DNA from: Flavobacterium sp. CFS9
GTDB taxonomy: Bacteria; Bacteroidota; Bacteroidia; Flavobacteriales; Flavobacteriaceae
Length of the DNA stretch: 64,000 nt
Direction of reading: 5' to 3'
Assembly (NCBI RefSeq): GCF_041154745.1
Contig: NZ_AP031573.1
Location: forward strand, 2,046,001-2,110,000
Positions 1 through 64,000 of this stretch are shown piece by piece (positions within the stretch are counted from its first letter, which is position 1; each line of letters begins with the position of its first letter). The notes under the pieces are model-generated. The model was not told the origin of the DNA and ran no database searches. It saw only the letters and a program-made list of their open reading frames with translations. The position numbers were made by a program, and so were the translations under genes.

Positions 1-3000
1 CCGTTACGTAATGAACTTTTTTATTTTGCGATAAATCAATGGTTGAAATTTGATTCATACTAAACATTAAATTAAATAGTTCTTTGTTAGCAGTGAGATC
101 CAGAGCTTTTAGTTTATTGTCGTGCAGTGATAATTTTATAAGTGATTTGTTCTGGCTTAAATTAATCGACTGTATATTGTTAAAGTTAAGATCTAGGTAG
201 GTTAATGAAGTGAAATCTTCTATACCTTTAATATCACTAATATTAGAATTAGAAAGGTCTAAGAAGGTTACTTTATTGATACTTGCGGTTGCAACCTTAC
301 CATTTTTACCGTCTTTGTCAATTTCCAGAGCAATTAATTTATCTTCAAAATTAGAGTCTGGAATTAGGGTGTATATGGTGCAGTCTAAATTGTAATTTGC
401 AGTCGAATCTTTGAGAGCCGCCCAATTCGTATTGGCATAAACATCGTCGTCAACCTGAATGCAGTTTAAATTAGGATTGTTCTTAAAATTAGAATTTACA
501 TCAAAATTTATATTATTCCCGTTCTTTAGATTTAAACTTTCTAAAGAATTATTGGTGCAATTAAGAAGGGTTAAAGCTTTATTTTGAGAAACATCTAAAA
601 GAGACAATAGATTCCCGGAACAATTTAGAGAGTTTAATTTTTTAAAACCTTTAATTCCGGTTAAGTCTTTTATCCCACTTGAAGCAACATCCAGAGAAGT
701 TATATTTTCGATATCGCTGTTTAAAACAGATCCGTTTTTACCATCGGTATCTATGTTTAGTGCTATTAATTTATCTTCAAAAGTCGGATCTGGGATTGCT
801 GTGGCTTTATCGCAATCTATAGTTGTATATGTTGCTGACGTATCTTTGAAATTTTCCCAAATTTTATTAGAATAAAGTGCATCATCGACTATGATACAAG
901 TTAGTAATGGTGTTCTTGTAAAATTAGTAGCATTGTAAGTAATTTGCATATGGCGGTTGTTTCCATTTCTTATATTTATCGTAGTCAATAATTTATTTTC
1001 AGAGCAATTTAAAGATGATAGAGATTGATTTTTAGAAAGATCTAGGCTAGTTAACAGGTTTGAAGAGCACCATAATGAAGATAAAAGCTTATTGTTTGTA
1101 AAATCAATATTGTTTAATTGGTTAGAACCACAGCTTAGGAGACGTAAATTGACATTTAGAGAAAGATCAAGACTTGTTATTTGATTATGATCAAGTGACA
1201 GGTATTCTAAGGCAAGGTTTTTTGAAGTGTCTAGCGTGATTAAATTGTTGTAACCTGCAAGTAAAAAGTATAAGGCCTGGTTTTTAGAGATGTCAAGATT
1301 CGTTATCTTGTTAGACATACAATTTAGATAAGTTAAGGCTTTAAAATCCTGAATTCCGGCCAAGTCTGTAATATTACTATTATTAAGTTCCAGTTTTGTA
1401 ATGTCGGAAATTTTTGAGGTTAATACCTTTCCATCAGCAGTTCCGGAATCAATTCCTAATGCTATTAACTTGTTTTCAAAATTTACGTCAGGTATTAAGG
1501 TGTAAGATTCAGGAGCGATACAAGGGGTTGAGGAAAAAGATGTCGTTGGGTCTTTTTTGGCAGACCAATTTGTATTTGCAGCTGCAACATCACTAACCTG
1601 AATACAAGTTAATTTTGGATTTGATGTAAAAGAGATTTGATTGGTAAGTAAGGATGTATTGTTAGTGAGGTTTAAGCTTGTCAATAGATTCTCTTGTAAA
1701 TATAAAGTAGTTAGGCTCGGATTATTGGAAATGTCTAATGTTTCGAACTTATTTTGACGAAGGTCCAGACTACGCAAAGCTTTATTTTGAGACAGATCTA
1801 TCGTTGTTAATTGACTGTTTGCTGCAGTGAAAGACTCAAGAGCTTTGTTTTTGGTTAGATCAGGACTTTTTGATAGATTGTTTCCGGAGGCATACAAACG
1901 AGCAAGTTTTAAATTGTGAGATACATCAAGATCTGTTATTTTAGTTTGATTAATAGTAAGTGCTTCCAGGGCTGTATTAGCAGTTAAATCAATATTTGAA
2001 ATTTGATTTGAACTCACATTCAATTGAATTAATGAAAGGTTTTTAGAAACATCTATAGTGGTTAGATTATTTCCTGCAATCAGGAATTGCTGTAATGATA
2101 AGTTTTTAGTAATATCAATGGTTGTCAGTTTATTATAAGGACAATAGAGTAATTTTAAGGCTAAATTTTGGGATACGTCTAAGTCTGTTAGTTGATTTCC
2201 AGAGCAGTATAATGTGGTTAGCTTTGTGTTTTTAGAAACGTTTAATTTTGTCAATTTACCTGTTCCTCCTCCATTAGGGTCGGAAGTTCCCGAGCAATAC
2301 AAGGTTTCTAAGCTATAAAAATCTTCAAGTCCCGTTAAGTCAGAAATTATTGTGACGTCAAGGTCTAAAGTTTTAATTTTTGTAATATTGGCTGTTAGTA
2401 CTTTCCCATCAGCAGTTCCGGAATCAATTCCTAATGCTATTAGCTTGTTTTCAAAATTCACGTCAGGTATTAAGGTGTATGGAGAAGGGACATCAGCAAT
2501 ATCTACAACGGAAACGTTATCGACTAAAATTTCAGAGTTTAGTGTTCCTGTGGTCCAGATATCGATCTCTATATTTTCGCTTACAGTTGGAGTATATTCA
2601 AATTCAATTTTTTTCCATTCAGAAGCTGAAAAAATGGTTTCTGTTTTTTTTATGATTTCTTCCTTAAAAGTTCCGGGTTTGTGATATAAACTAAAATCAA
2701 GTTTCGAAAATGTACCAGAAACTAATTTGTGGTACATTGTTATTCGGTATGTTTTATTTGCTGTTACTGAAAAAAAATCGCTGTTGATAGAGTTGAGAGT
2801 GCCACTGGAAATCTTCATATTGGTACTCGAGGTGCCGTTTTGAGCAGTAGTGCTTTGTGAGACAAATCCATTAAAAGAACGATACCAGTTACTAGGTTGG
2901 GATGATGAAGGCCAGATTTCAAAGTCACCGTTGGGGACTAAATTAGTTTGGGCATAAATAGAAAAATTTGCGAATAAAAGGAATAAGAGTAGTTTTGATT

Positions 3001-3004
3001 TCAT
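1..3004 (-). CDS. Secreted leucine-rich-repeat protein, C-terminus beyond window
   Basis: An open frame of 1001 codons starts with ATG at 3002-3004 and is still open at base 1, so the C-terminus is missing. Residues 1-19 form a signal peptide ending FSIYAQ. Residues 20 to about 170 look like a carbohydrate-binding-type beta-sandwich (NLVPNGDFEIWP near its start). The rest is leucine-rich repeats of about 21 residues of the form LDxSxNxxLxxLxCxxN. Four modules each begin with a version of IPDxNFExKLIALxID (near bases 2485, 1510, 810 and 375). The neighbouring gene at 3159-5096 is a shorter paralogue with the same module design and a T9SS C-terminal domain, so this protein is probably also exported by T9SS and surface bound; that tail is not visible here. 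The ligand is unknown. Confidence 0.88.
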   Translation of the reverse strand, partial: MKSKLLLFLLFANFSIYAQTNLVPNGDFEIWPSSSQPSNWYRSFNGFVSQSTTAQNGTSSTNMKISSGTLNSINSDFFSVTANKTYRITMYHKLVSGTFSKLDFSLYHKPGTFKEEIIKKTETIFSASEWKKIEFEYTPTVSENIEIDIWTTGTLNSEILVDNVSVVDIADVPSPYTLIPDVNFENKLIALGIDSGTADGKVLTANITKIKTLDLDVTIISDLTGLEDFYSLETLYCSGTSDPNGGGTGKLTKLNVSKNTKLTTLYCSGNQLTDLDVSQNLALKLLYCPYNKLTTIDITKNLSLQQFLIAGNNLTTIDVSKNLSLIQLNVSSNQISNIDLTANTALEALTINQTKITDLDVSHNLKLARLYASGNNLSKSPDLTKNKALESFTAANSQLTTIDLSQNKALRSLDLRQNKFETLDISNNPSLTTLYLQENLLTSLNLTNNTSLLTNQISFTSNPKLTCIQVSDVAAANTNWSAKKDPTTSFSSTPCIAPESYTLIPDVNFENKLIALGIDSGTADGKVLTSKISDITKLELNNSNITDLAGIQDFKALTYLNCMSNKITNLDISKNQALYFLLAGYNNLITLDTSKNLALEYLSLDHNQITSLDLSLNVNLRLLSCGSNQLNNIDFTNNKLLSSLWCSSNLLTSLDLSKNQSLSSLNCSENKLLTTINIRNGNNRHMQITYNATNFTRTPLLTCIIVDDALYSNKIWENFKDTSATYTTIDCDKATAIPDPTFEDKLIALNIDTDGKNGSVLNSDIENITSLDVASSGIKDLTGIKGFKKLNSLNCSGNLLSLLDVSQNKALTLLNCTNNSLESLNLKNGNNINFDVNSNFKNNPNLNCIQVDDDVYANTNWAALKDSTANYNLDCTIYTLIPDSNFEDKLIALEIDKDGKNGKVATASINKVTFLDLSNSNISDIKGIEDFTSLTYLDLNFNNIQSINLSQNKSLIKLSLHDNKLKALDLTANKELFNLMFSMNQISTIDLSQNKKVHYVT

Positions 3005-3048
3005 AGATAAGTGATTAGTTGCTACAAGTCTACGAAGTCTCTCTTGAA

Positions 3049-3072
3049 TTTCCTTACGGGAAGGCGTAATGA
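3049..3072 (-). promoter_or_regulatory. Conserved upstream block of LRR gene (copy 1)
   Basis: A 24-bp block containing the inverted repeat TTACG-N6-CGTAA (3054-3069) lies about 50 bp upstream of the ATG at 3004. The same block, with one difference in the N6 spacer, lies about 54 bp upstream of the paralogous LRR gene. Equal position and conservation in otherwise divergent upstream DNA suggest a shared operator or 5'-leader element. The cognate regulator is unknown. Confidence 0.45.
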
Positions 3073-3103
3073 ACAGGATTTAATCTTTTGGTACTTAAGA
3101 TAT

Positions 3104-3141
3104 AAAAAAAGTCCCATTCGCCTCTGCGGATGGGACTTTTT
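3104..3141 (-). terminator. Rho-independent terminator after LRR gene 2
   Basis: A 10-bp stem (GTCCCATTCG / CGGATGGGAC, one G-U pair) has a 6-base loop and is followed on the minus strand by seven Ts. It sits just after the stop of the minus-strand gene ending at 3159 and separates it from the LRR gene starting at 3004. Confidence 0.85.
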
Positions 3142-3158
3142 GGATTAATAAATTATAA

Positions 3159-5096
3159 TTATTCTACAATTACTTTTTTAGCCGAAGCAGCATCCCCATT
3201 GATTAAGTATACATAATAAACTCCTTTTGGTAAACCAGATAAGCTTATTGTATTGTTTGTATTGCTAGAATTTAAAGTAAATATTTTTACCAATTGCCCT
3301 AATGAGTTGTAAACCGTTGCTTTTTCTAAAGTAACATTTTGAATGGTTACCTCACCTTTCGTTGGGTTTGGATATAGAGTTACTTTGTCAAAAAACGAAT
3401 CTTCGATACCTAGTGTGCAATTTGTTGAAAATGAAGCTGCAGCATCTTTCTTGGTTCCCCAATTTGTATTTGCATAACTAACATCGTCAACCTGAATACA
3501 TTTTAGGTTAGAATTAGCTCCAAGATCAAAATTTGATGTTTTTATTAAACTGTTAGTTCCATTTTTTAGATTTACTTCCGTCAGACTGTTAGCGCGACAA
3601 TCTACCTCGTATAACTCGGGGCATTTTGAGAGATCTAATTTTGATATTTCATTAAGACGGGCAGAAAACATTCCTAGTTTAGGATTATTAGAAACATCTA
3701 TGGCTTTAATGCTGTTTGTACTAATGGATAAAGTTCTCAGAGCAGAATTATTTTTTACATCTAAAGCCGTAATTTCATTAACAAAGCAAACAAGCGATTT
3801 TAATGCAGTGTTGCTGGAGGTATTTAAAGTAGTCAATTTATTATTAGAACAATACAAATCAATTAAATTAATGTTTTTTGTAATATCCAGGCTTGTGATT
3901 TTATTAAACGTACAATTTAGATATTCAAGCTGTACGTTTTGTGAAAGATCAATAGTTGTTAAATTGTTTTGCCTGCAATCTAATCTTTTTAAGTTTTTAA
4001 AGTCTTGGATACCAGTAAGATTTGAGATTGTGCTGTTTTCAACATTCAAAGAGGTCAATCCTGAAATTTTTGAAGTAGCCACTTTTCCATCAGCCGGAGC
4101 GGTATCGTAATTAAGGGCGATTAGTTTATTTTCGAAATTTATATCCGGAATCAAAGTATAGACAGTACAATCAACATTGTAATTGGCAGTCGCATCTTTC
4201 GAAACAGAGAGCCAGTTATTGGTTGAATAAGCAACATTGTCTACCTGAATACAAGTCAAGTCTGCATTGTTTTGTAAATTAAGTTGATTTTTATTGATTT
4301 TATTATTAGCACCATTTTTCAGGTTCAGTTCCGTTAAACTATTCGAAACACAAGAAAAGTTTACTAAGTTAATATTTCCGGAGAGATTTAATTTACTTAT
4401 TTTATTAGAATCACAATACAAAGAAACCAAAGCTGTATTCGCAGAAACATCCAAAGCAGTAAGTTTGTTTTCCCAACAAGTTAAACTGGTCAATAATGTA
4501 TTTTGAGTAAGAACAATAGTGGAGATTTGATTCTGAGTAAATGATAGTGTTTTTAAAGCTGTACTTGAATTGATATTTAAAGCAGTCAAGTTGTTTTTAT
4601 CGCAATTTAAATCTTCTAATAAAGGATTGTTCGATAGGGATAAAGTTGTCAGAAGATTGTTGTTGGCTTGTAATTGCCTTAGTTTACTATTATTGTTTAA
4701 AGATAAACCTGTCAGTTTGTTATTAGAACAAATCAAGTATTTTAAATCAGTGTTTAAAGAGGTATTAATACTGGTAATTAAATTGTTACTGCATTTAATG
4801 TCAGTAAGATATAGGTTTTTAGAGAAATTTAAAGTGGTTAAATTATTATTGGTTAGGTCTATAACTTCTAAATCTTTAAAGTCTTCAATTCCTGTCAGAT
4901 TACTAATTCCTGCGTTTGAAAGATTTATATTGGTTAAACCAGAAATTTTAGATGTAAGAATTTTTCCGTCGATAGCCGTATCAAGATTATAATCAATTAA
5001 TCGCTGTTCAAAACCAGGATCGGGAATCATTGTATATTGTTGTGCATAAATAGAAAAGTTTGCCAGTAACAGCAATAAGAGTAGTTTTGTTTTCAT
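3159..5096 (-). CDS. Secreted leucine-rich-repeat protein with T9SS sorting domain
   Basis: 645 residues. A signal peptide (residues 1-18, ending SIYAQ) is followed by two modules, each opening with IPDxxFExxLIxxxxDTA and continuing into about ten leucine-rich repeats of the Bacteroidota type with LxCxxNxL. Each module closes with a LxCIQVDxVxYxxxNW segment. The C-terminal 80 residues (YPNPTKGEVTIQN ... GVYYVYL ... KKVIVE) are a type A T9SS sorting domain, so the protein should be exported by the gliding/T9SS machinery and anchored or released at the cell surface. It is a paralogue of the larger LRR protein beginning at 3004. The function is probably adhesion or binding, but the ligand cannot be read from sequence. 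Confidence 0.92.
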   Translation of the reverse strand: MKTKLLLLLLLANFSIYAQQYTMIPDPGFEQRLIDYNLDTAIDGKILTSKISGLTNINLSNAGISNLTGIEDFKDLEVIDLTNNNLTTLNFSKNLYLTDIKCSNNLITSINTSLNTDLKYLICSNNKLTGLSLNNNSKLRQLQANNNLLTTLSLSNNPLLEDLNCDKNNLTALNINSSTALKTLSFTQNQISTIVLTQNTLLTSLTCWENKLTALDVSANTALVSLYCDSNKISKLNLSGNINLVNFSCVSNSLTELNLKNGANNKINKNQLNLQNNADLTCIQVDNVAYSTNNWLSVSKDATANYNVDCTVYTLIPDINFENKLIALNYDTAPADGKVATSKISGLTSLNVENSTISNLTGIQDFKNLKRLDCRQNNLTTIDLSQNVQLEYLNCTFNKITSLDITKNINLIDLYCSNNKLTTLNTSSNTALKSLVCFVNEITALDVKNNSALRTLSISTNSIKAIDVSNNPKLGMFSARLNEISKLDLSKCPELYEVDCRANSLTEVNLKNGTNSLIKTSNFDLGANSNLKCIQVDDVSYANTNWGTKKDAAASFSTNCTLGIEDSFFDKVTLYPNPTKGEVTIQNVTLEKATVYNSLGQLVKIFTLNSSNTNNTISLSGLPKGVYYVYLINGDAASAKKVIVE

Positions 5097-5145
5097 AGAT
5101 TGGATTTAAAAATAGGTCGCGCAATTGTACAAAATTCAATTGAGC

Positions 5146-5169
5146 TTTCCTTACGGGAAGACGTAATGA
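5146..5169 (-). promoter_or_regulatory. Conserved upstream block of LRR gene (copy 2)
   Basis: Second copy of the 24-bp block found upstream of the neighbouring LRR gene. TTACGGGAAGACGTAA at 5151-5166 is an inverted repeat (TTACG/CGTAA, 6-base spacer) centred about 60 bp upstream of the ATG at 5096. Likely a shared operator or leader element; the regulator is unknown. Confidence 0.45.
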
Positions 5170-5354
5170 TCTGTTGATTGTTTTTGGAAGAGTCTAAAAC
5201 AAAACGTTTTTTTAAATTAAGAAGACTTTTACAACGTTCTTAAGGTTTCTTAAATGTTAAGACAAAAATCATAAGACAGTGTTAATCGTTAGTTTTATGT
5301 AACAAAAAATCATAATTTAGACCCATATTTAACTTTAGAATACTTATTAGATAC

Positions 5355-6989
5355 ATGAGTCATATGAAACACATCAAATTATCTGCTTTTGCATTACTTG
5401 TTTTGGCAGGTTGCAGTACTACTTTGCAAGCGCAAAATTCAGCAACAAAAGAATTTATCAAAGCTCCTTTGGCTGTTGTTAAAAAAGCTCCTGTTTCAGA
5501 AAATGAATTAAAAAGATGGAGTCACCTTGACCTAATCAGGGATTCTATTCCGGGAATGAGTGTTGACAGAGCTTATGCTGAATTATTGCAGGGGAAAACC
5601 GGAAAGAAGGTGATCGTGGGAATTGTAGATTCTGGTGTCGATATCGAGCATGAAGATCTTAAGGGGATGATCTGGACGAATTCAAAAGAAATTCCGGGTA
5701 ATGGAATCGACGATGATAAAAACGGATTTATTGATGACGTCCACGGATGGAATTTTTTAGGAGATGCGGTTCATGAAAATCTTGAATTAACACGTGTCGT
5801 TAAAAAAGGTGATGACGGATCTCCCGAATATAAAGAGGCTTTGGCACAGTATACGAAAAAGTATGAAGAAGCTTTAAGGGACAAACAACAATCTGATTTT
5901 TTATTAGAAGTTCATAAAACAATACAAAAAGAACTGAACAAAACAACCTATAAAATTGAGGATCTAAATACGATAACTTCTACAGATCCAAAAGTGGCTC
6001 AGAGTAAAGAGATCATGACTCAAATTTTAACGAATGCAGGGCCAACTTTTGATCCTGACTCTGAGTTAAAAGAGTACAGTAAGCAGGTTTATGGTCAGTT
6101 AAATTATAACCTAAATAAAGAATTCGACGGAAGAAAAGCAGTAGGTGATAATCCGGAGGATATTAAAAACACACGTTATGGAAATAATATTGTTTTTGGT
6201 CCTGATAAAGAAGAAGCCCTTCACGGAACACACGTAGCCGGAATTATTGCGCAGGTTCGTGGGAATAACTTAGGAGGAGACGGAGTTAGTACTAATGTAG
6301 AAATCCTGACTGTAAGAGCCGTTCCGGATGGTGATGAGTACGATAAAGATATTGCTTTAGGGATTCGTTATGCAGTCGACAACGGAGCAAAAATAATCAA
6401 CGGAAGTTTCGGAAAAAGTTTCTCACCTCATAAAAAATGGGTGTATGATGCGATAAAATATGCTGAGAAAAAAGATGTTCTAATAGTGCATGCAGCTGGA
6501 AATGACGGATACAATATTGACGAGACCAAAAATATTAATTATCCAAACGACTCAGAAGATAACGTTAAAGAATTTGCTAATAACGTAATCACAATTGGAG
6601 CACTTAATAAAGAATATGGAGAAACTGTTGTAGCAGGATTTTCGAACTTCGGAAAAATAAATGTAGATGTTTTTGCTCCGGGTGAAGAAATTTATGCAAC
6701 AGTACCCAACAATAAGTACAAATACCTGCAGGGAACTTCAATGGCAGCTCCAAATGCAGCAGGAGTTGCAGCACTGATACGCTCTTACTATCCAAAATTA
6801 AAAGCAGCTCAGGTCAAACAAATTTTAATGGACTCAGGGGTTGCACTTCCTTCAATGGTTGTTTTGGGTGAAAACCATAACCCTGAAGCAAAACCGGTAG
6901 CAGTTTCTTCGGCAGAATCTTCAAGAACAGCTAAAATGGTCAACGCTTACAATGCTTTATTGATGGCCGAAAAAATATCTAAAAAATAA
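5355..6989 (+). CDS. S8 family (subtilisin-like) serine peptidase
   Basis: 544 residues, an extracytoplasmic serine endopeptidase. The catalytic triad is visible: Asp92 in GIVDSGVD, His290 in HGTHVAG and Ser462 in GTSMAAP. About 200 residues lie between Asp and His, far more than in subtilisin, so there is a large charged insertion. The N-terminus has a hydrophobic segment ending LVLAGC, a lipobox with Cys20; cleavage by signal peptidase I after LQAQ is the alternative. An ATG at 5364 gives a shorter and equally plausible start (MKHIKLSAF). No T9SS tail is present. The hairpin at 7011-7038 separates it from the next peptidase gene. Substrate unknown. Confidence 0.93.
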   Translation: MSHMKHIKLSAFALLVLAGCSTTLQAQNSATKEFIKAPLAVVKKAPVSENELKRWSHLDLIRDSIPGMSVDRAYAELLQGKTGKKVIVGIVDSGVDIEHEDLKGMIWTNSKEIPGNGIDDDKNGFIDDVHGWNFLGDAVHENLELTRVVKKGDDGSPEYKEALAQYTKKYEEALRDKQQSDFLLEVHKTIQKELNKTTYKIEDLNTITSTDPKVAQSKEIMTQILTNAGPTFDPDSELKEYSKQVYGQLNYNLNKEFDGRKAVGDNPEDIKNTRYGNNIVFGPDKEEALHGTHVAGIIAQVRGNNLGGDGVSTNVEILTVRAVPDGDEYDKDIALGIRYAVDNGAKIINGSFGKSFSPHKKWVYDAIKYAEKKDVLIVHAAGNDGYNIDETKNINYPNDSEDNVKEFANNVITIGALNKEYGETVVAGFSNFGKINVDVFAPGEEIYATVPNNKYKYLQGTSMAAPNAAGVAALIRSYYPKLKAAQVKQILMDSGVALPSMVVLGENHNPEAKPVAVSSAESSRTAKMVNAYNALLMAEKISKK

Positions 6990-7010
6990 ACAAAAACAGA
7001 ATACTAATGT

Positions 7011-7038
7011 AATGGAAGAGTTCGCGCTCTTCCATTTT
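7011..7038 (+). terminator. Hairpin between two peptidase genes
   Basis: A perfect 10-bp stem AATGGAAGAG / CTCTTCCATT with loop TTCGCG is followed by a short T-stretch (TTTTGATTG). It lies between the S8 stop and the M1 ATG at 7052. Probably a terminator with a weak T-tract; some readthrough is likely. Confidence 0.6.
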
Positions 7039-7051
7039 GATTGAAATAACC

Positions 7052-8932
7052 ATGCGAAAAATTTTACTACTATCTTTTTTGAGTTTGAGTTTAAACTCAG
7101 CATTTGCACAAAGCGCTCCTTATTGGCAACAGCATGTCGATTACAAAATGGAGGTGTCTATGGATGTAAAAAACTATCAGTACAAAGGAAAACAAGAGTT
7201 AGTGTACACGAACAACTCTCCTGATACTTTAAAGAAGGTTTATTATCATTTGTTCTTAAATGCGTTTCAGCCGGGAAGTGAAATGGATGCACGTCTGCAT
7301 TCGATAAAAGATCCGGACGGAAGAATGGTTAATAAAGTAAAAGGCGCAGATGGTAAAGAAACGAAACAAAGCCGAATAGAAACTTTAAAACCAAATGAAA
7401 TTGGATATTTAAAAGTTTCAGACTTTAAACAAGACGGAGTTGCAGCACAAACAAGAGTTTCAGGAACTATTTTAGAAGTGACTTTGGTGAAACCAATTTT
7501 GCCAAATTCTAAAACAACCTTTACTTTAGATTTTGACGGACAAGTTCCGGTTCAGGTTCGTCGTACGGGACGTAATAATTCTGAAGGAGTTGAGTTGTCA
7601 ATGTCACAATGGTACCCAAAATTAGCCGAATTTGATTTTGAAGGCTGGCACGCAGATCCATACATTGCAAGAGAATTTCATGGTGTGTGGGGGAATTTTG
7701 ATGTGAAAATTACAATCGATAAAGAGTATACTATCGGAGGTTCAGGATATTTACAAGATAAGAATCAAATCGGACACGGTTATGAAGATGCTGGTGTAAC
7801 CGTTACTTATCCAAAGAAAACAAAAACATTGACCTGGCATTTTATTGCACCAAATGTTCATGATTTTACCTGGGCAGCAGATAAAGAATACACACATGAT
7901 ATTGTAAAAGGACCTAATGATGTTGACTTGCATTTCTTCTACAAAAACAATCCAAAAACAACTGCAAACTGGAAACAATTAGAGCCTTTAATGGTGAAAG
8001 TAATGGATTATTACAACCACAGAGTGGGGGCATATCCGTACAAACAATACTCTTTTATCCAGGGTGGAGATGGTGGAATGGAGTATGCAATGTGTACCCT
8101 AATGCTTGGAAACGGAACTCTTGAAGGAATTTTAGGAACAGCAACTCATGAATTAGGACATTCCTGGTTTCAGCATATTTTGGCTTCAAACGAATCTAAA
8201 CACCCTTGGATGGATGAAGGTTTTACCACTTACATCGAAGACAGTGCTTTGAACGAATTGAAAGGCGATAAAAAAGAAGTGAATCCGTTTAAAGGAAATT
8301 ATGCTGCTTATTACAGCTTAGTTAATTCAGGAAAAGAGCAGCCGCAAACGACTCATGGAGACCGTTACGATGAAAACAGACCTTATAGTATTTCTTCTTA
8401 TGTAAAAGGAAGTCTATTCTTATCTCAATTAGAATATGTAATTGGAAAAGAGAATGTAGATGCTACTTTAAAAAGATATTACAATGATTTCAAATTCAAA
8501 CACCCTACTCCAAATGATATCAAAAGATCAGCAGAGAGAGTTTCAGGAGCAGAATTAGATTGGTATTTAGTGGATTGGACAGGAACTACCAATACAATCG
8601 ATTATGGTATTAAAGAAGTGGCGGATAACGCAGGAAAAACGAATGTTACTTTAGAAAGAATTGGAAGAATGCCAATGCCAATTGATCTAACAGTAGAGTA
8701 CACAGACGGAACTTCTGAAAGTTTCTACATTCCGTTACGAATGATGAATTTCATCAAACCAAATCCAAATCCGAATGAAAAAAGAACTGTTTTAGACGAC
8801 TGGGCCTGGGCACAATCGAACTACAGTTTTACAATAGATAAAAACAAAACTGCCATTAAGAAAATCACGATTGATCCAAGCGGATTAATGGCCGATGTAA
8901 AAGCAGCAAATAATGTTTATGAAGTGAAATAA
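7052..8932 (+). CDS. M1 family zinc metallopeptidase (aminopeptidase-like)
   Basis: 626 residues from the ATG at 7052; an in-frame TTG at 7037 is less likely because the following residues spoil the signal peptide. The signal peptide ends NSAFAQ. The zinc site is HELGH (His366, Glu367, His370) with Glu389 in MDEGFTTY, exactly the HExxH-x18-E spacing of M1 gluzincins. The exopeptidase GxMEN-type motif appears as GGDGGMEYAM upstream. The N-terminal region is the beta-saddle domain of the family. Expected role: removal of N-terminal residues from peptides in the periplasm or outside the cell. It follows an S8 peptidase gene, so the pair may act in protein catabolism. No T9SS domain is visible. 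Confidence 0.93.
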   Translation: MRKILLLSFLSLSLNSAFAQSAPYWQQHVDYKMEVSMDVKNYQYKGKQELVYTNNSPDTLKKVYYHLFLNAFQPGSEMDARLHSIKDPDGRMVNKVKGADGKETKQSRIETLKPNEIGYLKVSDFKQDGVAAQTRVSGTILEVTLVKPILPNSKTTFTLDFDGQVPVQVRRTGRNNSEGVELSMSQWYPKLAEFDFEGWHADPYIAREFHGVWGNFDVKITIDKEYTIGGSGYLQDKNQIGHGYEDAGVTVTYPKKTKTLTWHFIAPNVHDFTWAADKEYTHDIVKGPNDVDLHFFYKNNPKTTANWKQLEPLMVKVMDYYNHRVGAYPYKQYSFIQGGDGGMEYAMCTLMLGNGTLEGILGTATHELGHSWFQHILASNESKHPWMDEGFTTYIEDSALNELKGDKKEVNPFKGNYAAYYSLVNSGKEQPQTTHGDRYDENRPYSISSYVKGSLFLSQLEYVIGKENVDATLKRYYNDFKFKHPTPNDIKRSAERVSGAELDWYLVDWTGTTNTIDYGIKEVADNAGKTNVTLERIGRMPMPIDLTVEYTDGTSESFYIPLRMMNFIKPNPNPNEKRTVLDDWAWAQSNYSFTIDKNKTAIKKITIDPSGLMADVKAANNVYEVK

Positions 8933-8950
8933 TCTTCGTTTTTGAAATAT

Positions 8951-8991
8951 AAAAAAGCCAAAGTTAGTTTTCTGCTAGCTTTGGCTTTTTT
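8951..8991 (+). terminator. Rho-independent terminator
   Basis: A 17-bp stem (AAAAAAGCCAAAGTTAG pairing with CTAGCTTTGGCTTTTTT, one G-U) with a short loop and T-rich tail follows the M1 peptidase gene. Confidence 0.9.
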
Positions 8992-9127
8992 GTTTTTACG
9001 GTTATAATTTTTATTAAGGCATAAAATATAGGAGAAAATAAATTTAAGAATTTTCTTATAACTTAGATTGGCTAAATAGGAAAAGCAAAACATATTTGTA
9101 GTATATTCGCTTCAAAAATAATTAAAA

Positions 9128-9475
9128 ATGACTTTTGGAACGAGATTACAAAAATTAAGAAGTGAAAAAAGAATGTCGCAAAAGGAGATTTCGACCATTT
9201 TGAAAGTTTCACAAACGATTTATGGAAAATGGGAAAGCGATATCTTTTATCCAACCTATAAAAACTTAAAGAAAATAGCTGTTTTTTACAATATTACTAT
9301 AGATGCGTTGGTAGATGTTAAAGACCATAGAAAAGCGGGTAAGATTTTAATTTCGGAGAATCTGACCGCTGATCCGGTATCTTTTATTACCATATTTAAA
9401 CTCCTAAAAAGAATAGAAAAGACCGTTTTATTAATTGAAAAGCAAACCGCGATCCCGGAGAAAGAAGGAGAATGA
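9128..9475 (+). CDS. XRE-family helix-turn-helix regulator
   Basis: 115 residues. Residues 3-60 form a Cro/C1-type HTH (FGTRLQKLRSEKRMSQKEIS with VSQTIYGKWESD as recognition helix). The C-terminal half is short, charged and without a recognisable sensor domain. It is monocistronic, with strong terminators on both sides. It is probably a small cytoplasmic DNA-binding regulator; the targets cannot be inferred, and neither neighbour shows a shared operator. Confidence 0.88.
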   Translation: MTFGTRLQKLRSEKRMSQKEISTILKVSQTIYGKWESDIFYPTYKNLKKIAVFYNITIDALVDVKDHRKAGKILISENLTADPVSFITIFKLLKRIEKTVLLIEKQTAIPEKEGE

Positions 9476-9484
9476 AAAAATAAA

Positions 9485-9530
9485 GAGTCCCGTTAAATTT
9501 TAGAAATAAATTTTAAACGGGACTTTTTTA
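9485..9530. terminator. Bidirectional terminator
   Basis: The long stem AGTCCCGTT(AAATTTT) / (AAATTTT)AACGGGACT is flanked by A-rich and T-rich runs. It sits between the converging XRE gene and threonine dehydrogenase gene and can serve both strands. Confidence 0.85.
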
Positions 9531-9545
9531 TATTGTAAGCAGATG

Positions 9546-10484
9546 TTATCCCAAATGCTCTAACATGTCTTTTGTCATAGTTTCAAGATCAAAAGTATGT
9601 TTCCAGTCCCAGTCTTCTCTTGCCTGAGAATCGTCGATACTAGCCGGCCAGCTGTCCGCAATTTTCTGACGGAAATCAGGGTTATACGTTATTTCGAATT
9701 CAGGAATGTGTTTTTTAATTTCTGCGGCAATTTCAGTAGGAGTAAAACTCATTGCAGCTAAATTATATGAAGAATGTATTTTGATCTTCTCTGCCGGTGC
9801 CTTCATAATATTAATGGTTGCATCAATGGCATCATCCATATACATCATTGGCATTTTGGTTTCCGAAGATAAAAAGCACTCGTATTTTTTATCAGCAATA
9901 GCTTTGTAAAAAATATCAACAGCATAATCTGTAGTTCCGCCACCAGGAGGTGTCGACCAACTGATTAGGCCGGGATAACGGATGCTTCGAACATCAACTC
10001 CGTAAATATTATGGTAGTATTCACACCATCTTTCTCCAGCTTGTTTACTAATTCCGTAAACTGTAGAAGGTTCCATTACGGTATATTGAGGTGTATTTTC
10101 CTTAGGAGTAGTAGGTCCGAAAACCGCAATACTGGAAGGCCAGAATATCTTCTTTATTTTTTGGGCTTTTGCTAAATTTAAAACGTGAAATAATGAATTC
10201 ATATTCAGATCCCAGGCAAATGCAGGGTTTTTCTCGGCTGTAGCCGATAAAAGTGCCGCCATCAGATAAACATCAGTAATTTGATGTACTTCAACAAGAT
10301 GCTCAATTTGGTTGAAATCTAAAGCATTGACTACTTCAAACGGACCGGAATTAACAACGTCAGTATTTAATTTTCTAATATCAGAAGCAATAACATTTTC
10401 TGTTCCGTATAGTTTGCGCAGTTTTTGAGTCAGTTCCGTCCCAATTTGACCGCAGGCACCAATGATTAATATTTTTGGATTCAT
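9546..10484 (-). CDS. L-threonine 3-dehydrogenase, SDR/GalE-like type
   Basis: 312 residues from the ATG at 10482-10484; a longer upstream frame exists but adds a tail unlike the family. The enzyme oxidises L-threonine to 2-amino-3-oxobutyrate with NAD, in threonine catabolism. An N-terminal Rossmann motif GACGQIG (residues 9-15) and the YxxxK catalytic pair Tyr143/Lys147 in YGISK mark it as an extended SDR. From memory the sequence is very close to the structurally studied enzyme of Flavobacterium frigidimaris, which is why threonine dehydrogenase is preferred over a generic epimerase. It is cytoplasmic and monocistronic. No glycine C-acetyltransferase (kbl) lies beside it in this window. 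Confidence 0.87.
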   Translation of the reverse strand: MNPKILIIGACGQIGTELTQKLRKLYGTENVIASDIRKLNTDVVNSGPFEVVNALDFNQIEHLVEVHQITDVYLMAALLSATAEKNPAFAWDLNMNSLFHVLNLAKAQKIKKIFWPSSIAVFGPTTPKENTPQYTVMEPSTVYGISKQAGERWCEYYHNIYGVDVRSIRYPGLISWSTPPGGGTTDYAVDIFYKAIADKKYECFLSSETKMPMMYMDDAIDATINIMKAPAEKIKIHSSYNLAAMSFTPTEIAAEIKKHIPEFEITYNPDFRQKIADSWPASIDDSQAREDWDWKHTFDLETMTKDMLEHLG

Positions 10485-10758
10485 TTTTCGAATAGTTTTT
10501 TTGAGAGACAAATATAACGTTTTCGCAAATGTTTTCGCTTTTAAGGAGAACAAATTGTAAATTTAACAATGATAAAGATTCTTTTTTAGATTATTCGCTG
10601 TTGAATACTGGATGCAAATTGTAAATTATAAGTATTTTCGATCAGGAATTTTAAATTTGCCTATAAGTCCTACAAAGAAGAATTAGCCAATCTGTTTTGG
10701 TCTAATAGCAGCTAAATAATGTAATTTGTACCCAAAATCAGAATTCGTAATTGTAAAA

Positions 10759-10774
10759 TTACTTTGTAACTTTG
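10759..10774 (+). promoter_or_regulatory. Candidate promoter of lipoprotein-mfd operon
   Basis: Two overlapping -7 candidates, TTACTTTG and the consensus-matching TAACTTTG (10767-10774), lie 20 bp upstream of the ATG at 10794. This position favours 10794 over the ATG at 10782 as the start. No convincing -33 box at ideal spacing was found. The rest of the 310-bp divergent spacer 10485-10793 holds no gene. Confidence 0.45.
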
Positions 10775-10793
10775 TAGCTTAATGTTTTACCAA

Positions 10794-11420
10794 ATGAAAT
10801 ATAAGATATCTCTTTTTTTGCTTTTTGTTTTTGTATTGAATTCATGTCAGAATGAAGATGAAAAACGCCGTGCTGAAAACGAAAAGGAAGCCAAAAAAAA
10901 CGAAGTTATTTTTAATAAAATCAATAAAAGCTGGTCTTTTATAGATGAGCCGATCAACGAAATCTCGGAGCAAAAAGTGAATTCGTGGGGGGAATGGCGT
11001 GACTTTCTGAACGAACTTAGAGATAAACCCAGAAAAACAATTGGAGCATTCCAAAAAAAGTCAGCAGCTATTTCAAAGAAAGCAATGGCTTTAAACAATA
11101 ACATTCCTGCAGAATTTAATATTCCACAGATCAAAAGCCGAATTTCTATTTTGATTACAAAAGTAAGAATGATGGATTTATTCATTCATCTGAACCAAAT
11201 TCCTTCAGAGAAAGTGACATTTTTAATTGGCGAAATCAATAAAGAATTGGTTTCATTAGAAAGACAAATGGATGTAGTTATTGTAAAAAGTAAAATTCCG
11301 AAAGAAGAAGGAGAGGAAGATTTTTTAAGAATGTTAGATACCGCTCGTGCCATTCCAAACGAGACGACAGCTCCGATTCCGGGGAAAAATGTAGATCCAA
11401 ACACACCAAAAGTTGAGTAA
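10794..11420 (+). CDS. Lipoprotein of unknown function
   Basis: 208 residues from the ATG at 10794 (212 from 10782). The N-terminal segment KYKISLFLLFVFVLNSC is a lipoprotein signal with a clear lipobox (LNSC). Then comes an acidic and lysine-rich linker (QNEDEKRRAENEK) followed by a mostly helical body. No known domain was recognised. It overlaps the start of mfd by 8 bases (TTGAGTAA), so the two are probably co-transcribed and translationally coupled. Any functional link to transcription-coupled repair would be surprising for a membrane-anchored protein and is not claimed. Confidence 0.82.
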   Translation: MKYKISLFLLFVFVLNSCQNEDEKRRAENEKEAKKNEVIFNKINKSWSFIDEPINEISEQKVNSWGEWRDFLNELRDKPRKTIGAFQKKSAAISKKAMALNNNIPAEFNIPQIKSRISILITKVRMMDLFIHLNQIPSEKVTFLIGEINKELVSLERQMDVVIVKSKIPKEEGEEDFLRMLDTARAIPNETTAPIPGKNVDPNTPKVE

Positions 11421-14400
11421 AAACGCCTTATATACCCTGTATGATGATCTGCCAAAAAATCAGCAGATTGCCACACAATTACTGGAACAGAAACAAATAA
11501 AAATGCATCTTAACGGATTGTTAGGATCAGCAGTTTCATTTGTTTTGCGTGCTGTTTTCAAAAAATCCGAATTGCCTTTTTTAGTCATTTTAGACAACAA
11601 AGAAGAGGCAGCTTATTATCTGAACGATCTCGAACAAATGATCGGAGAACAGGATGTACTGTTTTATCCAGCTTCATTTCGCCGTCCGTATCAAATTGAT
11701 GAAACAGATAACGCCAATGTTTTGCTTCGTGCTGAGGTTTTAAACCGAATTAATTCCCGTAAAAAACCAGCTGTAATTGTTACCTATCCCGAAGCACTTT
11801 TCGAAAAAGTAGTGACACGCAGGGAACTTGATAAAAACACTTTAAAAGTCGCTTTGAACGATAAAATTTCGATCGATTTTATCAATGAAGTCTTGTTTGA
11901 ATACGAATTTAAAAGAGTCGATTTTATCACTGAACCCGGAGAGTTTTCTGTTCGAGGCGGAATTGTCGATGTGTTCTCATTTTCTAACGATCATCCGTAC
12001 AGAATAGAGTTTTTTGGTAACGAAGTAGACAGCATCAGAAGTTTTGATGTAGAAACACAATTATCAATAGAAACTCATAAAAAGATCACAATCATCCCAA
12101 ATGTCGAGAACAAACTTTTTCAGGAAAATAGAGAGAGTTTCTTAGACTATATTGCCGAGAGGACCGTCTTGTTTATTCAAAATACAGAAGGACTTTTCAC
12201 TCAGTTAGACAAACAATTCGCCAGAGCCGAAGAAGCTTTCGAGAAACTTTCAAAAGAAATAAAACACGCAGAACCTGAAAAGCTATTTTTAAATCAAACC
12301 TCGTTTATCAAACGTGCTTTGGATTTTTCAATAGTAGAATTGGCTTCAAAACCTGTTTTTAAAACCACAAAAACATTCGATTTTCATATTCATCCGCAGC
12401 CTTCTTTTAATAAACAATTTGATTTGCTGCTGAATAATCTGAGTGACAATCATTTCAACGGATATAAAAATTATCTGTTCTGTTCGAATGAAACTCAGGC
12501 GAAACGTTTTCATGATATTTTCGAAACTTTAGACGAAGCTAATTCAGAGAACATTCGAAAACAATATCATACCGTTGTTCTGCCTTTGTATCAGGGATTT
12601 ATCGACGAAGAAAGCCAGATTACAGCCTATACCGATCACCAGATTTTTGAGCGCTATCATAAATTTAATATCAAAAACGGTTATTCGAAAAAGCAGAATA
12701 TTACGCTAAAGGAATTAACAGCGCTTTCGGTTGGTGATTACGTAACCCATATCGATCACGGTATTGGGAAATTTGGAGGTTTACAGAAAATTCAGGTCGA
12801 AGGAAAAACTCAGGAAGCCATAAAACTGGTTTATGCCGATAATGATATTGTGTATGTGAGCATTCACTCGCTCCATAAGATTTCAAAATACAACGGAAAA
12901 GACGGAACTCCTCCTAAAATATATAAACTGGGCTCGAACGCCTGGAAAGTTTTAAAACAAAAAACCAAAGCGAGGGTTAAACATATTGCCTTCAATTTGA
13001 TTCAGTTGTATGCAAAACGACGATTGGAAAAAGGTTTTCAGTTTGCACCGGACAGTTATTTGCAGAACGAATTAGAAAGTTCGTTCATATACGAAGATAC
13101 ACCGGATCAAACTAAATCGACACAGGAAGTCAAAGCCGACATGGAAAGCGATCGTCCGATGGACCGTTTAGTTTGTGGTGATGTAGGTTTTGGAAAAACA
13201 GAGGTGGCCATTCGTGCGGCGTTTAAGGCAGTAGACAATAGCAAACAAGTAGCTGTTTTGGTTCCGACGACCATTTTGGCTTACCAACATTACCGTACAT
13301 TTTCAGAACGTTTGAAAGATATGCCGGTGACTATTGGTTACATGAACCGATTTAGAACTGCCAAACAGAAAGCACAGACTTTAAAAGATTTAGCAGAAGG
13401 AAAACTGGACATTGTGATTGGAACACACCAGTTAGTCAATAAAAATGTAGTTTTTAAAGATCTTGGTTTATTGATTGTCGACGAAGAGCAGAAGTTTGGA
13501 GTAAACGTAAAAGATAAACTTAAAACGATTGCTGCGAATGTCGACACGTTAACCTTAACGGCAACGCCAATCCCGAGAACACTTCAGTTCTCGTTAATGG
13601 CAGCTAGGGATCTGTCTGTAATTACAACTCCTCCGCCAAACCGATACCCTATCGAAACCAGTGTGGTTGGGTTTAATGAAGAAATAATCCGTGATGCTAT
13701 TTCGTATGAAATTCAGCGTAACGGTCAGGTTTTCTTCATCAATAACCGAATCGAAAATATAAAAGAAGTTGCCGGAATGATTCAGCGTCTGGTGCCAAAT
13801 GCCAGAGTAGGAATCGGTCATGGACAAATGGACGGTGCGAAACTCGAAGAATTGATGTTGGGCTTCATGAACGGTGATTTTGACGTTCTGGTGGCCACAA
13901 CAATTATCGAAAGTGGTCTGGACGTACCAAATGCCAATACGATTTTTATTAACAATGCCAATAATTTTGGACTCTCCGATTTGCATCAAATGCGAGGCAG
14001 AGTAGGTCGAAGCAATAAAAAAGCATTTTGTTATTTCATCTGTCCGCCTTATTCTTCTATGACGGATGATGCCAGAAAACGTATTCAGGCTTTAGAGCAG
14101 TTTAGCGAATTAGGAAGTGGTTTCAACATTGCGATGAAAGATCTTGAAATTCGTGGAGCAGGAGATTTATTGGGAGGAGAACAAAGTGGTTTCATTAATG
14201 AAATTGGATTTGATACCTACCAAAAAATTATGAATGAGGCTATCGAAGAATTGAAGGAGAATGAATTCAAGGACTTATATCCGGAAGAGAACGATATTGA
14301 AACTAAGGAATATGTAAAAGATCTCCAAATTGATACTGATTTTGAGTTATTGTTTTCTGATGAATACATCAATAATGTTACCGAACGTTTGAGTTTATAC

Positions 14401-14778
14401 AACGAGTTGGGCAGTGTGAAAAATGAAGAAGAACTGGTGATCTTTCAAAATAAACTAATTGACCGTTTCGGGCCAATGCCTCCGCGTGCCAATGCCTTGA
14501 TGAATAGTATTCGAATCAAATGGATTGCGACAAGTGTAGGTATTGAGAAATTAGTGATGAAAAAAGGCAAGATGATAGGTTATTTCGTTTCAGACCAGCA
14601 ATCTGATTATTACCAGTCGAAGCGTTTTCATAAAGTAATCAAATTTGTACAGACCCATAGTAATCTTTGCCAAATGAAAGAGAAACAAACTCCTAACGGT
14701 TTAAGACTTTTACTGACTTTTGATAATGTGAAATCAACCAGACGAGCACTGGAGTTAATGGAAATGTTAGGAGAGTAA
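11413..14778 (+). CDS. mfd: Transcription-repair coupling factor Mfd
   Basis: 1121 residues, close to the usual ~1150. This DNA translocase removes RNA polymerase stalled at lesions and recruits the UvrAB excision system. Visible domains: UvrB-like N-terminal module (residues ~1-330); the RNA-polymerase-interacting CarD-like domain near residue 440 (LSVGDYVTHIDHGIGKF); helicase motor with Walker A GFGKT (~591), VDEEQKFG box, TATPIPRTL, and ATTIIESGLDVPNANT with QMRGRVGRS; C-terminal TRCF domain to the end. The start is a TTG overlapping the previous stop; the encoded MSKNALYTLYD fits the family, and no in-frame ATG exists before codon 31. Terminated by the hairpin at 14804-14842. Confidence 0.96.
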   Translation: MSKNALYTLYDDLPKNQQIATQLLEQKQIKMHLNGLLGSAVSFVLRAVFKKSELPFLVILDNKEEAAYYLNDLEQMIGEQDVLFYPASFRRPYQIDETDNANVLLRAEVLNRINSRKKPAVIVTYPEALFEKVVTRRELDKNTLKVALNDKISIDFINEVLFEYEFKRVDFITEPGEFSVRGGIVDVFSFSNDHPYRIEFFGNEVDSIRSFDVETQLSIETHKKITIIPNVENKLFQENRESFLDYIAERTVLFIQNTEGLFTQLDKQFARAEEAFEKLSKEIKHAEPEKLFLNQTSFIKRALDFSIVELASKPVFKTTKTFDFHIHPQPSFNKQFDLLLNNLSDNHFNGYKNYLFCSNETQAKRFHDIFETLDEANSENIRKQYHTVVLPLYQGFIDEESQITAYTDHQIFERYHKFNIKNGYSKKQNITLKELTALSVGDYVTHIDHGIGKFGGLQKIQVEGKTQEAIKLVYADNDIVYVSIHSLHKISKYNGKDGTPPKIYKLGSNAWKVLKQKTKARVKHIAFNLIQLYAKRRLEKGFQFAPDSYLQNELESSFIYEDTPDQTKSTQEVKADMESDRPMDRLVCGDVGFGKTEVAIRAAFKAVDNSKQVAVLVPTTILAYQHYRTFSERLKDMPVTIGYMNRFRTAKQKAQTLKDLAEGKLDIVIGTHQLVNKNVVFKDLGLLIVDEEQKFGVNVKDKLKTIAANVDTLTLTATPIPRTLQFSLMAARDLSVITTPPPNRYPIETSVVGFNEEIIRDAISYEIQRNGQVFFINNRIENIKEVAGMIQRLVPNARVGIGHGQMDGAKLEELMLGFMNGDFDVLVATTIIESGLDVPNANTIFINNANNFGLSDLHQMRGRVGRSNKKAFCYFICPPYSSMTDDARKRIQALEQFSELGSGFNIAMKDLEIRGAGDLLGGEQSGFINEIGFDTYQKIMNEAIEELKENEFKDLYPEENDIETKEYVKDLQIDTDFELLFSDEYINNVTERLSLYNELGSVKNEEELVIFQNKLIDRFGPMPPRANALMNSIRIKWIATSVGIEKLVMKKGKMIGYFVSDQQSDYYQSKRFHKVIKFVQTHSNLCQMKEKQTPNGLRLLLTFDNVKSTRRALELMEMLGE

Positions 14779-14803
14779 ACACTATTAAAAGATATAATAC
14801 TCT

Positions 14804-14842
14804 AAATCCGGCAGGTTTTTGAAACCTGTCGGATTTGTTTTT
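14804..14842 (+). terminator. Terminator of mfd, member of CCTGTCGG repeat family
   Basis: A 15-bp stem AAATCCGGCAGGTTT / AAACCTGTCGGATTT with a 3-base loop and T-rich tail. The core GGCAGGTTT...AAACCTGTCGG matches the hairpin at 19818-19848, so the same dispersed palindrome appears to serve as terminator in two places. Confidence 0.75.
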
Positions 14843-14878
14843 TAATATGTATAAGGAGGAGTAGAATTAGTATAAAAG

Positions 14879-14994
14879 TCTGGGCGTTTCCCTCCGGGCC
14901 GGGCTGTACGCTAAATCTTTTGCGACAAGAGATTTTAGGAAGTTGCAAAAAATTCCATGTGCCGCAAAAGGATATCGCTGCCATCCCTAACGCA
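14879..14994 (+). ncRNA. Candidate structured RNA or dispersed repeat
   Basis: About 116 bp, GC-richer than its surroundings, with nested complementary segments. GCGTT (14884-14888) pairs with AACGC (14989-14993). ATCTTTTGCG (14915-14924) pairs with CGCAAAAGGAT (14963-14973) apart from one bulge. A local GCGT/ACGC stem closes around CCCTCCGGGCCGGG. No open frame is convincing. From memory, closely similar elements recur in intergenic regions of Flavobacterium genomes, possibly the reported Flavo-1 motif, but I cannot verify that match. The strand is uncertain because palindromic pairing holds on both. Confidence 0.4.
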
Positions 14995-15140
14995 TTTTAC
15001 GTTAGAAAATTCTATTTGTCAGTTTTAAAGGAGATTGCTGGAAGCCGTGTTCAAATATTCACAGATCAGGACAACAGTTCATACATTGAGTAAATTTATT
15101 TATTATGTTTCCTCTTTAACATAAGCATTCGAGATGATTA

Positions 15141-15400
15141 AAAAAGGGCTGAAAGCCTAAAAGCAATAGAATAGTGCAGCGCACTATGCACTAAATTGAT
15201 GATGAGTAACGCCCTGAAAGGGCACAAGCAGAAATAGATACTAATAAAATAGAATTCCATTTCAAAAAACATATAAAATTATATCATTGCTTTTCTTTGA
15301 GATCAGGCTTTCGCCCTTTCAGGGCTTAAATGATCATTCTTATTATTCATAGTGCGTTGCACCATGCTGTTGCTGAAGCTCTTTCAGAGCAATGAATTTT
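15141..15400. repeat. Long inverted-repeat element, REPIN/MITE-like (copy A)
   Basis: About 260 bp with two ~90-bp arms in inverted orientation around a ~90-bp AT-rich centre. Each arm holds two small palindromes, GGCTGAAAGCC or GCTCTTTCAGAGC at the outer end and GCCCTGAAAGGGC at the inner end, with a conserved AGCAATAGAATAGTGC-like segment between. A second copy lies at 51729-51998 in the opposite orientation, and both centres share ATAAAATAGAATTC. There is no coding frame. The rest of the gap 15001-15140 shows nothing recognisable. Confidence 0.75.
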
Positions 15401-15470
15401 AAGAATCTTGATTTTCCTCAATTACTCGCTCGCTTTTGCAATAGATTCATAGATACCAATTTTAATCATA

Positions 15471-15508
15471 AAAAAATCCTCTTATCTTTTTAGAAGACAA
15501 GAGGATTA
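15471..15508 (-). terminator. Rho-independent terminator
   Basis: AATCCTCTTATCTT pairs with AAGACAAGAGGATT (one mismatch/wobble) around a short loop, and the minus strand continues into Ts (A-run at 15471-15476). It lies downstream of the minus-strand gene ending at 15556. Confidence 0.8.
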
Positions 15509-15555
15509 TATATCGGACGAACCTTTGTAAGGTTCTTTTGAAGTTAATTTTGAAT

Positions 15556-16212
15556 CTAGTTCTTCAAGTCTTTAATTACTTTAAAAGCAACGTCAACCTG
15601 ATCTTCGCCAACTAAAATGGTAAATTCATTAGAAGTCGAAATTACCTCATTGATGATAATTCCTTCCCATGCCAAACGTTGGAAAATGAAATAGTAAATC
15701 CCGGGAACCACAATGTTTTCTTTTGGCAATTTTACGGTTATGGAGGCCAGGTTGTCTAACTTCTGAATAAGCTTCTCTCTCATAAAGTGTTTTTCAACTA
15801 AATGATTTACGCTGCTGCTTACCACAATATTGGTTTCGTTTACTCCGCGTGATGAGGTATAAAATATGTCAGATAATGTATTGATATCAGAGATTAAATC
15901 CGCCTGCTTGTTCAAAACAGTTTCGGAAGCGGCAAAAGTGTAATCCGTCAATTCAGATCGAACCGTGATTTCGCCTATATTTTTAATTACTTTATTGATT
16001 TTATGATTCAGTTTAAAATCCAGTTCTTCTGTTAGTCTTTTTAATGACATTACTACAGCGCCTTGTTTTACTTCTTTACCAAATTCACTTTCCAATTCGG
16101 TCATAATGTTCCGTGAAAGAGAAGTAAGGTTGATAATTCCAAGCGATAACGCATTCAATAAAAAGGGTTTTGTTTTAATGTAATTCTCGACGATTGAAGA
16201 AACGGTTTTCAT
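15556..16212 (-). CDS. ACT-domain-like protein (often labelled aspartate kinase)
   Basis: 218 residues, cytoplasmic. The C-terminal ~90 residues (ITVKLPKENIVVPGIYYFIFQRLAWEGIIINEVISTSNEFTILV) have the beta-alpha-beta pattern of an ACT-type regulatory domain, similar to aspartokinase C-termini. The N-terminal half (residues 1-80) looks like a winged-helix or tetramerisation region (GIINLTSLSRNIMTELESEFGKEV). No amino-acid-kinase catalytic domain is present, so an aspartate kinase name would be misleading. Probably an amino-acid-sensing or regulatory protein. It is monocistronic, flanked by a terminator and an AT-rich promoter region. Confidence 0.72.
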   Translation of the reverse strand: MKTVSSIVENYIKTKPFLLNALSLGIINLTSLSRNIMTELESEFGKEVKQGAVVMSLKRLTEELDFKLNHKINKVIKNIGEITVRSELTDYTFAASETVLNKQADLISDINTLSDIFYTSSRGVNETNIVVSSSVNHLVEKHFMREKLIQKLDNLASITVKLPKENIVVPGIYYFIFQRLAWEGIIINEVISTSNEFTILVGEDQVDVAFKVIKDLKN

Positions 16213-16330
16213 AGTTTTTTTCTTTTTTTTTGTAACTTAATTGGTTCAGTGTAGTTAATTTTGTGTTATAAAATCCTGCGAATATAAATAAAAAAACAAT
16301 TTGTTACAAATATAACAATGTAAAATTATG

Positions 16331-16690
16331 TTAAAAATGGAAAAAAGCGTCTGTAATATGTTCAATTGCAAATGATTCCCTGTTTTTATGTATCGCGATG
16401 ATGTCAAAACGGATTTCAATATCCATTTCCCTATCGTTTATATAGGCATTTACGGCCTTTACCAGCAGTTGAATCTTTTTAGGTTTTACAAAATCCTGCG
16501 GTAAACCAAAATCCAAAGTCGATCTTGTTTTTACTTCGATGATAGCCAAAATAGATTCTTTTTTGGCGATAATATCAATTTCGGCCTTTTGGAAAGTCCA
16601 GTTTCGATCGAGAATTTTATAGCCGTTTTGCTCCAGATATTCCACAGCGAGATCTTCACCTTTTTTTCCAAGTTCATTATGTTCAGCCAT
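16331..16690 (-). CDS. YraN family (UPF0102) nuclease-fold protein
   Basis: 119 residues from the ATG at 16688-16690. It has GKKGEDLAVEYL near the N-terminus and AEIDIIAKKES followed by LAIIEVKTR, the D...ExK core of a restriction-endonuclease-like fold typical of YraN. An upstream in-frame extension of 21 residues is not family-like. The role is unproven in any species; a Holliday-junction or DNA-processing function is suspected from the fold. The palindromic repeat at 16749-16806 lies just upstream. Confidence 0.9.
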   Translation of the reverse strand: MAEHNELGKKGEDLAVEYLEQNGYKILDRNWTFQKAEIDIIAKKESILAIIEVKTRSTLDFGLPQDFVKPKKIQLLVKAVNAYINDREMDIEIRFDIIAIHKNRESFAIEHITDAFFHF

Positions 16691-16748
16691 TTCTTTAAAT
16701 TGTGAATTATGAGTTATGATGTTTTTATGCTGTAAAGGGTAATTTGTA

Positions 16749-16806
16749 CGCAAAGACGCGAAGTCACAAAGAATCAGGTAAAACTCTGCGATTTCGCGTC
16801 TTTGCG
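16749..16806. repeat. Dispersed palindromic repeat
   Basis: The inverted arms CGCAAAGACGCGAAGTC (16749-16765) and GATTTCGCGTCTTTGCG (16790-16806) match almost perfectly around a 24-base loop. The unit is a familiar type of intergenic palindrome in Bacteroidota. It lies between yraN and the LD-carboxypeptidase gene and could act as an mRNA 3'-end hairpin. Confidence 0.7.
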
Positions 16807-16862
16807 AGAATATGATATGTGGTATTTAAAATTCTTTAGAGAAAAGAAATTCTCAGGGATTA

Positions 16863-17885
16863 TTATTTTTGAAAAGAAACAGTACTTCCGGACGCATTGA
16901 CATCAATTGTAATGGTACTTCCCATAATTAAAGCCCTGTTGTCCTGAATGTGTCCGGCCGGGAAATTAAAAATTACAGGAATATTGTACTTTTTGGTAAC
17001 ATCGTCTACAATTTCTACCGCATTTTTCCCCCATGGAACTTCGTTATCCTTCATTTTGGTCATACCGCCAACAATGATTCCTTTTAGATTTTCGATGCAT
17101 CCATTGCGTCTTAAATTCATCATCATACGATCAATATGATAGAGATACTCGTCAAGGTCTTCAATAAACAAAATTTTATCTTTACAGTCAATTGCCGAAG
17201 GAGAACCTAACAAACTGTATAAAATAGATAGATTTCCTCCCACTAATTCCCCAGTTGCGTTTCCAAAGCGGTTCATTTTATCCGGTCCAATGGCATAAGA
17301 AATAGGTTCACCAAATAAGGCAGATTTCATCGAACTTACCGCCGCAGGAGTAGCTCTTGGAACTGTTACCGGCATGATCCCGTGAATGGACTTATAGCCC
17401 ATCGTGTTCAAATGATTGTGCAGAACGGTAACATCGCTAAAACCAACAATCCATTTAGGGTGTTGTTTGAATTTGGTAAAATCAAGTAAATCGATCATCC
17501 TTACTGTTCCATAGCCACCACGAACACACCAGATTGCTTTGATGTTTGGATTGTCTAATTGTTTTTGAAAATCAGCAGCACGCTGTTCATCTGTACCGGC
17601 CAGTTGATTAAAATCTAAACCAATAGTACTTCCAACTACGGCTTCAAGCCCCCAGCTGTGCAATAAATCGATAGTTGGTTTTAGATTATCATCTATATTT
17701 TTTCTTGCTGTTGCTAAAATGGCAACTGTATCTCCTTTTTGTAAATAAGGTGGTGTTATCATGTTTTGTTGTGATTGACAGTGGATGGATTGTAAAGCAA
17801 AAATAAGAAATACGAGTTTATAAATAGAAAAGTAGTTTCTGTGGTATTGACGGGTGCTCGCTTTCATGTTTTTCTGCTGGTTCAT
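16863..17885 (-). CDS. LD-carboxypeptidase, peptidase family S66
   Basis: 340 residues; cleaves the L,D bond of the terminal D-Ala in murein tetrapeptides during peptidoglycan recycling. The S66 hallmarks are visible: WCVRGGYGTVR, the nucleophile Ser150 in GFSDVT, the EDLDEYLYHIDRM segment and the C-terminal catalytic His in FNFPAGHI. A hydrophobic stretch (residues ~20-36, YKLVFLIFALQSIHC) implies export; the Cys could be lipidated but the lipobox is weak. Starts at 17885 or at the internal ATG six codons later (17867) are both possible. Monocistronic, divergent from the EEP nuclease gene. Confidence 0.9.
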   Translation of the reverse strand: MNQQKNMKASTRQYHRNYFSIYKLVFLIFALQSIHCQSQQNMITPPYLQKGDTVAILATARKNIDDNLKPTIDLLHSWGLEAVVGSTIGLDFNQLAGTDEQRAADFQKQLDNPNIKAIWCVRGGYGTVRMIDLLDFTKFKQHPKWIVGFSDVTVLHNHLNTMGYKSIHGIMPVTVPRATPAAVSSMKSALFGEPISYAIGPDKMNRFGNATGELVGGNLSILYSLLGSPSAIDCKDKILFIEDLDEYLYHIDRMMMNLRRNGCIENLKGIIVGGMTKMKDNEVPWGKNAVEIVDDVTKKYNIPVIFNFPAGHIQDNRALIMGSTITIDVNASGSTVSFQK

Positions 17886-17991
17886 TCGTAAAGATAAAAC
17901 AAATATAAATATTTTAAAAAATAAAATTATTAGAAAATTCTTACAAATTGTTTTAATTTGTTTAAATTGAACTTTTTAAAGAGTTAAGTTT

Positions 17992-19092
17992 ATGAGAGGA
18001 ATATCTTTTCGATTCTGTAGTATTGCCTTTTTGTGTTTTACAATTCTACAGGCACAGCCCAAAAAATATGCTATTCATACTATTGCATTTTATAATTTTG
18101 AGAACCTCTTCGATATTAATGATGATGTCAATACTAACGATGATGAATGGACACCCAATGGAACTCAGCACTGGACGATGGAAAAGTACGAACAGAAATT
18201 AAAAAACCTGTCCAGAGTCCTATCTGAAGTTGGAAGACCTGAAAATGCAAATGCTCCAGTGTTAATAGGTGGTGCTGAGATTGAAAATCGTGTGGTTCTC
18301 GAAGATCTGGTGAAACAACCAAATTTACTCCCTTTTGACTATGGAATTATTCATTTTGATTCACCCGATAAACGCGGAATAGATGTTGCCTTGTTGTATC
18401 AGAGAAAATATTTCAGACCCACGACATACTCTAATGTTCCGCTGCAGATTTATCAAAAAAAGAGTTCTGATAAAGAAGTGGAAGTCGAACAGCAAGAAGA
18501 TGATGTCGAAATTAAAACCGACAGTAAGAACCGTGTTTTTACCAGAGATCAGCTTTTGATTTCAGGATTTTTAGAGGGAGAGGAAATCCATATTATTGTC
18601 AATCACTGGCCGTCCAGATCAGGAGGGGAGAAAGCGAGCAGTATATTTCGGGAAGCTGCAGGAAGTTTAAACAGAAGAATTATCGATTCACTACAGCAAA
18701 TAAATCCCAATGCTAAAGTGATTACGATGGGCGATTTGAATGATGGGCCTTATAATAAAAGTATAAAAACAGTTTTGGGTGCAAAGACAAAGAAGTCAGA
18801 AGTGGAAGATTTAGGTCTTTTTAATCCCTTTGCAGCAATGCTCGATAAAGGTTTGGGCACAATTGCATTTAGAGATTCCTGGGATATTTTCGATCAGATC
18901 ATAATTACAAAATCACTCATACAATCTGATTTTTCAACTTTTAACTTTTGGAAAGCTGGAATTTTCAATAAAACTTTTCTGGTTCAGAGCTCAGGATCGT
19001 ATAAAGGTTATCCATTGCGGCATAGTTTGACAGAAGTTGGATTTAGTGATCATTTTCCGGTTTATATTTATTTGATTCGAGAGGTGAGATGA
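17992..19092 (+). CDS. Exported endonuclease/exonuclease/phosphatase-family protein
   Basis: 366 residues. The signal peptide ends TILQAQ. The EEP (DNase I-like) fold signatures are present: FYNFENLFD, GGAEIENR (in place of the usual GLQEVE), VNHWPSRSGGE, MGDLNDGPYN and the C-terminal SDHFPVYIYL. These supply the metal-binding Glu/Asp and catalytic His residues. It probably hydrolyses phosphodiesters or phosphomonoesters (DNA, nucleotides or phospholipid headgroups) in the periplasm; the substrate is undetermined. A charged, low-complexity insertion (EVEVEQQEDDVEIK, ~residues 162-175) interrupts the fold. Confidence 0.88.
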   Translation: MRGISFRFCSIAFLCFTILQAQPKKYAIHTIAFYNFENLFDINDDVNTNDDEWTPNGTQHWTMEKYEQKLKNLSRVLSEVGRPENANAPVLIGGAEIENRVVLEDLVKQPNLLPFDYGIIHFDSPDKRGIDVALLYQRKYFRPTTYSNVPLQIYQKKSSDKEVEVEQQEDDVEIKTDSKNRVFTRDQLLISGFLEGEEIHIIVNHWPSRSGGEKASSIFREAAGSLNRRIIDSLQQINPNAKVITMGDLNDGPYNKSIKTVLGAKTKKSEVEDLGLFNPFAAMLDKGLGTIAFRDSWDIFDQIIITKSLIQSDFSTFNFWKAGIFNKTFLVQSSGSYKGYPLRHSLTEVGFSDHFPVYIYLIREVR

Positions 19093-19222
19093 GTTTTCAG
19101 TGGCAGTTTCCAGTCTCAGTTTTCAGTCTCAGTTTTCAGTCTCAATTGATCACTGTGTAGTGAGACTGAGACTGCGTACCGAAATGAGTCTCAATTGCTC
19201 ACTGCGACTGCGAACTGAAAAC
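19093..19222. repeat. Low-complexity repeat region
   Basis: Three tandem copies of the unit AGTTTTCAGTCTC are followed by inverted counterparts (GAGACTGAGACTG, GCGAACTGAAAAC), so the region can fold into an imperfect hairpin. It lies between the EEP gene and haaO. There are only three short units without unique spacers, so this is not a CRISPR array. Confidence 0.65.
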
Positions 19223-19263
19223 TTTTTCTTAAATTAGCTACTTAAAAATATACCTTTAAAGAA

Positions 19264-19803
19264 ATGGCAATAGCAAAACCTTTCAATCTGGCAACGTGGA
19301 TCGATGAGAACCGTCATTTACTGAAACCACCCGTTGGGAATAAAAATCTTTATGTTGACTCCGGTGATTATATCGTTATGATTGTTGCAGGTCCGAATGC
19401 CCGAAAAGATTATCATTATAACGAAACCGAAGAGCTTTTTTATCAGCTGGAAGGCAGTATAAAAGTTATTATTCAGGAAGATGGAGAACGAAAGGAAATG
19501 GATTTACATGCAGGTGATATGTATCTTCATCCGGCTAAAGTTCCTCATTCACCCGTTCGTTCCGAAGGTTCAATCGGATTGGTAATCGAACGTAAGCGTG
19601 CAGGAAAAGGATATACAGACGGACTGCTTTGGCATTGTGATCATTGCAATCATAAATTGTATGAAGTGTTTTTTGAATTGCACAATATCGAAAAAGACTT
19701 TCTGCCGCATTTCGAACATTTCTATAATTCATTAGAACTTAGAACCTGCAATAACTGTGGAACTGTAATGGAATCGGATCCCAGATTTGTGGCAAAGAAA
19801 TGA
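19264..19803 (+). CDS. haaO: 3-hydroxyanthranilate 3,4-dioxygenase
   Basis: 179 residues. This cytoplasmic Fe(II) cupin opens the ring of 3-hydroxyanthranilate in the kynurenine route, giving 2-amino-3-carboxymuconate semialdehyde. The iron ligands His51, Glu57 and His95 fall at the same numbers as in the well-studied bacterial enzyme. The C-terminal rubredoxin-like site has Cys125, Cys128, Cys162 and Cys165 (CDHC, CNNC). It stands alone between repeat-rich spacers; other kynurenine genes are not in this window. The ALDH gene at 21160 might act on a later aldehyde, but it belongs to the ALDH7 type and the link is weak. Confidence 0.95.
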   Translation: MAIAKPFNLATWIDENRHLLKPPVGNKNLYVDSGDYIVMIVAGPNARKDYHYNETEELFYQLEGSIKVIIQEDGERKEMDLHAGDMYLHPAKVPHSPVRSEGSIGLVIERKRAGKGYTDGLLWHCDHCNHKLYEVFFELHNIEKDFLPHFEHFYNSLELRTCNNCGTVMESDPRFVAKK

Positions 19804-19817
19804 ACGTATACTTATTC

Positions 19818-19848
19818 AACCCGACAGGTTTTAAAAACCTGTCGGGTT
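19818..19848 (+). terminator. Perfect palindrome, likely terminator of haaO
   Basis: AACCCGACAGGTTTT and AAAACCTGTCGGGTT form a perfect 15-bp stem with a single-base centre. It shares its core with the mfd terminator at 14804-14842. It lies 15 bp after the haaO stop; the T-tract is short. Confidence 0.65.
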
Positions 19849-19983
19849 TAAATAAATGTTACAAAAAACTTCCTTTGTTTAGGATAATAAGCTTTAGTCC
19901 CGGATATGTGTATTTAAATGAAGTGAAACGACTCTTTACATGGCTACAGAACCTATGTTTCTATGTGTTAAAAGAAAATCCGG

Positions 19984-20003
19984 TTTCAAAAACCTGTCGG
20001 GTT
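19984..20003. repeat. Partial copy of CCTGTCGGGTT repeat
   Basis: TTTCAAAAACCTGTCGGGTT repeats the right arm of the palindrome at 19818-19848, 150 bp further on, with CCGG just upstream as a weak partner. The stretch 19849-19983 between the two copies has no convincing gene. Together they may be the ends of a small dispersed element. Confidence 0.5.
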
Positions 20004-20018
20004 GAATAAGTTTAAATA

Positions 20019-20978
20019 CTACAATTCAAATCTTTTTCCTTGTTCAGGATAGATAATCTTAACCTTTAGATCGTTTTGTTTTTGCAGCTGTTCTTTAAGT
20101 TTCACAATATTCTTAACAGGTGGTTTCAGGTGCGTCACAATAATAGGAAAACCATTCAAAGTACCTTTTCCGGCTAATTCTTCCAAAACATGAAGCTCTT
20201 TTATGAGGTAATTTGGAGTCAAATGTCCAAATAAAAACTGATCCGGCTGTTCATTTGGAAAGGAAACCTCAATAAAAATACCTTTTAATTGTTTGCTTTT
20301 GATGAGAGGTGCAACTGCCGTCCAAAGAGATTTTAATTTATCGCTTTTCTCTACTGCATCAGGGCCGGTATCGCCCAAATAGAGTATATACGATTCTCCA
20401 TTTTTAATTAAGAAGGCAGTGCTTTCAAACGGATTCACATGACTTAACGGAAATGCTTTTGCCGTCATCGTTGTATTGGTAACCGGAATTTCTTCTCCGA
20501 TATTTAAAGTCTGGAAATGATACTTTTTTAATGGAGCTCCGGGACCTTTATCTCCAAAGTTAGCCCAGGTCTGATCGTTGAAATAATGATTCTCCATCAT
20601 TTCCATACATTTCTCAGTAGCATAAACTGTCTTGGAAGAATCCGCCGGAGAGTTTATTATCAAACCCGAAACATGATCTAAATGTGCATGAGAAATAAAA
20701 TAACCTTTAATATATTTTCGCAATACTTCGCTGGTAGAAACTTTAAAAGTTTTGTTTTCAATTGCTTTTTCAATTCCGGCATTCACAGTTCCGGCATCTA
20801 AGCAGATAAAATCATTGGTATGTGTTGGGGCAACTAAATAGGCTGAAAGATTCTTTTCGTCTATTCCTCCTTTTATACCTAACGGCACTACCTGAAAGGA
20901 AGATTTTGGTTCTTTTTGAGAAAAGACAGGAATTGAAATTAAAAGAAAACAGATTAAAAACCGGTTGAAAATAGACAT
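20019..20978 (-). CDS. Class II 3',5'-cyclic-nucleotide phosphodiesterase (PDEase_II, MBL fold)
   Basis: 319 residues. The signal peptide ends SIPVFSQ. The metal-binding motif HAHLDH (His97, His99, Asp101, His102), then PLSHV, LGDTGPD and IVTHLKPP, follow the pattern of class II cAMP phosphodiesterases (yeast PDE1, Vibrio CpdP) within the metallo-beta-lactamase superfamily. Export suggests degradation of extracytoplasmic cyclic nucleotides or a related phosphodiester. Monocistronic, convergent with the haaO region and divergent from the ALDH gene. Confidence 0.87.
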   Translation of the reverse strand: MSIFNRFLICFLLISIPVFSQKEPKSSFQVVPLGIKGGIDEKNLSAYLVAPTHTNDFICLDAGTVNAGIEKAIENKTFKVSTSEVLRKYIKGYFISHAHLDHVSGLIINSPADSSKTVYATEKCMEMMENHYFNDQTWANFGDKGPGAPLKKYHFQTLNIGEEIPVTNTTMTAKAFPLSHVNPFESTAFLIKNGESYILYLGDTGPDAVEKSDKLKSLWTAVAPLIKSKQLKGIFIEVSFPNEQPDQFLFGHLTPNYLIKELHVLEELAGKGTLNGFPIIVTHLKPPVKNIVKLKEQLQKQNDLKVKIIYPEQGKRFEL

Positions 20979-21099
20979 ATTGCAGTAATTTTAGTGCCAC
21001 AAATTTCATCAATTCAAACGAATAAATCATGACAGAAAGCTGTAATTCATTTTAATTAAAGCTAAATTTACCTGATTTTAACAAATTAGTTTGGTCTAT

Positions 21100-21112
21100 T
21101 TTCGGTCCGAAA
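21100..21112. promoter_or_regulatory. Palindromic candidate operator upstream of ALDH gene
   Basis: TTTCGGTCCGAAA is a perfect 6-1-6 palindrome 48 bp upstream of the ATG at 21160 and just before a -7-like TATCTTTA (21116-21123). The position fits an operator for the aldehyde dehydrogenase gene. The cognate regulator is not in view. Confidence 0.4.
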
Positions 21113-21159
21113 TAATATCTTTACATAAAAATATAACAATTTTAACAAAAAAAGTTACA

Positions 21160-22713
21160 ATGACAACAATAGCATCACAGTTTGGAATGAATGAGGCTCT
21201 GGAAAAATTGGGCATCAAATCGATAAACGAAGGGACATCAACAGGGCTGGAGAATTTTTCTTCAGGAGAAGTTTTAGACAGTTTTTCACCGGTTGATGGA
21301 AAATTAATAGCATCAGTAAAAATGTCAACGCCTCAGGATTATGAAAAAGTAATGCAGGCAGCTACAGAGGCTTTTAAAAGTTTTCGTTTAATTCCTGCAC
21401 CACAACGTGGAGAGATTGTGCGTCAGTTTGGACAAAAGCTTCGTGAGAATAAAGAAGCGCTTGGTAAGTTGGTTTCTTATGAAATGGGTAAATCATTGCA
21501 GGAAGGTTACGGTGAAGTACAGGAAATGATTGACATTTGTGATTTTGCCGTTGGTTTATCACGTCAGCTTCACGGATTAACAATGCATTCAGAAAGACCG
21601 GGACATCGTATGTACGAGCAATACCATTCATTAGGAGTTGTCGGAATCATTTCTGCATTTAACTTTCCGGTAGCGGTTTGGTCATGGAACACAGCTTTGG
21701 CTTGGATTTCGGGAGATGTTTGCGTTTGGAAACCTTCTGAAAAAACACCTCTTTGCGGAATTGCCTGTCAGAACATTATCGCTCAGGTGATCAAAGAAAA
21801 CAATTTACCGGAAGGAATCTCTTGTTTGATAAACGGAGATTACAAAATAGGAGAATTAATGACTGCGGATACCAGAGTACCGTTAGTTTCGGCTACAGGT
21901 TCAACCCGAATGGGGAAAATTGTAGCGCAGGCTGTAGCAGGACGTTTAGGAAAGTCATTGTTAGAATTAGGAGGAAATAATGCGATCATCGTTACTCCGG
22001 ATGCCGATATTAAAATGACCGTTATTGGTGCTGTTTTCGGAGCCGTAGGTACAGCCGGACAACGTTGCACATCAACTCGCCGATTAATCATTCACGAAAG
22101 TATTTACGATAAAGTAAAAGAGGCTTTGGTTGCGGCTTATAAACAACTAAGAATTGGTAACCCATTAGACGAAAACAATCACGTTGGACCGCTTATTGAT
22201 ACACATGCAGTAGAAATGTATGCGCTTGCTTTGAACAAAGTGGTTGCCGAAGGAGGAAATATATTAGTAGAAGGAGGAGTTCTTTCCGGAGAAGGTTACG
22301 AAAGCGGCTGTTATGTAAAACCTGCAATTGCAGAGGCTCAGAATTCATTTGAAATTGTACAGCACGAGACATTTGCTCCTGTTCTGTACTTAATTAAATA
22401 TTCAGGTGATGTTGATAACGCGATCGAACTTCAAAACGGAGTTGCTCAGGGATTATCATCGGCTATTATGACCAATAATTTGCGTGAAGCCGAAAGATTT
22501 TTATCAGTAGTGGGTTCTGATTGCGGAATTGCGAATGTAAATATCGGAACTTCAGGTGCTGAAATTGGAGGTGCTTTTGGTGGAGAAAAAGAAACCGGAG
22601 GAGGTCGTGAGTCAGGATCTGATGCCTGGAAAATTTACATGCGCCGTCAGACCAATACAATCAATTATACAACAAGTCTGCCTTTGGCACAAGGAATTAA
22701 ATTTGATTTGTAG
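21160..22713 (+). CDS. ALDH7-type aldehyde dehydrogenase (piperideine-6-carboxylate dehydrogenase-like)
   Basis: 517 residues from the ATG at 21160 (MTTIASQFGMNEAL); an earlier in-frame start adds 23 atypical residues. It is an NAD(P)-dependent oxidation enzyme with catalytic Cys303 (GQRCTSTRR), general base Glu269 (LELGGNN) and FNFPVAVWSWN, a signature of the antiquitin/ALDH7 family. The best match in role is alpha-aminoadipate semialdehyde (L-piperidine-6-carboxylate) dehydrogenase of lysine breakdown. Cytoplasmic, monocistronic, with its own terminator. No lysine-catabolic partner gene is adjacent, so the substrate assignment rests on family only. Confidence 0.9.
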   Translation: MTTIASQFGMNEALEKLGIKSINEGTSTGLENFSSGEVLDSFSPVDGKLIASVKMSTPQDYEKVMQAATEAFKSFRLIPAPQRGEIVRQFGQKLRENKEALGKLVSYEMGKSLQEGYGEVQEMIDICDFAVGLSRQLHGLTMHSERPGHRMYEQYHSLGVVGIISAFNFPVAVWSWNTALAWISGDVCVWKPSEKTPLCGIACQNIIAQVIKENNLPEGISCLINGDYKIGELMTADTRVPLVSATGSTRMGKIVAQAVAGRLGKSLLELGGNNAIIVTPDADIKMTVIGAVFGAVGTAGQRCTSTRRLIIHESIYDKVKEALVAAYKQLRIGNPLDENNHVGPLIDTHAVEMYALALNKVVAEGGNILVEGGVLSGEGYESGCYVKPAIAEAQNSFEIVQHETFAPVLYLIKYSGDVDNAIELQNGVAQGLSSAIMTNNLREAERFLSVVGSDCGIANVNIGTSGAEIGGAFGGEKETGGGRESGSDAWKIYMRRQTNTINYTTSLPLAQGIKFDL

Positions 22714-22740
22714 CAGCTGTTTAATAAAGTTATAAAGTAT

Positions 22741-22770
22741 AAAAGGCTTCCAAATTTGGAAGCCTTTTTT
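22741..22770 (+). terminator. Rho-independent terminator
   Basis: The perfect palindrome AAAAGGCTTCCAAA / TTTGGAAGCCTTTT with a T-run follows the ALDH gene. The A-run on the other side means it could also terminate the converging pectate lyase gene. Confidence 0.9.
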
Positions 22771-22793
22771 AAGTTATGGAGCATTGCAGTACT

Positions 22794-25640
22794 TTATTTT
22801 TTTAGAACAGTTTGACTAAACGAGCCTTCATTCGTATAAACTTTTACTAAATAGGTACCCGAAATTAAATTACTTACATCAATGCTTTCCACATTTTTGC
22901 CAACGCTTTTTACTAAAGTTCCTGACATATTGTATACCTGAACTTTTTCTATAGTTTGGGCTGATTCGGAGAAGTATAAAACATTAGAAACAGGATTCGG
23001 ATATAAAATCACTTTTGAAGTTTTTGATTCTGCAGCAATTTCAGCTGTTTGAGCTTTTCGTAACGTGCTTCCATTATTGTATTCTGTACTGATGTAGAAT
23101 AAATTAGCAACAGATCCTTTTGTGATCGTATTTGAACCTGCGGGAATGGAAGCCGTTACAATTCCGGCCGATGCAGTATACGAAACATTATTAACTTTGA
23201 TCGTTCCTGTAAAGTTAGAGTCGAAAACCAATGTCAGAGTAGAAGGACTCGTAGTAGTATAGGTAATGGAAGTACTAGATTCAATTTTTAGACGTGCGGT
23301 GAGAGTTAATCCCGCATAGGTCACAGATCCGTTAGTTGAATTCATATTTCCAGTAATGGTGTAAAATGAACTCGTTTTTCCGGATGTTGTAAAATTATGA
23401 ATCTCGTCTCCGGCAGGTGTTCCGGTAGTAATGGTAATAGTTCCTGAACCCGTTGCAGGTGTTCCGGTTCCGGTAGTTGCGATAGAGTAAGAAACATTGG
23501 CGGTTGGAGTTCCTGTAATCGTGATCGTTTTGGCACTGGTATTTTTTACAAAACTAATTCCTGAAGCTGGCAATCCTGTAACTGTAGCATCTGTTGCATT
23601 TCCTCCCCAGGTGAAAACAATCGTTGCAATTGCGTTTCCACTGGCAACCGTTTGACTGTTATTGTTTGTGGATGTAAGTGTTTGCGATCCCGCTGCTGTT
23701 ACCGTAATGGTTCCTGAGCCCGTTGCCGGAGTTCCCGTTCCGGTAGTTGCGATAGAGTAAGAAACTGTTGCGGTAGGTGTTCCGGTAATGGTGATCGTTT
23801 TGGCACTGGTATTTTTTACAAAACTAATTCCTGAAGCTGGCAATCCTGTAACTGTAGCATCTGTTGCATTTCCTCCCCAAGTGAAAACAATTGTTCCAAT
23901 AGCAGTACCGCTTGTCACAGTTTGATTGTTATTGGCAGTTGAAGTTAGGGTTTGAGAACTTGCAGGCGGATTGCCTTCACCCTGTACAGCAACCAAAGTT
24001 CCTGTATAATTGGTAAGTGCCGATTTAAGTGCTGTGATTACTAATGACGACGTATCATCAATACTATTATCAAACGTCCATTTTAAGTCACCTCCGGAAA
24101 CACGTCCGGCATATTGAGTTACCTTTGTTTTAGCGGTTGCCGGTTGTTCGATTGTTAAATTTTTTACGTACAGAGCAGCATCGGTATCAAAATTATTATA
24201 GGTATTGGCTCCGGATTTAGATTTAACAGAACTGCTTACTGTTTCGCCCCTTGTCGTAGCAACATAGGCATCGAAATCGGTTGTAGAGCTAATTTTTCCT
24301 GAAATATTGTATACTGGATTAGGATCATTGTAGGCTACAAAACGCATGCTGTTTGTTCCGTTTGAAGCATCAAAGGTATTGTTGAAGGCTTTAATTGATC
24401 CTCCCGCTTCACCTGAGAATGTCCCCATAGTTCCGGCATTATTTACCTGATTGGTTTCGTCCCAGATATCCGTTCCCTGTAAAGAAGTTAACATCGGATG
24501 TTTACTGTTGCGGAAATAATTTCCTTCTACGAATAAAGAAGATCCTAATGTAGAACCCGAACCGTATTTGGCAACACCATCAAAATAGTTGTTGTAAATG
24601 TGGGCAGAATAATAACGAACACGAGGATGACGAGAGTCTGAGTGATCGAACCAGTTGTGATGATACGTAATGTAAAGCCCTGTCGTAGTACCTTCGCTTA
24701 GACCCAAAAGACTTGCTTTTCCATTGTCCCAAAAGTGATTGTAAGACAGGGTAATGTAAGTTGAGGTCTTATTGTCTAAAGCTCCGTCTCCTTTTATTTG
24801 ATCAGCATCGCTTCCTGCGTTTCCATAGAATAAATCACAGTTGTGTACCCAAACGTGGTCATTGTCTTGCTGCATGCCCACATTATCACCCGCGGTACTG
24901 TTACAGTTCATAAAACCAAGATTACTTACCTCTATGTTCGATGCCGATTTCAAACGCACACCCCAGCCATTGGCAACAGCATCATTTCCTATTCCTTCAA
25001 TCGTTAGGTAACTGGCCGCATTGTTAGCATTTTCAATAACAACATCTCCGCCTTCCATCACAGATAGGTCAGTAATATTTCCAATTAAACGAATGATAAA
25101 CGGACGTGTATCTTTTCCTTTTTTGATGGCGTACAATATGTTTTGTAAACCAACGCATGGGTTTGCACTAGCTCCCGTAATATTCATCGAAATAGTGTTT
25201 TTGGTATTTTGTGTGATGTATAAAATAACGGCGTTGTCTTTCGGAGTTCCGTCAGCTTTGTAACCTCCCGGAACTCGTCCGCCTTCAAAAGCAAATCCAT
25301 TACGGTCTTGGGCAGCAACGGTTAACGAACCTGTTGTTGAACCAGTACCTTCTGCACCCGAAATGACCGGTTTGATTTTAACCATATAAGATCCCGCTTT
25401 TAGACCCGGTATGTCTGCGCGAAAATAGCTTCCGTAACTTCGGATCAATTGATCGTCAATTTTTTGATCGGTGATTCCGTTGCCGGAGTAATACACATTG
25501 TAGGTTTGTGCATTGCTCACAGGTTGCCATTTAACAAAAGCCGATTCGAGCCAGCCCGAGGATTCGGTAATTTGAACTTGTTGTGCCCAAAGGGGTATTG
25601 TAAGCAGTAAAAGCAGGAGAATGAGTAGGTTTTTTTTCAT
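22794..25640 (-). CDS. T9SS-exported pectate lyase, family PL1-like
   Basis: 948 residues; expected to cleave polygalacturonate by beta-elimination outside the cell. The signal peptide ends IPLWAQ. Residues ~22-110 are a fibronectin-III-like module. Residues ~115-500 form a right-handed parallel beta-helix with the PL1 motifs [12 protein letters not shown] and [16 protein letters not shown] (Arg340/Arg342 region). Two near-identical ~83-residue Ig-like repeats follow (~560-730), then a beta-sandwich, then a T9SS type A sorting domain ([11 protein letters not shown] ... [12 protein letters not shown]). A LacI-type palindrome lies 65 bp upstream of the start. No other pectin genes are in the window. 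Confidence 0.92.
23420..23930 (-). repeat. Tandem duplicated Ig-like domain inside pectate lyase gene
   Basis: Two consecutive units of about 250 bp are nearly identical at DNA level; a stretch of roughly 100 bp (from GATCGTTTTGGCACTGGTAT through the [15 protein letters not shown] codons) differs at hardly any position. At protein level each unit contains [15 protein letters not shown] and ends in [13 protein letters not shown]. The low divergence points to a recent duplication or ongoing gene conversion. Confidence 0.85.
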
Positions 25641-25705
25641 AATTGTGGTTTTTTGGTTAATAAAGTTTCTTGTGATTTTTTGGGTATTGCTTCAATAAAC
25701 AAATT

Positions 25706-25719
25706 TGTAATCGATTACA
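25706..25719. promoter_or_regulatory. LacI-family-type operator upstream of pectate lyase
   Basis: TGTAATCGATTACA is a perfect 14-bp palindrome with the central CG typical of LacI/GalR-family operators (TGTAANCGNTTACA). It sits 65 bp upstream of the pectate lyase ATG at 25640, near the expected promoter. This suggests sugar-responsive repression or activation by a LacI-type regulator encoded elsewhere. Confidence 0.65.
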
Positions 25720-26145
25720 CAAAAATATGGTATTTTTCGATATGTGTAAAATATTTGTTATAAAAAAGTAAAAACAATAAAAAATTATGCTTTTGAATAT
25801 TGATAATGTAATAAATTGCATTAATTGTAATTTATTGCATAAATGAGATGGGTTTTGTGAAGTAGCATTTTTATTGCATTTGTGAGCGTTACTGAGAGGA
25901 AAAAATAAAGGCAATAAAACGAAAATACAGATTTATAACATTTTGAGTAATTTATGTTATAGAGATAAAAAGGCTCCATTTTTTGATTTAAAAGCCACCT
26001 TTTCTACAGCTGCTGATACCTTTTGAGATGAAAAAAAGAAGTATTAGAGAAAGATGTTTGTAAATTCCGGAGTATTGATCAGATGAAGTTTTAAAGCATG
26101 CTAAAAGCGGTTAACTTGGAGTAGTCATTCAAGGGGTAAGAATAT
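25720..26145. other. Intergenic region without a recognised gene
   Basis: About 425 bp of very AT-rich DNA between the pectate lyase promoter and the BI-1 gene terminator. It holds an imperfect palindrome AATAAATT...AATTTATT near 25810-25838 and several TTGCAT repeats, perhaps binding sites. No supportable coding frame was found. Confidence 0.5.
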
Positions 26146-26179
26146 AAAAAAAAGCCTTTTGAGATATTCAAAAGGCTTT
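26146..26179 (-). terminator. Rho-independent terminator
   Basis: AAAGCCTTTTGA / TCAAAAGGCTTT with a 5-base loop; on the minus strand it runs into Ts (A-run 26146-26153). It follows the BI-1 family gene. Confidence 0.9.
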
Positions 26180-26200
26180 GGTTATGAGAAAAAGAAAGAA

Positions 26201-26974
26201 TTAATCTTTGCTTGATAATTTTGATAATAGTCGTAAGAATTCAATGTACAACCAAACTAATGTAATAATTAGTCCCATTGCGCCATACCATTCCATGAAT
26301 TTTGGCATTCTTTGCTGAACTCCTTTTTCGATCTGATCAAAGTCTAAGAATAAGTTTAATGCAGCAATAATAATCACAAAAACGCTAATTCCGATACTCA
26401 TCATTGAATTTCCATAGTGAACTGGAGTCCAGCTTGTGAATAAAGAAACCAACCACGAAATTAAATAATAAGTAGCGATGGCCAATGTTGCCGCAACAAC
26501 AACTGACTTAAATTGCTCGGTTACTTTTACAATTCTAAATTTATATAAACCAAGGCATACTAAGAAAGTTACCAAAGTTGCTCCAACGGCATTAATTACA
26601 ATTCCGGGATATTTGGCTTCAAAAATGGCTGAAATTCCTCCAATAAATAATCCCTCAAATAAAGCATAACCAGGAGCTAAATAAGGAGAAGCTTGTGGTT
26701 TGAAGGCTGAAATTATAACTAAAATTAGTCCAATGATGGCACCACCAATAGCAGGCAGCATCACATTCATACCATTAAATGCCATCCACCACGTTACCAT
26801 AGCCGATCCGCATAAAATTAAAAACAAGATGGCCGTTTTGTTGATTGTACCGGACAAAGTCATCTCCTGATTGTAGTCGATAATTTGTGCCTGATGTACT
26901 TCTTCAGCTTTTGAAACAGCATTAGAGGAGAAACGCTTGTTGCTTAAAAATGGATTTTTTGAATTAAAGTTCAT
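26201..26974 (-). CDS. Bax inhibitor-1/YccA family membrane protein
   Basis: 257 residues. A polar N-terminal tail (~45 residues) is followed by seven predicted transmembrane segments, with the PxxxPGYALFEGLFIGGIS region and the acidic FLDFDQIEKGVQ segment before the last helices, as in bacterial BI-1-like (YccA) proteins. It sits in the inner membrane. Relatives are thought to be pH-sensitive calcium leak channels or modulators of FtsH, but its role here is not known. Monocistronic, with its own terminator. Confidence 0.9.
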   Translation of the reverse strand: MNFNSKNPFLSNKRFSSNAVSKAEEVHQAQIIDYNQEMTLSGTINKTAILFLILCGSAMVTWWMAFNGMNVMLPAIGGAIIGLILVIISAFKPQASPYLAPGYALFEGLFIGGISAIFEAKYPGIVINAVGATLVTFLVCLGLYKFRIVKVTEQFKSVVVAATLAIATYYLISWLVSLFTSWTPVHYGNSMMSIGISVFVIIIAALNLFLDFDQIEKGVQQRMPKFMEWYGAMGLIITLVWLYIEFLRLLSKLSSKD

Positions 26975-27090
26975 AATGTAATTGGTTTTAAAAACTTATC
27001 AAATATAATCGATATTTTTTGATGTGCCTTGATTCCTATAGAATTTTTAACAATTCGGAGCATTTGTTTTGAAGCGTTATTCTTCTAAAT

Positions 27091-27120
27091 AAAAAAGCCG
27101 TCAACACTTAATTGACGGCT
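27091..27120 (-). terminator. Terminator of the nuo operon
   Basis: Stem AGCCGTCAA / TTGACGGCT with a 7-base loop, preceded on the plus strand by six As (Ts on the minus strand). It lies 22 bp after the nuoN stop. Confidence 0.88.
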
Positions 27121-27141
27121 CGTATTTTGATATTGAAATTC

Positions 27142-28533
27142 TTATTTTAAAAGATCTAAAACCAAAGAAGGGAATAAACCTAAAGCAATGTTCAAGGCAA
27201 TTGAAATAACCGCAACGGCATAAATAAGGAAAGGTTTTCCGGTACGTTCCTGATTAGGTTCTTTAGAGTACATCGCTAAGATTAGTTTGAAATAGTATCC
27301 AACACTAATGATTGAGTTGATAACGGCTACAATTACCAGAGCAATATATCCGGACTGAATCGTTTGGTTGAATAAGAATAATTTGGCGAAAAAACCAGAG
27401 AAAATCGGAATACCGGCCATAGACAACAACGAACCTGTAAGGATTGCTGCCAATAGAGGATTTGTTTTTCCTAAACCATGGAAGTTGGTAATATCTTCGT
27501 TATCCTGATTTTTACACACATATAAAACAACACTAAATGCAGCGATTCCGGCCAAAGCATAAGCTGCAGTATAGTACAATAAAACACCTGCTGATGTTGC
27601 GATTGTCAATAAAGTCATCAACATAAAACCGGCATGCGAGATTCCTGAGAATGCCAGCATACGTTTTACATTTACCTGACGCAATGCCATTATATTTCCA
27701 ACAGTCATAGAAGCGATCGAAACGATTACAACAATAGTTTCAAAAGTTCCTAGAAGATCCTGATTGTCCAGAGATGGAATAAAATTCAAGGCAGAAACCA
27801 ATTTATAAAGCGTAGCGATTGCCACAACTTTTGCCAAAGTACTCATTAAAGCTGTTGTTAATGCAGGAGAACCTTCATAAACATCCGGTGCCCAGAAATG
27901 AAATGGAACTGCTGCTACTTTGAACAACATACCAATAATCATTAAAATCATCCCGATTGGAAACCAGATTGGCAATTCAGCAGATAAAGAGATTTCATGA
28001 ATTTCAGCTACATCAAAAGTTCCCATCGCTCCGTAAATCAAACAGATTCCGAATAAGATAATTCCTGAGGCAAAAGATCCCATTAGGAAATATTTCATAC
28101 CAGCCTCGTTACTCTTTAAGTTCAAACGATCACTTGCTGCCAAAACGTAAAGGGCAATAGATAGGATTTCGATTCCTAAGAAAAACATCGCTAAGTTCCC
28201 AAAAGAAACCATAGCTACTCCACCGGCTAATAAAAATACTTTGATCGCAACGAAATCGGAGATTTTGGTTGGATGATTTTCGTAAAAATTATGACTTAAT
28301 GCTACCAGGAAAATGGTCAACACAATAAACAACGATGAAAATGTGACAGAGAACTTACTCACTGTAATCATATTGTTATAGTAACTTGCTGTTGATCCGA
28401 ATTCGTAAAAGTTAAGAGCCAAAACACCCAATAAACCAGCGATGGTAATTGGAATAATGGCTTTTCTTAAATTAAGAATTTCAAACAATAGGCAGAAAAT
28501 ACCCAATCCTGTTATAGCTATTAATGTATTCAT
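27142..28533 (-). CDS. nuoN: NADH-quinone oxidoreductase subunit N
   Basis: 463 residues, last gene of the nuo operon. It is an antiporter-like proton-translocating subunit of respiratory complex I in the inner membrane. It has about 14 transmembrane helices; conserved features include EILSIALYVLAASDR, the lysine-bearing MLFKVAAVPFHFWAPDVYEGSP and VKRMLAFSGISHAGF. Length is typical. A 68-bp spacer separates it from nuoM. Confidence 0.96.
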   Translation of the reverse strand: MNTLIAITGLGIFCLLFEILNLRKAIIPITIAGLLGVLALNFYEFGSTASYYNNMITVSKFSVTFSSLFIVLTIFLVALSHNFYENHPTKISDFVAIKVFLLAGGVAMVSFGNLAMFFLGIEILSIALYVLAASDRLNLKSNEAGMKYFLMGSFASGIILFGICLIYGAMGTFDVAEIHEISLSAELPIWFPIGMILMIIGMLFKVAAVPFHFWAPDVYEGSPALTTALMSTLAKVVAIATLYKLVSALNFIPSLDNQDLLGTFETIVVIVSIASMTVGNIMALRQVNVKRMLAFSGISHAGFMLMTLLTIATSAGVLLYYTAAYALAGIAAFSVVLYVCKNQDNEDITNFHGLGKTNPLLAAILTGSLLSMAGIPIFSGFFAKLFLFNQTIQSGYIALVIVAVINSIISVGYYFKLILAMYSKEPNQERTGKPFLIYAVAVISIALNIALGLFPSLVLDLLK

Positions 28534-28601
28534 TTTTGTTTTTTTGATTTAGGAAATCTAAAACTAATGACGCCCTAATTTATTTTTATTTAAAATATTT
28601 T

Positions 28602-30041
28602 TTAATTTTTATTGATAACGTTCAGAATCGTTTCTAAACTTGGTGTAATCAAATCTGTAATAGGTTTTGGATAGAATCCGAAGAAAATTAATACTGCAAT
28701 AATCGCTACTAATGAGATTCCTTCATTAACAGAGACGTCAGCAAAAGTTTTTGAATTGGTTTCTCCCAACATTACATTTTGAAACATTTTAAGCATATAA
28801 TAAGCTCCTAAAATAATAGTAGTTCCACCTAAAACAGCAAACCAGATATTAATTTGAGAAAGACTATACAAAACAGTAAATTCTCCAACAAAGTTAAAAG
28901 TACTTGGCAAAGCTACAGAAGCCAATACCAAAATTAAAAACATTGAAGTGAATTTTGGAGATTGCGTACGAATACCACCTAATTGTGAAATTTCTCTGGT
29001 TTCATATCTTCTGAAGATAATTTCGGCTGCATAGAACAAGCCTACTACTACGAAACCGTGAGCAATCATTTGCAATACAGCTCCGCGTAAACCATCAATA
29101 GTCAGCGTGTAAGTTCCTGCCGCAATTAAACCAACGTGCGCAAGGGATGAATAAGCTAACAATTTCTTCAGATCTTTTTGTCTTAAAGCCACAATTGATC
29201 CGTAGATAACACCTGCAATTCCAAGAGCGATAAAGATGTTCATGTATTCTTTTGCAGCCAATGGTGCAAGTGGCAATTGCCAACGAATAACACTGTACAA
29301 TCCCATTTTTAGCATGATACCTGATAAAAGCATTGTTCCAACAGTTGGTGCTTTTTGGTATACGTTTGCCTGCCAGGTATGGAAAGGAATAATCGGAATT
29401 TTGATTGCATAGGCTAAGAAGAAGGCTAAGAAAATCCATAATTGCTCGCAAGCCGATAAATTTAATTTATATAAATCTTCGATTAAGAAGCTTCCGGCTT
29501 TTTGATACAGGTAGATAAAAGCAACTAACATGAATAAGGAACCTGCCAGTGTGTAGATAAAGAATTTAACTACTGCTTTTCTGCGTTCTTCGGTATCACC
29601 ATTCCCCCAGATAAGGGCAATAAAGTAAATTGGAATAAGCGCTAACTCCCAGAAAATATAATATAAAAGACCATCTGCTGCAAGGAACGTTCCTGTCATC
29701 GCAAAAGCCATGAATAAAATTAGAGCATAAAAACCTTTGGCATTTTTGTATTCGTTACCAAAAGAAGAGAATATAATAATTGGCGTTAGAGCTACTGTAA
29801 GCAAAAGCATCGCCATACCTAAACCATCAGCATTTAAAGCAAATGAAATTTTAGGCTGAGTAATCCAGGTATTGATCAGGCTGATATTCTCACCAGCTGA
29901 AAAATGATTTAATAAAACAATTGAACAACCTAAAGCCGCCAAACTAAAGAACAAAGCTACTTTTGATGCTAGTTTGTCACCGGCAAAGTAAGTGGCAAAT
30001 GCACCAATTAGAAGAATAATTAATATAAGAGAAACGTTCAT
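28602..30041 (-). CDS. nuoM: NADH-quinone oxidoreductase subunit M
   Basis: 479 residues, an antiporter-like membrane subunit of complex I that pumps protons. It contains FWELALIPIYFIALIWG with the conserved Glu, KIPIIPFHTWQANVYQKAPT with its Lys, and DLKKLLAYSSLAHVG. About 14 transmembrane helices are present. It lies 10 bp downstream of nuoL, so the two are tightly coupled. Confidence 0.96.
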   Translation of the reverse strand: MNVSLILIILLIGAFATYFAGDKLASKVALFFSLAALGCSIVLLNHFSAGENISLINTWITQPKISFALNADGLGMAMLLLTVALTPIIIFSSFGNEYKNAKGFYALILFMAFAMTGTFLAADGLLYYIFWELALIPIYFIALIWGNGDTEERRKAVVKFFIYTLAGSLFMLVAFIYLYQKAGSFLIEDLYKLNLSACEQLWIFLAFFLAYAIKIPIIPFHTWQANVYQKAPTVGTMLLSGIMLKMGLYSVIRWQLPLAPLAAKEYMNIFIALGIAGVIYGSIVALRQKDLKKLLAYSSLAHVGLIAAGTYTLTIDGLRGAVLQMIAHGFVVVGLFYAAEIIFRRYETREISQLGGIRTQSPKFTSMFLILVLASVALPSTFNFVGEFTVLYSLSQINIWFAVLGGTTIILGAYYMLKMFQNVMLGETNSKTFADVSVNEGISLVAIIAVLIFFGFYPKPITDLITPSLETILNVINKN

Positions 30042-30051
30042 AGTTGTAAAA

Positions 30052-31935
30052 TTATTTAGCTAAAAATATATAGGAAACAATGGCACAAAGCCCTAAAACA
30101 AACACAAAAAGATATAATCCGATACTTCCGTTTTGTAATTTTTTACCTTGAAAAGCCAATTCGTTGGCTACTTTTCCTAATCCAAAAACAAGGGCAGACA
30201 GACCCGTTTCGATATAGTCTCTGAAAAATTTTGATAATGCGTTAACAGGACCAACGAATATTGCATCGTAAGCTTCGTCTACATAATATTTGTTGTACAA
30301 TACTTTTGTCAAACCGCTAATGTTTTCATCCGCTTCCGGAACATTGTCTTGTTTGAAGTATTTCACATAAGCAATTAAAATACCTAATAATCCGCCTAGT
30401 ACAGCAACTCCCATCAGTGTATATTCTGTTGTACCTAAATGGTGTTCTTCACCCGCTACTTTTGTGAAAAGAGGAGCTAAGTATTCATTTAACCAGCTGT
30501 TACCAGGTAAACTGATCAATCCTCCAAAAGTAGCCAGAATAGCTAAAATTACTAAAGGAAAAGTAATCAATCCGTCACTTTCATGTAAGTGGTGTTTTTG
30601 CTCTTCGGTTCCTCTGAAATCTTTAAAGAAAGTAAGGAACATCAATCGGAACATATAAAATGCTGTCATGATCGAAGCAACAGATCCTACAACATAAAGC
30701 GGGATGCTATGGTGGAAAGCAGTTAATAAAATTTCGTCTTTAGAGAAGAAACCGGAGAAAAACGGAACACCTGAAATGGCTAATGATGAAATTAACATGG
30801 TCCAAAAAGTGATTGGCATCGCTTTACGCAAACCACCCATTTTACGCATATCCTGCTCTCCGTGTAAACCATGAATTACAGAACCTGATCCTAAGAATAA
30901 ACAAGCTTTGAAGAAAGCGTGCGTAATTACATGAAAAACGGCTACTTCATAGGCACCAAATCCTAAGGCTAGAAACATTAAACCTAATTGAGAAACGGTA
31001 GAGTAGGCCAATACTTTTTTGATATCGGTCTGAACCAAACCAATAGTTGCAGCAACTAATGAAGTTACAGCTCCAATCACAGCAATTATAGTCTGAACGT
31101 CCGGTGCAAGGTCAAAAATAAAGTTTAATCGGGTGATCATGAAGATACCGGCAGTTACCATTGTTGCCGCGTGAATTAATGCAGAAACCGGAGTTGGTCC
31201 CGCCATCGCATCAGGCAACCAGGTGTATAATGGAATTTGTGCTGATTTACCACAAGCTCCAATAAACAAACATAAAGCAGCTAATGAAAGCAATGCGATG
31301 TTTAAGTTCGCTGCTCCTGCGATTGCAGTTTTTAGTGTAGCATAATCTAAAGTAGAGAACATGGAGCCCAGAATAAACATTCCGATTAATAAACCTAAAT
31401 CTCCAATTCTGTTCATGATGAATGCTTTTTTCGCAGCATCATTGTAATCCTGATTTTTGTGCCAGAATCCAATTAATAAGTACGAACAAAGTCCAACACC
31501 TTCCCAACCGATGAATAACACTAATAAGTTACTTCCCATTACAAGAGTAATCATGAAGAAAACAAACAGATTCAAATAAGCAAAAAACTTGTGCATATTC
31601 TCATCGTCGTGCATGTAGCTGATAGAGTATAAGTGAATCAATGATCCGATACCGGTTACAAAAAGCAACCAAAGTAAAGACAACTGATCTAATAAAAATC
31701 CAAGATTGATCTTTAAATTACTAATTTGAATCCAGTCAAATAAAGTAACCTGAAGCGCTTGTTTGGTTTGGCTCACCTGATTGAAAAAGAAAAGTGTAAC
31801 AGCAAAAGAAACCACTACAGCAGCAGTTCCGATGATTCCTGAAACGGTTTTTCCTAAGCTTTTGCCAAAGAAAACATTGATTAAAAATCCTAAAAAAGGA
31901 GATAAAACTAAAAGTAAAGCTAAATTGGTATCCAT
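30052..31935 (-). CDS. nuoL: NADH-quinone oxidoreductase subunit L
   Basis: 627 residues. The largest antiporter-like subunit of complex I, with the long lateral amphipathic helix expected in its C-terminal ~100 residues. Landmarks are FIGWEGVGLCSYLLIGFW, KSAQIPLYTWLPDAMAGPTPVSALIHAATM and DIKKVLAYSTVSQLG, which carry the proton-path Glu, Lys and His residues. Six bases separate its start from the nuoK stop. Confidence 0.97.
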   Translation of the reverse strand: MDTNLALLLVLSPFLGFLINVFFGKSLGKTVSGIIGTAAVVVSFAVTLFFFNQVSQTKQALQVTLFDWIQISNLKINLGFLLDQLSLLWLLFVTGIGSLIHLYSISYMHDDENMHKFFAYLNLFVFFMITLVMGSNLLVLFIGWEGVGLCSYLLIGFWHKNQDYNDAAKKAFIMNRIGDLGLLIGMFILGSMFSTLDYATLKTAIAGAANLNIALLSLAALCLFIGACGKSAQIPLYTWLPDAMAGPTPVSALIHAATMVTAGIFMITRLNFIFDLAPDVQTIIAVIGAVTSLVAATIGLVQTDIKKVLAYSTVSQLGLMFLALGFGAYEVAVFHVITHAFFKACLFLGSGSVIHGLHGEQDMRKMGGLRKAMPITFWTMLISSLAISGVPFFSGFFSKDEILLTAFHHSIPLYVVGSVASIMTAFYMFRLMFLTFFKDFRGTEEQKHHLHESDGLITFPLVILAILATFGGLISLPGNSWLNEYLAPLFTKVAGEEHHLGTTEYTLMGVAVLGGLLGILIAYVKYFKQDNVPEADENISGLTKVLYNKYYVDEAYDAIFVGPVNALSKFFRDYIETGLSALVFGLGKVANELAFQGKKLQNGSIGLYLFVFVLGLCAIVSYIFLAK

Positions 31936-31941
31936 TTTTAT

Positions 31942-32262
31942 TTATCCTTTTAAATTTTTTAAATTATCGATACTAATCGAACCTAAATTTCTAAAGATCG
32001 AAACTAAAATAGCCAATCCAACTGCAACTTCTGCCGCAGCAACCGCCATCGAGAAGAATACAAAGACTTGCCCCTGAGCATCCTGATGGTAAGTTGAAAA
32101 AGCAACAAATAAAAGGTTAACAGCATTCAACATGATTTCGATAGACATGAAAACGATAATAGCGTTTCGTCTGTACAATACACCAAAAATACCAATACAG
32201 AAAAGTACAACACTCAAAAAGATGTAATTTTCAATACCTATTTGATTTAATATATTACCCAT
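31942..32262 (-). CDS. nuoK: NADH-quinone oxidoreductase subunit K
   Basis: 106 residues, three transmembrane helices with the conserved membrane-embedded glutamates ([16 protein letters not shown] and [13 protein letters not shown]). It is a small core membrane subunit of complex I linking the quinone site to the antiporter modules. Its start codon overlaps the nuoJ stop by one base, indicating translational coupling. Confidence 0.97.
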
Positions 32263-32801
32263 TATTTATTTAATTTTTCTTTTTTAGACAATAATACAGT
32301 TCCAATCATCGCTACTAAAAGCAGGATTGAAGCAAATTCAAACGGAACCATATATTCGTTCAGCAAGTATTTACCCAATACTTTGATCGATTGGAAATCT
32401 TCACCCGTTGAATCGTATTCGCCAACAATTGGTTTAGAGTTGATAAAAATTGTGATTAATACTATGCAAATCAAACAGAAAGAAACAATTGCACCTAAAC
32501 GAGTAATTCTGGGACGGTGTACTTCTTTTTGTTCGTTCAGGTTCATCAACATGATCGTAAACAGGAACAGAATCATAATCGCTCCCGAGTAGACTATGAT
32601 GTGTACGATAGCCAAAAACTGAGAGTTTAATAGTAAATAATGACCGGCAATAGAGAAAAAACAAATCACTAAATAAATAGCACTATGAATTGGGTTTCTG
32701 CTAAAAATAGTCAGGAAAGCGGTAATCACCGTAATAAACGCTAAGAAACAAAATATAATTTGTACAGTTGTTGCGTGTGCAAAATCGGGAATATGTATCA
32801 T
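32262..32801 (-). CDS. nuoJ: NADH-quinone oxidoreductase subunit J
   Basis: 179 residues with five predicted transmembrane helices; the third, with [19 protein letters not shown], is the helix known to switch conformation during complex I turnover. The cytoplasmic tail ends in LSKKEKLNK. It follows nuoI directly, with no spacer between the nuoI stop at 32802 and this start. Confidence 0.95.
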
Positions 32802-33347
32802 TTAGTTAGCATTATTAAGTTGAGCATTTTTGATAGCCACGTCAAGAGGCATCACTAATCTGTCTTTTCCAAAAATGAAATCTTCTCTTTCATAGCTTGA
32901 AGGTACCAAAACTTTTGAAGTCGTCAGGTAAATAGCATCCTTTGGACAGGCTTCTTCACATAAACCACAGAAAATGCAACGAAGCATGTTAATTTCATAA
33001 ATTTCGGCGTATTTCTCTTCTCTGTACAAATGTTTTTCATCTGCTTTACGCTCAGCGGCTTTCATTGTGATGGCTTCTGCAGGGCATGATAAAGCACATA
33101 ATCCGCAGGCAGTACAGTTTTCACGACCTTGTTCATCACGTTTCAATTGGTGCTGACCACGATAAACCGGACTCATTTCACGGACTTGTTCAGGGTAGTG
33201 AATGGTCACTTTTTTTCTGAATAAGTGTTTAAGCGTGATAAACAATCCTTTTACAATCGCCACAAGATACAATCGTTCTATAAAAGTCATCTCCTTGTTA
33301 GAGACCAACTTTTTTCTACCCGATAATGATATAGTTTCTATTGACAT
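32802..33347 (-). CDS. nuoI: NADH-quinone oxidoreductase subunit I
   Basis: 181 residues. The ferredoxin-like subunit carries clusters N6a and N6b, with two classic motifs CTACGLCALSCP and CIFCGLCEEACP, that pass electrons toward the quinone site. The N-terminal hydrophobic stretch lies on the membrane surface. It is normally adjacent to nuoH; here a decayed ORF6N-domain gene and about 600 bp separate the two. Confidence 0.97.
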   Translation of the reverse strand: MSIETISLSGRKKLVSNKEMTFIERLYLVAIVKGLFITLKHLFRKKVTIHYPEQVREMSPVYRGQHQLKRDEQGRENCTACGLCALSCPAEAITMKAAERKADEKHLYREEKYAEIYEINMLRCIFCGLCEEACPKDAIYLTTSKVLVPSSYEREDFIFGKDRLVMPLDVAIKNAQLNNAN

Positions 33348-33350
33348 TTT

Positions 33351-33875
33351 TTATTTTTTATAACCAATTTTTGTTCGTTCAATTTTGTTTTCCTGTTTGT
33401 CCATCAGCTGATCTAAATAAGTAAATACCAATTCGATATTTTTATTCTGATTTGATAACTTCTTTTTTATTTCTTCAATTTCTAACTTCATCTCTAAAGT
33501 ATCCGAAATTGACTGGCGTATTTTTGTAAAAACACGAATAATCTGAATATTGACTTTAATTGCGGTAGCACTATTTAAGACACTCGACAACATGGCAACA
33601 CCTTGTTCTGTAAATACCATTGAATTGTATTTGGAATAGCCTCCCTGTTTTAAGGTGCCAAATTGGCTCCTTAGAATTTCACTTTCAATTTCAGTCAGTT
33701 CAAACATGAAATCTTAAGGGAAACGCTCTATATTTCTACGAACTTGCCTTTTGAGCTGTTTGGTTTCTACTCCGTAAAGTTGTGCCAACTCAGAATCAAT
33801 TATTACTTTCTAATCTCTAATGACTAAAATCTTACTCATTACCAGTTCTTCGCTAATCATTAATTCATCGCTCAT
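33351..33875 (-). pseudogene. Decayed ORF6N-domain protein gene inside nuo operon
   Basis: Translating from the ATG at 33873-33875 gives MSDELMISEELVMSKILVIRD, then a TAG at 33810-33812, then KVIIDSELAQLYGVETKQLKRQ..., a TAA at 33714-33716, and DFMFELTEIESEILRSQFG to a normal stop at 33351. All three pieces are in one frame and together make the usual ORF6N (phage KilA-N-associated/antirepressor-like) layout, including YNSMVFTEQGVAMLSSVLNS and a C-terminal coiled coil. Two nonsense codons in the DNA-binding part make this a pseudogene, although the last 118 codons (from 33707) remain open. It lies between nuoH and nuoI, 3 bp from the nuoI start. Confidence 0.88.
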
Positions 33876-33894
33876 TGCCTTTTGTTTTGTACCG

Positions 33895-33951
33895 GGTGTC
33901 GCAAAATGTGACACCTTATATTTTCTTGAGGGAGCAACTTGGCTTCTCAAG
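33895..33951 (-). other. Two hairpins after nuoH
   Basis: GGTGTCGCA / TGTGACACC (33895-33915, one wobble, AAA loop) and CTTGAG / CTCAAG (33925-33951) lie between the nuoH stop and the ORF6N remnant. They probably belong to the inserted segment and could hinder transcription into nuoI; no T-tract was seen on the minus strand. Confidence 0.4.
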
Positions 33952-33963
33952 TGTTTTTTAAAA

Positions 33964-35016
33964 TCAGAATCCTAAAGCTGCTGCGATATCGTGTCTTAAT
34001 ATTACAGCACCCGTAATCATAATGTTAATGATTGAAAGCGGAATTAAAATTCTCCATCCTAAATTCATTAATTGGTCGTATCTAAATCTTGGAATCGTCC
34101 AGCGTACCCACATATAGAAAAAGATGAAGAAACATATTTTAGCAAACAATACAACAATACCTAAAATATTTCCGGCATTTACTCCAACATTATCAACCAT
34201 CCATTGCATTCCAGGATAATTGTATCCACCAAAGAATAATACTGAAATAATAGTGGCAGAGATGAACATACTCGCGTATTCAGCAAATAAATAGAATCCC
34301 ATTTTCATCGATGAATATTCAGTATGGTAACCTCCAATTAATTCGTTTTCACATTCTGCTAAGTCAAAAGGAGTTCTGTTGGTTTCAGCGAAAGAACAAA
34401 TTAAGAAAATTAGAAAAGATAGCGGCTGGTAAAAAACATTCCAGTTCATTCCTTGTTGTTGTAAGGAAATTTCTTTTAGGCTTAAAGTTCCGGTCATCAT
34501 TAACAAAGCAATCATCGATAATCCCATGGCAACTTCATAAGAAACCATTTGTGAAGCGGCACGAACAGCTCCCATCAAAGAGAATTTATTGTTAGAAGCC
34601 CATCCACCAATCATGATACCATAAACTCCAACAGAAAGAACACCAAAAATATATAATAAAGCAATATTGATATCAGTAGCCTGAAGGATAATGTCTTTTC
34701 CAAAAATATGCAGTCTGTCTCCCCAAGGAATAACGGCACTTGTCATTAAAGCCGTACTCATTGCGATTCCGGGTCCTACGATAAATAAAAATCTATTTGG
34801 CGTATTTGGGAAAAACTCTTCTTTCGAGAATAATTTCATACCATCGGCAAGAGGTTGTAATAATCCTCCCCATCCGGCACGGTTTGGTCCTACACGGTCC
34901 TGTAAAAAAGCAGCAACTTTACGCTCAGCCCAGGTAGAATACATCGCCATAATCATAGTAATCGCAAAAACGACAACAATAACGACACTTTTTTCTATAA
35001 TAAATGCACTTTCCAT
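33964..35016 (-). CDS. nuoH: NADH-quinone oxidoreductase subunit H
   Basis: 350 residues, about eight transmembrane helices. This subunit forms the quinone-binding chamber together with NuoB and NuoD. Conserved stretches: WAERKVAAFLQDRVGPNRAGWGGLLQPLADG, EVAMGLS and FAETNRTPFDLAECENELIGGYHTEYSSM. It ends in a short tail. Three bases separate it from nuoG. Confidence 0.97.
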   Translation of the reverse strand: MESAFIIEKSVVIVVVFAITMIMAMYSTWAERKVAAFLQDRVGPNRAGWGGLLQPLADGMKLFSKEEFFPNTPNRFLFIVGPGIAMSTALMTSAVIPWGDRLHIFGKDIILQATDINIALLYIFGVLSVGVYGIMIGGWASNNKFSLMGAVRAASQMVSYEVAMGLSMIALLMMTGTLSLKEISLQQQGMNWNVFYQPLSFLIFLICSFAETNRTPFDLAECENELIGGYHTEYSSMKMGFYLFAEYASMFISATIISVLFFGGYNYPGMQWMVDNVGVNAGNILGIVVLFAKICFFIFFYMWVRWTIPRFRYDQLMNLGWRILIPLSIINIMITGAVILRHDIAAALGF

Positions 35017-35019
35017 TTC

Positions 35020-36051
35020 TTAAGATTTTTTATCATTAGTAGTTAATGGAATTGCAGCCATACTAATTTTTTTACGATCAACATCTCTACCTAAAAGGAT
35101 ATTTTTCTCTGTATCGATTTCAACTTTCTCTAATTTCTGAGTGTAGTTGTTTTGGTTGATTACAGAATCTTTTTCAAATTCTCTTGGTCCTTCAATTACC
35201 CAGTCACTTACATTTTTATGGTCAAAACGACAGCTGTTGCAAATGAATTCTTCTACTTCATGGTACTCGTCTTTACGACCGGTAACACGTTGAATTTCTC
35301 CTCCAAACATCCATACAGTTGTTTTTCCGCAGCATCCCGGAGTCGTACACTCTCTGTGAGCATTAAAAGGTTTGTTGAACCATACTCTTGATTTGAAACG
35401 GAAAGTCTTATCAGTTAAAGCTCCAACCGGACAAACGTCGATCATGTTTCCTGAGAATTCATTGTCGATTGCTTTAGAAATTCCGGTCGAAATATTAGCG
35501 TGATCACCACGATCCAGTACCCCGTGAACTCTGTTGTCTGTCAACTGATCAGCAACCTGTACACATCTTTGACATAAGATGCAACGGTTCATATGCAGTT
35601 GAATATTCGGACCGATATCTTCCGGTTCGAACGTTCTTTTTTCTTCAATAAAACGTGATTTTGGATTTCCGTGTTCAAAACTTAAGTTCTGAAGATCACA
35701 TTCTCCTGCCTGATCACAAATAGGGCAATCCAGTGGGTGGTTGATCAATAAAAATTCCGTTACCGATTTACGGGCTTCTGTTACACGATCAGAAGATTTA
35801 CTGTTCACTTCCATTCCGTCCATACATCCTGTTACGCAAGACGCCATTAATTTTGGCATTGGTCTTGGGTCAGCCTCACTACCTTTGGATACTTCAACTA
35901 AACAACAACGACATTTTCCGCCGCTGCCTTTTAATTTTGAGTAATAACACATGGCTGGCGGAACTAAATCTCCACCAATCATACGTGCAGCCTGCAGGAT
36001 TGTTGTTCCTGGCTCTACGTCTATACTTTGACCGTCTATGGTTACTTTCAT
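35020..36051 (-). CDS. nuoG: NADH-quinone oxidoreductase subunit G, short form
   Basis: 343 residues against ~700-900 in proteobacteria. It keeps the N-terminal iron-sulfur part: a [2Fe-2S] ferredoxin domain (CYYSKLKGSGGKCRCC), the His-Cys cluster region (HPLDCPICDQAGECDLQ) and a [4Fe-4S] motif (CILCQRC ... CPVGAL). A further Cys set follows (ECTTPGCCGKT, ICNSC). The molybdopterin-oxidoreductase-like domain is absent. A short NuoG is normal for this bacterial group as far as I recall, so this is a lineage trait and not a truncation; the frame and neighbours are intact. It relays electrons from NuoF to NuoI. Confidence 0.95.
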   Translation of the reverse strand: MKVTIDGQSIDVEPGTTILQAARMIGGDLVPPAMCYYSKLKGSGGKCRCCLVEVSKGSEADPRPMPKLMASCVTGCMDGMEVNSKSSDRVTEARKSVTEFLLINHPLDCPICDQAGECDLQNLSFEHGNPKSRFIEEKRTFEPEDIGPNIQLHMNRCILCQRCVQVADQLTDNRVHGVLDRGDHANISTGISKAIDNEFSGNMIDVCPVGALTDKTFRFKSRVWFNKPFNAHRECTTPGCCGKTTVWMFGGEIQRVTGRKDEYHEVEEFICNSCRFDHKNVSDWVIEGPREFEKDSVINQNNYTQKLEKVEIDTEKNILLGRDVDRKKISMAAIPLTTNDKKS

Positions 36052-36137
36052 CTCTTACTTTTGTTTTTTTAGTTTCAGGTTTCAGGTTTCAGGCTTTCAC
36101 TTGAAACTAAAAAAACTGGAAACTTTAAACTATATTT
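36052..36137. repeat. Repetitive spacer between nuoF and nuoG
   Basis: Tandem TTTCAGG units (GTTTCAGGTTTCAGGTTTCAGG) are followed by the near-inverted CTTGAAACT and CTGGAAACTTTAAAC, so a hairpin can form inside the operon. Confidence 0.6.
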
Positions 36138-37505
36138 TTAAACTGTTTGTTTGCCTACTAAATGCTTTACTTGTGAGAAAGGTTCAGCAACAAAGTGATC
36201 TCTATTTTTAATTTTCTCCGGGAAACGAACGTGATATTCAAATTCATCTCTAAAGTGACGAATCGCTGCGGCTACCGGCCATGAGGCTGCGTCACCAAGC
36301 GGGCAAATCGTATTTCCTTCGATTTTACTTTGAATACTCCACAATAGTTCGATATCCTCTTCGCGGCCCTGGCCGTTCTCGATTCTCCACAATATTTTTT
36401 CTAACCATCCTGTTCCTTCACGGCAAGGCGTACATTGCCCACAAGATTCATGGTGGTAAAAACGGGCAAAGTTCCAGGTGTTTCGAACTACACAAGCAGT
36501 GTCGTTATACACAATAAATCCTCCTGAACCTAACATCGATCCGGTAGCAAAACCACCATCACTTAAAGATTCATAAGTCATTAATCGGTCTTCACCGTTT
36601 GCTGTTTTAAAAATTAATTCAGCAGGTAAAATTGGCACTGAGGATCCTCCCGGAACAAACGCTTTCAAAGGTCTGCTCGAAGACATTCCGCCTAGGTATT
36701 CGTCAGAATTCATGAATTCGTCAACACTTAATCCTAATTCAATTTCGTAAACTCCCGGGTTCTTAATGTGTCCTGAAGCGGAGATTAATTTAGTTCCTGT
36801 CGAACGACCAACACCAATTTTTGCATAATCGTCACCTGAGTTGTTGACGATCCATGGCACGGCAGAAATAGTTTCAACGTTGTTTACCACAGTTGGATTT
36901 GCCCAAAGTCCTGAAACCGCAGGGAAAGGTGGTTTAATACGAGGATTTCCTCTTTTACCTTCCAGCGATTCGATAAGTGCAGTTTCTTCTCCGCAAATAT
37001 AAGCTCCGGCTCCACAGTGAACGTGTAACTCTAAATCATAACCTGTACCTAATATATTTTTTCCTAACCAACCGGCAGCTTTAGCTTCGGCGATAGCTCT
37101 TTCTAATATTTTGAAAACCCACATATATTCTCCACGAATGTAGATATAAGACAGGTTAGCGCCCAGAGCGTAACTTGAAGTAATCATTCCTTCGATCAAT
37201 AAGTGAGGAATAAATTCCATCAAATAACGATCTTTGAAAGTTCCCGGTTCAGACTCGTCAGCATTACAAACTAAATGTCTTGGTCTTCCTGATTTTTTAT
37301 CAATAAAACTCCACTTCATTCCGGCAGGGAAACCTGCACCACCACGGCCACGTAGTCCTGATTTTTTTACTTCTTCTGTAACTTCATCCGGAGTAAGTGT
37401 TTTTAAAGCTTTTTCTACAGAAGCATAACCACCGTTTTGACGGTATACTTCATAGGTTTTAATACCCGGAATGTTGATTTTATCTAATAATATTTTCTGT
37501 GACAT
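36138..37505 (-). CDS. nuoF: NADH-quinone oxidoreductase subunit F
   Basis: 455 residues; the NADH-oxidising flavoprotein of complex I. Visible: the NADH/FMN region GLRGRGGAGFPAGMKW and CNADESEPGTFKDR, YIRGEY, GAGAYICGEETALIESLEGKRG, and the N3 cluster motif ESCGQCTPCREG with a later Cys in NTICPLGDA. Starts directly after the nuoE stop and is cytoplasmic, bound at the tip of the peripheral arm. Confidence 0.97.
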   Translation of the reverse strand: MSQKILLDKINIPGIKTYEVYRQNGGYASVEKALKTLTPDEVTEEVKKSGLRGRGGAGFPAGMKWSFIDKKSGRPRHLVCNADESEPGTFKDRYLMEFIPHLLIEGMITSSYALGANLSYIYIRGEYMWVFKILERAIAEAKAAGWLGKNILGTGYDLELHVHCGAGAYICGEETALIESLEGKRGNPRIKPPFPAVSGLWANPTVVNNVETISAVPWIVNNSGDDYAKIGVGRSTGTKLISASGHIKNPGVYEIELGLSVDEFMNSDEYLGGMSSSRPLKAFVPGGSSVPILPAELIFKTANGEDRLMTYESLSDGGFATGSMLGSGGFIVYNDTACVVRNTWNFARFYHHESCGQCTPCREGTGWLEKILWRIENGQGREEDIELLWSIQSKIEGNTICPLGDAASWPVAAAIRHFRDEFEYHVRFPEKIKNRDHFVAEPFSQVKHLVGKQTV

Positions 37506-37506
37506 C

Positions 37507-38037
37507 TTATTTATCGTGTAATATTATTTTATTCTCTCTGCAATCAGCGATTAACTGATCGATTTTTTCTTCTGTCAGTTTTTCTTTGTAGAAGTCTCCC
37601 AACTGCATCATCGGAGCGTATCCGCAAGCGCCTAAACATTCTACACCGGCAATGGTAAACATTCCGTCCGGAGTGGTTTCTCCCATTTTAATGCCTAATT
37701 TTTCAGAAGTATAATCCATTAAATTCTCGGCACCGTTTAAACAACAACAAGAAGTCTGACAAAATTCGAACATGTATTTTCCAATTGGTTTTTGGTTGTA
37801 CATGGTATAAAAAGTAACCACTTCGTAAACCTCAATTGGTTTGATGTGCAAAATTTCGGCAACTTTATCCTGCAACTCTATGCTCAACCAGTTGTCGTGA
37901 GCGTCCTGCACTTCATGCAAAACGGGCAACAAAGCTGATTTTCTTTTGTCCTCAGGATAATGACTGATCAATTCATTGATGCGGGACATCAATGCTTCAG
38001 TCATGTTTATTTCTTGTTTATAATGTTTTCTTTCCAT
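37507..38037 (-). CDS. nuoE: NADH-quinone oxidoreductase subunit E
   Basis: 176 residues (165 if the ATG at 38004 is used). A thioredoxin-fold [2Fe-2S] subunit carrying cluster N1a. The ligand pattern is C-x4-C in FCQTSCCCLNG and C-x3-C in ECLGACGYAPM. Three consecutive cysteines (CCC) occupy the first site; only the middle one aligns with the canonical ligand. The conserved IYEVVTFY-like VYEVVTFYTMY is present. Works with NuoF in the NADH dehydrogenase module. Confidence 0.95.
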   Translation of the reverse strand: MERKHYKQEINMTEALMSRINELISHYPEDKRKSALLPVLHEVQDAHDNWLSIELQDKVAEILHIKPIEVYEVVTFYTMYNQKPIGKYMFEFCQTSCCCLNGAENLMDYTSEKLGIKMGETTPDGMFTIAGVECLGACGYAPMMQLGDFYKEKLTEEKIDQLIADCRENKIILHDK

Positions 38038-38039
38038 TT

Positions 38040-38173
38040 TATTTTAGATTTTAGATTTTAGATTTCAGTGTTATTCTGTAGTCTATAATCTATATTCTGC
38101 AATCTTTTTAATTTTAGATTTCTGATTTTAAATTTTAGATCTTTTTAATCCGAAATCTAAAATCTGCAATCTT
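38040..38173. repeat. Repetitive spacer between nuoD and nuoE
   Basis: Repeats of the unit TTTTAGATT and its complement AATCTAAAATCTGCAATC fill the 136-bp spacer and can fold into a long imperfect hairpin. The same unit family occurs between nuoA and nuoB. Confidence 0.7.
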
Positions 38174-39412
38174 CTAGGCGTCTAATTCTCCTGCAATTAC
38201 GTTTAAACTTGATAGAATAACAATCGCATCAGAAAGTAAGGCACCTTTTATCATTTCAGGGAAGGCTTGGTAATAAATAAAACAAGGTCTTCTGAAATGT
38301 AATCTGTATGGTGTTCTGCTTCCGTCTGTAACTAAATAGAATCCTACTTCTCCGTTACCTCCTTCAACCGGGTGGTAAATTTCTGCAACCGGTACAGGAA
38401 CTTCTCCCATTACGATCTTAAAGTGGTAGATTAGAGACTCCATTGAAGTGTAAACATCTTCTTTTGGAGGCAGGTAGTAATCCGGAACTTCAGCATGGTA
38501 TTCGTTTCCTGCCGGCATTTTTGCCAAAGCCTGACGAATGATGCTTAAACTCTCCCAAACTTCAGCATTACGAACGCAGAAACGATCATAAGTATCACCT
38601 GATTTTCCAACAGGAACAGTAAATTCGAAATCTTCGTAAGAGGAGTAAGGATGTGCTACACGAACGTCATAGTCAACTCCGGCAGCACGTAAGTTTGGAC
38701 CTGTAAATCCGTAAGCCATTGCTTTTTCTGCTGAGATAGCACCAACGTTTACGGTTCTGTCAAGGAAAATTCTGTTTCTTTCGAATAAATTCACAAACTC
38801 TTGCCAGGCCACAGGGAATTCTTCTAAAAAGACGTCTAGTTTGCGGAAAGCTTCTGGTGACCAGTCTCTTTCGAAACCACCGATTCTTCCCATATTGGTT
38901 GTTAAACGAGCTCCACAAATTTCTTCGTAAATCTCATAAACTTTTTCTCTAAATTGGAAAACGTACAAGAAACCAGTATAAGCACCAGTATCTACACCCA
39001 GAATCGAGTTACAGATTAAGTGATCTGTAATACGAGCCAGCTCCATTACAATTACTCTAAGGTATTGAGCTCTTTTTGGAACTTCAATGCCTAAAAGTTT
39101 TTCTATAGTCATCCACCATCCCATATTGTTAATAGGAGAGGAGCAATAGTTCATACGGTCTGTAAGAGGAGTAATCTGGTAAAAAGGGCGGTTTTCGGCA
39201 ATTTTTTCGAAAGCTCTGTGGATGTAACCGATCGTTGGTTCAGCCTCAAGAATTCTTTCACCATCCATCAACAGGATATTTTGAAAAATACCGTGAGTCG
39301 CCGGGTGCGTAGGACCTAAATTTAGTACCGAAAGCTCACTTCCGTCTTCGTTTAGTCTGTCCTTAATTATTTTAGCATATCGATGCTCTGGTGATAATAA
39401 TAGTTCTGACAT
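38174..39412 (-). CDS. nuoD: NADH-quinone oxidoreductase subunit D
   Basis: 412 residues; the 49-kDa subunit, related to hydrogenase large subunits, which lines the quinone-reduction site. Landmarks: NLGPTHPATHGIFQ with its quinone-contacting His, EPTIGYIHRAFEK, ELARITDHLICN, and the C-terminal RPCFIYYQAFPEM...DAIVILSSLNVIAGELDA. NuoC and NuoD are separate genes here. Confidence 0.97.
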   Translation of the reverse strand: MSELLLSPEHRYAKIIKDRLNEDGSELSVLNLGPTHPATHGIFQNILLMDGERILEAEPTIGYIHRAFEKIAENRPFYQITPLTDRMNYCSSPINNMGWWMTIEKLLGIEVPKRAQYLRVIVMELARITDHLICNSILGVDTGAYTGFLYVFQFREKVYEIYEEICGARLTTNMGRIGGFERDWSPEAFRKLDVFLEEFPVAWQEFVNLFERNRIFLDRTVNVGAISAEKAMAYGFTGPNLRAAGVDYDVRVAHPYSSYEDFEFTVPVGKSGDTYDRFCVRNAEVWESLSIIRQALAKMPAGNEYHAEVPDYYLPPKEDVYTSMESLIYHFKIVMGEVPVPVAEIYHPVEGGNGEVGFYLVTDGSRTPYRLHFRRPCFIYYQAFPEMIKGALLSDAIVILSSLNVIAGELDA

Positions 39413-39436
39413 TTTATAATGTTGAATTATTTATTT

Positions 39437-39958
39437 TTAGCAATTTGTTGTTGTTCTTCCAAAGAATCTGTCGTCTTTATCAGTTCTTCCGCTGTCTTCC
39501 ATTGGGAATTCTTTTCGCATTGGGAAAGACACCATTTCGTCCATATTCAAAATACGTTTCAATTGCGGGTGTCCAATAAAATTGACTCCGAAGAAATCGT
39601 ATGTTTCTCTTTCCATCCAGTTGGAACTTAGGAAAATATTGGAGATGGTTTTGATTTCCGGTTTTTCACCGTTTAAATATACTTTGATTCGAATACGTTT
39701 GTTTTCGTACCAGTTGTGTAAATGATAAACAATGGCATACTGGCGATCCGTTTCGTTGTCCGGATAATGAACACCGCATAAATCAGTTAGAAAGTGGAAG
39801 CGTAAATCGGAATCGTTTTTTAAAAAAAGAATCAGGGCAGTGATTTTATCAGCGGTAGTTTCCAATGAAAAAATATCTCTTTCCTGTTGAAAGTTAAAAA
39901 CACTTGTGTCAAATGTTTCTGTAAGTTTATCTTGGATCAGGGTATTTTCTAAAGCCAT
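39437..39958 (-). CDS. nuoC: NADH-quinone oxidoreductase subunit C
   Basis: 173 residues; the 30-kDa peripheral-arm subunit. The family signature is visible as LTDLCGVHYPDN, the YHLHNWYENKRIRIKV segment and WMERETYDFFGVNFIGHPQLKRILNMD. Not fused to NuoD. It begins one base after the nuoB stop and is part of the same transcript. Confidence 0.95.
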   Translation of the reverse strand: MALENTLIQDKLTETFDTSVFNFQQERDIFSLETTADKITALILFLKNDSDLRFHFLTDLCGVHYPDNETDRQYAIVYHLHNWYENKRIRIKVYLNGEKPEIKTISNIFLSSNWMERETYDFFGVNFIGHPQLKRILNMDEMVSFPMRKEFPMEDSGRTDKDDRFFGRTTTNC

Positions 39959-39959
39959 C

Positions 39960-40508
39960 TTAAGTAATATTATATGAAGCTAGTAATTCTTGGTATTCAG
40001 GAGAACTTCTGCGTCTTACAGATTCGCTTTTTACTAATTCCTGAAGTTTCATTACTCCGTCAACAATTTGTTCCGGTCTTGGAGGGCATCCCGGTACGTA
40101 AACGTCAACCGGAATTACTTTGTCAATTCCTTGTAGAACAGAATAGGTATCGAAGATTCCACCTGATGAAGCACAGGCTCCAACAGCAATTACCCAACGA
40201 GGTTCAGACATTTGTTCGTAAACCTGTCTTAAAATAGGCGCCATTTTTTTTGAAATAGTTCCCATTACCAAAAGCATATCTGCCTGACGAGGAGAGAAAC
40301 TCACACGCTCAGAACCAAATCGCGCTAAATCGTAATGTGAAGCCATTGTTGCCATGAATTCGATACCACAGCATGAGGTTGCAAAAGGTAATGGCCATAG
40401 TGAATTAGCTCTTGCCAAACCAACAACATCATTTAGTTTTGTAGCGAAGAAACCTTCACCAGTAACTCCTTCCGGCGGCGCAACCATTTTTACATTTGAA
40501 TCGCTCAT
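39960..40508 (-). CDS. nuoB: NADH-quinone oxidoreductase subunit B
   Basis: 182 residues; carries cluster N2, the last electron carrier before quinone. The tandem-cysteine motif SCCGIEFM, the GACASSGG cysteine and CPPRPEQ supply the four ligands. [14 protein letters not shown] is also conserved. Located between NuoC and NuoA, as in most nuo operons. Confidence 0.97.
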
Positions 40509-40668
40509 TTTTTATTTTAGATTTTAGATCTCAGATTTTAGATTTTGCAATCAGGACAATCGAAATCAGTATTTTAAAAATCAATATTATATTTGGAGAA
40601 ATTTATCTTTCAAATCTAAAATTCCAGATCAACAATCTAAAATCTGAGATCTGAAATCTAAAATTTCA
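40509..40668. repeat. Repetitive inverted spacer between nuoA and nuoB
   Basis: ATTTTAGATTTTAGATCTCAGATTTTAGATTTTGCAATC on one side and the complementary CAATCTAAAATCTGAGATCTGAAATCTAAAATTTC on the other form arms of about 40 bp around an AT-rich centre. A transcript could form a long stem between the two genes. Confidence 0.75.
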
Positions 40669-41034
40669 TTACTCCCAGTCTAAAGCTTTCTTTTTGATGA
40701 TGTAAAAGAAACCCACTAAAAGAAGCGACATGAAAACAATCATTTTAAGCATTCCTTCTACGCCTAATTCTTTAAAGTTTACTGCCCAAGGGTAAAGGAA
40801 GATTACCTCTACGTCAAACAGTACAAATAAAATGGCTACAAGGAAATATTTTACAGAAAAAGGAATGCGTGCGTTTCCAACAGATTCGATACCACATTCG
40901 AAGTTTTTATCTTTTACTTCAGAACTTCTTTTTGGACCTAATTTTCCGGAAATAACGATGGTTCCTGCGACAAAACCCACAGCCAAAATGAACTGCATTA
41001 AAATAGGAATGTAACTGTATTGATCAGATTGCAT
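40669..41034 (-). CDS. nuoA: NADH-quinone oxidoreductase subunit A
   Basis: 121 residues from the ATG at 41032-41034; an upstream in-frame start would place 16 extra residues across the promoter. Three transmembrane helices, with the conserved FECGIE (FECGIESVGNARIPFSVKYF) loop carrying the switch cysteine of complex I, and FDVEVIFLYPWA. First gene of the nuo operon. Confidence 0.96.
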   Translation of the reverse strand: MQSDQYSYIPILMQFILAVGFVAGTIVISGKLGPKRSSEVKDKNFECGIESVGNARIPFSVKYFLVAILFVLFDVEVIFLYPWAVNFKELGVEGMLKMIVFMSLLLVGFFYIIKKKALDWE

Positions 41035-41066
41035 AAACTTAGCTTTTTTACTTAAAGAATAAGCCA

Positions 41067-41074
41067 CAAAGATA
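41067..41074 (-). promoter_or_regulatory. Promoter -7 box of the nuo operon
   Basis: On the minus strand the sequence reads TATCTTTG, an exact match to the Bacteroidota -7 consensus TAnnTTTG, 33 bp upstream of the nuoA ATG at 41034. A TTG triplet lies a few bases upstream, but a clear -33 box at ideal distance is not evident. Confidence 0.65.
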
Positions 41075-41200
41075 ACTTTCAACTGTGTAAATCACAAGCT
41101 AAAAAATGATTTAAGTGTACTCTGAAACGGGGTTAATGGCTAATTTTTATTGATTATAAATAACAGCCAAGAATTTTAGTATTTTTTTAAGATTTGAGCA

Positions 41201-41232
41201 AAAAAAAACGTCCCGATACTTCGGGACGTTTT
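41201..41232 (-). terminator. Terminator of cold-shock gene
   Basis: AAAACGTCCCGA / TCGGGACGTTTT with loop TACT; on the minus strand a run of eight Ts follows. A strong intrinsic terminator separating the cold-shock gene from nuoA. Confidence 0.93.
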
Positions 41233-41275
41233 GAAAACCATTCAGAGGCAAAAAAAATAAATTGCTATATTTTTC

Positions 41276-41470
41276 TTAGATTACTGCTACTTTAGCAGCA
41301 ACTTTCCCTTTTCTTCCTTCTTCTTCTTCGTAGCTTACACGGTCTCCTTCGCGTAATTCTTCCGCGTTAATTCCTGAAGCGTGAACGAAGATGTCTTTTC
41401 CTGTTTCTTCGTCTGTAATGAATCCATAACCTTTAGACTCATTGAAAAATTTTACTGTACCTGTACGCAT
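41276..41470 (-). CDS. Cold-shock domain protein, CspA family
   Basis: 64 residues, a single cold-shock OB-fold that binds single-stranded RNA/DNA. RNP1 is KGYGFI (residues 13-18) and RNP2 is DIFVHAS. The sequence starts MRTGTVKFFNESKG, typical of the family. It is cytoplasmic and acts as an RNA chaperone. A TACATTTG promoter box lies about 30 bp upstream, and the strong terminator follows. Confidence 0.96.
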   Translation of the reverse strand: MRTGTVKFFNESKGYGFITDEETGKDIFVHASGINAEELREGDRVSYEEEEGRKGKVAAKVAVI

Positions 41471-41499
41471 TGTAATTGTAATAATAATTTATAATAAAG

Positions 41500-41507
41500 C
41501 AAATGTA
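41500..41507 (-). promoter_or_regulatory. Promoter -7 box of cold-shock gene
   Basis: The minus strand reads TACATTTG (TAnnTTTG consensus), with TTTTG 15 bp further upstream as a -33-like element. The predicted leader to the ATG at 41470 is only about 25 bases, so no long cold-shock leader is expected from this start site. Confidence 0.6.
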
Positions 41508-41929
41508 ACATATAAATTCATACAAAAGACATATACCTGTTAAATTTTTGTAAAAATTATTGATTAACAGTCTTTTCGCTATTTATATTGCATCAAATTT
41601 GGTAGGACTGTACTTTATTTGAGAATCATTAATTATTATAATTAAATGTTAAAAAAGTAGCTTATGTTTTACAAAAAATTTGTATATTAAGCGGGGTCTG
41701 CTTTTTTAAAGCTTATTTTTGTGGGAAAAAGCCTGTATTTACTAGGGGTTTCTTTTGTGTTTTAAGATTTTATTAACACGAAAAAAGGGTAAAATGGTGA
41801 CAAAATGCATAAAAAAAAACGACAACTGAAACTGTTTGTATCTCTTTGTTAAGAAATCACCAGAATTTAAATTGCGTCAATTTTAATTAATAATTTCTTT
41901 TATCGGCTTTTATAAGACAGATTGTTGAT
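41508..41929. other. AT-rich intergenic region, no gene seen
   Basis: About 420 bp between the cold-shock promoter and the end of the HlyD gene. It is dominated by A/T runs (for example AAAAAAAAACG near 41815). No strong terminator for the HlyD operon, no coding frame and no repeat were recognised. Confidence 0.5.
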
Positions 41930-43228
41930 TTACTTTACGAATACAGATTTAAATTGATACAGTAATCTTTCTATAAGCCGCAAATCTTCCGTTATGATAT
42001 CTGCAGTTCCCTGCATTTCCTGCTGAAAAGGGATGTTTTTCTTGTATGAAGTTTCTAGTCCTCTAGGTAAATTAACATCTATTAAGATATTTCCTTCTTT
42101 GTCAGGAGTTAAAGATTTTTTTATGATGATTCCTTTAATAATACCGAATTCTTTTTGAGGATAGTTTAGTAGTTTTATGTTTACTTTTTGACCTGGTTTT
42201 ATCTTTCCTGAGTTTAAAACAGGTGCTTTTAGTTTTCCAATGTAACCGTTTTGATCTTTTGGAATAATTGAAAACAGGATTTGTCCGGCTTCAACAGGTT
42301 GATTTCTGGACCATAGTTGTAGAAAATTAATGATGCCGTTAGTTGCGGAACTTAAAAGATATTTTAATTCCCATTCTTTAACGGCATTTTTTAGTTGATA
42401 GAAAGCTTGTATTTTATTTCGATTAACATTACTATCTTCTTTACGTTCATTGATTTGCGTTGTTTTGTTATTTTTGTTTAATTCGTTTAATGAGGATTTT
42501 AATTGCGAAATGGTACTTAGCAAAGTTTTATAGCCTTTTTGGGCCTGTAAATAAAGCAATCGCTGTTTCTCTACTTCTTGCGTCGAATAGATTCCCTTTT
42601 TAAATAAAAGTTCGTAGCGGTTTAAATCATTCGTTTGTATGGTGAGTTCACTTTCATTAATTTCTTTTTGAGATTCCAGTAAATGTAAACGTTCTTTTAG
42701 TTGAATGCTTTCATAGTTTTGTGCATCTCCTTCTACTTTATAGGGACGGAGTTCTGTATTGAGTTGATCTGCTGTGTTTTCTTTTTGAAAATTTGTAAAA
42801 GCACTTTCAATATCTCCTAACTGTGAATATTTCAGTTTTTCAAAAGGAAATTCAGTCTTTTTTATGTTTATAGTGTTCAGGATATTTTTTAAAGCAAAGA
42901 CATCTTTATAATTGGCTGAATTTTCAAAAACAGCAATTGGAGTATTTAATTTTACCTCTGATCTATCTTTTACTAATATTGCTTCAATTTTACCGGATAG
43001 TTTTGCTTGTATCTTTTGTGGAGGAATATTTGTTGTTATTATGATCTGTGAAGTTATAATATCGGGATATTTAATGAACCACGAGATTAGCAATAAAATA
43101 ATAATAAATATAAATAAGATACTGTTTCCCCATTTTTGTATACTTTTAGGAGGGTCTGATAATATATCATGTACTTCTTCACTATAGATTTTTAGTCCAT
43201 CTTTTATCTCTTCCATGTTAGTTGCCAA
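41930..43228 (-). CDS. HlyD family secretion adaptor of peptide exporter
   Basis: 432 residues; membrane-fusion protein that joins the inner-membrane ABC exporter to an outer-membrane channel. It has a cytoplasmic tail, one transmembrane helix (residues ~34-52, ILFIFIIILLLISWFI), a split lipoyl/barrel domain (IQAKLSGKIEAILVKD at ~70-90 and the return strand near 290), a long coiled-coil hairpin (~120-280) and a C-terminal beta barrel. It overlaps the ABC exporter stop by 11 bp and is last in the peptide-export operon. No TolC-like gene is adjacent, so a channel encoded elsewhere is implied. Confidence 0.9.
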   Translation of the reverse strand: MATNMEEIKDGLKIYSEEVHDILSDPPKSIQKWGNSILFIFIIILLLISWFIKYPDIITSQIIITTNIPPQKIQAKLSGKIEAILVKDRSEVKLNTPIAVFENSANYKDVFALKNILNTINIKKTEFPFEKLKYSQLGDIESAFTNFQKENTADQLNTELRPYKVEGDAQNYESIQLKERLHLLESQKEINESELTIQTNDLNRYELLFKKGIYSTQEVEKQRLLYLQAQKGYKTLLSTISQLKSSLNELNKNNKTTQINERKEDSNVNRNKIQAFYQLKNAVKEWELKYLLSSATNGIINFLQLWSRNQPVEAGQILFSIIPKDQNGYIGKLKAPVLNSGKIKPGQKVNIKLLNYPQKEFGIIKGIIIKKSLTPDKEGNILIDVNLPRGLETSYKKNIPFQQEMQGTADIITEDLRLIERLLYQFKSVFVK

Positions 43229-45416
43229 GTTCTAATTGATTTTTAATCAGTTCGTAGTATGTACCTTTTAATCTAGTTAGGTCTTTATGATTTCCCTGCT
43301 CTACAATTTCGCCATTTTCTAAAACAATAATATTGTCGGCATTTTTTACGGTGCTTAATCGATGAGCTACAATTATTGCAGTTTTGCCATGTATAAATTT
43401 ATTAAGGTTCTCCATGATGCTTTTTTCATTATTTGCATCAAGTGCACTTGTTGCTTCGTCAAAAAATAGATATAAAGGATTTTTATAAACTGCTCTTGCA
43501 ATCATGATTCTTTGTTCTTGTCCGCCACTGAGGCGTATTCCTGAAGTCCCTAATTCAGTGTTGTATTTGTTAGGTAATCTTTCAATGAAATCTTCGATGT
43601 TAGCGATCAATGCCGCATTGTTCAACTTTTCTCTGTTTATTATTTCATTTTGTTCCGATTCAGAAATGTTGCCGCCAATTGTATCATTAAAAATAAAGGT
43701 ATCCTGCATGACTGCTCCGCAATTCAGTCGCCAGGATTCAGTATTTATATCATTTAGGTTTGCAGATCCCAAATTAATGCTGCCTTTTGTGGGTTCATAG
43801 AATTTTAAAAGTAATTTCATTAAAGTTGTCTTGCCGCTTCCACTGGCGCCAACAATAGCTGTTGTTTTGCTTTCAGGAATCGTACAAGTGATATTTTTTA
43901 AAATGAAAGGAGATGATTTTCCGCCATAACGATAAGAAAGGTCTTTGATAATAATAGATTTGTCTTTAGGTAGTTCTTTGCTTTTATTAACCGAAATATC
44001 GTCTTCATCCTCTCGCAGGTGCACTTGAGACAATCGTTCTAAGCTTATTTTAGCATCTTGCCAGGATTGTATAAATAAGACGAAATTTCCTAATGGCATG
44101 TTGAGCTGCCCTACAATAAACTGTATAGAAGTCATCATTCCTAATGTTAAAGTGCCATCAACTACAGCTTTGGCAGAGAGGAAGGTGATAATGATATTCT
44201 TCAATTCATTTATAAAGTTGGCTCCAATGGTTTGATATTGGGATAGTTTCAATGTGCTTAATGAAGTTTTAAAAAGACTAATTTGATTGAATTCCCATTT
44301 CCATCTGTTTTTTCGTTGAGAATTATTTACTTTAATTTCTTTGACTCCGTTTATTATTTGAATTAAAGAAGTTTGGCTCTGCGATAGTTGATCAAACCTT
44401 TTGAAATCTAATTCAGCTCTTTTTTTTAAGAAGAAAAAAGTCCAGCATACATATAAAATTGCAGAAGATATAAAGACTAAGAATATTGTTAAATTATAAT
44501 ACGCTAGTATGCCATTGAACAAGATGAATGTTATGATTGAAAACAGCATGTTTAAGCTGGAAGAAGAAATGAAGTTTTGAATACGTGTATGATCTGTAAT
44601 TCGTTGCAGGTGTTCTCCTGAATTTCTGGTTTCAAAATAATTAACAGGCAGCTTAAGCATTTTATATAAAAAATCTGAAATCATTTTAATATTAAACCTA
44701 CTCGTTATATGAATTAGAATCCACTCCCGGAAAACGCTAACCAGTGTTTGTGAAAGTATTAGAACAAATTGTGAGATTAGAATTAAGTAAATAAAAGGTA
44801 TGTCTTGATTGTTTACACCCACATCAACTACAGATTGCATTAAAAATGGCAGAATCAGTTGAATAACAGTCGCAACCAGTAAGCCAATAAGTATTTGATT
44901 AATTAGTTTTTTGTAAGGTTTGAAATAAGGGTATAAGAATGAAAAGCCTGTGTTTTGATCTTTGGCTTGTTGTTGTTTCTGAAATTTAGCATTTGGTTCC
45001 AGAATTAGGACAAAACCTGTTTCATCTGTTGTGTTTGTCCAGGCTGTTTTAAAATCATTATGATCGTATGTAAGAATGCCTTGCGCCGGATCGGCTATAT
45101 AAATTTTTGTTTTTGACGTTTTGTAAACAACTACAAAGTGTTTCTGTCGCCAGGGAACAATAAAAGGAGGTGGAGCCTCATTAAGCAAACTTTCGAAAGA
45201 AATCCTCATACCCAGAGTTCGCATTTCTATAGCTTCGGCTGCCTCGGCAATTCCTGCCATGGTTACGCCAATTCTTGTGATGTTGGCTTTATCTCTTAGA
45301 AATTCTCTTGAGAAATTTTTTCCATAATATTTAGCGATCATTCTGAGACAGGTTGGTCCGCAATCTTTATTGTCCAGCTGCCTGAAAAATGGAAAGCTTT
45401 TTCTAATCATTTCCAT
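43218..45416 (-). CDS. C39-peptidase ABC exporter (PCAT) for double-glycine peptides
   Basis: 732 residues. This inner-membrane transporter cuts the leader after a Gly-Gly site and exports the peptide. The N-terminal C39 protease has Cys19 (DCGPTCLRM), His93 (QKHFVVVY) and Asp109 (IADPAQG), with oxyanion Gln13; all catalytic residues are intact. The transmembrane domain has six helices (~165-440). The nucleotide-binding domain has GASGSGKTT, LSGGQEQR, YLFFDEATSALD and AHRLSTV. The ATG at 45410 is an alternative start. It overlaps both neighbours, so the operon is tightly coupled. The likely cargo is the 55-residue precursor at 47406-47573. Confidence 0.95.
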   Translation of the reverse strand: MEMIRKSFPFFRQLDNKDCGPTCLRMIAKYYGKNFSREFLRDKANITRIGVTMAGIAEAAEAIEMRTLGMRISFESLLNEAPPPFIVPWRQKHFVVVYKTSKTKIYIADPAQGILTYDHNDFKTAWTNTTDETGFVLILEPNAKFQKQQQAKDQNTGFSFLYPYFKPYKKLINQILIGLLVATVIQLILPFLMQSVVDVGVNNQDIPFIYLILISQFVLILSQTLVSVFREWILIHITSRFNIKMISDFLYKMLKLPVNYFETRNSGEHLQRITDHTRIQNFISSSSLNMLFSIITFILFNGILAYYNLTIFLVFISSAILYVCWTFFFLKKRAELDFKRFDQLSQSQTSLIQIINGVKEIKVNNSQRKNRWKWEFNQISLFKTSLSTLKLSQYQTIGANFINELKNIIITFLSAKAVVDGTLTLGMMTSIQFIVGQLNMPLGNFVLFIQSWQDAKISLERLSQVHLREDEDDISVNKSKELPKDKSIIIKDLSYRYGGKSSPFILKNITCTIPESKTTAIVGASGSGKTTLMKLLLKFYEPTKGSINLGSANLNDINTESWRLNCGAVMQDTFIFNDTIGGNISESEQNEIINREKLNNAALIANIEDFIERLPNKYNTELGTSGIRLSGGQEQRIMIARAVYKNPLYLFFDEATSALDANNEKSIMENLNKFIHGKTAIIVAHRLSTVKNADNIIVLENGEIVEQGNHKDLTRLKGTYYELIKNQLELGN

Positions 45417-46210
45417 TTTTTTTGATATGGATATATCTCATAAATAGTGTTGTCTTCAGTTATGGTGTTTCCATTTTTTGCATCTATTTTAGCTTCTTCC
45501 ACCAATAATTTGACGTCTTCTAATTTTATTCCGGTCTTCAATAAACAAATCGCTTTATAATACTTTGCATCTGAAAAAGCTGGGTATATTTTTAAAGCTT
45601 TGTTAAATTCGATAATTGCCTCGTTCCATTTTTTTTGCTCATATTTTGAGATTCCATAGTAGAATAGTGCTGTAGGGTGTTCTAAACCTTGCCTGTTTTT
45701 ATAAATATCGTCAATGTATTCTTTGAAAATTCCCTCAGCTTTTTTAAATTCATTTAACTGCAAATAGCATAAACCAATATAAAAATTGTATGTATGATCC
45801 ATTCTATATCCATTTCCGTATTTTTTTATACAATCTTCAAAATCTATAATTGCCTCTTTGTATGTTTTGGCAAAAATGCATTTAATAAAGGCGCGATATG
45901 GTAGCCATTCGTGAGGATTATATTGGACGGCTTTGTTCAAGTATTGCATTCCGATTTCATATTTTTTTACCTTAAAATAAGGCATTGCTTTTTGTTGCCA
46001 TAAATAAGCAATGGTACTATCTTTTTTTAATCCGTCATCTAAGCAGTTCTGCCATTCAGCCATTTCATATAAAAAATTATATTTTTCAGCACAATTATTT
46101 ACATATTCTGTAATAATTTCATCTTGTTTTTTTTTTGATTCTGTATTTGTTTGTGAGTAAAACAATTGTGTGAATGGAAATATAATCAGTAAGAGTATAG
46201 TTTTCTTCAA
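45407..46210 (-). CDS. Exported tetratricopeptide-repeat protein
   Basis: 267 residues. The signal peptide ends FTQLFYSQ. At least four TPR-like helix pairs follow, e.g. YLQLNEFKKAEGIFKEYI and KKWNEAIIEFNKALKIYPAFSDAKYYKAICLL. It is probably periplasmic and could scaffold the exporter or bind peptide; no catalytic motif was seen. Located 6 bp after the HQAGH-protein gene and overlapping the exporter start by 10 bp, so it belongs to the peptide operon. Function inferred from context only. Confidence 0.85.
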   Translation of the reverse strand: MKKTILLLIIFPFTQLFYSQTNTESKKKQDEIITEYVNNCAEKYNFLYEMAEWQNCLDDGLKKDSTIAYLWQQKAMPYFKVKKYEIGMQYLNKAVQYNPHEWLPYRAFIKCIFAKTYKEAIIDFEDCIKKYGNGYRMDHTYNFYIGLCYLQLNEFKKAEGIFKEYIDDIYKNRQGLEHPTALFYYGISKYEQKKWNEAIIEFNKALKIYPAFSDAKYYKAICLLKTGIKLEDVKLLVEEAKIDAKNGNTITEDNTIYEIYPYQKKWK

Positions 46211-46216
46211 AATTAT

Positions 46217-47332
46217 CTAATGATTTAGTTTGTTAAAATGCTCAAATGTAAAATTATAAGGTTGATTACTATAATTAAAAGTACTTATTGTAGGAAGCCA
46301 GTTTTCAGAAAAAATCAAAAGATTTTCTTTAATAAACAAATAAAACTTTATGCCATCTGAATTTAGGACATTTTCAATTCCTTTAAAAAAGACATTTATT
46401 TGTTCAAATCTTTCTAGGTCAATATTACATTTATTTAAGTAAAAACCAATCCGAGCAATCGATTCCTTCTTTTGTTTATTGTTGAATACTTTGTTTTTTA
46501 GGCAATTATCTAAACACAGTATAGTAGTATAGTAAGTATATAATGCATGTAGAAGAGTGTTTATGGTTCTGTGATCTTTTTGGTTTGTAATTTCCTCTAC
46601 CTTATGTTCTTCATTTATTTTGAAGATTTTTTTCTTATCAAAAAATAATGTTGTTAAGATAATATGACCCGCTTGATGGGCTATATCATCTACAAAAAAG
46701 ACTTCGTCATAATCATCTTGATAAACATTTATAAAAGCAATTCCATGTGCTTTTATTGTAGCAAATGAATTTGTATTGGCTGGATTTGTTTTAAAAAGAA
46801 CAATTTTTTTACAACATTGATTTATTAGGCCAAAGTATTTGGGAGAATTTTCTTTTATTAAGTTAATAGCATTGGTTAAATACGAAATGTTTTTTTGAAA
46901 CAAAGAATTAGTAACGATTATTTCTTTTCTGTTAATAATTTGATTTTGTTTATTTCTGAATATATTGTTGTGAAAATAGATTGGATATTTCAGAATTTCA
47001 ATACTTGTATTTTCTATTATATGTATTTGTTCAAATAGTTCAGGATTATCTTCTGTAAAATATCCTAAGTATGGGAGATAAGCAATGTTATTTAGATAAT
47101 GTGAAGAATTAATTTGAAGATTTTGATTTTTTAAGAAATAACCCTGCATAAATTCAGTTAATAATTCAGACGACCATTTTTCTTCGGTTTTGTAGTTAAA
47201 AAAAGTAAATAGCAAAGGCTCTAAGAATGCATCTTTATGGTTAAAATCTATTTCTTTTAATAGTAAAGGGGCTTCTTTTAATAGTAGAAGTTTAATTGTT
47301 TCTTTTATTTTGTCTTGATTAATAAGATTCAT
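46217..47332 (-). CDS. Putative HExxH-type RiPP-modifying enzyme (HQAGH variant)
   Basis: 371 residues, no signal peptide, cytoplasmic. The motif DIAHQAGHIIL gives His219-x3-His223 with Gln220 in place of Glu. About 40 residues on comes KDHRTINTLLHALYTYYTTI with Arg255 and His262. The pair H(E/Q)xxH plus R...LLHxxY is the pattern I associate with the HExxH putative peptide-modification family, proposed to be 2-oxoglutarate-dependent peptide beta-hydroxylases; in that chemistry the Glu need not be a metal ligand. Overall similarity is low and the assignment rests on these motifs and on the cluster. Alternatives are an unrelated accessory or immunity protein. It lies directly downstream of a precursor-peptide gene and upstream of the export genes. 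Confidence 0.62.
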   Translation of the reverse strand: MNLINQDKIKETIKLLLLKEAPLLLKEIDFNHKDAFLEPLLFTFFNYKTEEKWSSELLTEFMQGYFLKNQNLQINSSHYLNNIAYLPYLGYFTEDNPELFEQIHIIENTSIEILKYPIYFHNNIFRNKQNQIINRKEIIVTNSLFQKNISYLTNAINLIKENSPKYFGLINQCCKKIVLFKTNPANTNSFATIKAHGIAFINVYQDDYDEVFFVDDIAHQAGHIILTTLFFDKKKIFKINEEHKVEEITNQKDHRTINTLLHALYTYYTTILCLDNCLKNKVFNNKQKKESIARIGFYLNKCNIDLERFEQINVFFKGIENVLNSDGIKFYLFIKENLLIFSENWLPTISTFNYSNQPYNFTFEHFNKLNH

Positions 47333-47346
47333 TATTCGAGTTTGTT

Positions 47347-47402
47347 ACACGACTCGTGTTTTTGATTAATCCCCTCCATTGATTAATTTGGAGGGGTTTT
47401 TT
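47347..47402. other. Two stem-loops between precursor gene and biosynthesis operon
   Basis: CCCCTCCA / TGGAGGGG (47371-47378 with 47389-47396) and ACACGA-C-TCGTGT (47347-47359) lie in the 73-bp gap. The T-run (47397-47402) is on the plus-strand side, so for minus-strand transcripts the first hairpin lacks a U-tract. It more likely stabilises the short precursor mRNA or attenuates than fully terminates. Confidence 0.55.
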
Positions 47403-47405
47403 AAA

Positions 47406-47573
47406 TTAACAAATTGTACAATCCTCTTTTTTAGGCGGTTGTTTGGCATCAATATCTAAGATTCCAGTTAAGTGACAGTCTCCATTTGTTCCCCCATTAA
47501 TTGCATTTAATAACTCGTCTGAAGCCATAGCTTCTGCTCTTTCTTTTAGAGCATCTAATGTTAATTTACTCAT
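47406..47573 (-). CDS. RiPP/bacteriocin-like precursor peptide with double-glycine leader
   Basis: 55 residues, too short for ordinary gene finders. It starts MSKLTLDALKERAEAMASDE and continues LLNAINGG, a double-Gly cleavage site (Gly27-Gly28) with Ile at -4 and Leu at -7, as in leaders cut by C39 exporters. The predicted core is 27 residues (29-55): TNGDCHLTG..., an acidic ILDID segment, QPPKK, and a CTIC end. It holds three cysteines (33, 52, 55), one His and several Asp residues. It is the first gene of the operon with the HQAGH protein, TPR protein, C39 exporter and HlyD adaptor. No sequence-similar second precursor was seen. Confidence 0.82.
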   Translation of the reverse strand: MSKLTLDALKERAEAMASDELLNAINGGTNGDCHLTGILDIDAKQPPKKEDCTIC

Positions 47574-47781
47574 TGTGTTAGTTTTTAAATTGATTAATAC
47601 TAATACTATTTATTTTTAATTTACTCCTATTAGATACAATTCAAAGTAGGAATATATTTACTTTTTAAAAGTATGTATAAATCTCTTGATTATACTTATT
47701 GCATTCAGAATAAAATATTCGAATTTGAAATATTTTTATAAGAATTTTCTTTTATATTTATAATTGCTTAACTTTTGAATT

Positions 47782-48102
47782 ATGGGCGTAGGAGAAAATA
47801 TAAGAAAGTATCGAAGAGAAAAAGATCTTAAGGCAGAAGAGGTTTCCGAGAAAATAGGAATTAGTCAGTCTACTTATTCAAAAATTGAGAATAACAGGTG
47901 TAAAATTGATGTTGAAATTTTGAAGAATATAGCGGCTGTTCTTGAAGTTGATGTTACACAACTAATGGGAAACGAGGTGAGAAATACAAAATTTGAGGAT
48001 TCGGATAAATTAATAAAATCTCTGGAAAATCAGATAGAGCTATTGAAAGAACAAAATCACATATTAAAGCAAGAAAATATAGTACTTAAAAGTAGAAAAT
48101 AA
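47782..48102 (+). CDS. XRE-family regulator with C-terminal coiled coil
   Basis: 106 residues. The N-terminal Cro/C1-type HTH (residues 5-62: IRKYRREKDLKAEEVSEKIG, then ISQSTYSKIENNRCKID) is followed by a leucine/glutamate-rich coiled coil (~73-102, LIKSLENQIELLKEQNHILK), which likely dimerises. It is divergently oriented to the peptide locus across a 208-bp AT-rich spacer, the usual place for a local regulator. Direct regulation is inferred; this protein type is also common as a stand-alone gene in Bacteroidota. Confidence 0.88.
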   Translation: MGVGENIRKYRREKDLKAEEVSEKIGISQSTYSKIENNRCKIDVEILKNIAAVLEVDVTQLMGNEVRNTKFEDSDKLIKSLENQIELLKEQNHILKQENIVLKSRK

Positions 48103-48126
48103 AAAAGCAGCTGAAATCTCAGCTGC
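48101..48126. terminator. Bidirectional terminator between XRE gene and aspS
   Basis: GCAGCTG / CAGCTGC with a 6-base loop, preceded by AAAAAA (Ts on the minus strand) and followed by CTTGTTT. It lies between convergent genes. Confidence 0.75.
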
Positions 48127-48152
48127 CTTGTTTAATCAATTTATTTAAAGAT

Positions 48153-49904
48153 TTAGATTGAATCAATTTTGATATGCAATTCTTTCAATTGTGCTTCATC
48201 AATAGCAGCAGGAGCATCGATCATCACATCACGCCCCGTATTGTTTTTTGGGAATGCGATGAAGTCTCTGATGGTTTCCTGACCTCCTAAAATGGCTACC
48301 AAACGGTCTAATCCAAAAGCTAAACCTCCGTGTGGCGGTGCTCCAAACTGGAAAGCGTCCATTAAGAAACCAAACTGTGCTTTAGCTTCCTCTTCGGTAA
48401 AGCCTAAATATTTGAACATTAATTGCTGTGTTGTTTTATCGTGAATACGGATAGAACCTCCACCAATTTCATTTCCGTTTAATACCATATCGTAAGCGTT
48501 TGCGCGAACTTTTCCAGGTTCGGTTTCCAGCAATTGCATGTCTTCCGGTTTTGGAGAGGTAAACGGGTGGTGCATGGCATGGTAACGCCCTGATTCTTCG
48601 TCTAATTCCAATAACGGGAAGTCAATTACCCATAACGGTGCAAATACTTCCGGATTACGCAAGCCTAAACGGGTCGCAAGTTCCATACGAAGTGCTGAAA
48701 GCTGTGCACGGGTTTTATTTGCAGGTCCTGAAAGTACAAAAATCATATCTCCCGGTTTTGCTCCTGTAATTTTTGCCCATTGTCCTAAATCTTCCTGATC
48801 GTAGAATTTATCTACAGAAGATTTGTAAGTTCCGTCGTCGTTACATTTTGCATACACCATCCCTGATGCTCCAACCTGAGGGCGTTTTACCCAGTCAATT
48901 AAAGCGTCGATTTCCTTACGGGTATAGTTTCCTGCTCCGGGAACGGCAATACCAACTACTAATTCCGCAGCATTAAATACCGGAAATTCTTTGTGCTGTG
49001 CAAATTCGTTCAATTCACCAAATTCCATTCCGAAACGAATGTCCGGTTTGTCGTTTCCGTATGTTTTCATAGCATAGTCGTAGGTAATTCTTGGGAATTT
49101 ATCTACTTCAATACCTTTAATTTCTTTTAATAAATGTCTGGTTAGTCCTTCGAAAACATTTAAGATATCTTCTTGTTCCACAAAGGCCATTTCGCAGTCA
49201 ATTTGAGTAAACTCAGGCTGACGGTCAGCACGTAAATCCTCGTCACGGAAACATTTTACGATTTGAAAATATTTATCCATTCCACCCACCATCAATAATT
49301 GTTTGAAGGTTTGCGGCGATTGTGGCAAAGCATAGAATTGTCCTTCGTTCATACGGCTTGGTACAACGAAATCTCTAGCTCCTTCCGGAGTTGATTTGAT
49401 TAAGTAAGGAGTTTCTACTTCACAGAAATCTAAGTCCGATAAATATTTACGAACTTCCATGGCTACTTTATGACGGAATAATAAACTGTTTTTTACAGGA
49501 TTTCTTCTAATGTCTAAGTAACGGTATTTCATTCGGATGTCTTCACCACCATCAGTTTCGTCTTCAATCGTAAACGGAGGTGTTAAGGCTGCATTTAGAA
49601 TGGTTAGTTCGGATACTAAAATTTCGATTTCACCGGTTGGGATATTTTTGTTTTTGGCTTCACGCTCAATTACGGTTCCTTTTACCTGAATTACAAATTC
49701 TCTTCCCAGTGTTTTGGCAAGTTCGAAAACCGCTTTATCTGTACGGCTTTCGTCAAAAATAAGTTGTGTAATTCCGTAACGGTCACGTAAATCAACCCAA
49801 TTCATAAATCCTTTATCGCGTGATTTTTGAACCCAACCCGCTAGTGTAACTTCCGTGTTAATATTTGAGGCGTTTAACTCGCCACAATTATGACTTCTAT
49901 ACAT
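48153..49904 (-). CDS. aspS: Aspartate--tRNA ligase
   Basis: 583 residues from the ATG at 49902-49904; an upstream in-frame start adds an unlikely 11 residues and would lie over the promoter. It is a class II synthetase that charges tRNA with aspartate. N-terminal OB-fold anticodon-binding domain ([23 protein letters not shown]), motif 2 region [20 protein letters not shown], a bacterial GAD insertion domain (~290-420), and motif 3 [13 protein letters not shown]. Standard bacterial length. Monocistronic. Confidence 0.98.
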
Positions 49905-49922
49905 GATCAAAATTTTAGACTG

Positions 49923-49930
49923 CAAAAGTA
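49923..49930 (-). promoter_or_regulatory. Promoter -7 box of aspS
   Basis: The minus strand reads TACTTTTG, an exact TAnnTTTG match 19 bp upstream of the ATG at 49904. This implies a very short leader and supports that start. Confidence 0.6.
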
Positions 49931-50061
49931 AACACAAAATTCAAATTAATATAGTAAAGTGATGACTTGATGCTTAGAAATTTGAAATATTTTGTTAATT
50001 CTTAAATTTCGAGAGTCTAATTTCGTTAGATTTGGATTACAAAATCTAAATTCCAATTTAT

Positions 50062-51057
50062 ATGAACAAATTTTTAATAACCGGTTTGTTGATCTGCAGT
50101 ACCCTGGGTGTGATCGGTCAGACCAAGAGTCCTGTTAAATTCACCGCTAAGATTACGAACAGAAACAGTGACACTTTAGTAATTAAGGGAAAAAATAATT
50201 TTAGAAAGGTGATTCCAATTGATAAAAAAGGAACTTTTGTAGCTTCTTTTGATGCTCCAAAGGGTTTTTATATGTTTTCGGATGGTACTGAAGGTTCTAA
50301 TTTATACTTAAAACCTAATTCGGATATTAATCTGACGATGGATGCTAAAGAGTTTGATGAAACCATTGTGTATAAAGGTAAAGGGATTGACGAAAGCAAC
50401 TTTCTGGCTCAGCAGGCTTTAAAAGATGAAAAGTTCCAAGGAGAAGCTTTTAGTAAGGAAGCAGTAGAGTTTGCGTCGCTATTGGAGGCAAAACTGAATA
50501 CTGATTTGGCTAATTTAGAGAAAGGTAATTTCGATGCTGAATTTAAAACGGCTTTGAAAAAGAATTTTGAAAGCTTTAATCATTATGCTAAAGAGGAATA
50601 TGAAAGAGCTGTTCAAACTAATAAGATGATAGGAACCTTATCGCCTGATTTTGATTATGAAAATCATAAAGGAGGAAAGACTAAGCTTTCTGATTTAAAA
50701 GGGAAGTACGTTTATATTGATCTTTGGGCGACCTGGTGCGCACCTTGTAGAGCTGAGATTCCTTATTTGCAAAAACTGGAAGAAAAGTATCATGGAAAAA
50801 ATATTGAGTTTGTGAGTGTGTCCGTTGATAAAGCAAAGGATAACGAAAAATGGAAGAAGTTTGTAACGGATAAGAAATTGGGCGGAATTCAATTGTTTGC
50901 GGATAAAGACTGGGAATCTGAGTTTGTAGTTAGTTACGGGGTTACCGGAATTCCGAGATTTATTATTGTGGATCCAAATGGTAAAGTAGTAAGCAGCGAT
51001 GCTGAAAGACCTTCATCTCCAGAGCTTCAGACGAAATTAGATGCGTTATTGAAGTAA
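50062..51057 (+). CDS. TlpA-like thioredoxin with N-terminal DUF4369-type domain
   Basis: 331 residues. A signal peptide (ending GVIGQ) is followed by a beta-rich domain (~20-110, KFTAKITNRNSDTLVIKG...) like DUF4369, a helical linker, and a thioredoxin fold with WCAPC (Cys226, Cys229), the cis-Pro in TGIPRFIIVDP and DLWATW. Expected to be a periplasmic thiol-disulfide reductase. Monocistronic, followed by a weak palindrome (51059-51077). Confidence 0.92.
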   Translation: MNKFLITGLLICSTLGVIGQTKSPVKFTAKITNRNSDTLVIKGKNNFRKVIPIDKKGTFVASFDAPKGFYMFSDGTEGSNLYLKPNSDINLTMDAKEFDETIVYKGKGIDESNFLAQQALKDEKFQGEAFSKEAVEFASLLEAKLNTDLANLEKGNFDAEFKTALKKNFESFNHYAKEEYERAVQTNKMIGTLSPDFDYENHKGGKTKLSDLKGKYVYIDLWATWCAPCRAEIPYLQKLEEKYHGKNIEFVSVSVDKAKDNEKWKKFVTDKKLGGIQLFADKDWESEFVVSYGVTGIPRFIIVDPNGKVVSSDAERPSSPELQTKLDALLK

Positions 51058-51267
51058 TTTGTAATTTAAAATTACAAGTTTATAGAAATTTTATATTTTT
51101 TAGGAAATAGCAGTAAAACCAAGGCCTGAGCTTTGCTTTTTTTGTTTTTGGGAAATTTCCAATGTTAAGTTTTTATTCAATGTTACCAAATTGTTAAGTG
51201 AAAGTTTTTTTAATGTAAACAATTGACTATATTTGATAAAGATTTGATAACATTAATACCTAAAGAT

Positions 51268-51615
51268 ATGAAAAAGTGTGTAATTTTAGTTGCAATATTG
51301 TTCTCTGGAATTTTAGTTGCACAAGAGATAAAACCGGAATTGGAAGCTGTTGGAAATAGAGTAAAAGCTACATATTATTATGAAAATGGTACTATTCAAC
51401 AAGAAGGTTTCTTTAAAGACGGTAAGTTAGACGGAGTTTGGGTATCGTATGATACAAAAGGAAACAAGATGGCTGTTGGAGAGTATACAGAAGGAGTAAA
51501 AACCGGAAAATGGATTTTCTTCAATGATAAAAATCTTTGCGAAGTGGCGTATGAAAACAGCAAAGTAACATCTGTTAAGAATCTACAGAAAAATGCTTTA
51601 GCAAATAGAAATTAA
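51268..51615 (+). CDS. Exported MORN_2/YwqK-like repeat protein
   Basis: 115 residues from the ATG at 51268, which begins a good signal peptide (MKKCVILVAILFSGILVAQ); the longer upstream frame does not. Two or three repeats of the form YYENGTIQQEGFFKDGKLDGVWVSY and GEYTEGVKTGKWIFF match the MORN_2 pattern of YwqK-family proteins. That family is annotated as an antitoxin in some databases, but no toxin gene is adjacent. Function unknown. Followed by a strong terminator. Confidence 0.85.
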   Translation: MKKCVILVAILFSGILVAQEIKPELEAVGNRVKATYYYENGTIQQEGFFKDGKLDGVWVSYDTKGNKMAVGEYTEGVKTGKWIFFNDKNLCEVAYENSKVTSVKNLQKNALANRN

Positions 51616-51637
51616 AAAGAGATTTTAAATACAAAAG

Positions 51638-51670
51638 AACCGTCTTGTTAAAAAACGAGACGGTTTTTTT
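51638..51670 (+). terminator. Rho-independent terminator
   Basis: AACCGTCTTGTT / AACGAGACGGTT (one G-U pair) with a 4-base loop and a run of Ts. Confidence 0.9.
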
Positions 51671-51728
51671 ATGTCTTTGTATTTCGGTATTTTAGTTTTT
51701 TCGGATCAGGTGCAAAAGTTGGGAGTAT

Positions 51729-51998
51729 TGCTCTGAAAGAGCTTAAGCAATAGAATGGTGCGCAGCACTATGAGTAATGATAGCGAATATCGGTTACGCC
51801 CTGAAAGGGCAGAAGCTTACACGCAAAAAGTTGATTTTATACTATTTTGAATTCTATTTTATAAAAGAGCGGTTTGGTCTTTATTGAAAATTGTAAGGTA
51901 AAAGTTTGCTTTTGCCCTTTCAGGGCAATTCTACACCTTAGTCTAATTTATAGTGCTGCGCACGATGTTGTTGCTTTTCAGGCTTTCAGCCTTTTTTT
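51729..51998. repeat. Long inverted-repeat element, REPIN/MITE-like (copy B)
   Basis: About 270 bp, the same architecture as the element at 15141-15400 but in opposite orientation. The outer palindromes are GCTCTGAAAGAGC on the left and GGCTTTCAGCC on the right; the inner ones are GCCCTGAAAGGGC. GTGCGCAGCACTAT occurs in both arms, and the centre contains GAATTCTATTTTAT. No coding frame. It occupies the spacer between a terminator and the PepSY gene. Confidence 0.78.
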
Positions 51999-52023
51999 TC
52001 GACTTTTGTTCTTGATCCTTTTT

Positions 52024-52150
52024 TTACGCAGATTGCTTCGCCAATTCGCTTTCGCTCGGGTTAGCAGATTGTGCTGATTTTTTTGATTTGTATACGGTAA
52101 AACAATTTGAATGGATCTGTTAAATCTGCGGGAGCTTTTAAAAAAACCTT
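52024..52150. repeat. Low-complexity GCAGATT repeat region
   Basis: CGCAGATTGCTTCGCCAATTCGC, then GCAGATTGTGCTGATTTTTTTGA, and an inverted AAATCTGCGG further right form short direct and inverted repeats of a type common between flavobacterial genes. No gene seen. Confidence 0.45.
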
Positions 52151-52195
52151 GTGAACAAGTAAGTCACTAAAAAGAGGTAAGTTCTTTTTTAGACT

Positions 52196-53302
52196 TTATT
52201 TTTTTTTAGATTTTTTGTTTCGTCCGTACCAAATTATAAAACCGGTTACAGGAAGTGCGGCTGCAATTAAGCTTACGATAAAGGCAATAATTTTTCCGGG
52301 CAGGTTTAAGATTTGTCCGGTATGAATTCCGTAATTCATTTCGACAACCTGTAAGCCCAGAGTTTTCTTTTGGAACGGTTCGCTTTGAATCAGTTTTCCG
52401 GTGTTGGGGTGGAAATAATAGTTGCTTTGATGGTCGTATCGCAAAGCATGCGGATAAGCTCCTGTGTCGATAATATTACCTTTTTTTTGTGGAAATGTTG
52501 CAAAAAACATTTCGGCATCGGGTTGAAGCTGTGCGGTTGTTGTAAAAGCACGATCAACAGCGGTAACGGAGTTGTTGTTGAATTGGGTCGTATCGATGAC
52601 TGGTACTTTTATTTCCTGCGTTTTATCTCCTCCAAAATTGAACGCACTATAAATTCCGTCACCCACCCATTCGTAAGTAAAAGTTAAACCGGTTATGGCT
52701 ATAATTACGGCTATTATCGAAATATAAAACCCGGAAGTATTGTGCCAGTCGTAATTGACGCGTCTCCACTTGGCCGACCATTTTACAGTAAAGCTTCGTT
52801 TGAGATCACTTTTTCGTTTGGGCCACCATTGAATGATTCCTGAGATTACTAATAGAATGAAGATGATGGTTGCGCTTCCAATGATATGTTTCCCGATATA
52901 ATCCGGTAAAAGTAAATACAAATGAATGCGTTCGACAATGATGAAAAAGTCGGTATCAGGATCTTCGGTTTTCAGGTATTTTCCTGTGTAGGGATTGAAG
53001 TAGAGGTATCGATTTTCGGTATCAGCATAGGTGAAAACGATTGCCGAACGATTTTTTCCGTAGTACGAAACCATACTCGAGTTGTAATCTGGAAGAATTT
53101 CTTTGGCTTTTTCCTTTAATACGGAAGGCAGAACAAAAGGTTTGTTCTGAGGTTCAACGATGCGCCATTCTTTGCGTGTGATGTCTTTTATTTCATCATG
53201 GAAACAAAAAATACAGCCTGTAATGCTGATAATAAAAACAATAAGCCCGGAAATTAATCCGAGCCATTTGTGTAGAAATCGTATTTGTGTTTTGAATCCC
53301 AT
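52196..53302 (-). CDS. PepSY-associated transmembrane protein (iron-uptake operon)
   Basis: 368 residues from the ATG at 53300-53302 (MGFKTQIRFLHKWLGLISG); the longer frame adds 15 atypical residues. It is a PepSY_TM family inner-membrane protein with the N-terminal helix containing LHKWLGLISGLIVFIISITGCIFCFHDEI, two periplasmic PepSY-like segments and further helices (IHTGQILNLPGKIIAFIVSLIAAALPVTGFIIWY). Conserved His residues in the helices suggest heme or metal redox chemistry. Relatives act with siderophore receptors, probably in ferric-siderophore reduction. Last gene of the operon. Confidence 0.87.
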   Translation of the reverse strand: MGFKTQIRFLHKWLGLISGLIVFIISITGCIFCFHDEIKDITRKEWRIVEPQNKPFVLPSVLKEKAKEILPDYNSSMVSYYGKNRSAIVFTYADTENRYLYFNPYTGKYLKTEDPDTDFFIIVERIHLYLLLPDYIGKHIIGSATIIFILLVISGIIQWWPKRKSDLKRSFTVKWSAKWRRVNYDWHNTSGFYISIIAVIIAITGLTFTYEWVGDGIYSAFNFGGDKTQEIKVPVIDTTQFNNNSVTAVDRAFTTTAQLQPDAEMFFATFPQKKGNIIDTGAYPHALRYDHQSNYYFHPNTGKLIQSEPFQKKTLGLQVVEMNYGIHTGQILNLPGKIIAFIVSLIAAALPVTGFIIWYGRNKKSKKK

Positions 53303-53357
53303 TTTGTCGTAAAACGCAAAATTATACGCAAAATCAATGGGGAGCAAGTAATTTTAT

Positions 53358-54917
53358 TTATTTTTTAGAAACAGTTTCGTTTTTAAGTTTTAACGAATAC
53401 GCGACATAAAGGCTTATAGAGGCTAGGAATATCCAAAAAACATCTACAAAGAAGACCTGAATTTTATTTTGCATGAAAGATGTCCAAAACCAGTTTCCGG
53501 ATACCATTCCGTTTGTAATCGGGATTAAAAATCCGAGGATACTACCTGAAATTAAGCAACATTTGTTGGTAAAAGCGTCATTCTTTTTGAGAATGAAAAA
53601 TACGGTAAGCAGGAGCCATCCTATAAAGTAAACCATGTATAGCTGGTCCTGAGTCAGAGGGTGGAATATTTTGGCAGCAATAAAAGCAAATGCCGTGATA
53701 GGGTACATGCTTAGACAGATGGCTAAATAAATACGAACGACTCCGGCATTAAAGCGTCTTTTCTTTTCAGGTAAGTTATTTTTTTGTCTGGCGACTAACC
53801 AAATCATTACTCCCGAAATGATGACAAAACAGGTAATTATACCTAAAACGAAACTTACAATTTTGAGAGCATAACCTCCATAATCGCCAAAATGTATGCG
53901 ATAGAGTACATTTTTTACCACGTCGAGATAGCTGGTTTGAGTAACCGGATTTTTTCGGGCGATTTCTTTTCCGTCTGCAATTCTGTACACGATCTTTCCG
54001 ATTCCGGTGAATTTTTTATGACTCAGCATTTCACCTTCCACTAAAACGTGCATGTTGGCATCTCCGTAATTCTGAATGAAAACGCGGGTGATTTCAAAAT
54101 CTTTCCAGCTGCTTTTTGTTTTCGCAACAAGCTGATCAATATTAAATGGAGCGGCTAATTTTTTGTTGTCGAATTTGTATTCGGGATCCGTGTATTCCAG
54201 TTCTTTGTATAATTTGTCCTGATCGCCTTTGTACAAAGCCATCACAGCTGGTGCCACGATTAAAAGTTTAATCATGAAAAAAGTTCCGGTTACGGCATAT
54301 ACAAATTGAAAAGGCAAACCAATCATTCCTAAAGCGGTATGGGCATCTGTCCATAAGGTTTTTAGTTTTTCTTTTGGACGGAAAATATAAAAGTTAGAGA
54401 CGATTTTCTTCCAATGCAGTAAAAGCCCGGTTACGATAGCAAATAAAAAGAACAATGCGGTGAAACCCGAAAGGTAATATCCGGCCGGATACGGAATTTG
54501 TGCGAGGAAATGCAAGCGGTATAAAAATTCTCCTAAAGAATAAGAGTCCTCGTAGGTAAAGGTTTTGAAGGTTTTGGTATCGAGATAGAAGAAGGATCCT
54601 TCTTGTTGTTTTTTAGGCGCCAAAGTATCTTTTGTACCTTCCATATAAACAGCCACTCTTCGTTCTGTACTTGGTTTCGAAATGGTAATGTTTCTTCCGT
54701 GTAAGACATATTCTTTGTCCAGTTTTTGTAAGGCTGAATTGTAGTTGAGCTGGATTTCTTTGGTTAAAGCAGTAGATTCATTTCTTTCCCAATTAATAAT
54801 TTCATCTCTGAAGAAAGAAAAGGATCCTGCGAAAAAAATCACAAAAAGCACTACGCTGATCACAATTCCGCTAACGGTGTGGGTATGAAAATAGATGTTG
54901 TAGTTACGATTGTTCAT
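53358..54917 (-). CDS. PepSY-associated transmembrane protein (iron-uptake operon)
   Basis: 519 residues, larger than its downstream paralogue. The PepSY_TM pattern is visible: FHTHTVSGIVISVVLFVIFFAGSFSFFRDEI at the N-terminus, DAHTALGMIGLPFQFVYAVTGTFFMI in the middle, and YRIHFGDYGGYALKIVSFVLGIITCFVIISGVMIWL. About seven transmembrane segments, with extra helices at the C-terminus. Inner membrane. It lies 3 bp after the DUF3649-like gene. Likely a reductase component for siderophore-bound iron; the exact substrate is unknown. Confidence 0.87.
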   Translation of the reverse strand: MNNRNYNIYFHTHTVSGIVISVVLFVIFFAGSFSFFRDEIINWERNESTALTKEIQLNYNSALQKLDKEYVLHGRNITISKPSTERRVAVYMEGTKDTLAPKKQQEGSFFYLDTKTFKTFTYEDSYSLGEFLYRLHFLAQIPYPAGYYLSGFTALFFLFAIVTGLLLHWKKIVSNFYIFRPKEKLKTLWTDAHTALGMIGLPFQFVYAVTGTFFMIKLLIVAPAVMALYKGDQDKLYKELEYTDPEYKFDNKKLAAPFNIDQLVAKTKSSWKDFEITRVFIQNYGDANMHVLVEGEMLSHKKFTGIGKIVYRIADGKEIARKNPVTQTSYLDVVKNVLYRIHFGDYGGYALKIVSFVLGIITCFVIISGVMIWLVARQKNNLPEKKRRFNAGVVRIYLAICLSMYPITAFAFIAAKIFHPLTQDQLYMVYFIGWLLLTVFFILKKNDAFTNKCCLISGSILGFLIPITNGMVSGNWFWTSFMQNKIQVFFVDVFWIFLASISLYVAYSLKLKNETVSKK

Positions 54918-54920
54918 GGA

Positions 54921-55223
54921 TTATTTTGCTATTGGATTGTAGGTTTGACCAAGGTAAATTATAAGCGAAAAAACTAAAGTAAGAAGAATGTAGATTCCCC
55001 ATATTTTCCATCCGCTTTTGGCCAGAAAAGCAACAACCATCAGGGCTACCCAGAGGATGAATCCGCTAAAAGCCATGGTCATCAAGATATCGGCACGGCT
55101 GAACCAGGCTGCTAAGGCCAAATGAAAGGTGACTGAAACAAAATAGCCGCCTAAGATAGCAGCTGTAATTTTGGCAAATCTTTGCCATTTGGATTGGGTT
55201 AAATATTTTGGATTGGCCGGCAT
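54921..55223 (-). CDS. DUF3649-like small membrane protein
   Basis: 100 residues with three hydrophobic helices. The pattern RFAKITAAILGGYFVSVTFHLALAAWFSRADILMTM...WVALMVVAFLAKSGWKIWG resembles DUF3649, a family that sits beside DUF3325 and PepSY genes in iron-transport operons. The context here is the same. Function unknown. Confidence 0.7.
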   Translation of the reverse strand: MPANPKYLTQSKWQRFAKITAAILGGYFVSVTFHLALAAWFSRADILMTMAFSGFILWVALMVVAFLAKSGWKIWGIYILLTLVFSLIIYLGQTYNPIAK

Positions 55224-55241
55224 ATTTTAATTAGAAATAAA

Positions 55242-55574
55242 TTAGTAGTAATAAAATTCCAGGAGAGCTGCGAGGATAAAAATACCGAGAATCGCAAAAC
55301 GGCTTATTTTTTTTAAAGGAGCTAGAATGATAATCAGACTTCCAATGGTCATGAGCTGAATAAAGAACATTAGGGTTCCGCAGCACAAAGATTGTGTAAA
55401 CAGCCAAAGTGCGTAAGCCAGTAAAAGAAGTCCCAGCCCCAAAAGTTTGGTTGGTTTAGGATTGCTTTTCATCCATTTCTCAAAGCCTAAATCATACGAT
55501 AATGTGGCTCTTTTTGAGGTATAGTACAATGTATAAAAAGCTAAAAAGACAATAAGGCTTGCAATTGTGATCAT
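55242..55574 (-). CDS. DUF3325-like small membrane protein
   Basis: 110 residues with about four hydrophobic helices. It begins MITIASLIVFLAFYTLYYTSKRATLSYDLGF and has LLGLGLLLLAYALWLFTQSLCCG in the middle, the general shape of DUF3325. It sits between the siderophore receptor and the DUF3649-like gene, the arrangement seen in many iron-uptake operons. The domain label is tentative. Confidence 0.65.
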   Translation of the reverse strand: MITIASLIVFLAFYTLYYTSKRATLSYDLGFEKWMKSNPKPTKLLGLGLLLLAYALWLFTQSLCCGTLMFFIQLMTIGSLIIILAPLKKISRFAILGIFILAALLEFYYY

Positions 55575-55588
55575 GATTGACGAAATTT

Positions 55589-55626
55589 AAAAAACACCTC
55601 TCTTTACGGGAAAGGTGTTTTTTTTG
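55589..55626 (-). terminator. Terminator-like hairpin after siderophore receptor gene
   Basis: AAAAACACCT / AGGTGTTTTT around a loop, with a T-run on the minus strand. It lies inside the apparent operon, just after the receptor stop, and may lower expression of the membrane genes relative to the receptor. Confidence 0.75.
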
Positions 55627-55633
55627 ATTTTTA

Positions 55634-58099
55634 TTAGAATTTATAAGCGAAACTTGCCGCTACACTTCTCATGTTTCTGGGATGAATCGTAGACCATCCG
55701 TCATAAGTATCTGCATTTGCAATGTTATCCATCTTTAAGGTTAAAGTGAATTTCTCCGCAGCATAGAAAATAGAAGAGTTTAGTACGGTATACTCAGGAA
55801 TCGTAAAGGCTCCGGTCGTTTTTCTGTTCATGATTTTGTTATCGCCTACATAATTTCCTCCAAAGCCTAATCCGAAACCTTGTAGTGGTCCTTCAGGGAA
55901 TTTGTAGCTGGCCCAAAGATTTGCCAGGTTTCTTGCTCCTGCACTTTCCGGTCTGAAGTTTACAAATTCAGGATCACCCGCTGTAAGTACCGCATCATTA
56001 TAGCTGTAACCAAACACAATGTTTAAACCGGCAACCGGGTTAGAAACGATTTCAGCTTCGAAACCTTTGTTTCTCTGACCTCCGTTTTGGTAAGAAGTAG
56101 AGTTTGTAGCATCTGTTCTGATGCTGTAAACCTGATCGGTAACTTTGATATCATAGTAGCTGAAAGTTGCGTAAAGTTTGTCTTTGAAAAGGTTCAGTTT
56201 GGTACCCACTTCAAATTGGTTCGCATGTTCCGGGTTGTAAATTCTTGGAGTTCTTACGCCGGCATTTAGGTCTTCACCAGGAGCAACGTTGGAAAATCCA
56301 TCCATATAATTGGCAAAAACAGAAACCTTATCCAAGATTGGCTGATACACTAATCCGAATTTAGGAGAAAAAGCAGTTTGATTGTATCCTCCGTTGTCGG
56401 CATTCATAAAACGGTCTACACGTACACTTGCCATGGCAGACAATGCAGGCGTAAAGTTGATTACGTCAGAAACATAAACACTGTAAACTTCCTGTTTGGT
56501 TTGGTTATTGTTGGTCTTTGCTTTTGCCAAAAGATCATCAGTTGCTGCTTTTGATAAATTCCCGTTATCACCGGTTGTGATGTATTTAGTAGGGTCGGTA
56601 ATTTTGAAAATATTTTCGTTTACGATTTGTAAACTTGCGTTACCAATATAAATGCTTCCATTAGCGATATATCCTGTTCCGTTGTCTGTTGAAGAGTTGT
56701 TGAAGTAATCGAAACCGGCAACAATTCGGTTTCTTAGTTTGCCAATTTTGAAATTACCGATAAAATTTTGTTGAATATCAGTCGTTAGTGTGGTAGAATT
56801 TTGATAATTTATAAAACGGCCTAACACAATGCCTTCGGTGACTTTTGGATAACTTTTAGTTCCTTCGTACAAATAAGAATAGTAACCTTCTGATCTTGAT
56901 GATCCTCTTGAAATAACAGTCTGAGAAGTCCATTCGCTATTAAATTTGTAAATCATCTGTCCTTGCAGATTGTAAGATGGTGTTTCTATAGCAAGCTGGT
57001 TGCTGGTGTAAGAACGTTTGTTGTCATAACCTAGTTCTTTCATATTGTGAACTCTTAAAGGAGCACCTCTGTCCAAAAATAACATGGTTGGATTGGTCGC
57101 TTTATTGTTCATGAATTCAGTATTGATGAAGAACGAAAGTTTATCGTTTACTTCATAAGAAAGAGAAGGGGCAAAAAAGAATGATTTTTTAAATCCTGCA
57201 TCCTGAAAACTATTTTCATTGTGATAAGCAGAATTGATACGTAGGTTTACTTTGTGCTCGTCGTCTAATGGGGTGTTGACATCGGCAGTAATTCTGTTTA
57301 ATCCGTAACTTGCAGTGGTGTAGCTTATCTCGCCTCCGAAATGATCGTAAGGCCTTTTTGTTGTGATGTTGATTAATCCTCCGTAAGAAATAAGGCTGCT
57401 TCCAAACAAGGTTCCGGATGGTCCTTTGATGACTTCGATTCTGTCGATGTTGGCAGGATCAAGGCTTCCGTTTGTCAGTCCCGGTAATCCGTTAATCATT
57501 GTAGGCTGAACTGCAAAACCTCTTAGAGAGAAATACCCTGCGCCATCTCCTCCGCGTCCTGTAGAAGCCCAAAGAGTAGTCAATCCCGGTGCGTTTTTAA
57601 GAGCGTCGTCGATATTGGTTACGACTTGTTCTTTTAGCAGTTCTCCTGTAATAGTTGAATAAACTTGTGGGTTTTCAAGATTTTTAAGAGGTAATCTGGA
57701 TACCTGCTGGTTTTCTTTGCGGGCTAACGGATTCTTTTTTCCGTGACCGTTGATCACGATTTCGTCCAGTTGCTCAGAATTGGAACTGATGGTGAAATCT
57801 TCAATTATTTCGTCTCCGCCATTAAGAGAAACACTTTTTTCTTTGGAAGAATGCCCAACCGCAGAAACTTTAATAACATAGTTTCCCGGTTTGATGTTTT
57901 TAATTTCGTAAAAACCTCTGCTGTCTGTATTGGTTCCTAATTTTGTTCCTTTTAGTAGGATGGTTACATTATCAGCGGGCTGATTGTTACTTAGTGTAAT
58001 TTGCCCTTTTATGCTTGCTCTTTGCTGTGCCCACATTGTTGGAGTTGCAAGCAGTGCAAAGAGAAAAGCCAAAAATGTTTTAGTGTATTTGGTTTTCAT
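55634..58099 (-). CDS. TonB-dependent siderophore receptor
   Basis: 821 residues; outer-membrane importer for ferric siderophores. The signal peptide ends TMWAQ. An N-terminal carboxypeptidase-regulatory-like beta-sandwich (~25-110) is typical of Bacteroidota receptors. The plug domain (~130-260) contains NVDDALKNAPGLTTLWAS, FSLRGFAVQPTMINGLPG and RIEVIKGPSGTLFGSSLISYGGLINITTKRP. The 22-strand barrel ends VAASFAYKF with terminal Phe. A Fur-box-like palindrome precedes it and PepSY genes follow, which supports an iron role. The siderophore is unknown. Confidence 0.94.
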   Translation of the reverse strand: MKTKYTKTFLAFLFALLATPTMWAQQRASIKGQITLSNNQPADNVTILLKGTKLGTNTDSRGFYEIKNIKPGNYVIKVSAVGHSSKEKSVSLNGGDEIIEDFTISSNSEQLDEIVINGHGKKNPLARKENQQVSRLPLKNLENPQVYSTITGELLKEQVVTNIDDALKNAPGLTTLWASTGRGGDGAGYFSLRGFAVQPTMINGLPGLTNGSLDPANIDRIEVIKGPSGTLFGSSLISYGGLINITTKRPYDHFGGEISYTTASYGLNRITADVNTPLDDEHKVNLRINSAYHNENSFQDAGFKKSFFFAPSLSYEVNDKLSFFINTEFMNNKATNPTMLFLDRGAPLRVHNMKELGYDNKRSYTSNQLAIETPSYNLQGQMIYKFNSEWTSQTVISRGSSRSEGYYSYLYEGTKSYPKVTEGIVLGRFINYQNSTTLTTDIQQNFIGNFKIGKLRNRIVAGFDYFNNSSTDNGTGYIANGSIYIGNASLQIVNENIFKITDPTKYITTGDNGNLSKAATDDLLAKAKTNNNQTKQEVYSVYVSDVINFTPALSAMASVRVDRFMNADNGGYNQTAFSPKFGLVYQPILDKVSVFANYMDGFSNVAPGEDLNAGVRTPRIYNPEHANQFEVGTKLNLFKDKLYATFSYYDIKVTDQVYSIRTDATNSTSYQNGGQRNKGFEAEIVSNPVAGLNIVFGYSYNDAVLTAGDPEFVNFRPESAGARNLANLWASYKFPEGPLQGFGLGFGGNYVGDNKIMNRKTTGAFTIPEYTVLNSSIFYAAEKFTLTLKMDNIANADTYDGWSTIHPRNMRSVAASFAYKF

Positions 58100-58164
58100 T
58101 ATTATTTAGAATTGATTTTAATAGTGCAAATTTAATTGCAGAACACAAACCAAACAAACTATTT

Positions 58165-58181
58165 TTATTTATTCTAAATAA
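58165..58181. promoter_or_regulatory. Candidate Fur box
   Basis: TTATTTATTCTAAATAA is a perfect 7-3-7 inverted repeat 66 bp upstream of the receptor ATG at 58099. It resembles AT-rich Fur operators of Bacteroidota, which contain TTTAGAAT half-sites. Iron-dependent repression of the operon is inferred. Confidence 0.55.
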
Positions 58182-58256
58182 AATAATTTTTAAAGGGTAA
58201 AATTTTTTATTGTTTAATTTTTTAACATCTTAAGCCGATTTTAAGTCAATATTAAG

Positions 58257-58290
58257 AAAAAAAACCTGCTCAAGTTAATGAGCAGGTTTT
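58257..58290 (-). terminator. Terminator of odhAB operon
   Basis: AAAACCTGCTCA / TGAGCAGGTTTT with a 6-base loop; on the minus strand it runs into Ts (A-run upstream on plus). It follows the odhB stop. Confidence 0.9.
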
Positions 58291-58315
58291 GTATGATTGT
58301 TGAAAAGTATTACAA

Positions 58316-59551
58316 TTACAATTCTAAAGCGCGTTTAGCATCTCCGTTCATCAATAACTCTAACGGATTCTCTAAAGCTTCTTTTACAGCCACTAAGAAA
58401 CCAACTGACTCACGTCCGTCGATGATTCTGTGGTCGTAAGAAAGTGCTACGTACATCATTGGGTGAATTTCCACTTTACCGTTTACAGCAATTGGACGCT
58501 CGATGATGTTGTGCATTCCTAAAATTCCTGACTGAGGAGGGTTGATGATTGGAGTACTCAACATACTTCCGAAAACTCCACCGTTAGTAATAGTGAAAGT
58601 TCCTCCTGTCATATCGTCAACAGTGATTTGACCGTCACGTGCTCTAAGTGCTAATCTTTTAATTTCAGCCTCGATTCCACGGAAAGTCAATAATTCAGCG
58701 TTACGAACTACCGGTACCATTAATCCTTTTGGTCCTGAAACTGCGATTGAGATGTCAGCAAAATCGTAAGCAATTTTGTAATCACCATCCATCATAGAGT
58801 TAACATCAGGGTATAATTCTAAAGCTCTTGTAACGGCTTTTGTAAAGAATGACATGAATCCTAAACTTAAACCACCGTGTTTTGCTTTGAAAGCATCTTT
58901 GTATTCGTTACGAATTTGGTTGATTGGCGTCATGTTTACTTCGTTGAAAGTAGTAAGCATAGCCGTTTCGTTTTTAGCCGAAACTAATCTTTCTGCTACT
59001 TTACGACGTAACATAGATAATTTTGTACGCTCAGTTCCACGGCTTCCTCCTGTTGGAGTTCCCATAGAAGGTACTGCGTTTACTGCGTCATCTTTAGTGA
59101 TTCTTCCACCTTTACCAGTTCCTGTTACTGAAGCCGGAGCGATGTTTTTCTCGTCTAATATTTTTCTTGCTGCCGGAGATGGAGTTCCTGCTGCATAACT
59201 TGTAGCTGCCGGAGCCTGAACCGGAGCAGCTTTTGGTGCTTCAGCTTTTACTTCCGCTTTTGGTGCTTCTGCCTTTGGAGCTTCAGCAGCCGGAGCTGAT
59301 CCTGATGGTTTAGCTGCGTCAGTATCGATTAAACAAACTACTGCACCTACTGCTACAGTATCGCCTTCTTCCGCTTTAAGCGTAATAACTCCGCTCATTT
59401 CAGCAGGAAGTTCAAGAGTAGCTTTGTCTGAATCAACTTCAGCAATAGCCTGATCTTTTTCTACGTAATCTCCGTCTTTTACTAACCAAGTTGCGATTTC
59501 AACTTCTTTTATAGATTCCCCTGGTGAAGGGACTTTCATTTCTAAAATCAT
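58316..59551 (-). CDS. odhB: 2-oxoglutarate dehydrogenase E2 (dihydrolipoyl succinyltransferase)
   Basis: 411 residues; E2 core of the 2-oxoglutarate dehydrogenase complex in the TCA cycle, transferring the succinyl group to CoA. One lipoyl domain (residues 1-77) with lipoyl Lys43 in [10 protein letters not shown], an Ala/Pro/Lys/Glu-rich linker (~80-120), the E3-binding domain (~125-165, [13 protein letters not shown]), and the catalytic domain with His374 and Asp378 in [11 protein letters not shown]. It lies 82 bp after odhA in the same operon. E3 (lpd) is not in the window. Confidence 0.97.
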
Positions 59552-59633
59552 CTTTGTTTTTGTTTTAAGTTTGATTGGTTTAAAGTTTCTTGTTTATGCT
59601 AAACCTGAAACTTTAAACCTGAAACATTGTTTT

Positions 59634-62408
59634 TTATCTGAATAAATTTTTATCGAATACCATTCTGATTGCATCAGCGTGACGACGTTTTGAACGTGTG
59701 TAACTTCCTGATGCCGGAGCAGAATACGCTTTTAATGAAGCTAATCTCCATTTTACAAGGTCAAAGTTCATCAACATAAAGCTGTAAGCTCCCATGTTTT
59801 TAGGCTCTTCCTGTGCCCAAACGTAATCGTCGGCATTTGGATATTGTGCGATGATTTCTTTGATTTGCTCTACAGGGAAAGGGAATAATTGCTCGATACG
59901 AACAACCGCAACATCATTTCTTCCGTTGTTTTCTCTTTCAGCTACGATGTCATAGTAGAATTTACCGGTACAGAATACTAAAGATTTTACGTCTTTTTTG
60001 TTTACTGTAGTATCGTCGATTGTTTCCTGGAAGCTTCCGTTTGCTAATTCATCAACAGTCGATACGCATCTTGGATCACGTAATAAACTTTTTGGAGAGA
60101 AAACTACCAATGGTTTACGGAAGTTTGTTTTCATTTGTCTTCTGATCAGGTGGAAGAAGTTAGCCGGTGTTGTACAATCGGCAACATACATATTGTGTCT
60201 TGCACAAAGCTGTAAGTAACGTTCCATTCTTGCAGAAGAGTGCTCAGCTCCCTGACCTTCATATCCGTGAGGCAATAATAAAACAATACCATTTTGGTTG
60301 TTCCATTTGTCTTCTCCACAAGAAATATACTGGTCAATCATGATTTGTGCTCCGTTAGAGAAGTCTCCAAATTGTGCTTCCCAAATGGTTAAGGCTTTTG
60401 GATTGGCTAATGCATATCCGTAATCAAAACCAAGAACACCATATTCAGATAAAAGCGAGTTGAAAACACCGAATTTTCCTTTTTTGTTCTCAATAGCATC
60501 CAGTAAAATTACTTCTTCTTCAGAATCTTCTACTTTAACTACCGCGTGACGGTGAGAGAATGTACCACGCTCTACGTCCTGACCGGAAATACGAACGTCA
60601 AATCCTTCTGTTAAAAGCGAACCGTAAGCCAATGCCTCTGCAGTTCCCCAATCAAGAGTGTTGTTGTCGTATCCTACTTTTCTGTCGGTAACAATTTTAG
60701 TGATTTTGTTGATGAACTTCTTGTCAGCCGGTAACGTTGAGATCGTATTGATGATAGAATCCAGTCCTTTCTTGTCAAAAGTAGTATCTGTTTTTCCTAA
60801 CATCTGCGTATCTGTTACCTGAACAAATCCGTTCCATTCGTTTTGCATGAATGGAGTTATAATAGTCAAATCTTTTTTACGGGAAGCTTCTAAGTTTTCC
60901 TCTAAAGCAGATTTGTATTCTTTTTCTAAAGCATTTACATAAGAGGCATCGATTATGCCTTCAGACAATAATTTCTCAGCATAAATATCTCTTGGATTTT
61001 TATGTTTTGCGATGATTTTGTATAAAACAGGTTGTGTAAAACGAGGCTCATCACCTTCGTTATGACCGTACTTTCTGTATCCTAATAAATCGATAAATAC
61101 GTCACGTCCAAATTTCATTCTGTAATCTAAGGCAAAAGATACTGCGTGTACAACAGCTTCAGCATCGTCAGCATTTACGTGTAATACCGGTGAAAGTGTT
61201 ACTTTGGCAACGTCTGTACAGTAAGTAGACGAACGTGCATCTAAGTAGTTAGTAGTAAAACCAACCTGATTGTTGATTACGATATGAATAGTACCGCCTG
61301 TTTTGTATCCGTCAAGCAATGACATTTGAATGATTTCGTACAAGATTCCCTGACCTGCGATTGCAGCATCTCCGTGAACGGCAATAGGTAATACTTTAGA
61401 GAAATCGTTCGGATAGTATTTGTCTTGTTTTGCTCTTGTGATTCCTTCAATTACAGCTCCAACCGTTTCTAAGTGAGAAGGGTTTGGTGCTAAATTGATA
61501 TTGATGTTTTTTCCTGTTCTTGTTTTTTTGTCAGCAGTAAGACCTAAGTGGTATTTTACGTCACCGTCAAAATACTCCTGATCGTAATCTTTACCGTCAA
61601 ACTCACCAAAAATATCCTGAGTAGATTTTCCAAAGATGTTAGCCAAAACGTTCAAACGACCACGGTGAGCCATTCCCATTACGAATTGTTCTACTCCTTT
61701 TTCAGCAGCCTGCTCGATCAAAGCATCCAAAGCCGGGATGATAGATTCACCACCTTCTAATGAGAATCGTTTTTGACCTACATATTTAGTATGAAGGAAG
61801 TTCTCGAAAGATACGGCCTGGTTTAATTTATTTAAGATGGTTTTCTTTTCTTCAGAAGAGAAGTTTGGCTGGTTTACATTTACAGCCAGTTTATCCTGAA
61901 TCCATTTTACAACGCCAGGGTTTCTGATGTACATGTATTCGATACCAATGTGCTGGCAGTAAATAGTCTGAAGACGTGTAACAATATCCTGTAGTGTAGA
62001 AGGAGCTACTCCGATTGCCTGAGCAGCATCAAAAACTGTTGAAAGATCAGCAGTTGTTAATCCGAAATTTTCAATGTCTAAAGTTGGAGACGACGTTCTG
62101 CGGTCACGAACAGGGTTTGTTTTGGTAAACAAGTGTCCGCGAGTACGGTAAGCATCGATTAATTTTAGGACATTGAATTCTTTTTGTAATTTATCAGAAA
62201 CTAAACTACAATCTACGTTGTCGTTTGTTACGTATTCAACGATTCGTTGAACCGGATTTTCGTCATTATAAGTCGTTTGTCCAAAATCGAAACCTTGAAA
62301 AAAACTTCTCCAGCTTGGCTCAACGCTATCTGGGTTTACTAAATACTGATCATATAATTGTGCGAAAAACTCTGTATGCGCTGCATTTAAAAATGAAAAC
62401 CTATCCAT
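59634..62408 (-). CDS. odhA: 2-oxoglutarate dehydrogenase E1 component
   Basis: 924 residues from the ATG at 62406-62408; an earlier frame start would lie upstream of the promoter. A thiamine-diphosphate enzyme that decarboxylates 2-oxoglutarate in the TCA cycle. The N-terminal MDRFSFLNAAHTEFFAQLYDQY helix binds the E2 core. Conserved stretches: GMAHRGRLNVLANI, PSHLETVGAVIEG, HGDAAIAGQG, NNQVGFTT and GYEGQGAEHSSARMERYLQ. Cytoplasmic and co-transcribed with odhB. Confidence 0.97.
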   Translation of the reverse strand: MDRFSFLNAAHTEFFAQLYDQYLVNPDSVEPSWRSFFQGFDFGQTTYNDENPVQRIVEYVTNDNVDCSLVSDKLQKEFNVLKLIDAYRTRGHLFTKTNPVRDRRTSSPTLDIENFGLTTADLSTVFDAAQAIGVAPSTLQDIVTRLQTIYCQHIGIEYMYIRNPGVVKWIQDKLAVNVNQPNFSSEEKKTILNKLNQAVSFENFLHTKYVGQKRFSLEGGESIIPALDALIEQAAEKGVEQFVMGMAHRGRLNVLANIFGKSTQDIFGEFDGKDYDQEYFDGDVKYHLGLTADKKTRTGKNININLAPNPSHLETVGAVIEGITRAKQDKYYPNDFSKVLPIAVHGDAAIAGQGILYEIIQMSLLDGYKTGGTIHIVINNQVGFTTNYLDARSSTYCTDVAKVTLSPVLHVNADDAEAVVHAVSFALDYRMKFGRDVFIDLLGYRKYGHNEGDEPRFTQPVLYKIIAKHKNPRDIYAEKLLSEGIIDASYVNALEKEYKSALEENLEASRKKDLTIITPFMQNEWNGFVQVTDTQMLGKTDTTFDKKGLDSIINTISTLPADKKFINKITKIVTDRKVGYDNNTLDWGTAEALAYGSLLTEGFDVRISGQDVERGTFSHRHAVVKVEDSEEEVILLDAIENKKGKFGVFNSLLSEYGVLGFDYGYALANPKALTIWEAQFGDFSNGAQIMIDQYISCGEDKWNNQNGIVLLLPHGYEGQGAEHSSARMERYLQLCARHNMYVADCTTPANFFHLIRRQMKTNFRKPLVVFSPKSLLRDPRCVSTVDELANGSFQETIDDTTVNKKDVKSLVFCTGKFYYDIVAERENNGRNDVAVVRIEQLFPFPVEQIKEIIAQYPNADDYVWAQEEPKNMGAYSFMLMNFDLVKWRLASLKAYSAPASGSYTRSKRRHADAIRMVFDKNLFR

Positions 62409-62444
62409 AATATGAGTGAATATACTTTTTGTTAAATAGAATCG

Positions 62445-62452
62445 CAAAAGTA
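62445..62452 (-). promoter_or_regulatory. Promoter -7 box of odhAB operon
   Basis: The minus strand reads TACTTTTG, an exact TAnnTTTG match 37 bp upstream of the odhA ATG at 62408. This fixes the start downstream of the longer open frame that begins at 62462. Confidence 0.65.
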
Positions 62453-62524
62453 CAACAATCACATTTATTTAAATCTTTTTTTTACGTACTTTTACGTAAA
62501 AATTTGTTAAAAATAGACTCAACT

Positions 62525-63076
62525 ATGGATAAAAATCAAATTTCAATCGTTTTCAAAACTTTTTTTGTGATTTTGGCTGTCTCATTTTCGGGTTCTGCAT
62601 TTGCACAGCAAAAATATGTCATAGACAATAGTAATCATTTTTGGGAGAAAGTTCAGTTTGGAGGAGGTCTTGGTTTAGGAATTGGTTCCGGATATACGGA
62701 CATTTCAGTTGCACCAAGTGCCATTTATAATGTAAACGAAATTGTGGCGGTTGGTGTTGGATTACAGTTTGGTTATTTGTCTTCTAAAAATTATTACAGC
62801 TCTTTTGTTTATGGCGGAAGCCTTGTTGGACTGGTGAATCCGATTCCTGAAATTCAGTTGTCAGCAGAATTGGAACAGGTTCGTATAAATACCGACTATA
62901 AATCAAATGCCTCTCGACCAAGTTATTCTGATGATTATTGGAATACCGCCTTATACCTCGGTGCGGGTTACCGAACCGGAAGTGTTACTATCGGAGCACG
63001 TTACGATGTTTTGTATGATAAAAACACCAGTCTTTACGGATCAGGGTTTATGCCTTTTGTGAGAGTTTATTTTTAG
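62525..63076 (+). CDS. Outer-membrane beta-barrel protein of unknown function
   Basis: 183 residues from the ATG at 62525 (MDKNQISIVFKTFFVILAV); upstream frame residues lack signal-peptide character. The signal peptide ends GSAFAQQ. The body is a series of alternating beta strands rich in Gly and aromatics (FGGGLGLGIGSGYTDISVAPSAIYNV, LYLGAGYRTGSVTIGARYDVLY) and ends MPFVRVYF with a C-terminal Phe, as for small outer-membrane barrels of about eight strands. Divergent from odhA. No specific role can be assigned. Confidence 0.85.
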   Translation: MDKNQISIVFKTFFVILAVSFSGSAFAQQKYVIDNSNHFWEKVQFGGGLGLGIGSGYTDISVAPSAIYNVNEIVAVGVGLQFGYLSSKNYYSSFVYGGSLVGLVNPIPEIQLSAELEQVRINTDYKSNASRPSYSDDYWNTALYLGAGYRTGSVTIGARYDVLYDKNTSLYGSGFMPFVRVYF

Positions 63077-63078
63077 AG

Positions 63079-63115
63079 GGGCTAAGGTTCTGAGATTCTG
63101 AGGTACTAAGTTTTA
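63079..63115. repeat. Dispersed repeat, left copy flanking a small gene
   Basis: GGGGCTAAGGTTCTGAGATTCTGAGGTACTAAG, built of CTAAG/TTCTGAG units. An inverted relative lies at 63540-63578, on the other side of the gene at 63139-63534. Confidence 0.6.
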
Positions 63116-63138
63116 GATTGAGAATAAAAAATTTTTAA

Positions 63139-63534
63139 ATGGATCAAGCTTTATATTCTGAAGTAACTTTAAAATATTTGATACAAAATCATATTGAATT
63201 TTCAGAAAACGTTGATTTTAAAGAAGATAAATCTTTTGAGTGTTCTGTAAAAAGTATGAGTGGAAACAGATTTTTGTGGATCTCGACTTATGATTTGGAA
63301 ATAACGATTGGTTTTGAAAATTCTGAAAAAGAATGTGATTGGCATTTCCATATAGGATCATCGGGAGGAAATAATCAGCATGAAGAATTAAAAGAATTGA
63401 CTAAAGAGCTGAATAAAATTTTAAGCAATGAACAGGTTTTTATTTTAGAAAATGATAAATATATTCCATTTGATAAAAATGAAAGGTCAGCTGTAAAAGA
63501 AAATAAAAAGCTTTTTGTGTGGGGTGAGATATAA
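63139..63534 (+). CDS. Small cytoplasmic protein of unknown function
   Basis: 131 residues, no signal peptide or membrane segment, acidic. It contains CSVKSMSGNRFLWISTYDLEITIGFE and ECDWHFHIGSSGGNNQHEELKELTKELNKIL, an alpha/beta profile with a conserved-looking His-Phe-His segment. I do not recognise the family. The size and acidity resemble immunity proteins of contact-dependent toxins, but there is no toxin gene nearby, so that is only a thought. Flanked by inverted dispersed repeats. Confidence 0.75.
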   Translation: MDQALYSEVTLKYLIQNHIEFSENVDFKEDKSFECSVKSMSGNRFLWISTYDLEITIGFENSEKECDWHFHIGSSGGNNQHEELKELTKELNKILSNEQVFILENDKYIPFDKNERSAVKENKKLFVWGEI

Positions 63535-63539
63535 GAATT

Positions 63540-63578
63540 TAAAACCTTAGAATCTTAGTAGCTCAGCACCTTAGCCAC
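63540..63578. repeat. Dispersed repeat, right inverted copy
   Basis: AAAACCTTAGAATCTTAGTAGCTCAGCACCTTAGCC; its reverse complement (GGCTAAGGTGCTGAG...) matches the left copy at 63079-63115. It may form a hairpin 3' of the small gene or mark a mobile unit. Confidence 0.6.
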
Positions 63579-63579
63579 T

Positions 63580-63933
63580 CTACCTGTAATGCTTCCGAAA
63601 CCAAACCTTCTGCCATTCTCTTTTTAAAATCAAAAAAGAAACCTGCTCGGCTAAGATTACCAAATCAGAACCGTCGAGTTTTTTGATTTCATTTTCAGGC
63701 ACATCAATAATGTAAAGCAGATTGAGGTATTCGGCAAATTTGTACTGAATCATTCTGTAGATTTTCTCGTGAAGCTGGATTTTTAGTTCTTCGGGAGAAA
63801 TACTCATCGGAAAATCTATTCCTTCGTTGGCTAAATTAAAGTCTTTGTTGATTTGCTCAATCAGACTTAAATATAGATTTTCGCTTTCGGCATCAGCCAA
63901 TAAAATATCGGTATTTGCAGGAATTGGAAACAT
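63580..63933 (-). CDS. Conserved small protein of unknown function
   Basis: 117 residues, cytoplasmic, mainly helical. It starts MFPIPANTDILLADAESENLYLSLIEQINKDF; the C-terminus is basic (KREWQKVWFRKHYR). No motif was recognised. The frame is clean and opens just before a short AT-rich promoter region at the window edge, so it is probably a real gene typical of flavobacteria. Confidence 0.78.
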   Translation of the reverse strand: MFPIPANTDILLADAESENLYLSLIEQINKDFNLANEGIDFPMSISPEELKIQLHEKIYRMIQYKFAEYLNLLYIIDVPENEIKKLDGSDLVILAEQVSFLILKREWQKVWFRKHYR

Positions 63934-64000
63934 TGAGGCTTTTTAAGAATTGGCGCAAAGTTAAAACTAAAAAATCATTTAACAGTCGATTCTCTTTCAA

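Follow-up and report, generated by a model that had tools for sequence, protein, structure and literature searches.

Comparison with Described Peptide Systems

Peptide β-hydroxylases of the aKG-HExxH fold comprise ChlH/ChlB, PflC, PosC, PesO, and BpmH/BipH and are represented by the NCBIfam model TIGR04267. The 371-aa enzyme of the Flavobacterium sp. CFS9 locus analyzed here, which lies in a 64,000-nt stretch of contig NZ_AP031573.1 (the window), differs from them in having Gln in place of the motif Glu and in scoring below the curated TIGR04267 cut-off (15.5 vs. 40 bits). Its operon contains neither a radical SAM nor an MNIO enzyme (the latter by Pfam scan), which sets it apart from the aKG-HExxH β-hydroxylase clusters, and combines a short double-glycine leader with an exporter carrying its own C39 protease, whereas the pfl and pos systems have been described as having NHLP-like leaders and no protease gene.

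The Gly-Gly leader, C39-ABC exporter, and HlyD adaptor resemble the C39 (PCAT) export of class II bacteriocins and microcins. Several relatives of the cluster additionally encode CAAX-protease-like membrane proteins; such proteins are often linked to bacteriocin immunity. Unlike these systems, the window cluster includes a candidate tailoring enzyme and a conserved Cys-His motif, and its product is not known to be antimicrobial. The best NCBIfam match of the exporter is TIGR03796, one of the models of NHLP bacteriocin systems (TIGR03794/03796/03797), but at 437.9 bits this match falls far short of the 853.3-bit cut-off, and the leader is about 28 residues long. The operon is also distinct from lanthipeptide, radical-SAM peptide, and graspetide clusters: as the earlier note had claimed, none of the six proteins was recognized by Pfam or NCBIfam as a LanB/LanM, radical SAM, or ATP-grasp enzyme. 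The ovothiol pathway (OvoA), a small-molecule pathway with a different enzyme that uses His, Cys, and S-adenosylmethionine, offers no more than a chemical analogy for Cys-His chemistry.

The Flavobacterium cluster thus compared appears to make, modify, and export a short peptide with a conserved Cys-His pair, and looks like one example of a modified-peptide system that recurs and has hitherto gone undescribed. We regard it as quite likely a RiPP cluster in which the HQxxH enzyme is an aKG-dependent non-haem iron oxygenase acting on the Cys-His core of a peptide that is then cleaved by the C39 domain and exported.

Organization of the Locus

The five minus-strand genes and the divergent XRE gene described in the earlier note are real, all ORFs being found in the window at the coordinates given below. 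G+C content is low in the operon (30.4 vs. 35.6% in the whole window). The claimed identities of four proteins were borne out by Pfam: the 732-aa exporter (43218..45416, minus strand) combines Peptidase_C39 (E 4.4e-33), ABC_membrane, and ABC_tran domains, the adaptor (41930..43216, minus strand) matches HlyD_3, the 267-aa accessory protein (45407..46210, minus strand) matches TPR, and the regulator (47782..48102, plus strand) matches HTH_3 (E 1.2e-14). Neither the 371-aa protein nor the precursor had a Pfam match. The compact array with short or overlapping junctions holds, except that an overlap between the adaptor and exporter genes is not required. The adaptor most likely starts at ATG 43216, one base past the exporter stop, since the resulting 428 aa equal the length of several close homologs; TTG 43228 is a less likely start.

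In the TPR ORF the start codon is TTG, and the N-terminus, judged by eye, is a secretion signal; the protein is therefore apparently secreted and probably not cytoplasmic. Its gene is missing or substituted in some relatives. A relative of the XRE regulator is likewise divergent from the precursor in five loci (L003, L031, L032, L041, and L070). Sigma-70-like promoter matches were not above shuffles (29 found vs. 34.7 expected). PADLOC lends no support to an anti-phage role: the enzyme and the TPR protein were unmatched, and XRE gave helix-turn-helix matches only.

The precursor gene (47406..47573, minus strand), supported by its ORF and translation and by the leader and Cys-His pair in relatives, encodes 55 aa. 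Residues 1–28 form the leader, with the conserved sequence MSKLTLDALKERAEAMASDELLNAINGG, and residues 29–55 the 27-aa core. The leader ends with Gly27-Gly28 (codons 47490..47495), invariant in alignment A4 and the predicted C39 cleavage site; Cys33-His34 (codons 47472..47477) follow four residues after it, at core positions 5–6. A short precursor with a Gly-Gly leader adjoining a C39-ABC exporter, an arrangement that recurs in relatives, is as expected of a RiPP cluster. Directly past the precursor stop, before the enzyme gene, begins a hairpin of 8 pairs (47371..47396, minus strand; z −3.0), which possibly sets the precursor:enzyme stoichiometry. Raw folds (no shuffles) of the 80 nt 3' of the precursor lay between −12 and −28 kcal/mol for 18 of 21 relatives and near −10 for the other three.

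Precursors and Gene Order in Related Loci

An alignment-based scan of genome contigs picked out relatives of the HQxxH enzyme at 40 named loci; a scan of the contigs with the window enzyme as a single protein gave no confirmed relative, and when plasmids were queried by tblastn with the L072 enzyme, one weak match appeared. G412 is probably a false match (E 9.9e-4, internal stops) and was discounted, although the count of 21 of 398 still includes it. In the stretches fetched around the 40 loci, a precursor was detected by its leader in 34, a full-length C39 exporter in 27, and an HlyD relative in 26, and thus the gene set is not a chance assembly. Not every locus has each part. Six loci have no leader-only precursor match, and no Cys-His precursor was found near the enzyme relatives encoded in L048, L082, L083, and L085. 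A full-length C39 exporter is lacking from 13 of the fetched stretches; in seven of these (L113, L117–L119, L129, L130, and L148) it is absent despite full 8-kb flanks, which indicates that not all of these systems export through a linked C39 protein.

Conservation of the Cys-His pair was first seen on ORFs from a pattern requiring it, which is circular, and the A4 rows were likewise chosen for the pair. It was retested, and rechecked, with a leader-only profile. Since the training rows of this profile had themselves been chosen for Cys-His, the more reliable figure is that from untrained loci, where the pair is present in 27 of 27. Weaker leader matches without it occur in L131 (E 0.066) and L134 (E 0.095). 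A genome-wide DNA pattern GG..CH was uninformative (164 forward/157 reverse matches vs. 146/126 in the control).

Core types co-vary with the enzymes. Among the loci examined, one enzyme clade is invariably accompanied by CHD cores and the other enzymes never are, and doubled CHxxxCH cores adjoin paired enzymes in five of five cases; the pair locus L114 has a single Cys-His in each of its two precursors. The remaining class (n = 56) includes three cores whose loci (L133, L073, and L107) show no full-length enzyme in the stretch and three more from the Cys-His-requiring pattern. Fisher p-values overstate independence here, because common descent relates both precursors and enzymes.

In the leader-only test, Cys and His are adjacent and equally conserved, which makes Cys, or the two residues together, a possible target. 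The enzyme might then join Cys33 and His34 by oxidative coupling, giving a C-S bond, thioether, or sulfoxide, or might oxidize Cys instead of hydroxylating His. A reported aKG-dependent Cys-Tyr cross-linking in a RiPP, cited in PMC12636437, is in line with this, as is the methyltransferase of a distant relative (L080), for which the OvoA C-terminal 4-mercaptohistidine N1-methyltransferase model gave a weak match (E 9e-4). That match, however, reaches only 18.8 bits against a cut-off of 170 and is found outside the window, and the aKG-HExxH literature, in the excerpts available, describes hydroxylation and backbone cleavage but no cross-linking by this fold; we consider such coupling improbable. 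It is similarly doubtful that the HQxxH clade is a distinct aKG-HExxH branch forming a new Cys-His residue (e.g., a C-S linkage, thiohistidine-like), elaborated in some relatives by His methylation and keto-reduction, in widespread undescribed redox-active or metal-binding secreted peptides of Bacteroidota. Oxygenation of the Cys-His core remains the preferred reading.

Predicted Fold and Putative Metal Site of the HQxxH Enzyme

Structure prediction, proposed in the earlier note as a check against HExxH peptide hydroxylases, placed the 371-residue protein (46217..47332, minus strand) in the aKG-HExxH fold and not in an unrelated one. The literal HExxH motif is absent: the window enzyme has HQAGH (H219–H223, codons 46664..46678), without Glu. 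HQxGH is found in all 156 retrieved homologs, and L047, a relative associated with a Cys-His precursor, keeps HEGSH. Among relatives scanned singly, only L083 passes the TIGR04267 cut-off (54.8 bits); six of 22 A2 members match the model at E ≤ 1, and L003, L036, L042, and L072 do not match. Direct PDB sequence searches with A1 and A2 gave chance matches only, and the link to ChlH was reached by structure comparison or via L083, a distant HExxH relative. The enzyme thus appears to be a divergent relative of this recently discovered iron-oxygenase family.

H219, H223, H262, and R294 are conserved, and the three His align to ChlH through L083 (E 0.1, alignment only), His262 (codon 46547..46549) with the His of LLHAIF. 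Neither motif His varies among the 42 sequences of A1 or the 15 of A3, from which degenerate copies were excluded; His262, the candidate third ligand, is nearly invariant, being replaced by Gln in L042. Judging from these alignments, H219, H223, and H262 are the probable metal ligands, and Arg294 (codon 46451..46453), invariant in A1, may bind aKG.

The loss of the motif Glu would also suit an inactive zincin-like binder that chaperones or delivers the precursor, with Cys-His as its docking site and a peptide unmodified save for cleavage or disulfides. The family does contain copies without HxxxH that adjoin intact copies (the second copy in each of L033, L068, and L071; also L114, L115, and L117–L120), but their position beside an intact copy suggests that the latter has work to do. 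The invariant motif His and nearly invariant His262 would be odd for a dead enzyme, and further modifying enzymes adjoin the cluster in some relatives; a binder is therefore unlikely in our view. Far less credible is a role as a metallopeptidase, trimming the peptide or cutting off its leader, notwithstanding the zincin-like fold, the HxxxH motif, and the hydrolysis of a truncated substrate by PflC, which has the same fold (PMC12636437). The view of the earlier note that the HQAGH protein modifies the peptide is instead supported by the predicted fold, motif conservation, precursor–enzyme association, and co-variation.

Proposed Pathway and Significance

From these observations and the gene order we infer which cofactor and reaction are involved, the atom targeted, the cleavage, what the TPR and XRE proteins do, and the role of the product. 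The conserved leader would bring the ribosomal precursor to the enzyme, a mononuclear non-haem iron, aKG-dependent oxygenase, which would oxidize Cys-His at core positions 5–6, most likely by β-hydroxylation of His34 (+16 Da). The C39 domain would cut after Gly-Gly, and the ABC exporter with its HlyD adaptor would carry the 27-residue product out. The apparently secreted TPR protein would act outside the cytoplasm, serving maturation, retention, or self-protection, while cluster expression would be under XRE control.

No description of such a cluster was found by title and abstract in the open-access literature, among the matches listed, and the term HQxxH did not occur in the papers listed by one of the searches; a search joining HExxH, RiPP, and Flavobacteri gave only an unrelated peptidase. 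The available part of a Bacteroidales RiPP survey mentions C39 exporters and contains no occurrence of HExxH, hydroxylase, or Flavobacteri (PMC10352776).

If correct, the proposal would add to an oxygenase fold that was described only very recently a clade lacking the Glu for which the fold is named, and this in a phylum in which the curated TIGR04267 model matched none of the 296 genomes of the sample searched. The precursor family carries one conserved dipeptide pointing to the target of the enzyme; together with the pairing of CHD cores with one clade and of doubled cores with paired enzymes, this makes the enzyme–substrate rules directly testable. The window operon is minimal, with one candidate enzyme and one peptide, and would be suited to reconstitution in E. 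coli.

Organization of the operon

The five minus-strand genes and the XRE gene described in the earlier note are all present in the ORF list and sequence of the window. In order of transcription, they encode the 55-aa precursor (47406-47573), the 371-aa HQAGH protein (46217-47332), a TPR protein (45407-46210), a C39-ABC exporter (43218-45416), and an HlyD adaptor (41930-43216, or 43228), all on the minus strand, with the XRE gene on the plus strand (47782-48102). The proposed TPR, exporter, adaptor, and XRE identities are backed by Pfam (TPR; Peptidase_C39, ABC_membrane, and ABC_tran; HlyD_3; HTH_3), and a Pfam scan of the enzyme and the precursor returned no match. An 8-pair hairpin lies 3' of the precursor stop (47396-47371; z -3.0 against shuffles). 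The 80 nt 3' of the precursor, folded in 21 relatives (one precursor each), gave raw energies, taken without shuffle comparison, of -12 to -28 kcal/mol in 18 relatives and near -10 in three. Another short inverted repeat, located just upstream of the enzyme start (47337-47356), may contribute to translational control. The G+C content is 30.4% in the operon, 27.3% in the precursor, enzyme, and TPR genes, and 35.6% in the window, the low operon value being consistent with acquisition.

Distribution of the enzyme and its cluster

Enzyme matches were observed in 21 of 398 genomes of the genus (one probably false), and in 7 of 299 and 6 of 395 genomes of the family and class samples, respectively, each sample counting the window's own genome. 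At E<=0.001, the TIGR04267 model for aKG-HExxH peptide beta-hydroxylases had no match in 296 genomes sampled from the phylum. The named loci (L numbers denote individual loci) span Flavobacterium, Kordia, Aureivirga, Patiriisocius, Aquimarina, and Chryseobacterium, as well as Mucilaginibacter, Dyadobacter, Emticicia, Taibaiella, and others. The earlier note proposed to seek the gene order of the cluster in other Bacteroidota. Of its genes, a leader-type precursor occurs in 34 of the 40 named loci, a C39 exporter of full length within the stretch in 27, and a relative of HlyD in 26. Six loci lack a leader-only match, and of the 13 without the exporter, seven (including the three Kordia loci) have full 8-kb flanks. 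Outside Bacteroidota, an HQAGH relative is found on an alphaproteobacterial plasmid of Pseudorhodobacter turbinis (L085:3737-4594).

A precursor family with a conserved Cys-His pair

Small ORFs near the enzyme, mostly upstream of it, recurrently carry the leader MKLSLDALKERAEAxASxELLxxIxGG among relatives. The first pattern search is no proof of conservation of the Cys33-His34 pair (CH), because CH was demanded by the pattern. A leader-only profile was therefore run on 4729 small ORFs from the 40 named loci (cut-off E<=0.01) and gave 46 matches in 34 loci, all with CH after Gly-Gly (46/46). Since 16 of the 40 loci come from genomes already represented among those that supplied training rows, the other 24 were also counted separately, with 27 matches in 20 loci and CH in 27/27. 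As a background, small ORFs bearing a Gly-Gly-like site have CH in 10 of 569 cases, a few of which are probably true precursors missed by the profile. Exactly four residues separate GG from CH in 36 of the 46 matches and in 22 of the 27 from non-training loci. Two weaker leader matches (E 0.066 and 0.095) lack CH. The six loci without a leader-only match are L113, L122, L142, L143, L144, and L148; in L142, L144, and L148 a CH ORF was picked up by the CH-requiring pattern only.

The pair goes with the enzyme, not with C39 export, as judged from another Gly-Gly/C39/HlyD locus of the window's genome, ~55 kb beyond the window (L106:7595-8215; G000:C1:2164594-2165214), where four small ORFs with RGNGxGS-type tails lie near the exporter and the locus examined contains neither an HQxxH enzyme nor CH in small ORFs. 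A near-identical arrangement is present in genome G182 (L108). Across 299 genomes of the genus, the precursor profile A4 has matches (E<=0.1) in 24. The strong ones (E<1e-14) are confined to 12 genomes, all with an enzyme match and all also sources of A4 training rows, so that the informative part of the result is that none was found at this level among the enzyme-free genomes. In genome G307 (E 9e-9), a CH precursor adjoins a 106-aa enzyme fragment (L107:7505-8065), which looks like a degraded remnant of the cluster. No CH precursor was found near four enzyme relatives, with the motifs HExxH (L082, L083), HQCGH (L048), and HQAGH (L085). In L083, the HExxH protein passes TIGR04267 and is directly followed by a gene that by eye looks arginase-family (L083:1438-3413).

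Co-variation of precursor and enzyme

The co-variation set comprised 54 loci (the window, the 40 named, and 13 further) and 64 CH cores; three of the cores come from loci whose stretch lacks a full-length enzyme, and three were obtained with the CH-requiring pattern. CH is followed by Asp in 8/8 precursors of the EE[LI]IHQ[GA][SA]H clade and in 0/56 others (p 2e-10), and CHxxxCH cores account for 5/7 from loci with an intact and a degenerate enzyme copy and 0/57 others (p 3e-6), both p-values overstating the evidence because the loci are related by descent. The precursors of L034 (DDIAHQTGH enzyme) and L036 (EEIIHQASH enzyme) are identical from ELLATISGG through TENACH, whereas the next residue is Cys in the former and Asp in the latter. 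Adjoining copies, one with intact HQxxH and one lacking the HxxxH motif, occur in L033, L068, L071, L114, L115, and L117-L120, which suggests an active/pseudo-enzyme partnership; both exceptions among the seven paired-enzyme cores belong to L114.

Accessory genes in relatives

The TPR protein is replaced or accompanied in relatives by an amidohydrolase-like protein in L003 and L036-L039 (Pfam was run on L003 alone), a ~391-aa protein without Pfam match in L034 and L040, a protein resembling aspartyl proteases in L036, or a CAAX-protease-like (Rce1) membrane protein, which scores above the Pfam cut-off in L037, L069, L070, L072, and L073 and below it in L031 and L032. Carnosine N-methyltransferase-like proteins (PF07942, above cut-off) lie in or near the clusters of L047, L072, and L080, that of L080 bearing a PqqD-like segment. 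Since CARNMT1 is reported as a histidine methyltransferase (PMC10546973), their presence points to His as a putative modified residue in those three relatives, with no direct bearing on the window. L072 has a clear aldo/keto reductase; in L047 and, more weakly, in L080, one is suggested by matches below the cut-off. In L080 (4859-8321), the genes lying between those for the HQxxH enzyme and the C39 exporter encode the methyltransferase-like/PqqD-like protein, then a metallo-beta-lactamase-fold protein and the weakly aldo/keto-reductase-like one.

Proposed reaction and product

The residues reported to be beta-hydroxylated by known aKG-HExxH enzymes are His, Asp, Phe, Gln, and Pro, and oxidative backbone cleavage is a further activity of PflC/PosC (PMC12636437, PMC13060819, PMC12707348); the substrates of ChlH, the structure of which was solved, are His and Asp (PMC12636437). 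Because CH is conserved and extended to CHD in one clade, the enzyme would most likely beta-hydroxylate the His of CH, and in the CHD clade perhaps the Asp too. The conserved pair also contains Cys, and chemistry directed at that residue, or a Cys-His coupling, would be a less probable alternative to His beta-hydroxylation. Hydrolysis is unlikely because of the motif Gln.

Neither the enzyme fold nor export by the Gly-Gly/C39 route is new. In line with the suggestion of the earlier note that such a cluster may be undescribed, no paper among the open-access matches listed, judged by title and abstract, describes the Cys-His family of precursors, the clade of HQxxH enzymes, or the pairing of the two. 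The peptide made by the cluster may be antibacterial, serve as a signal, or be metal/redox-active.
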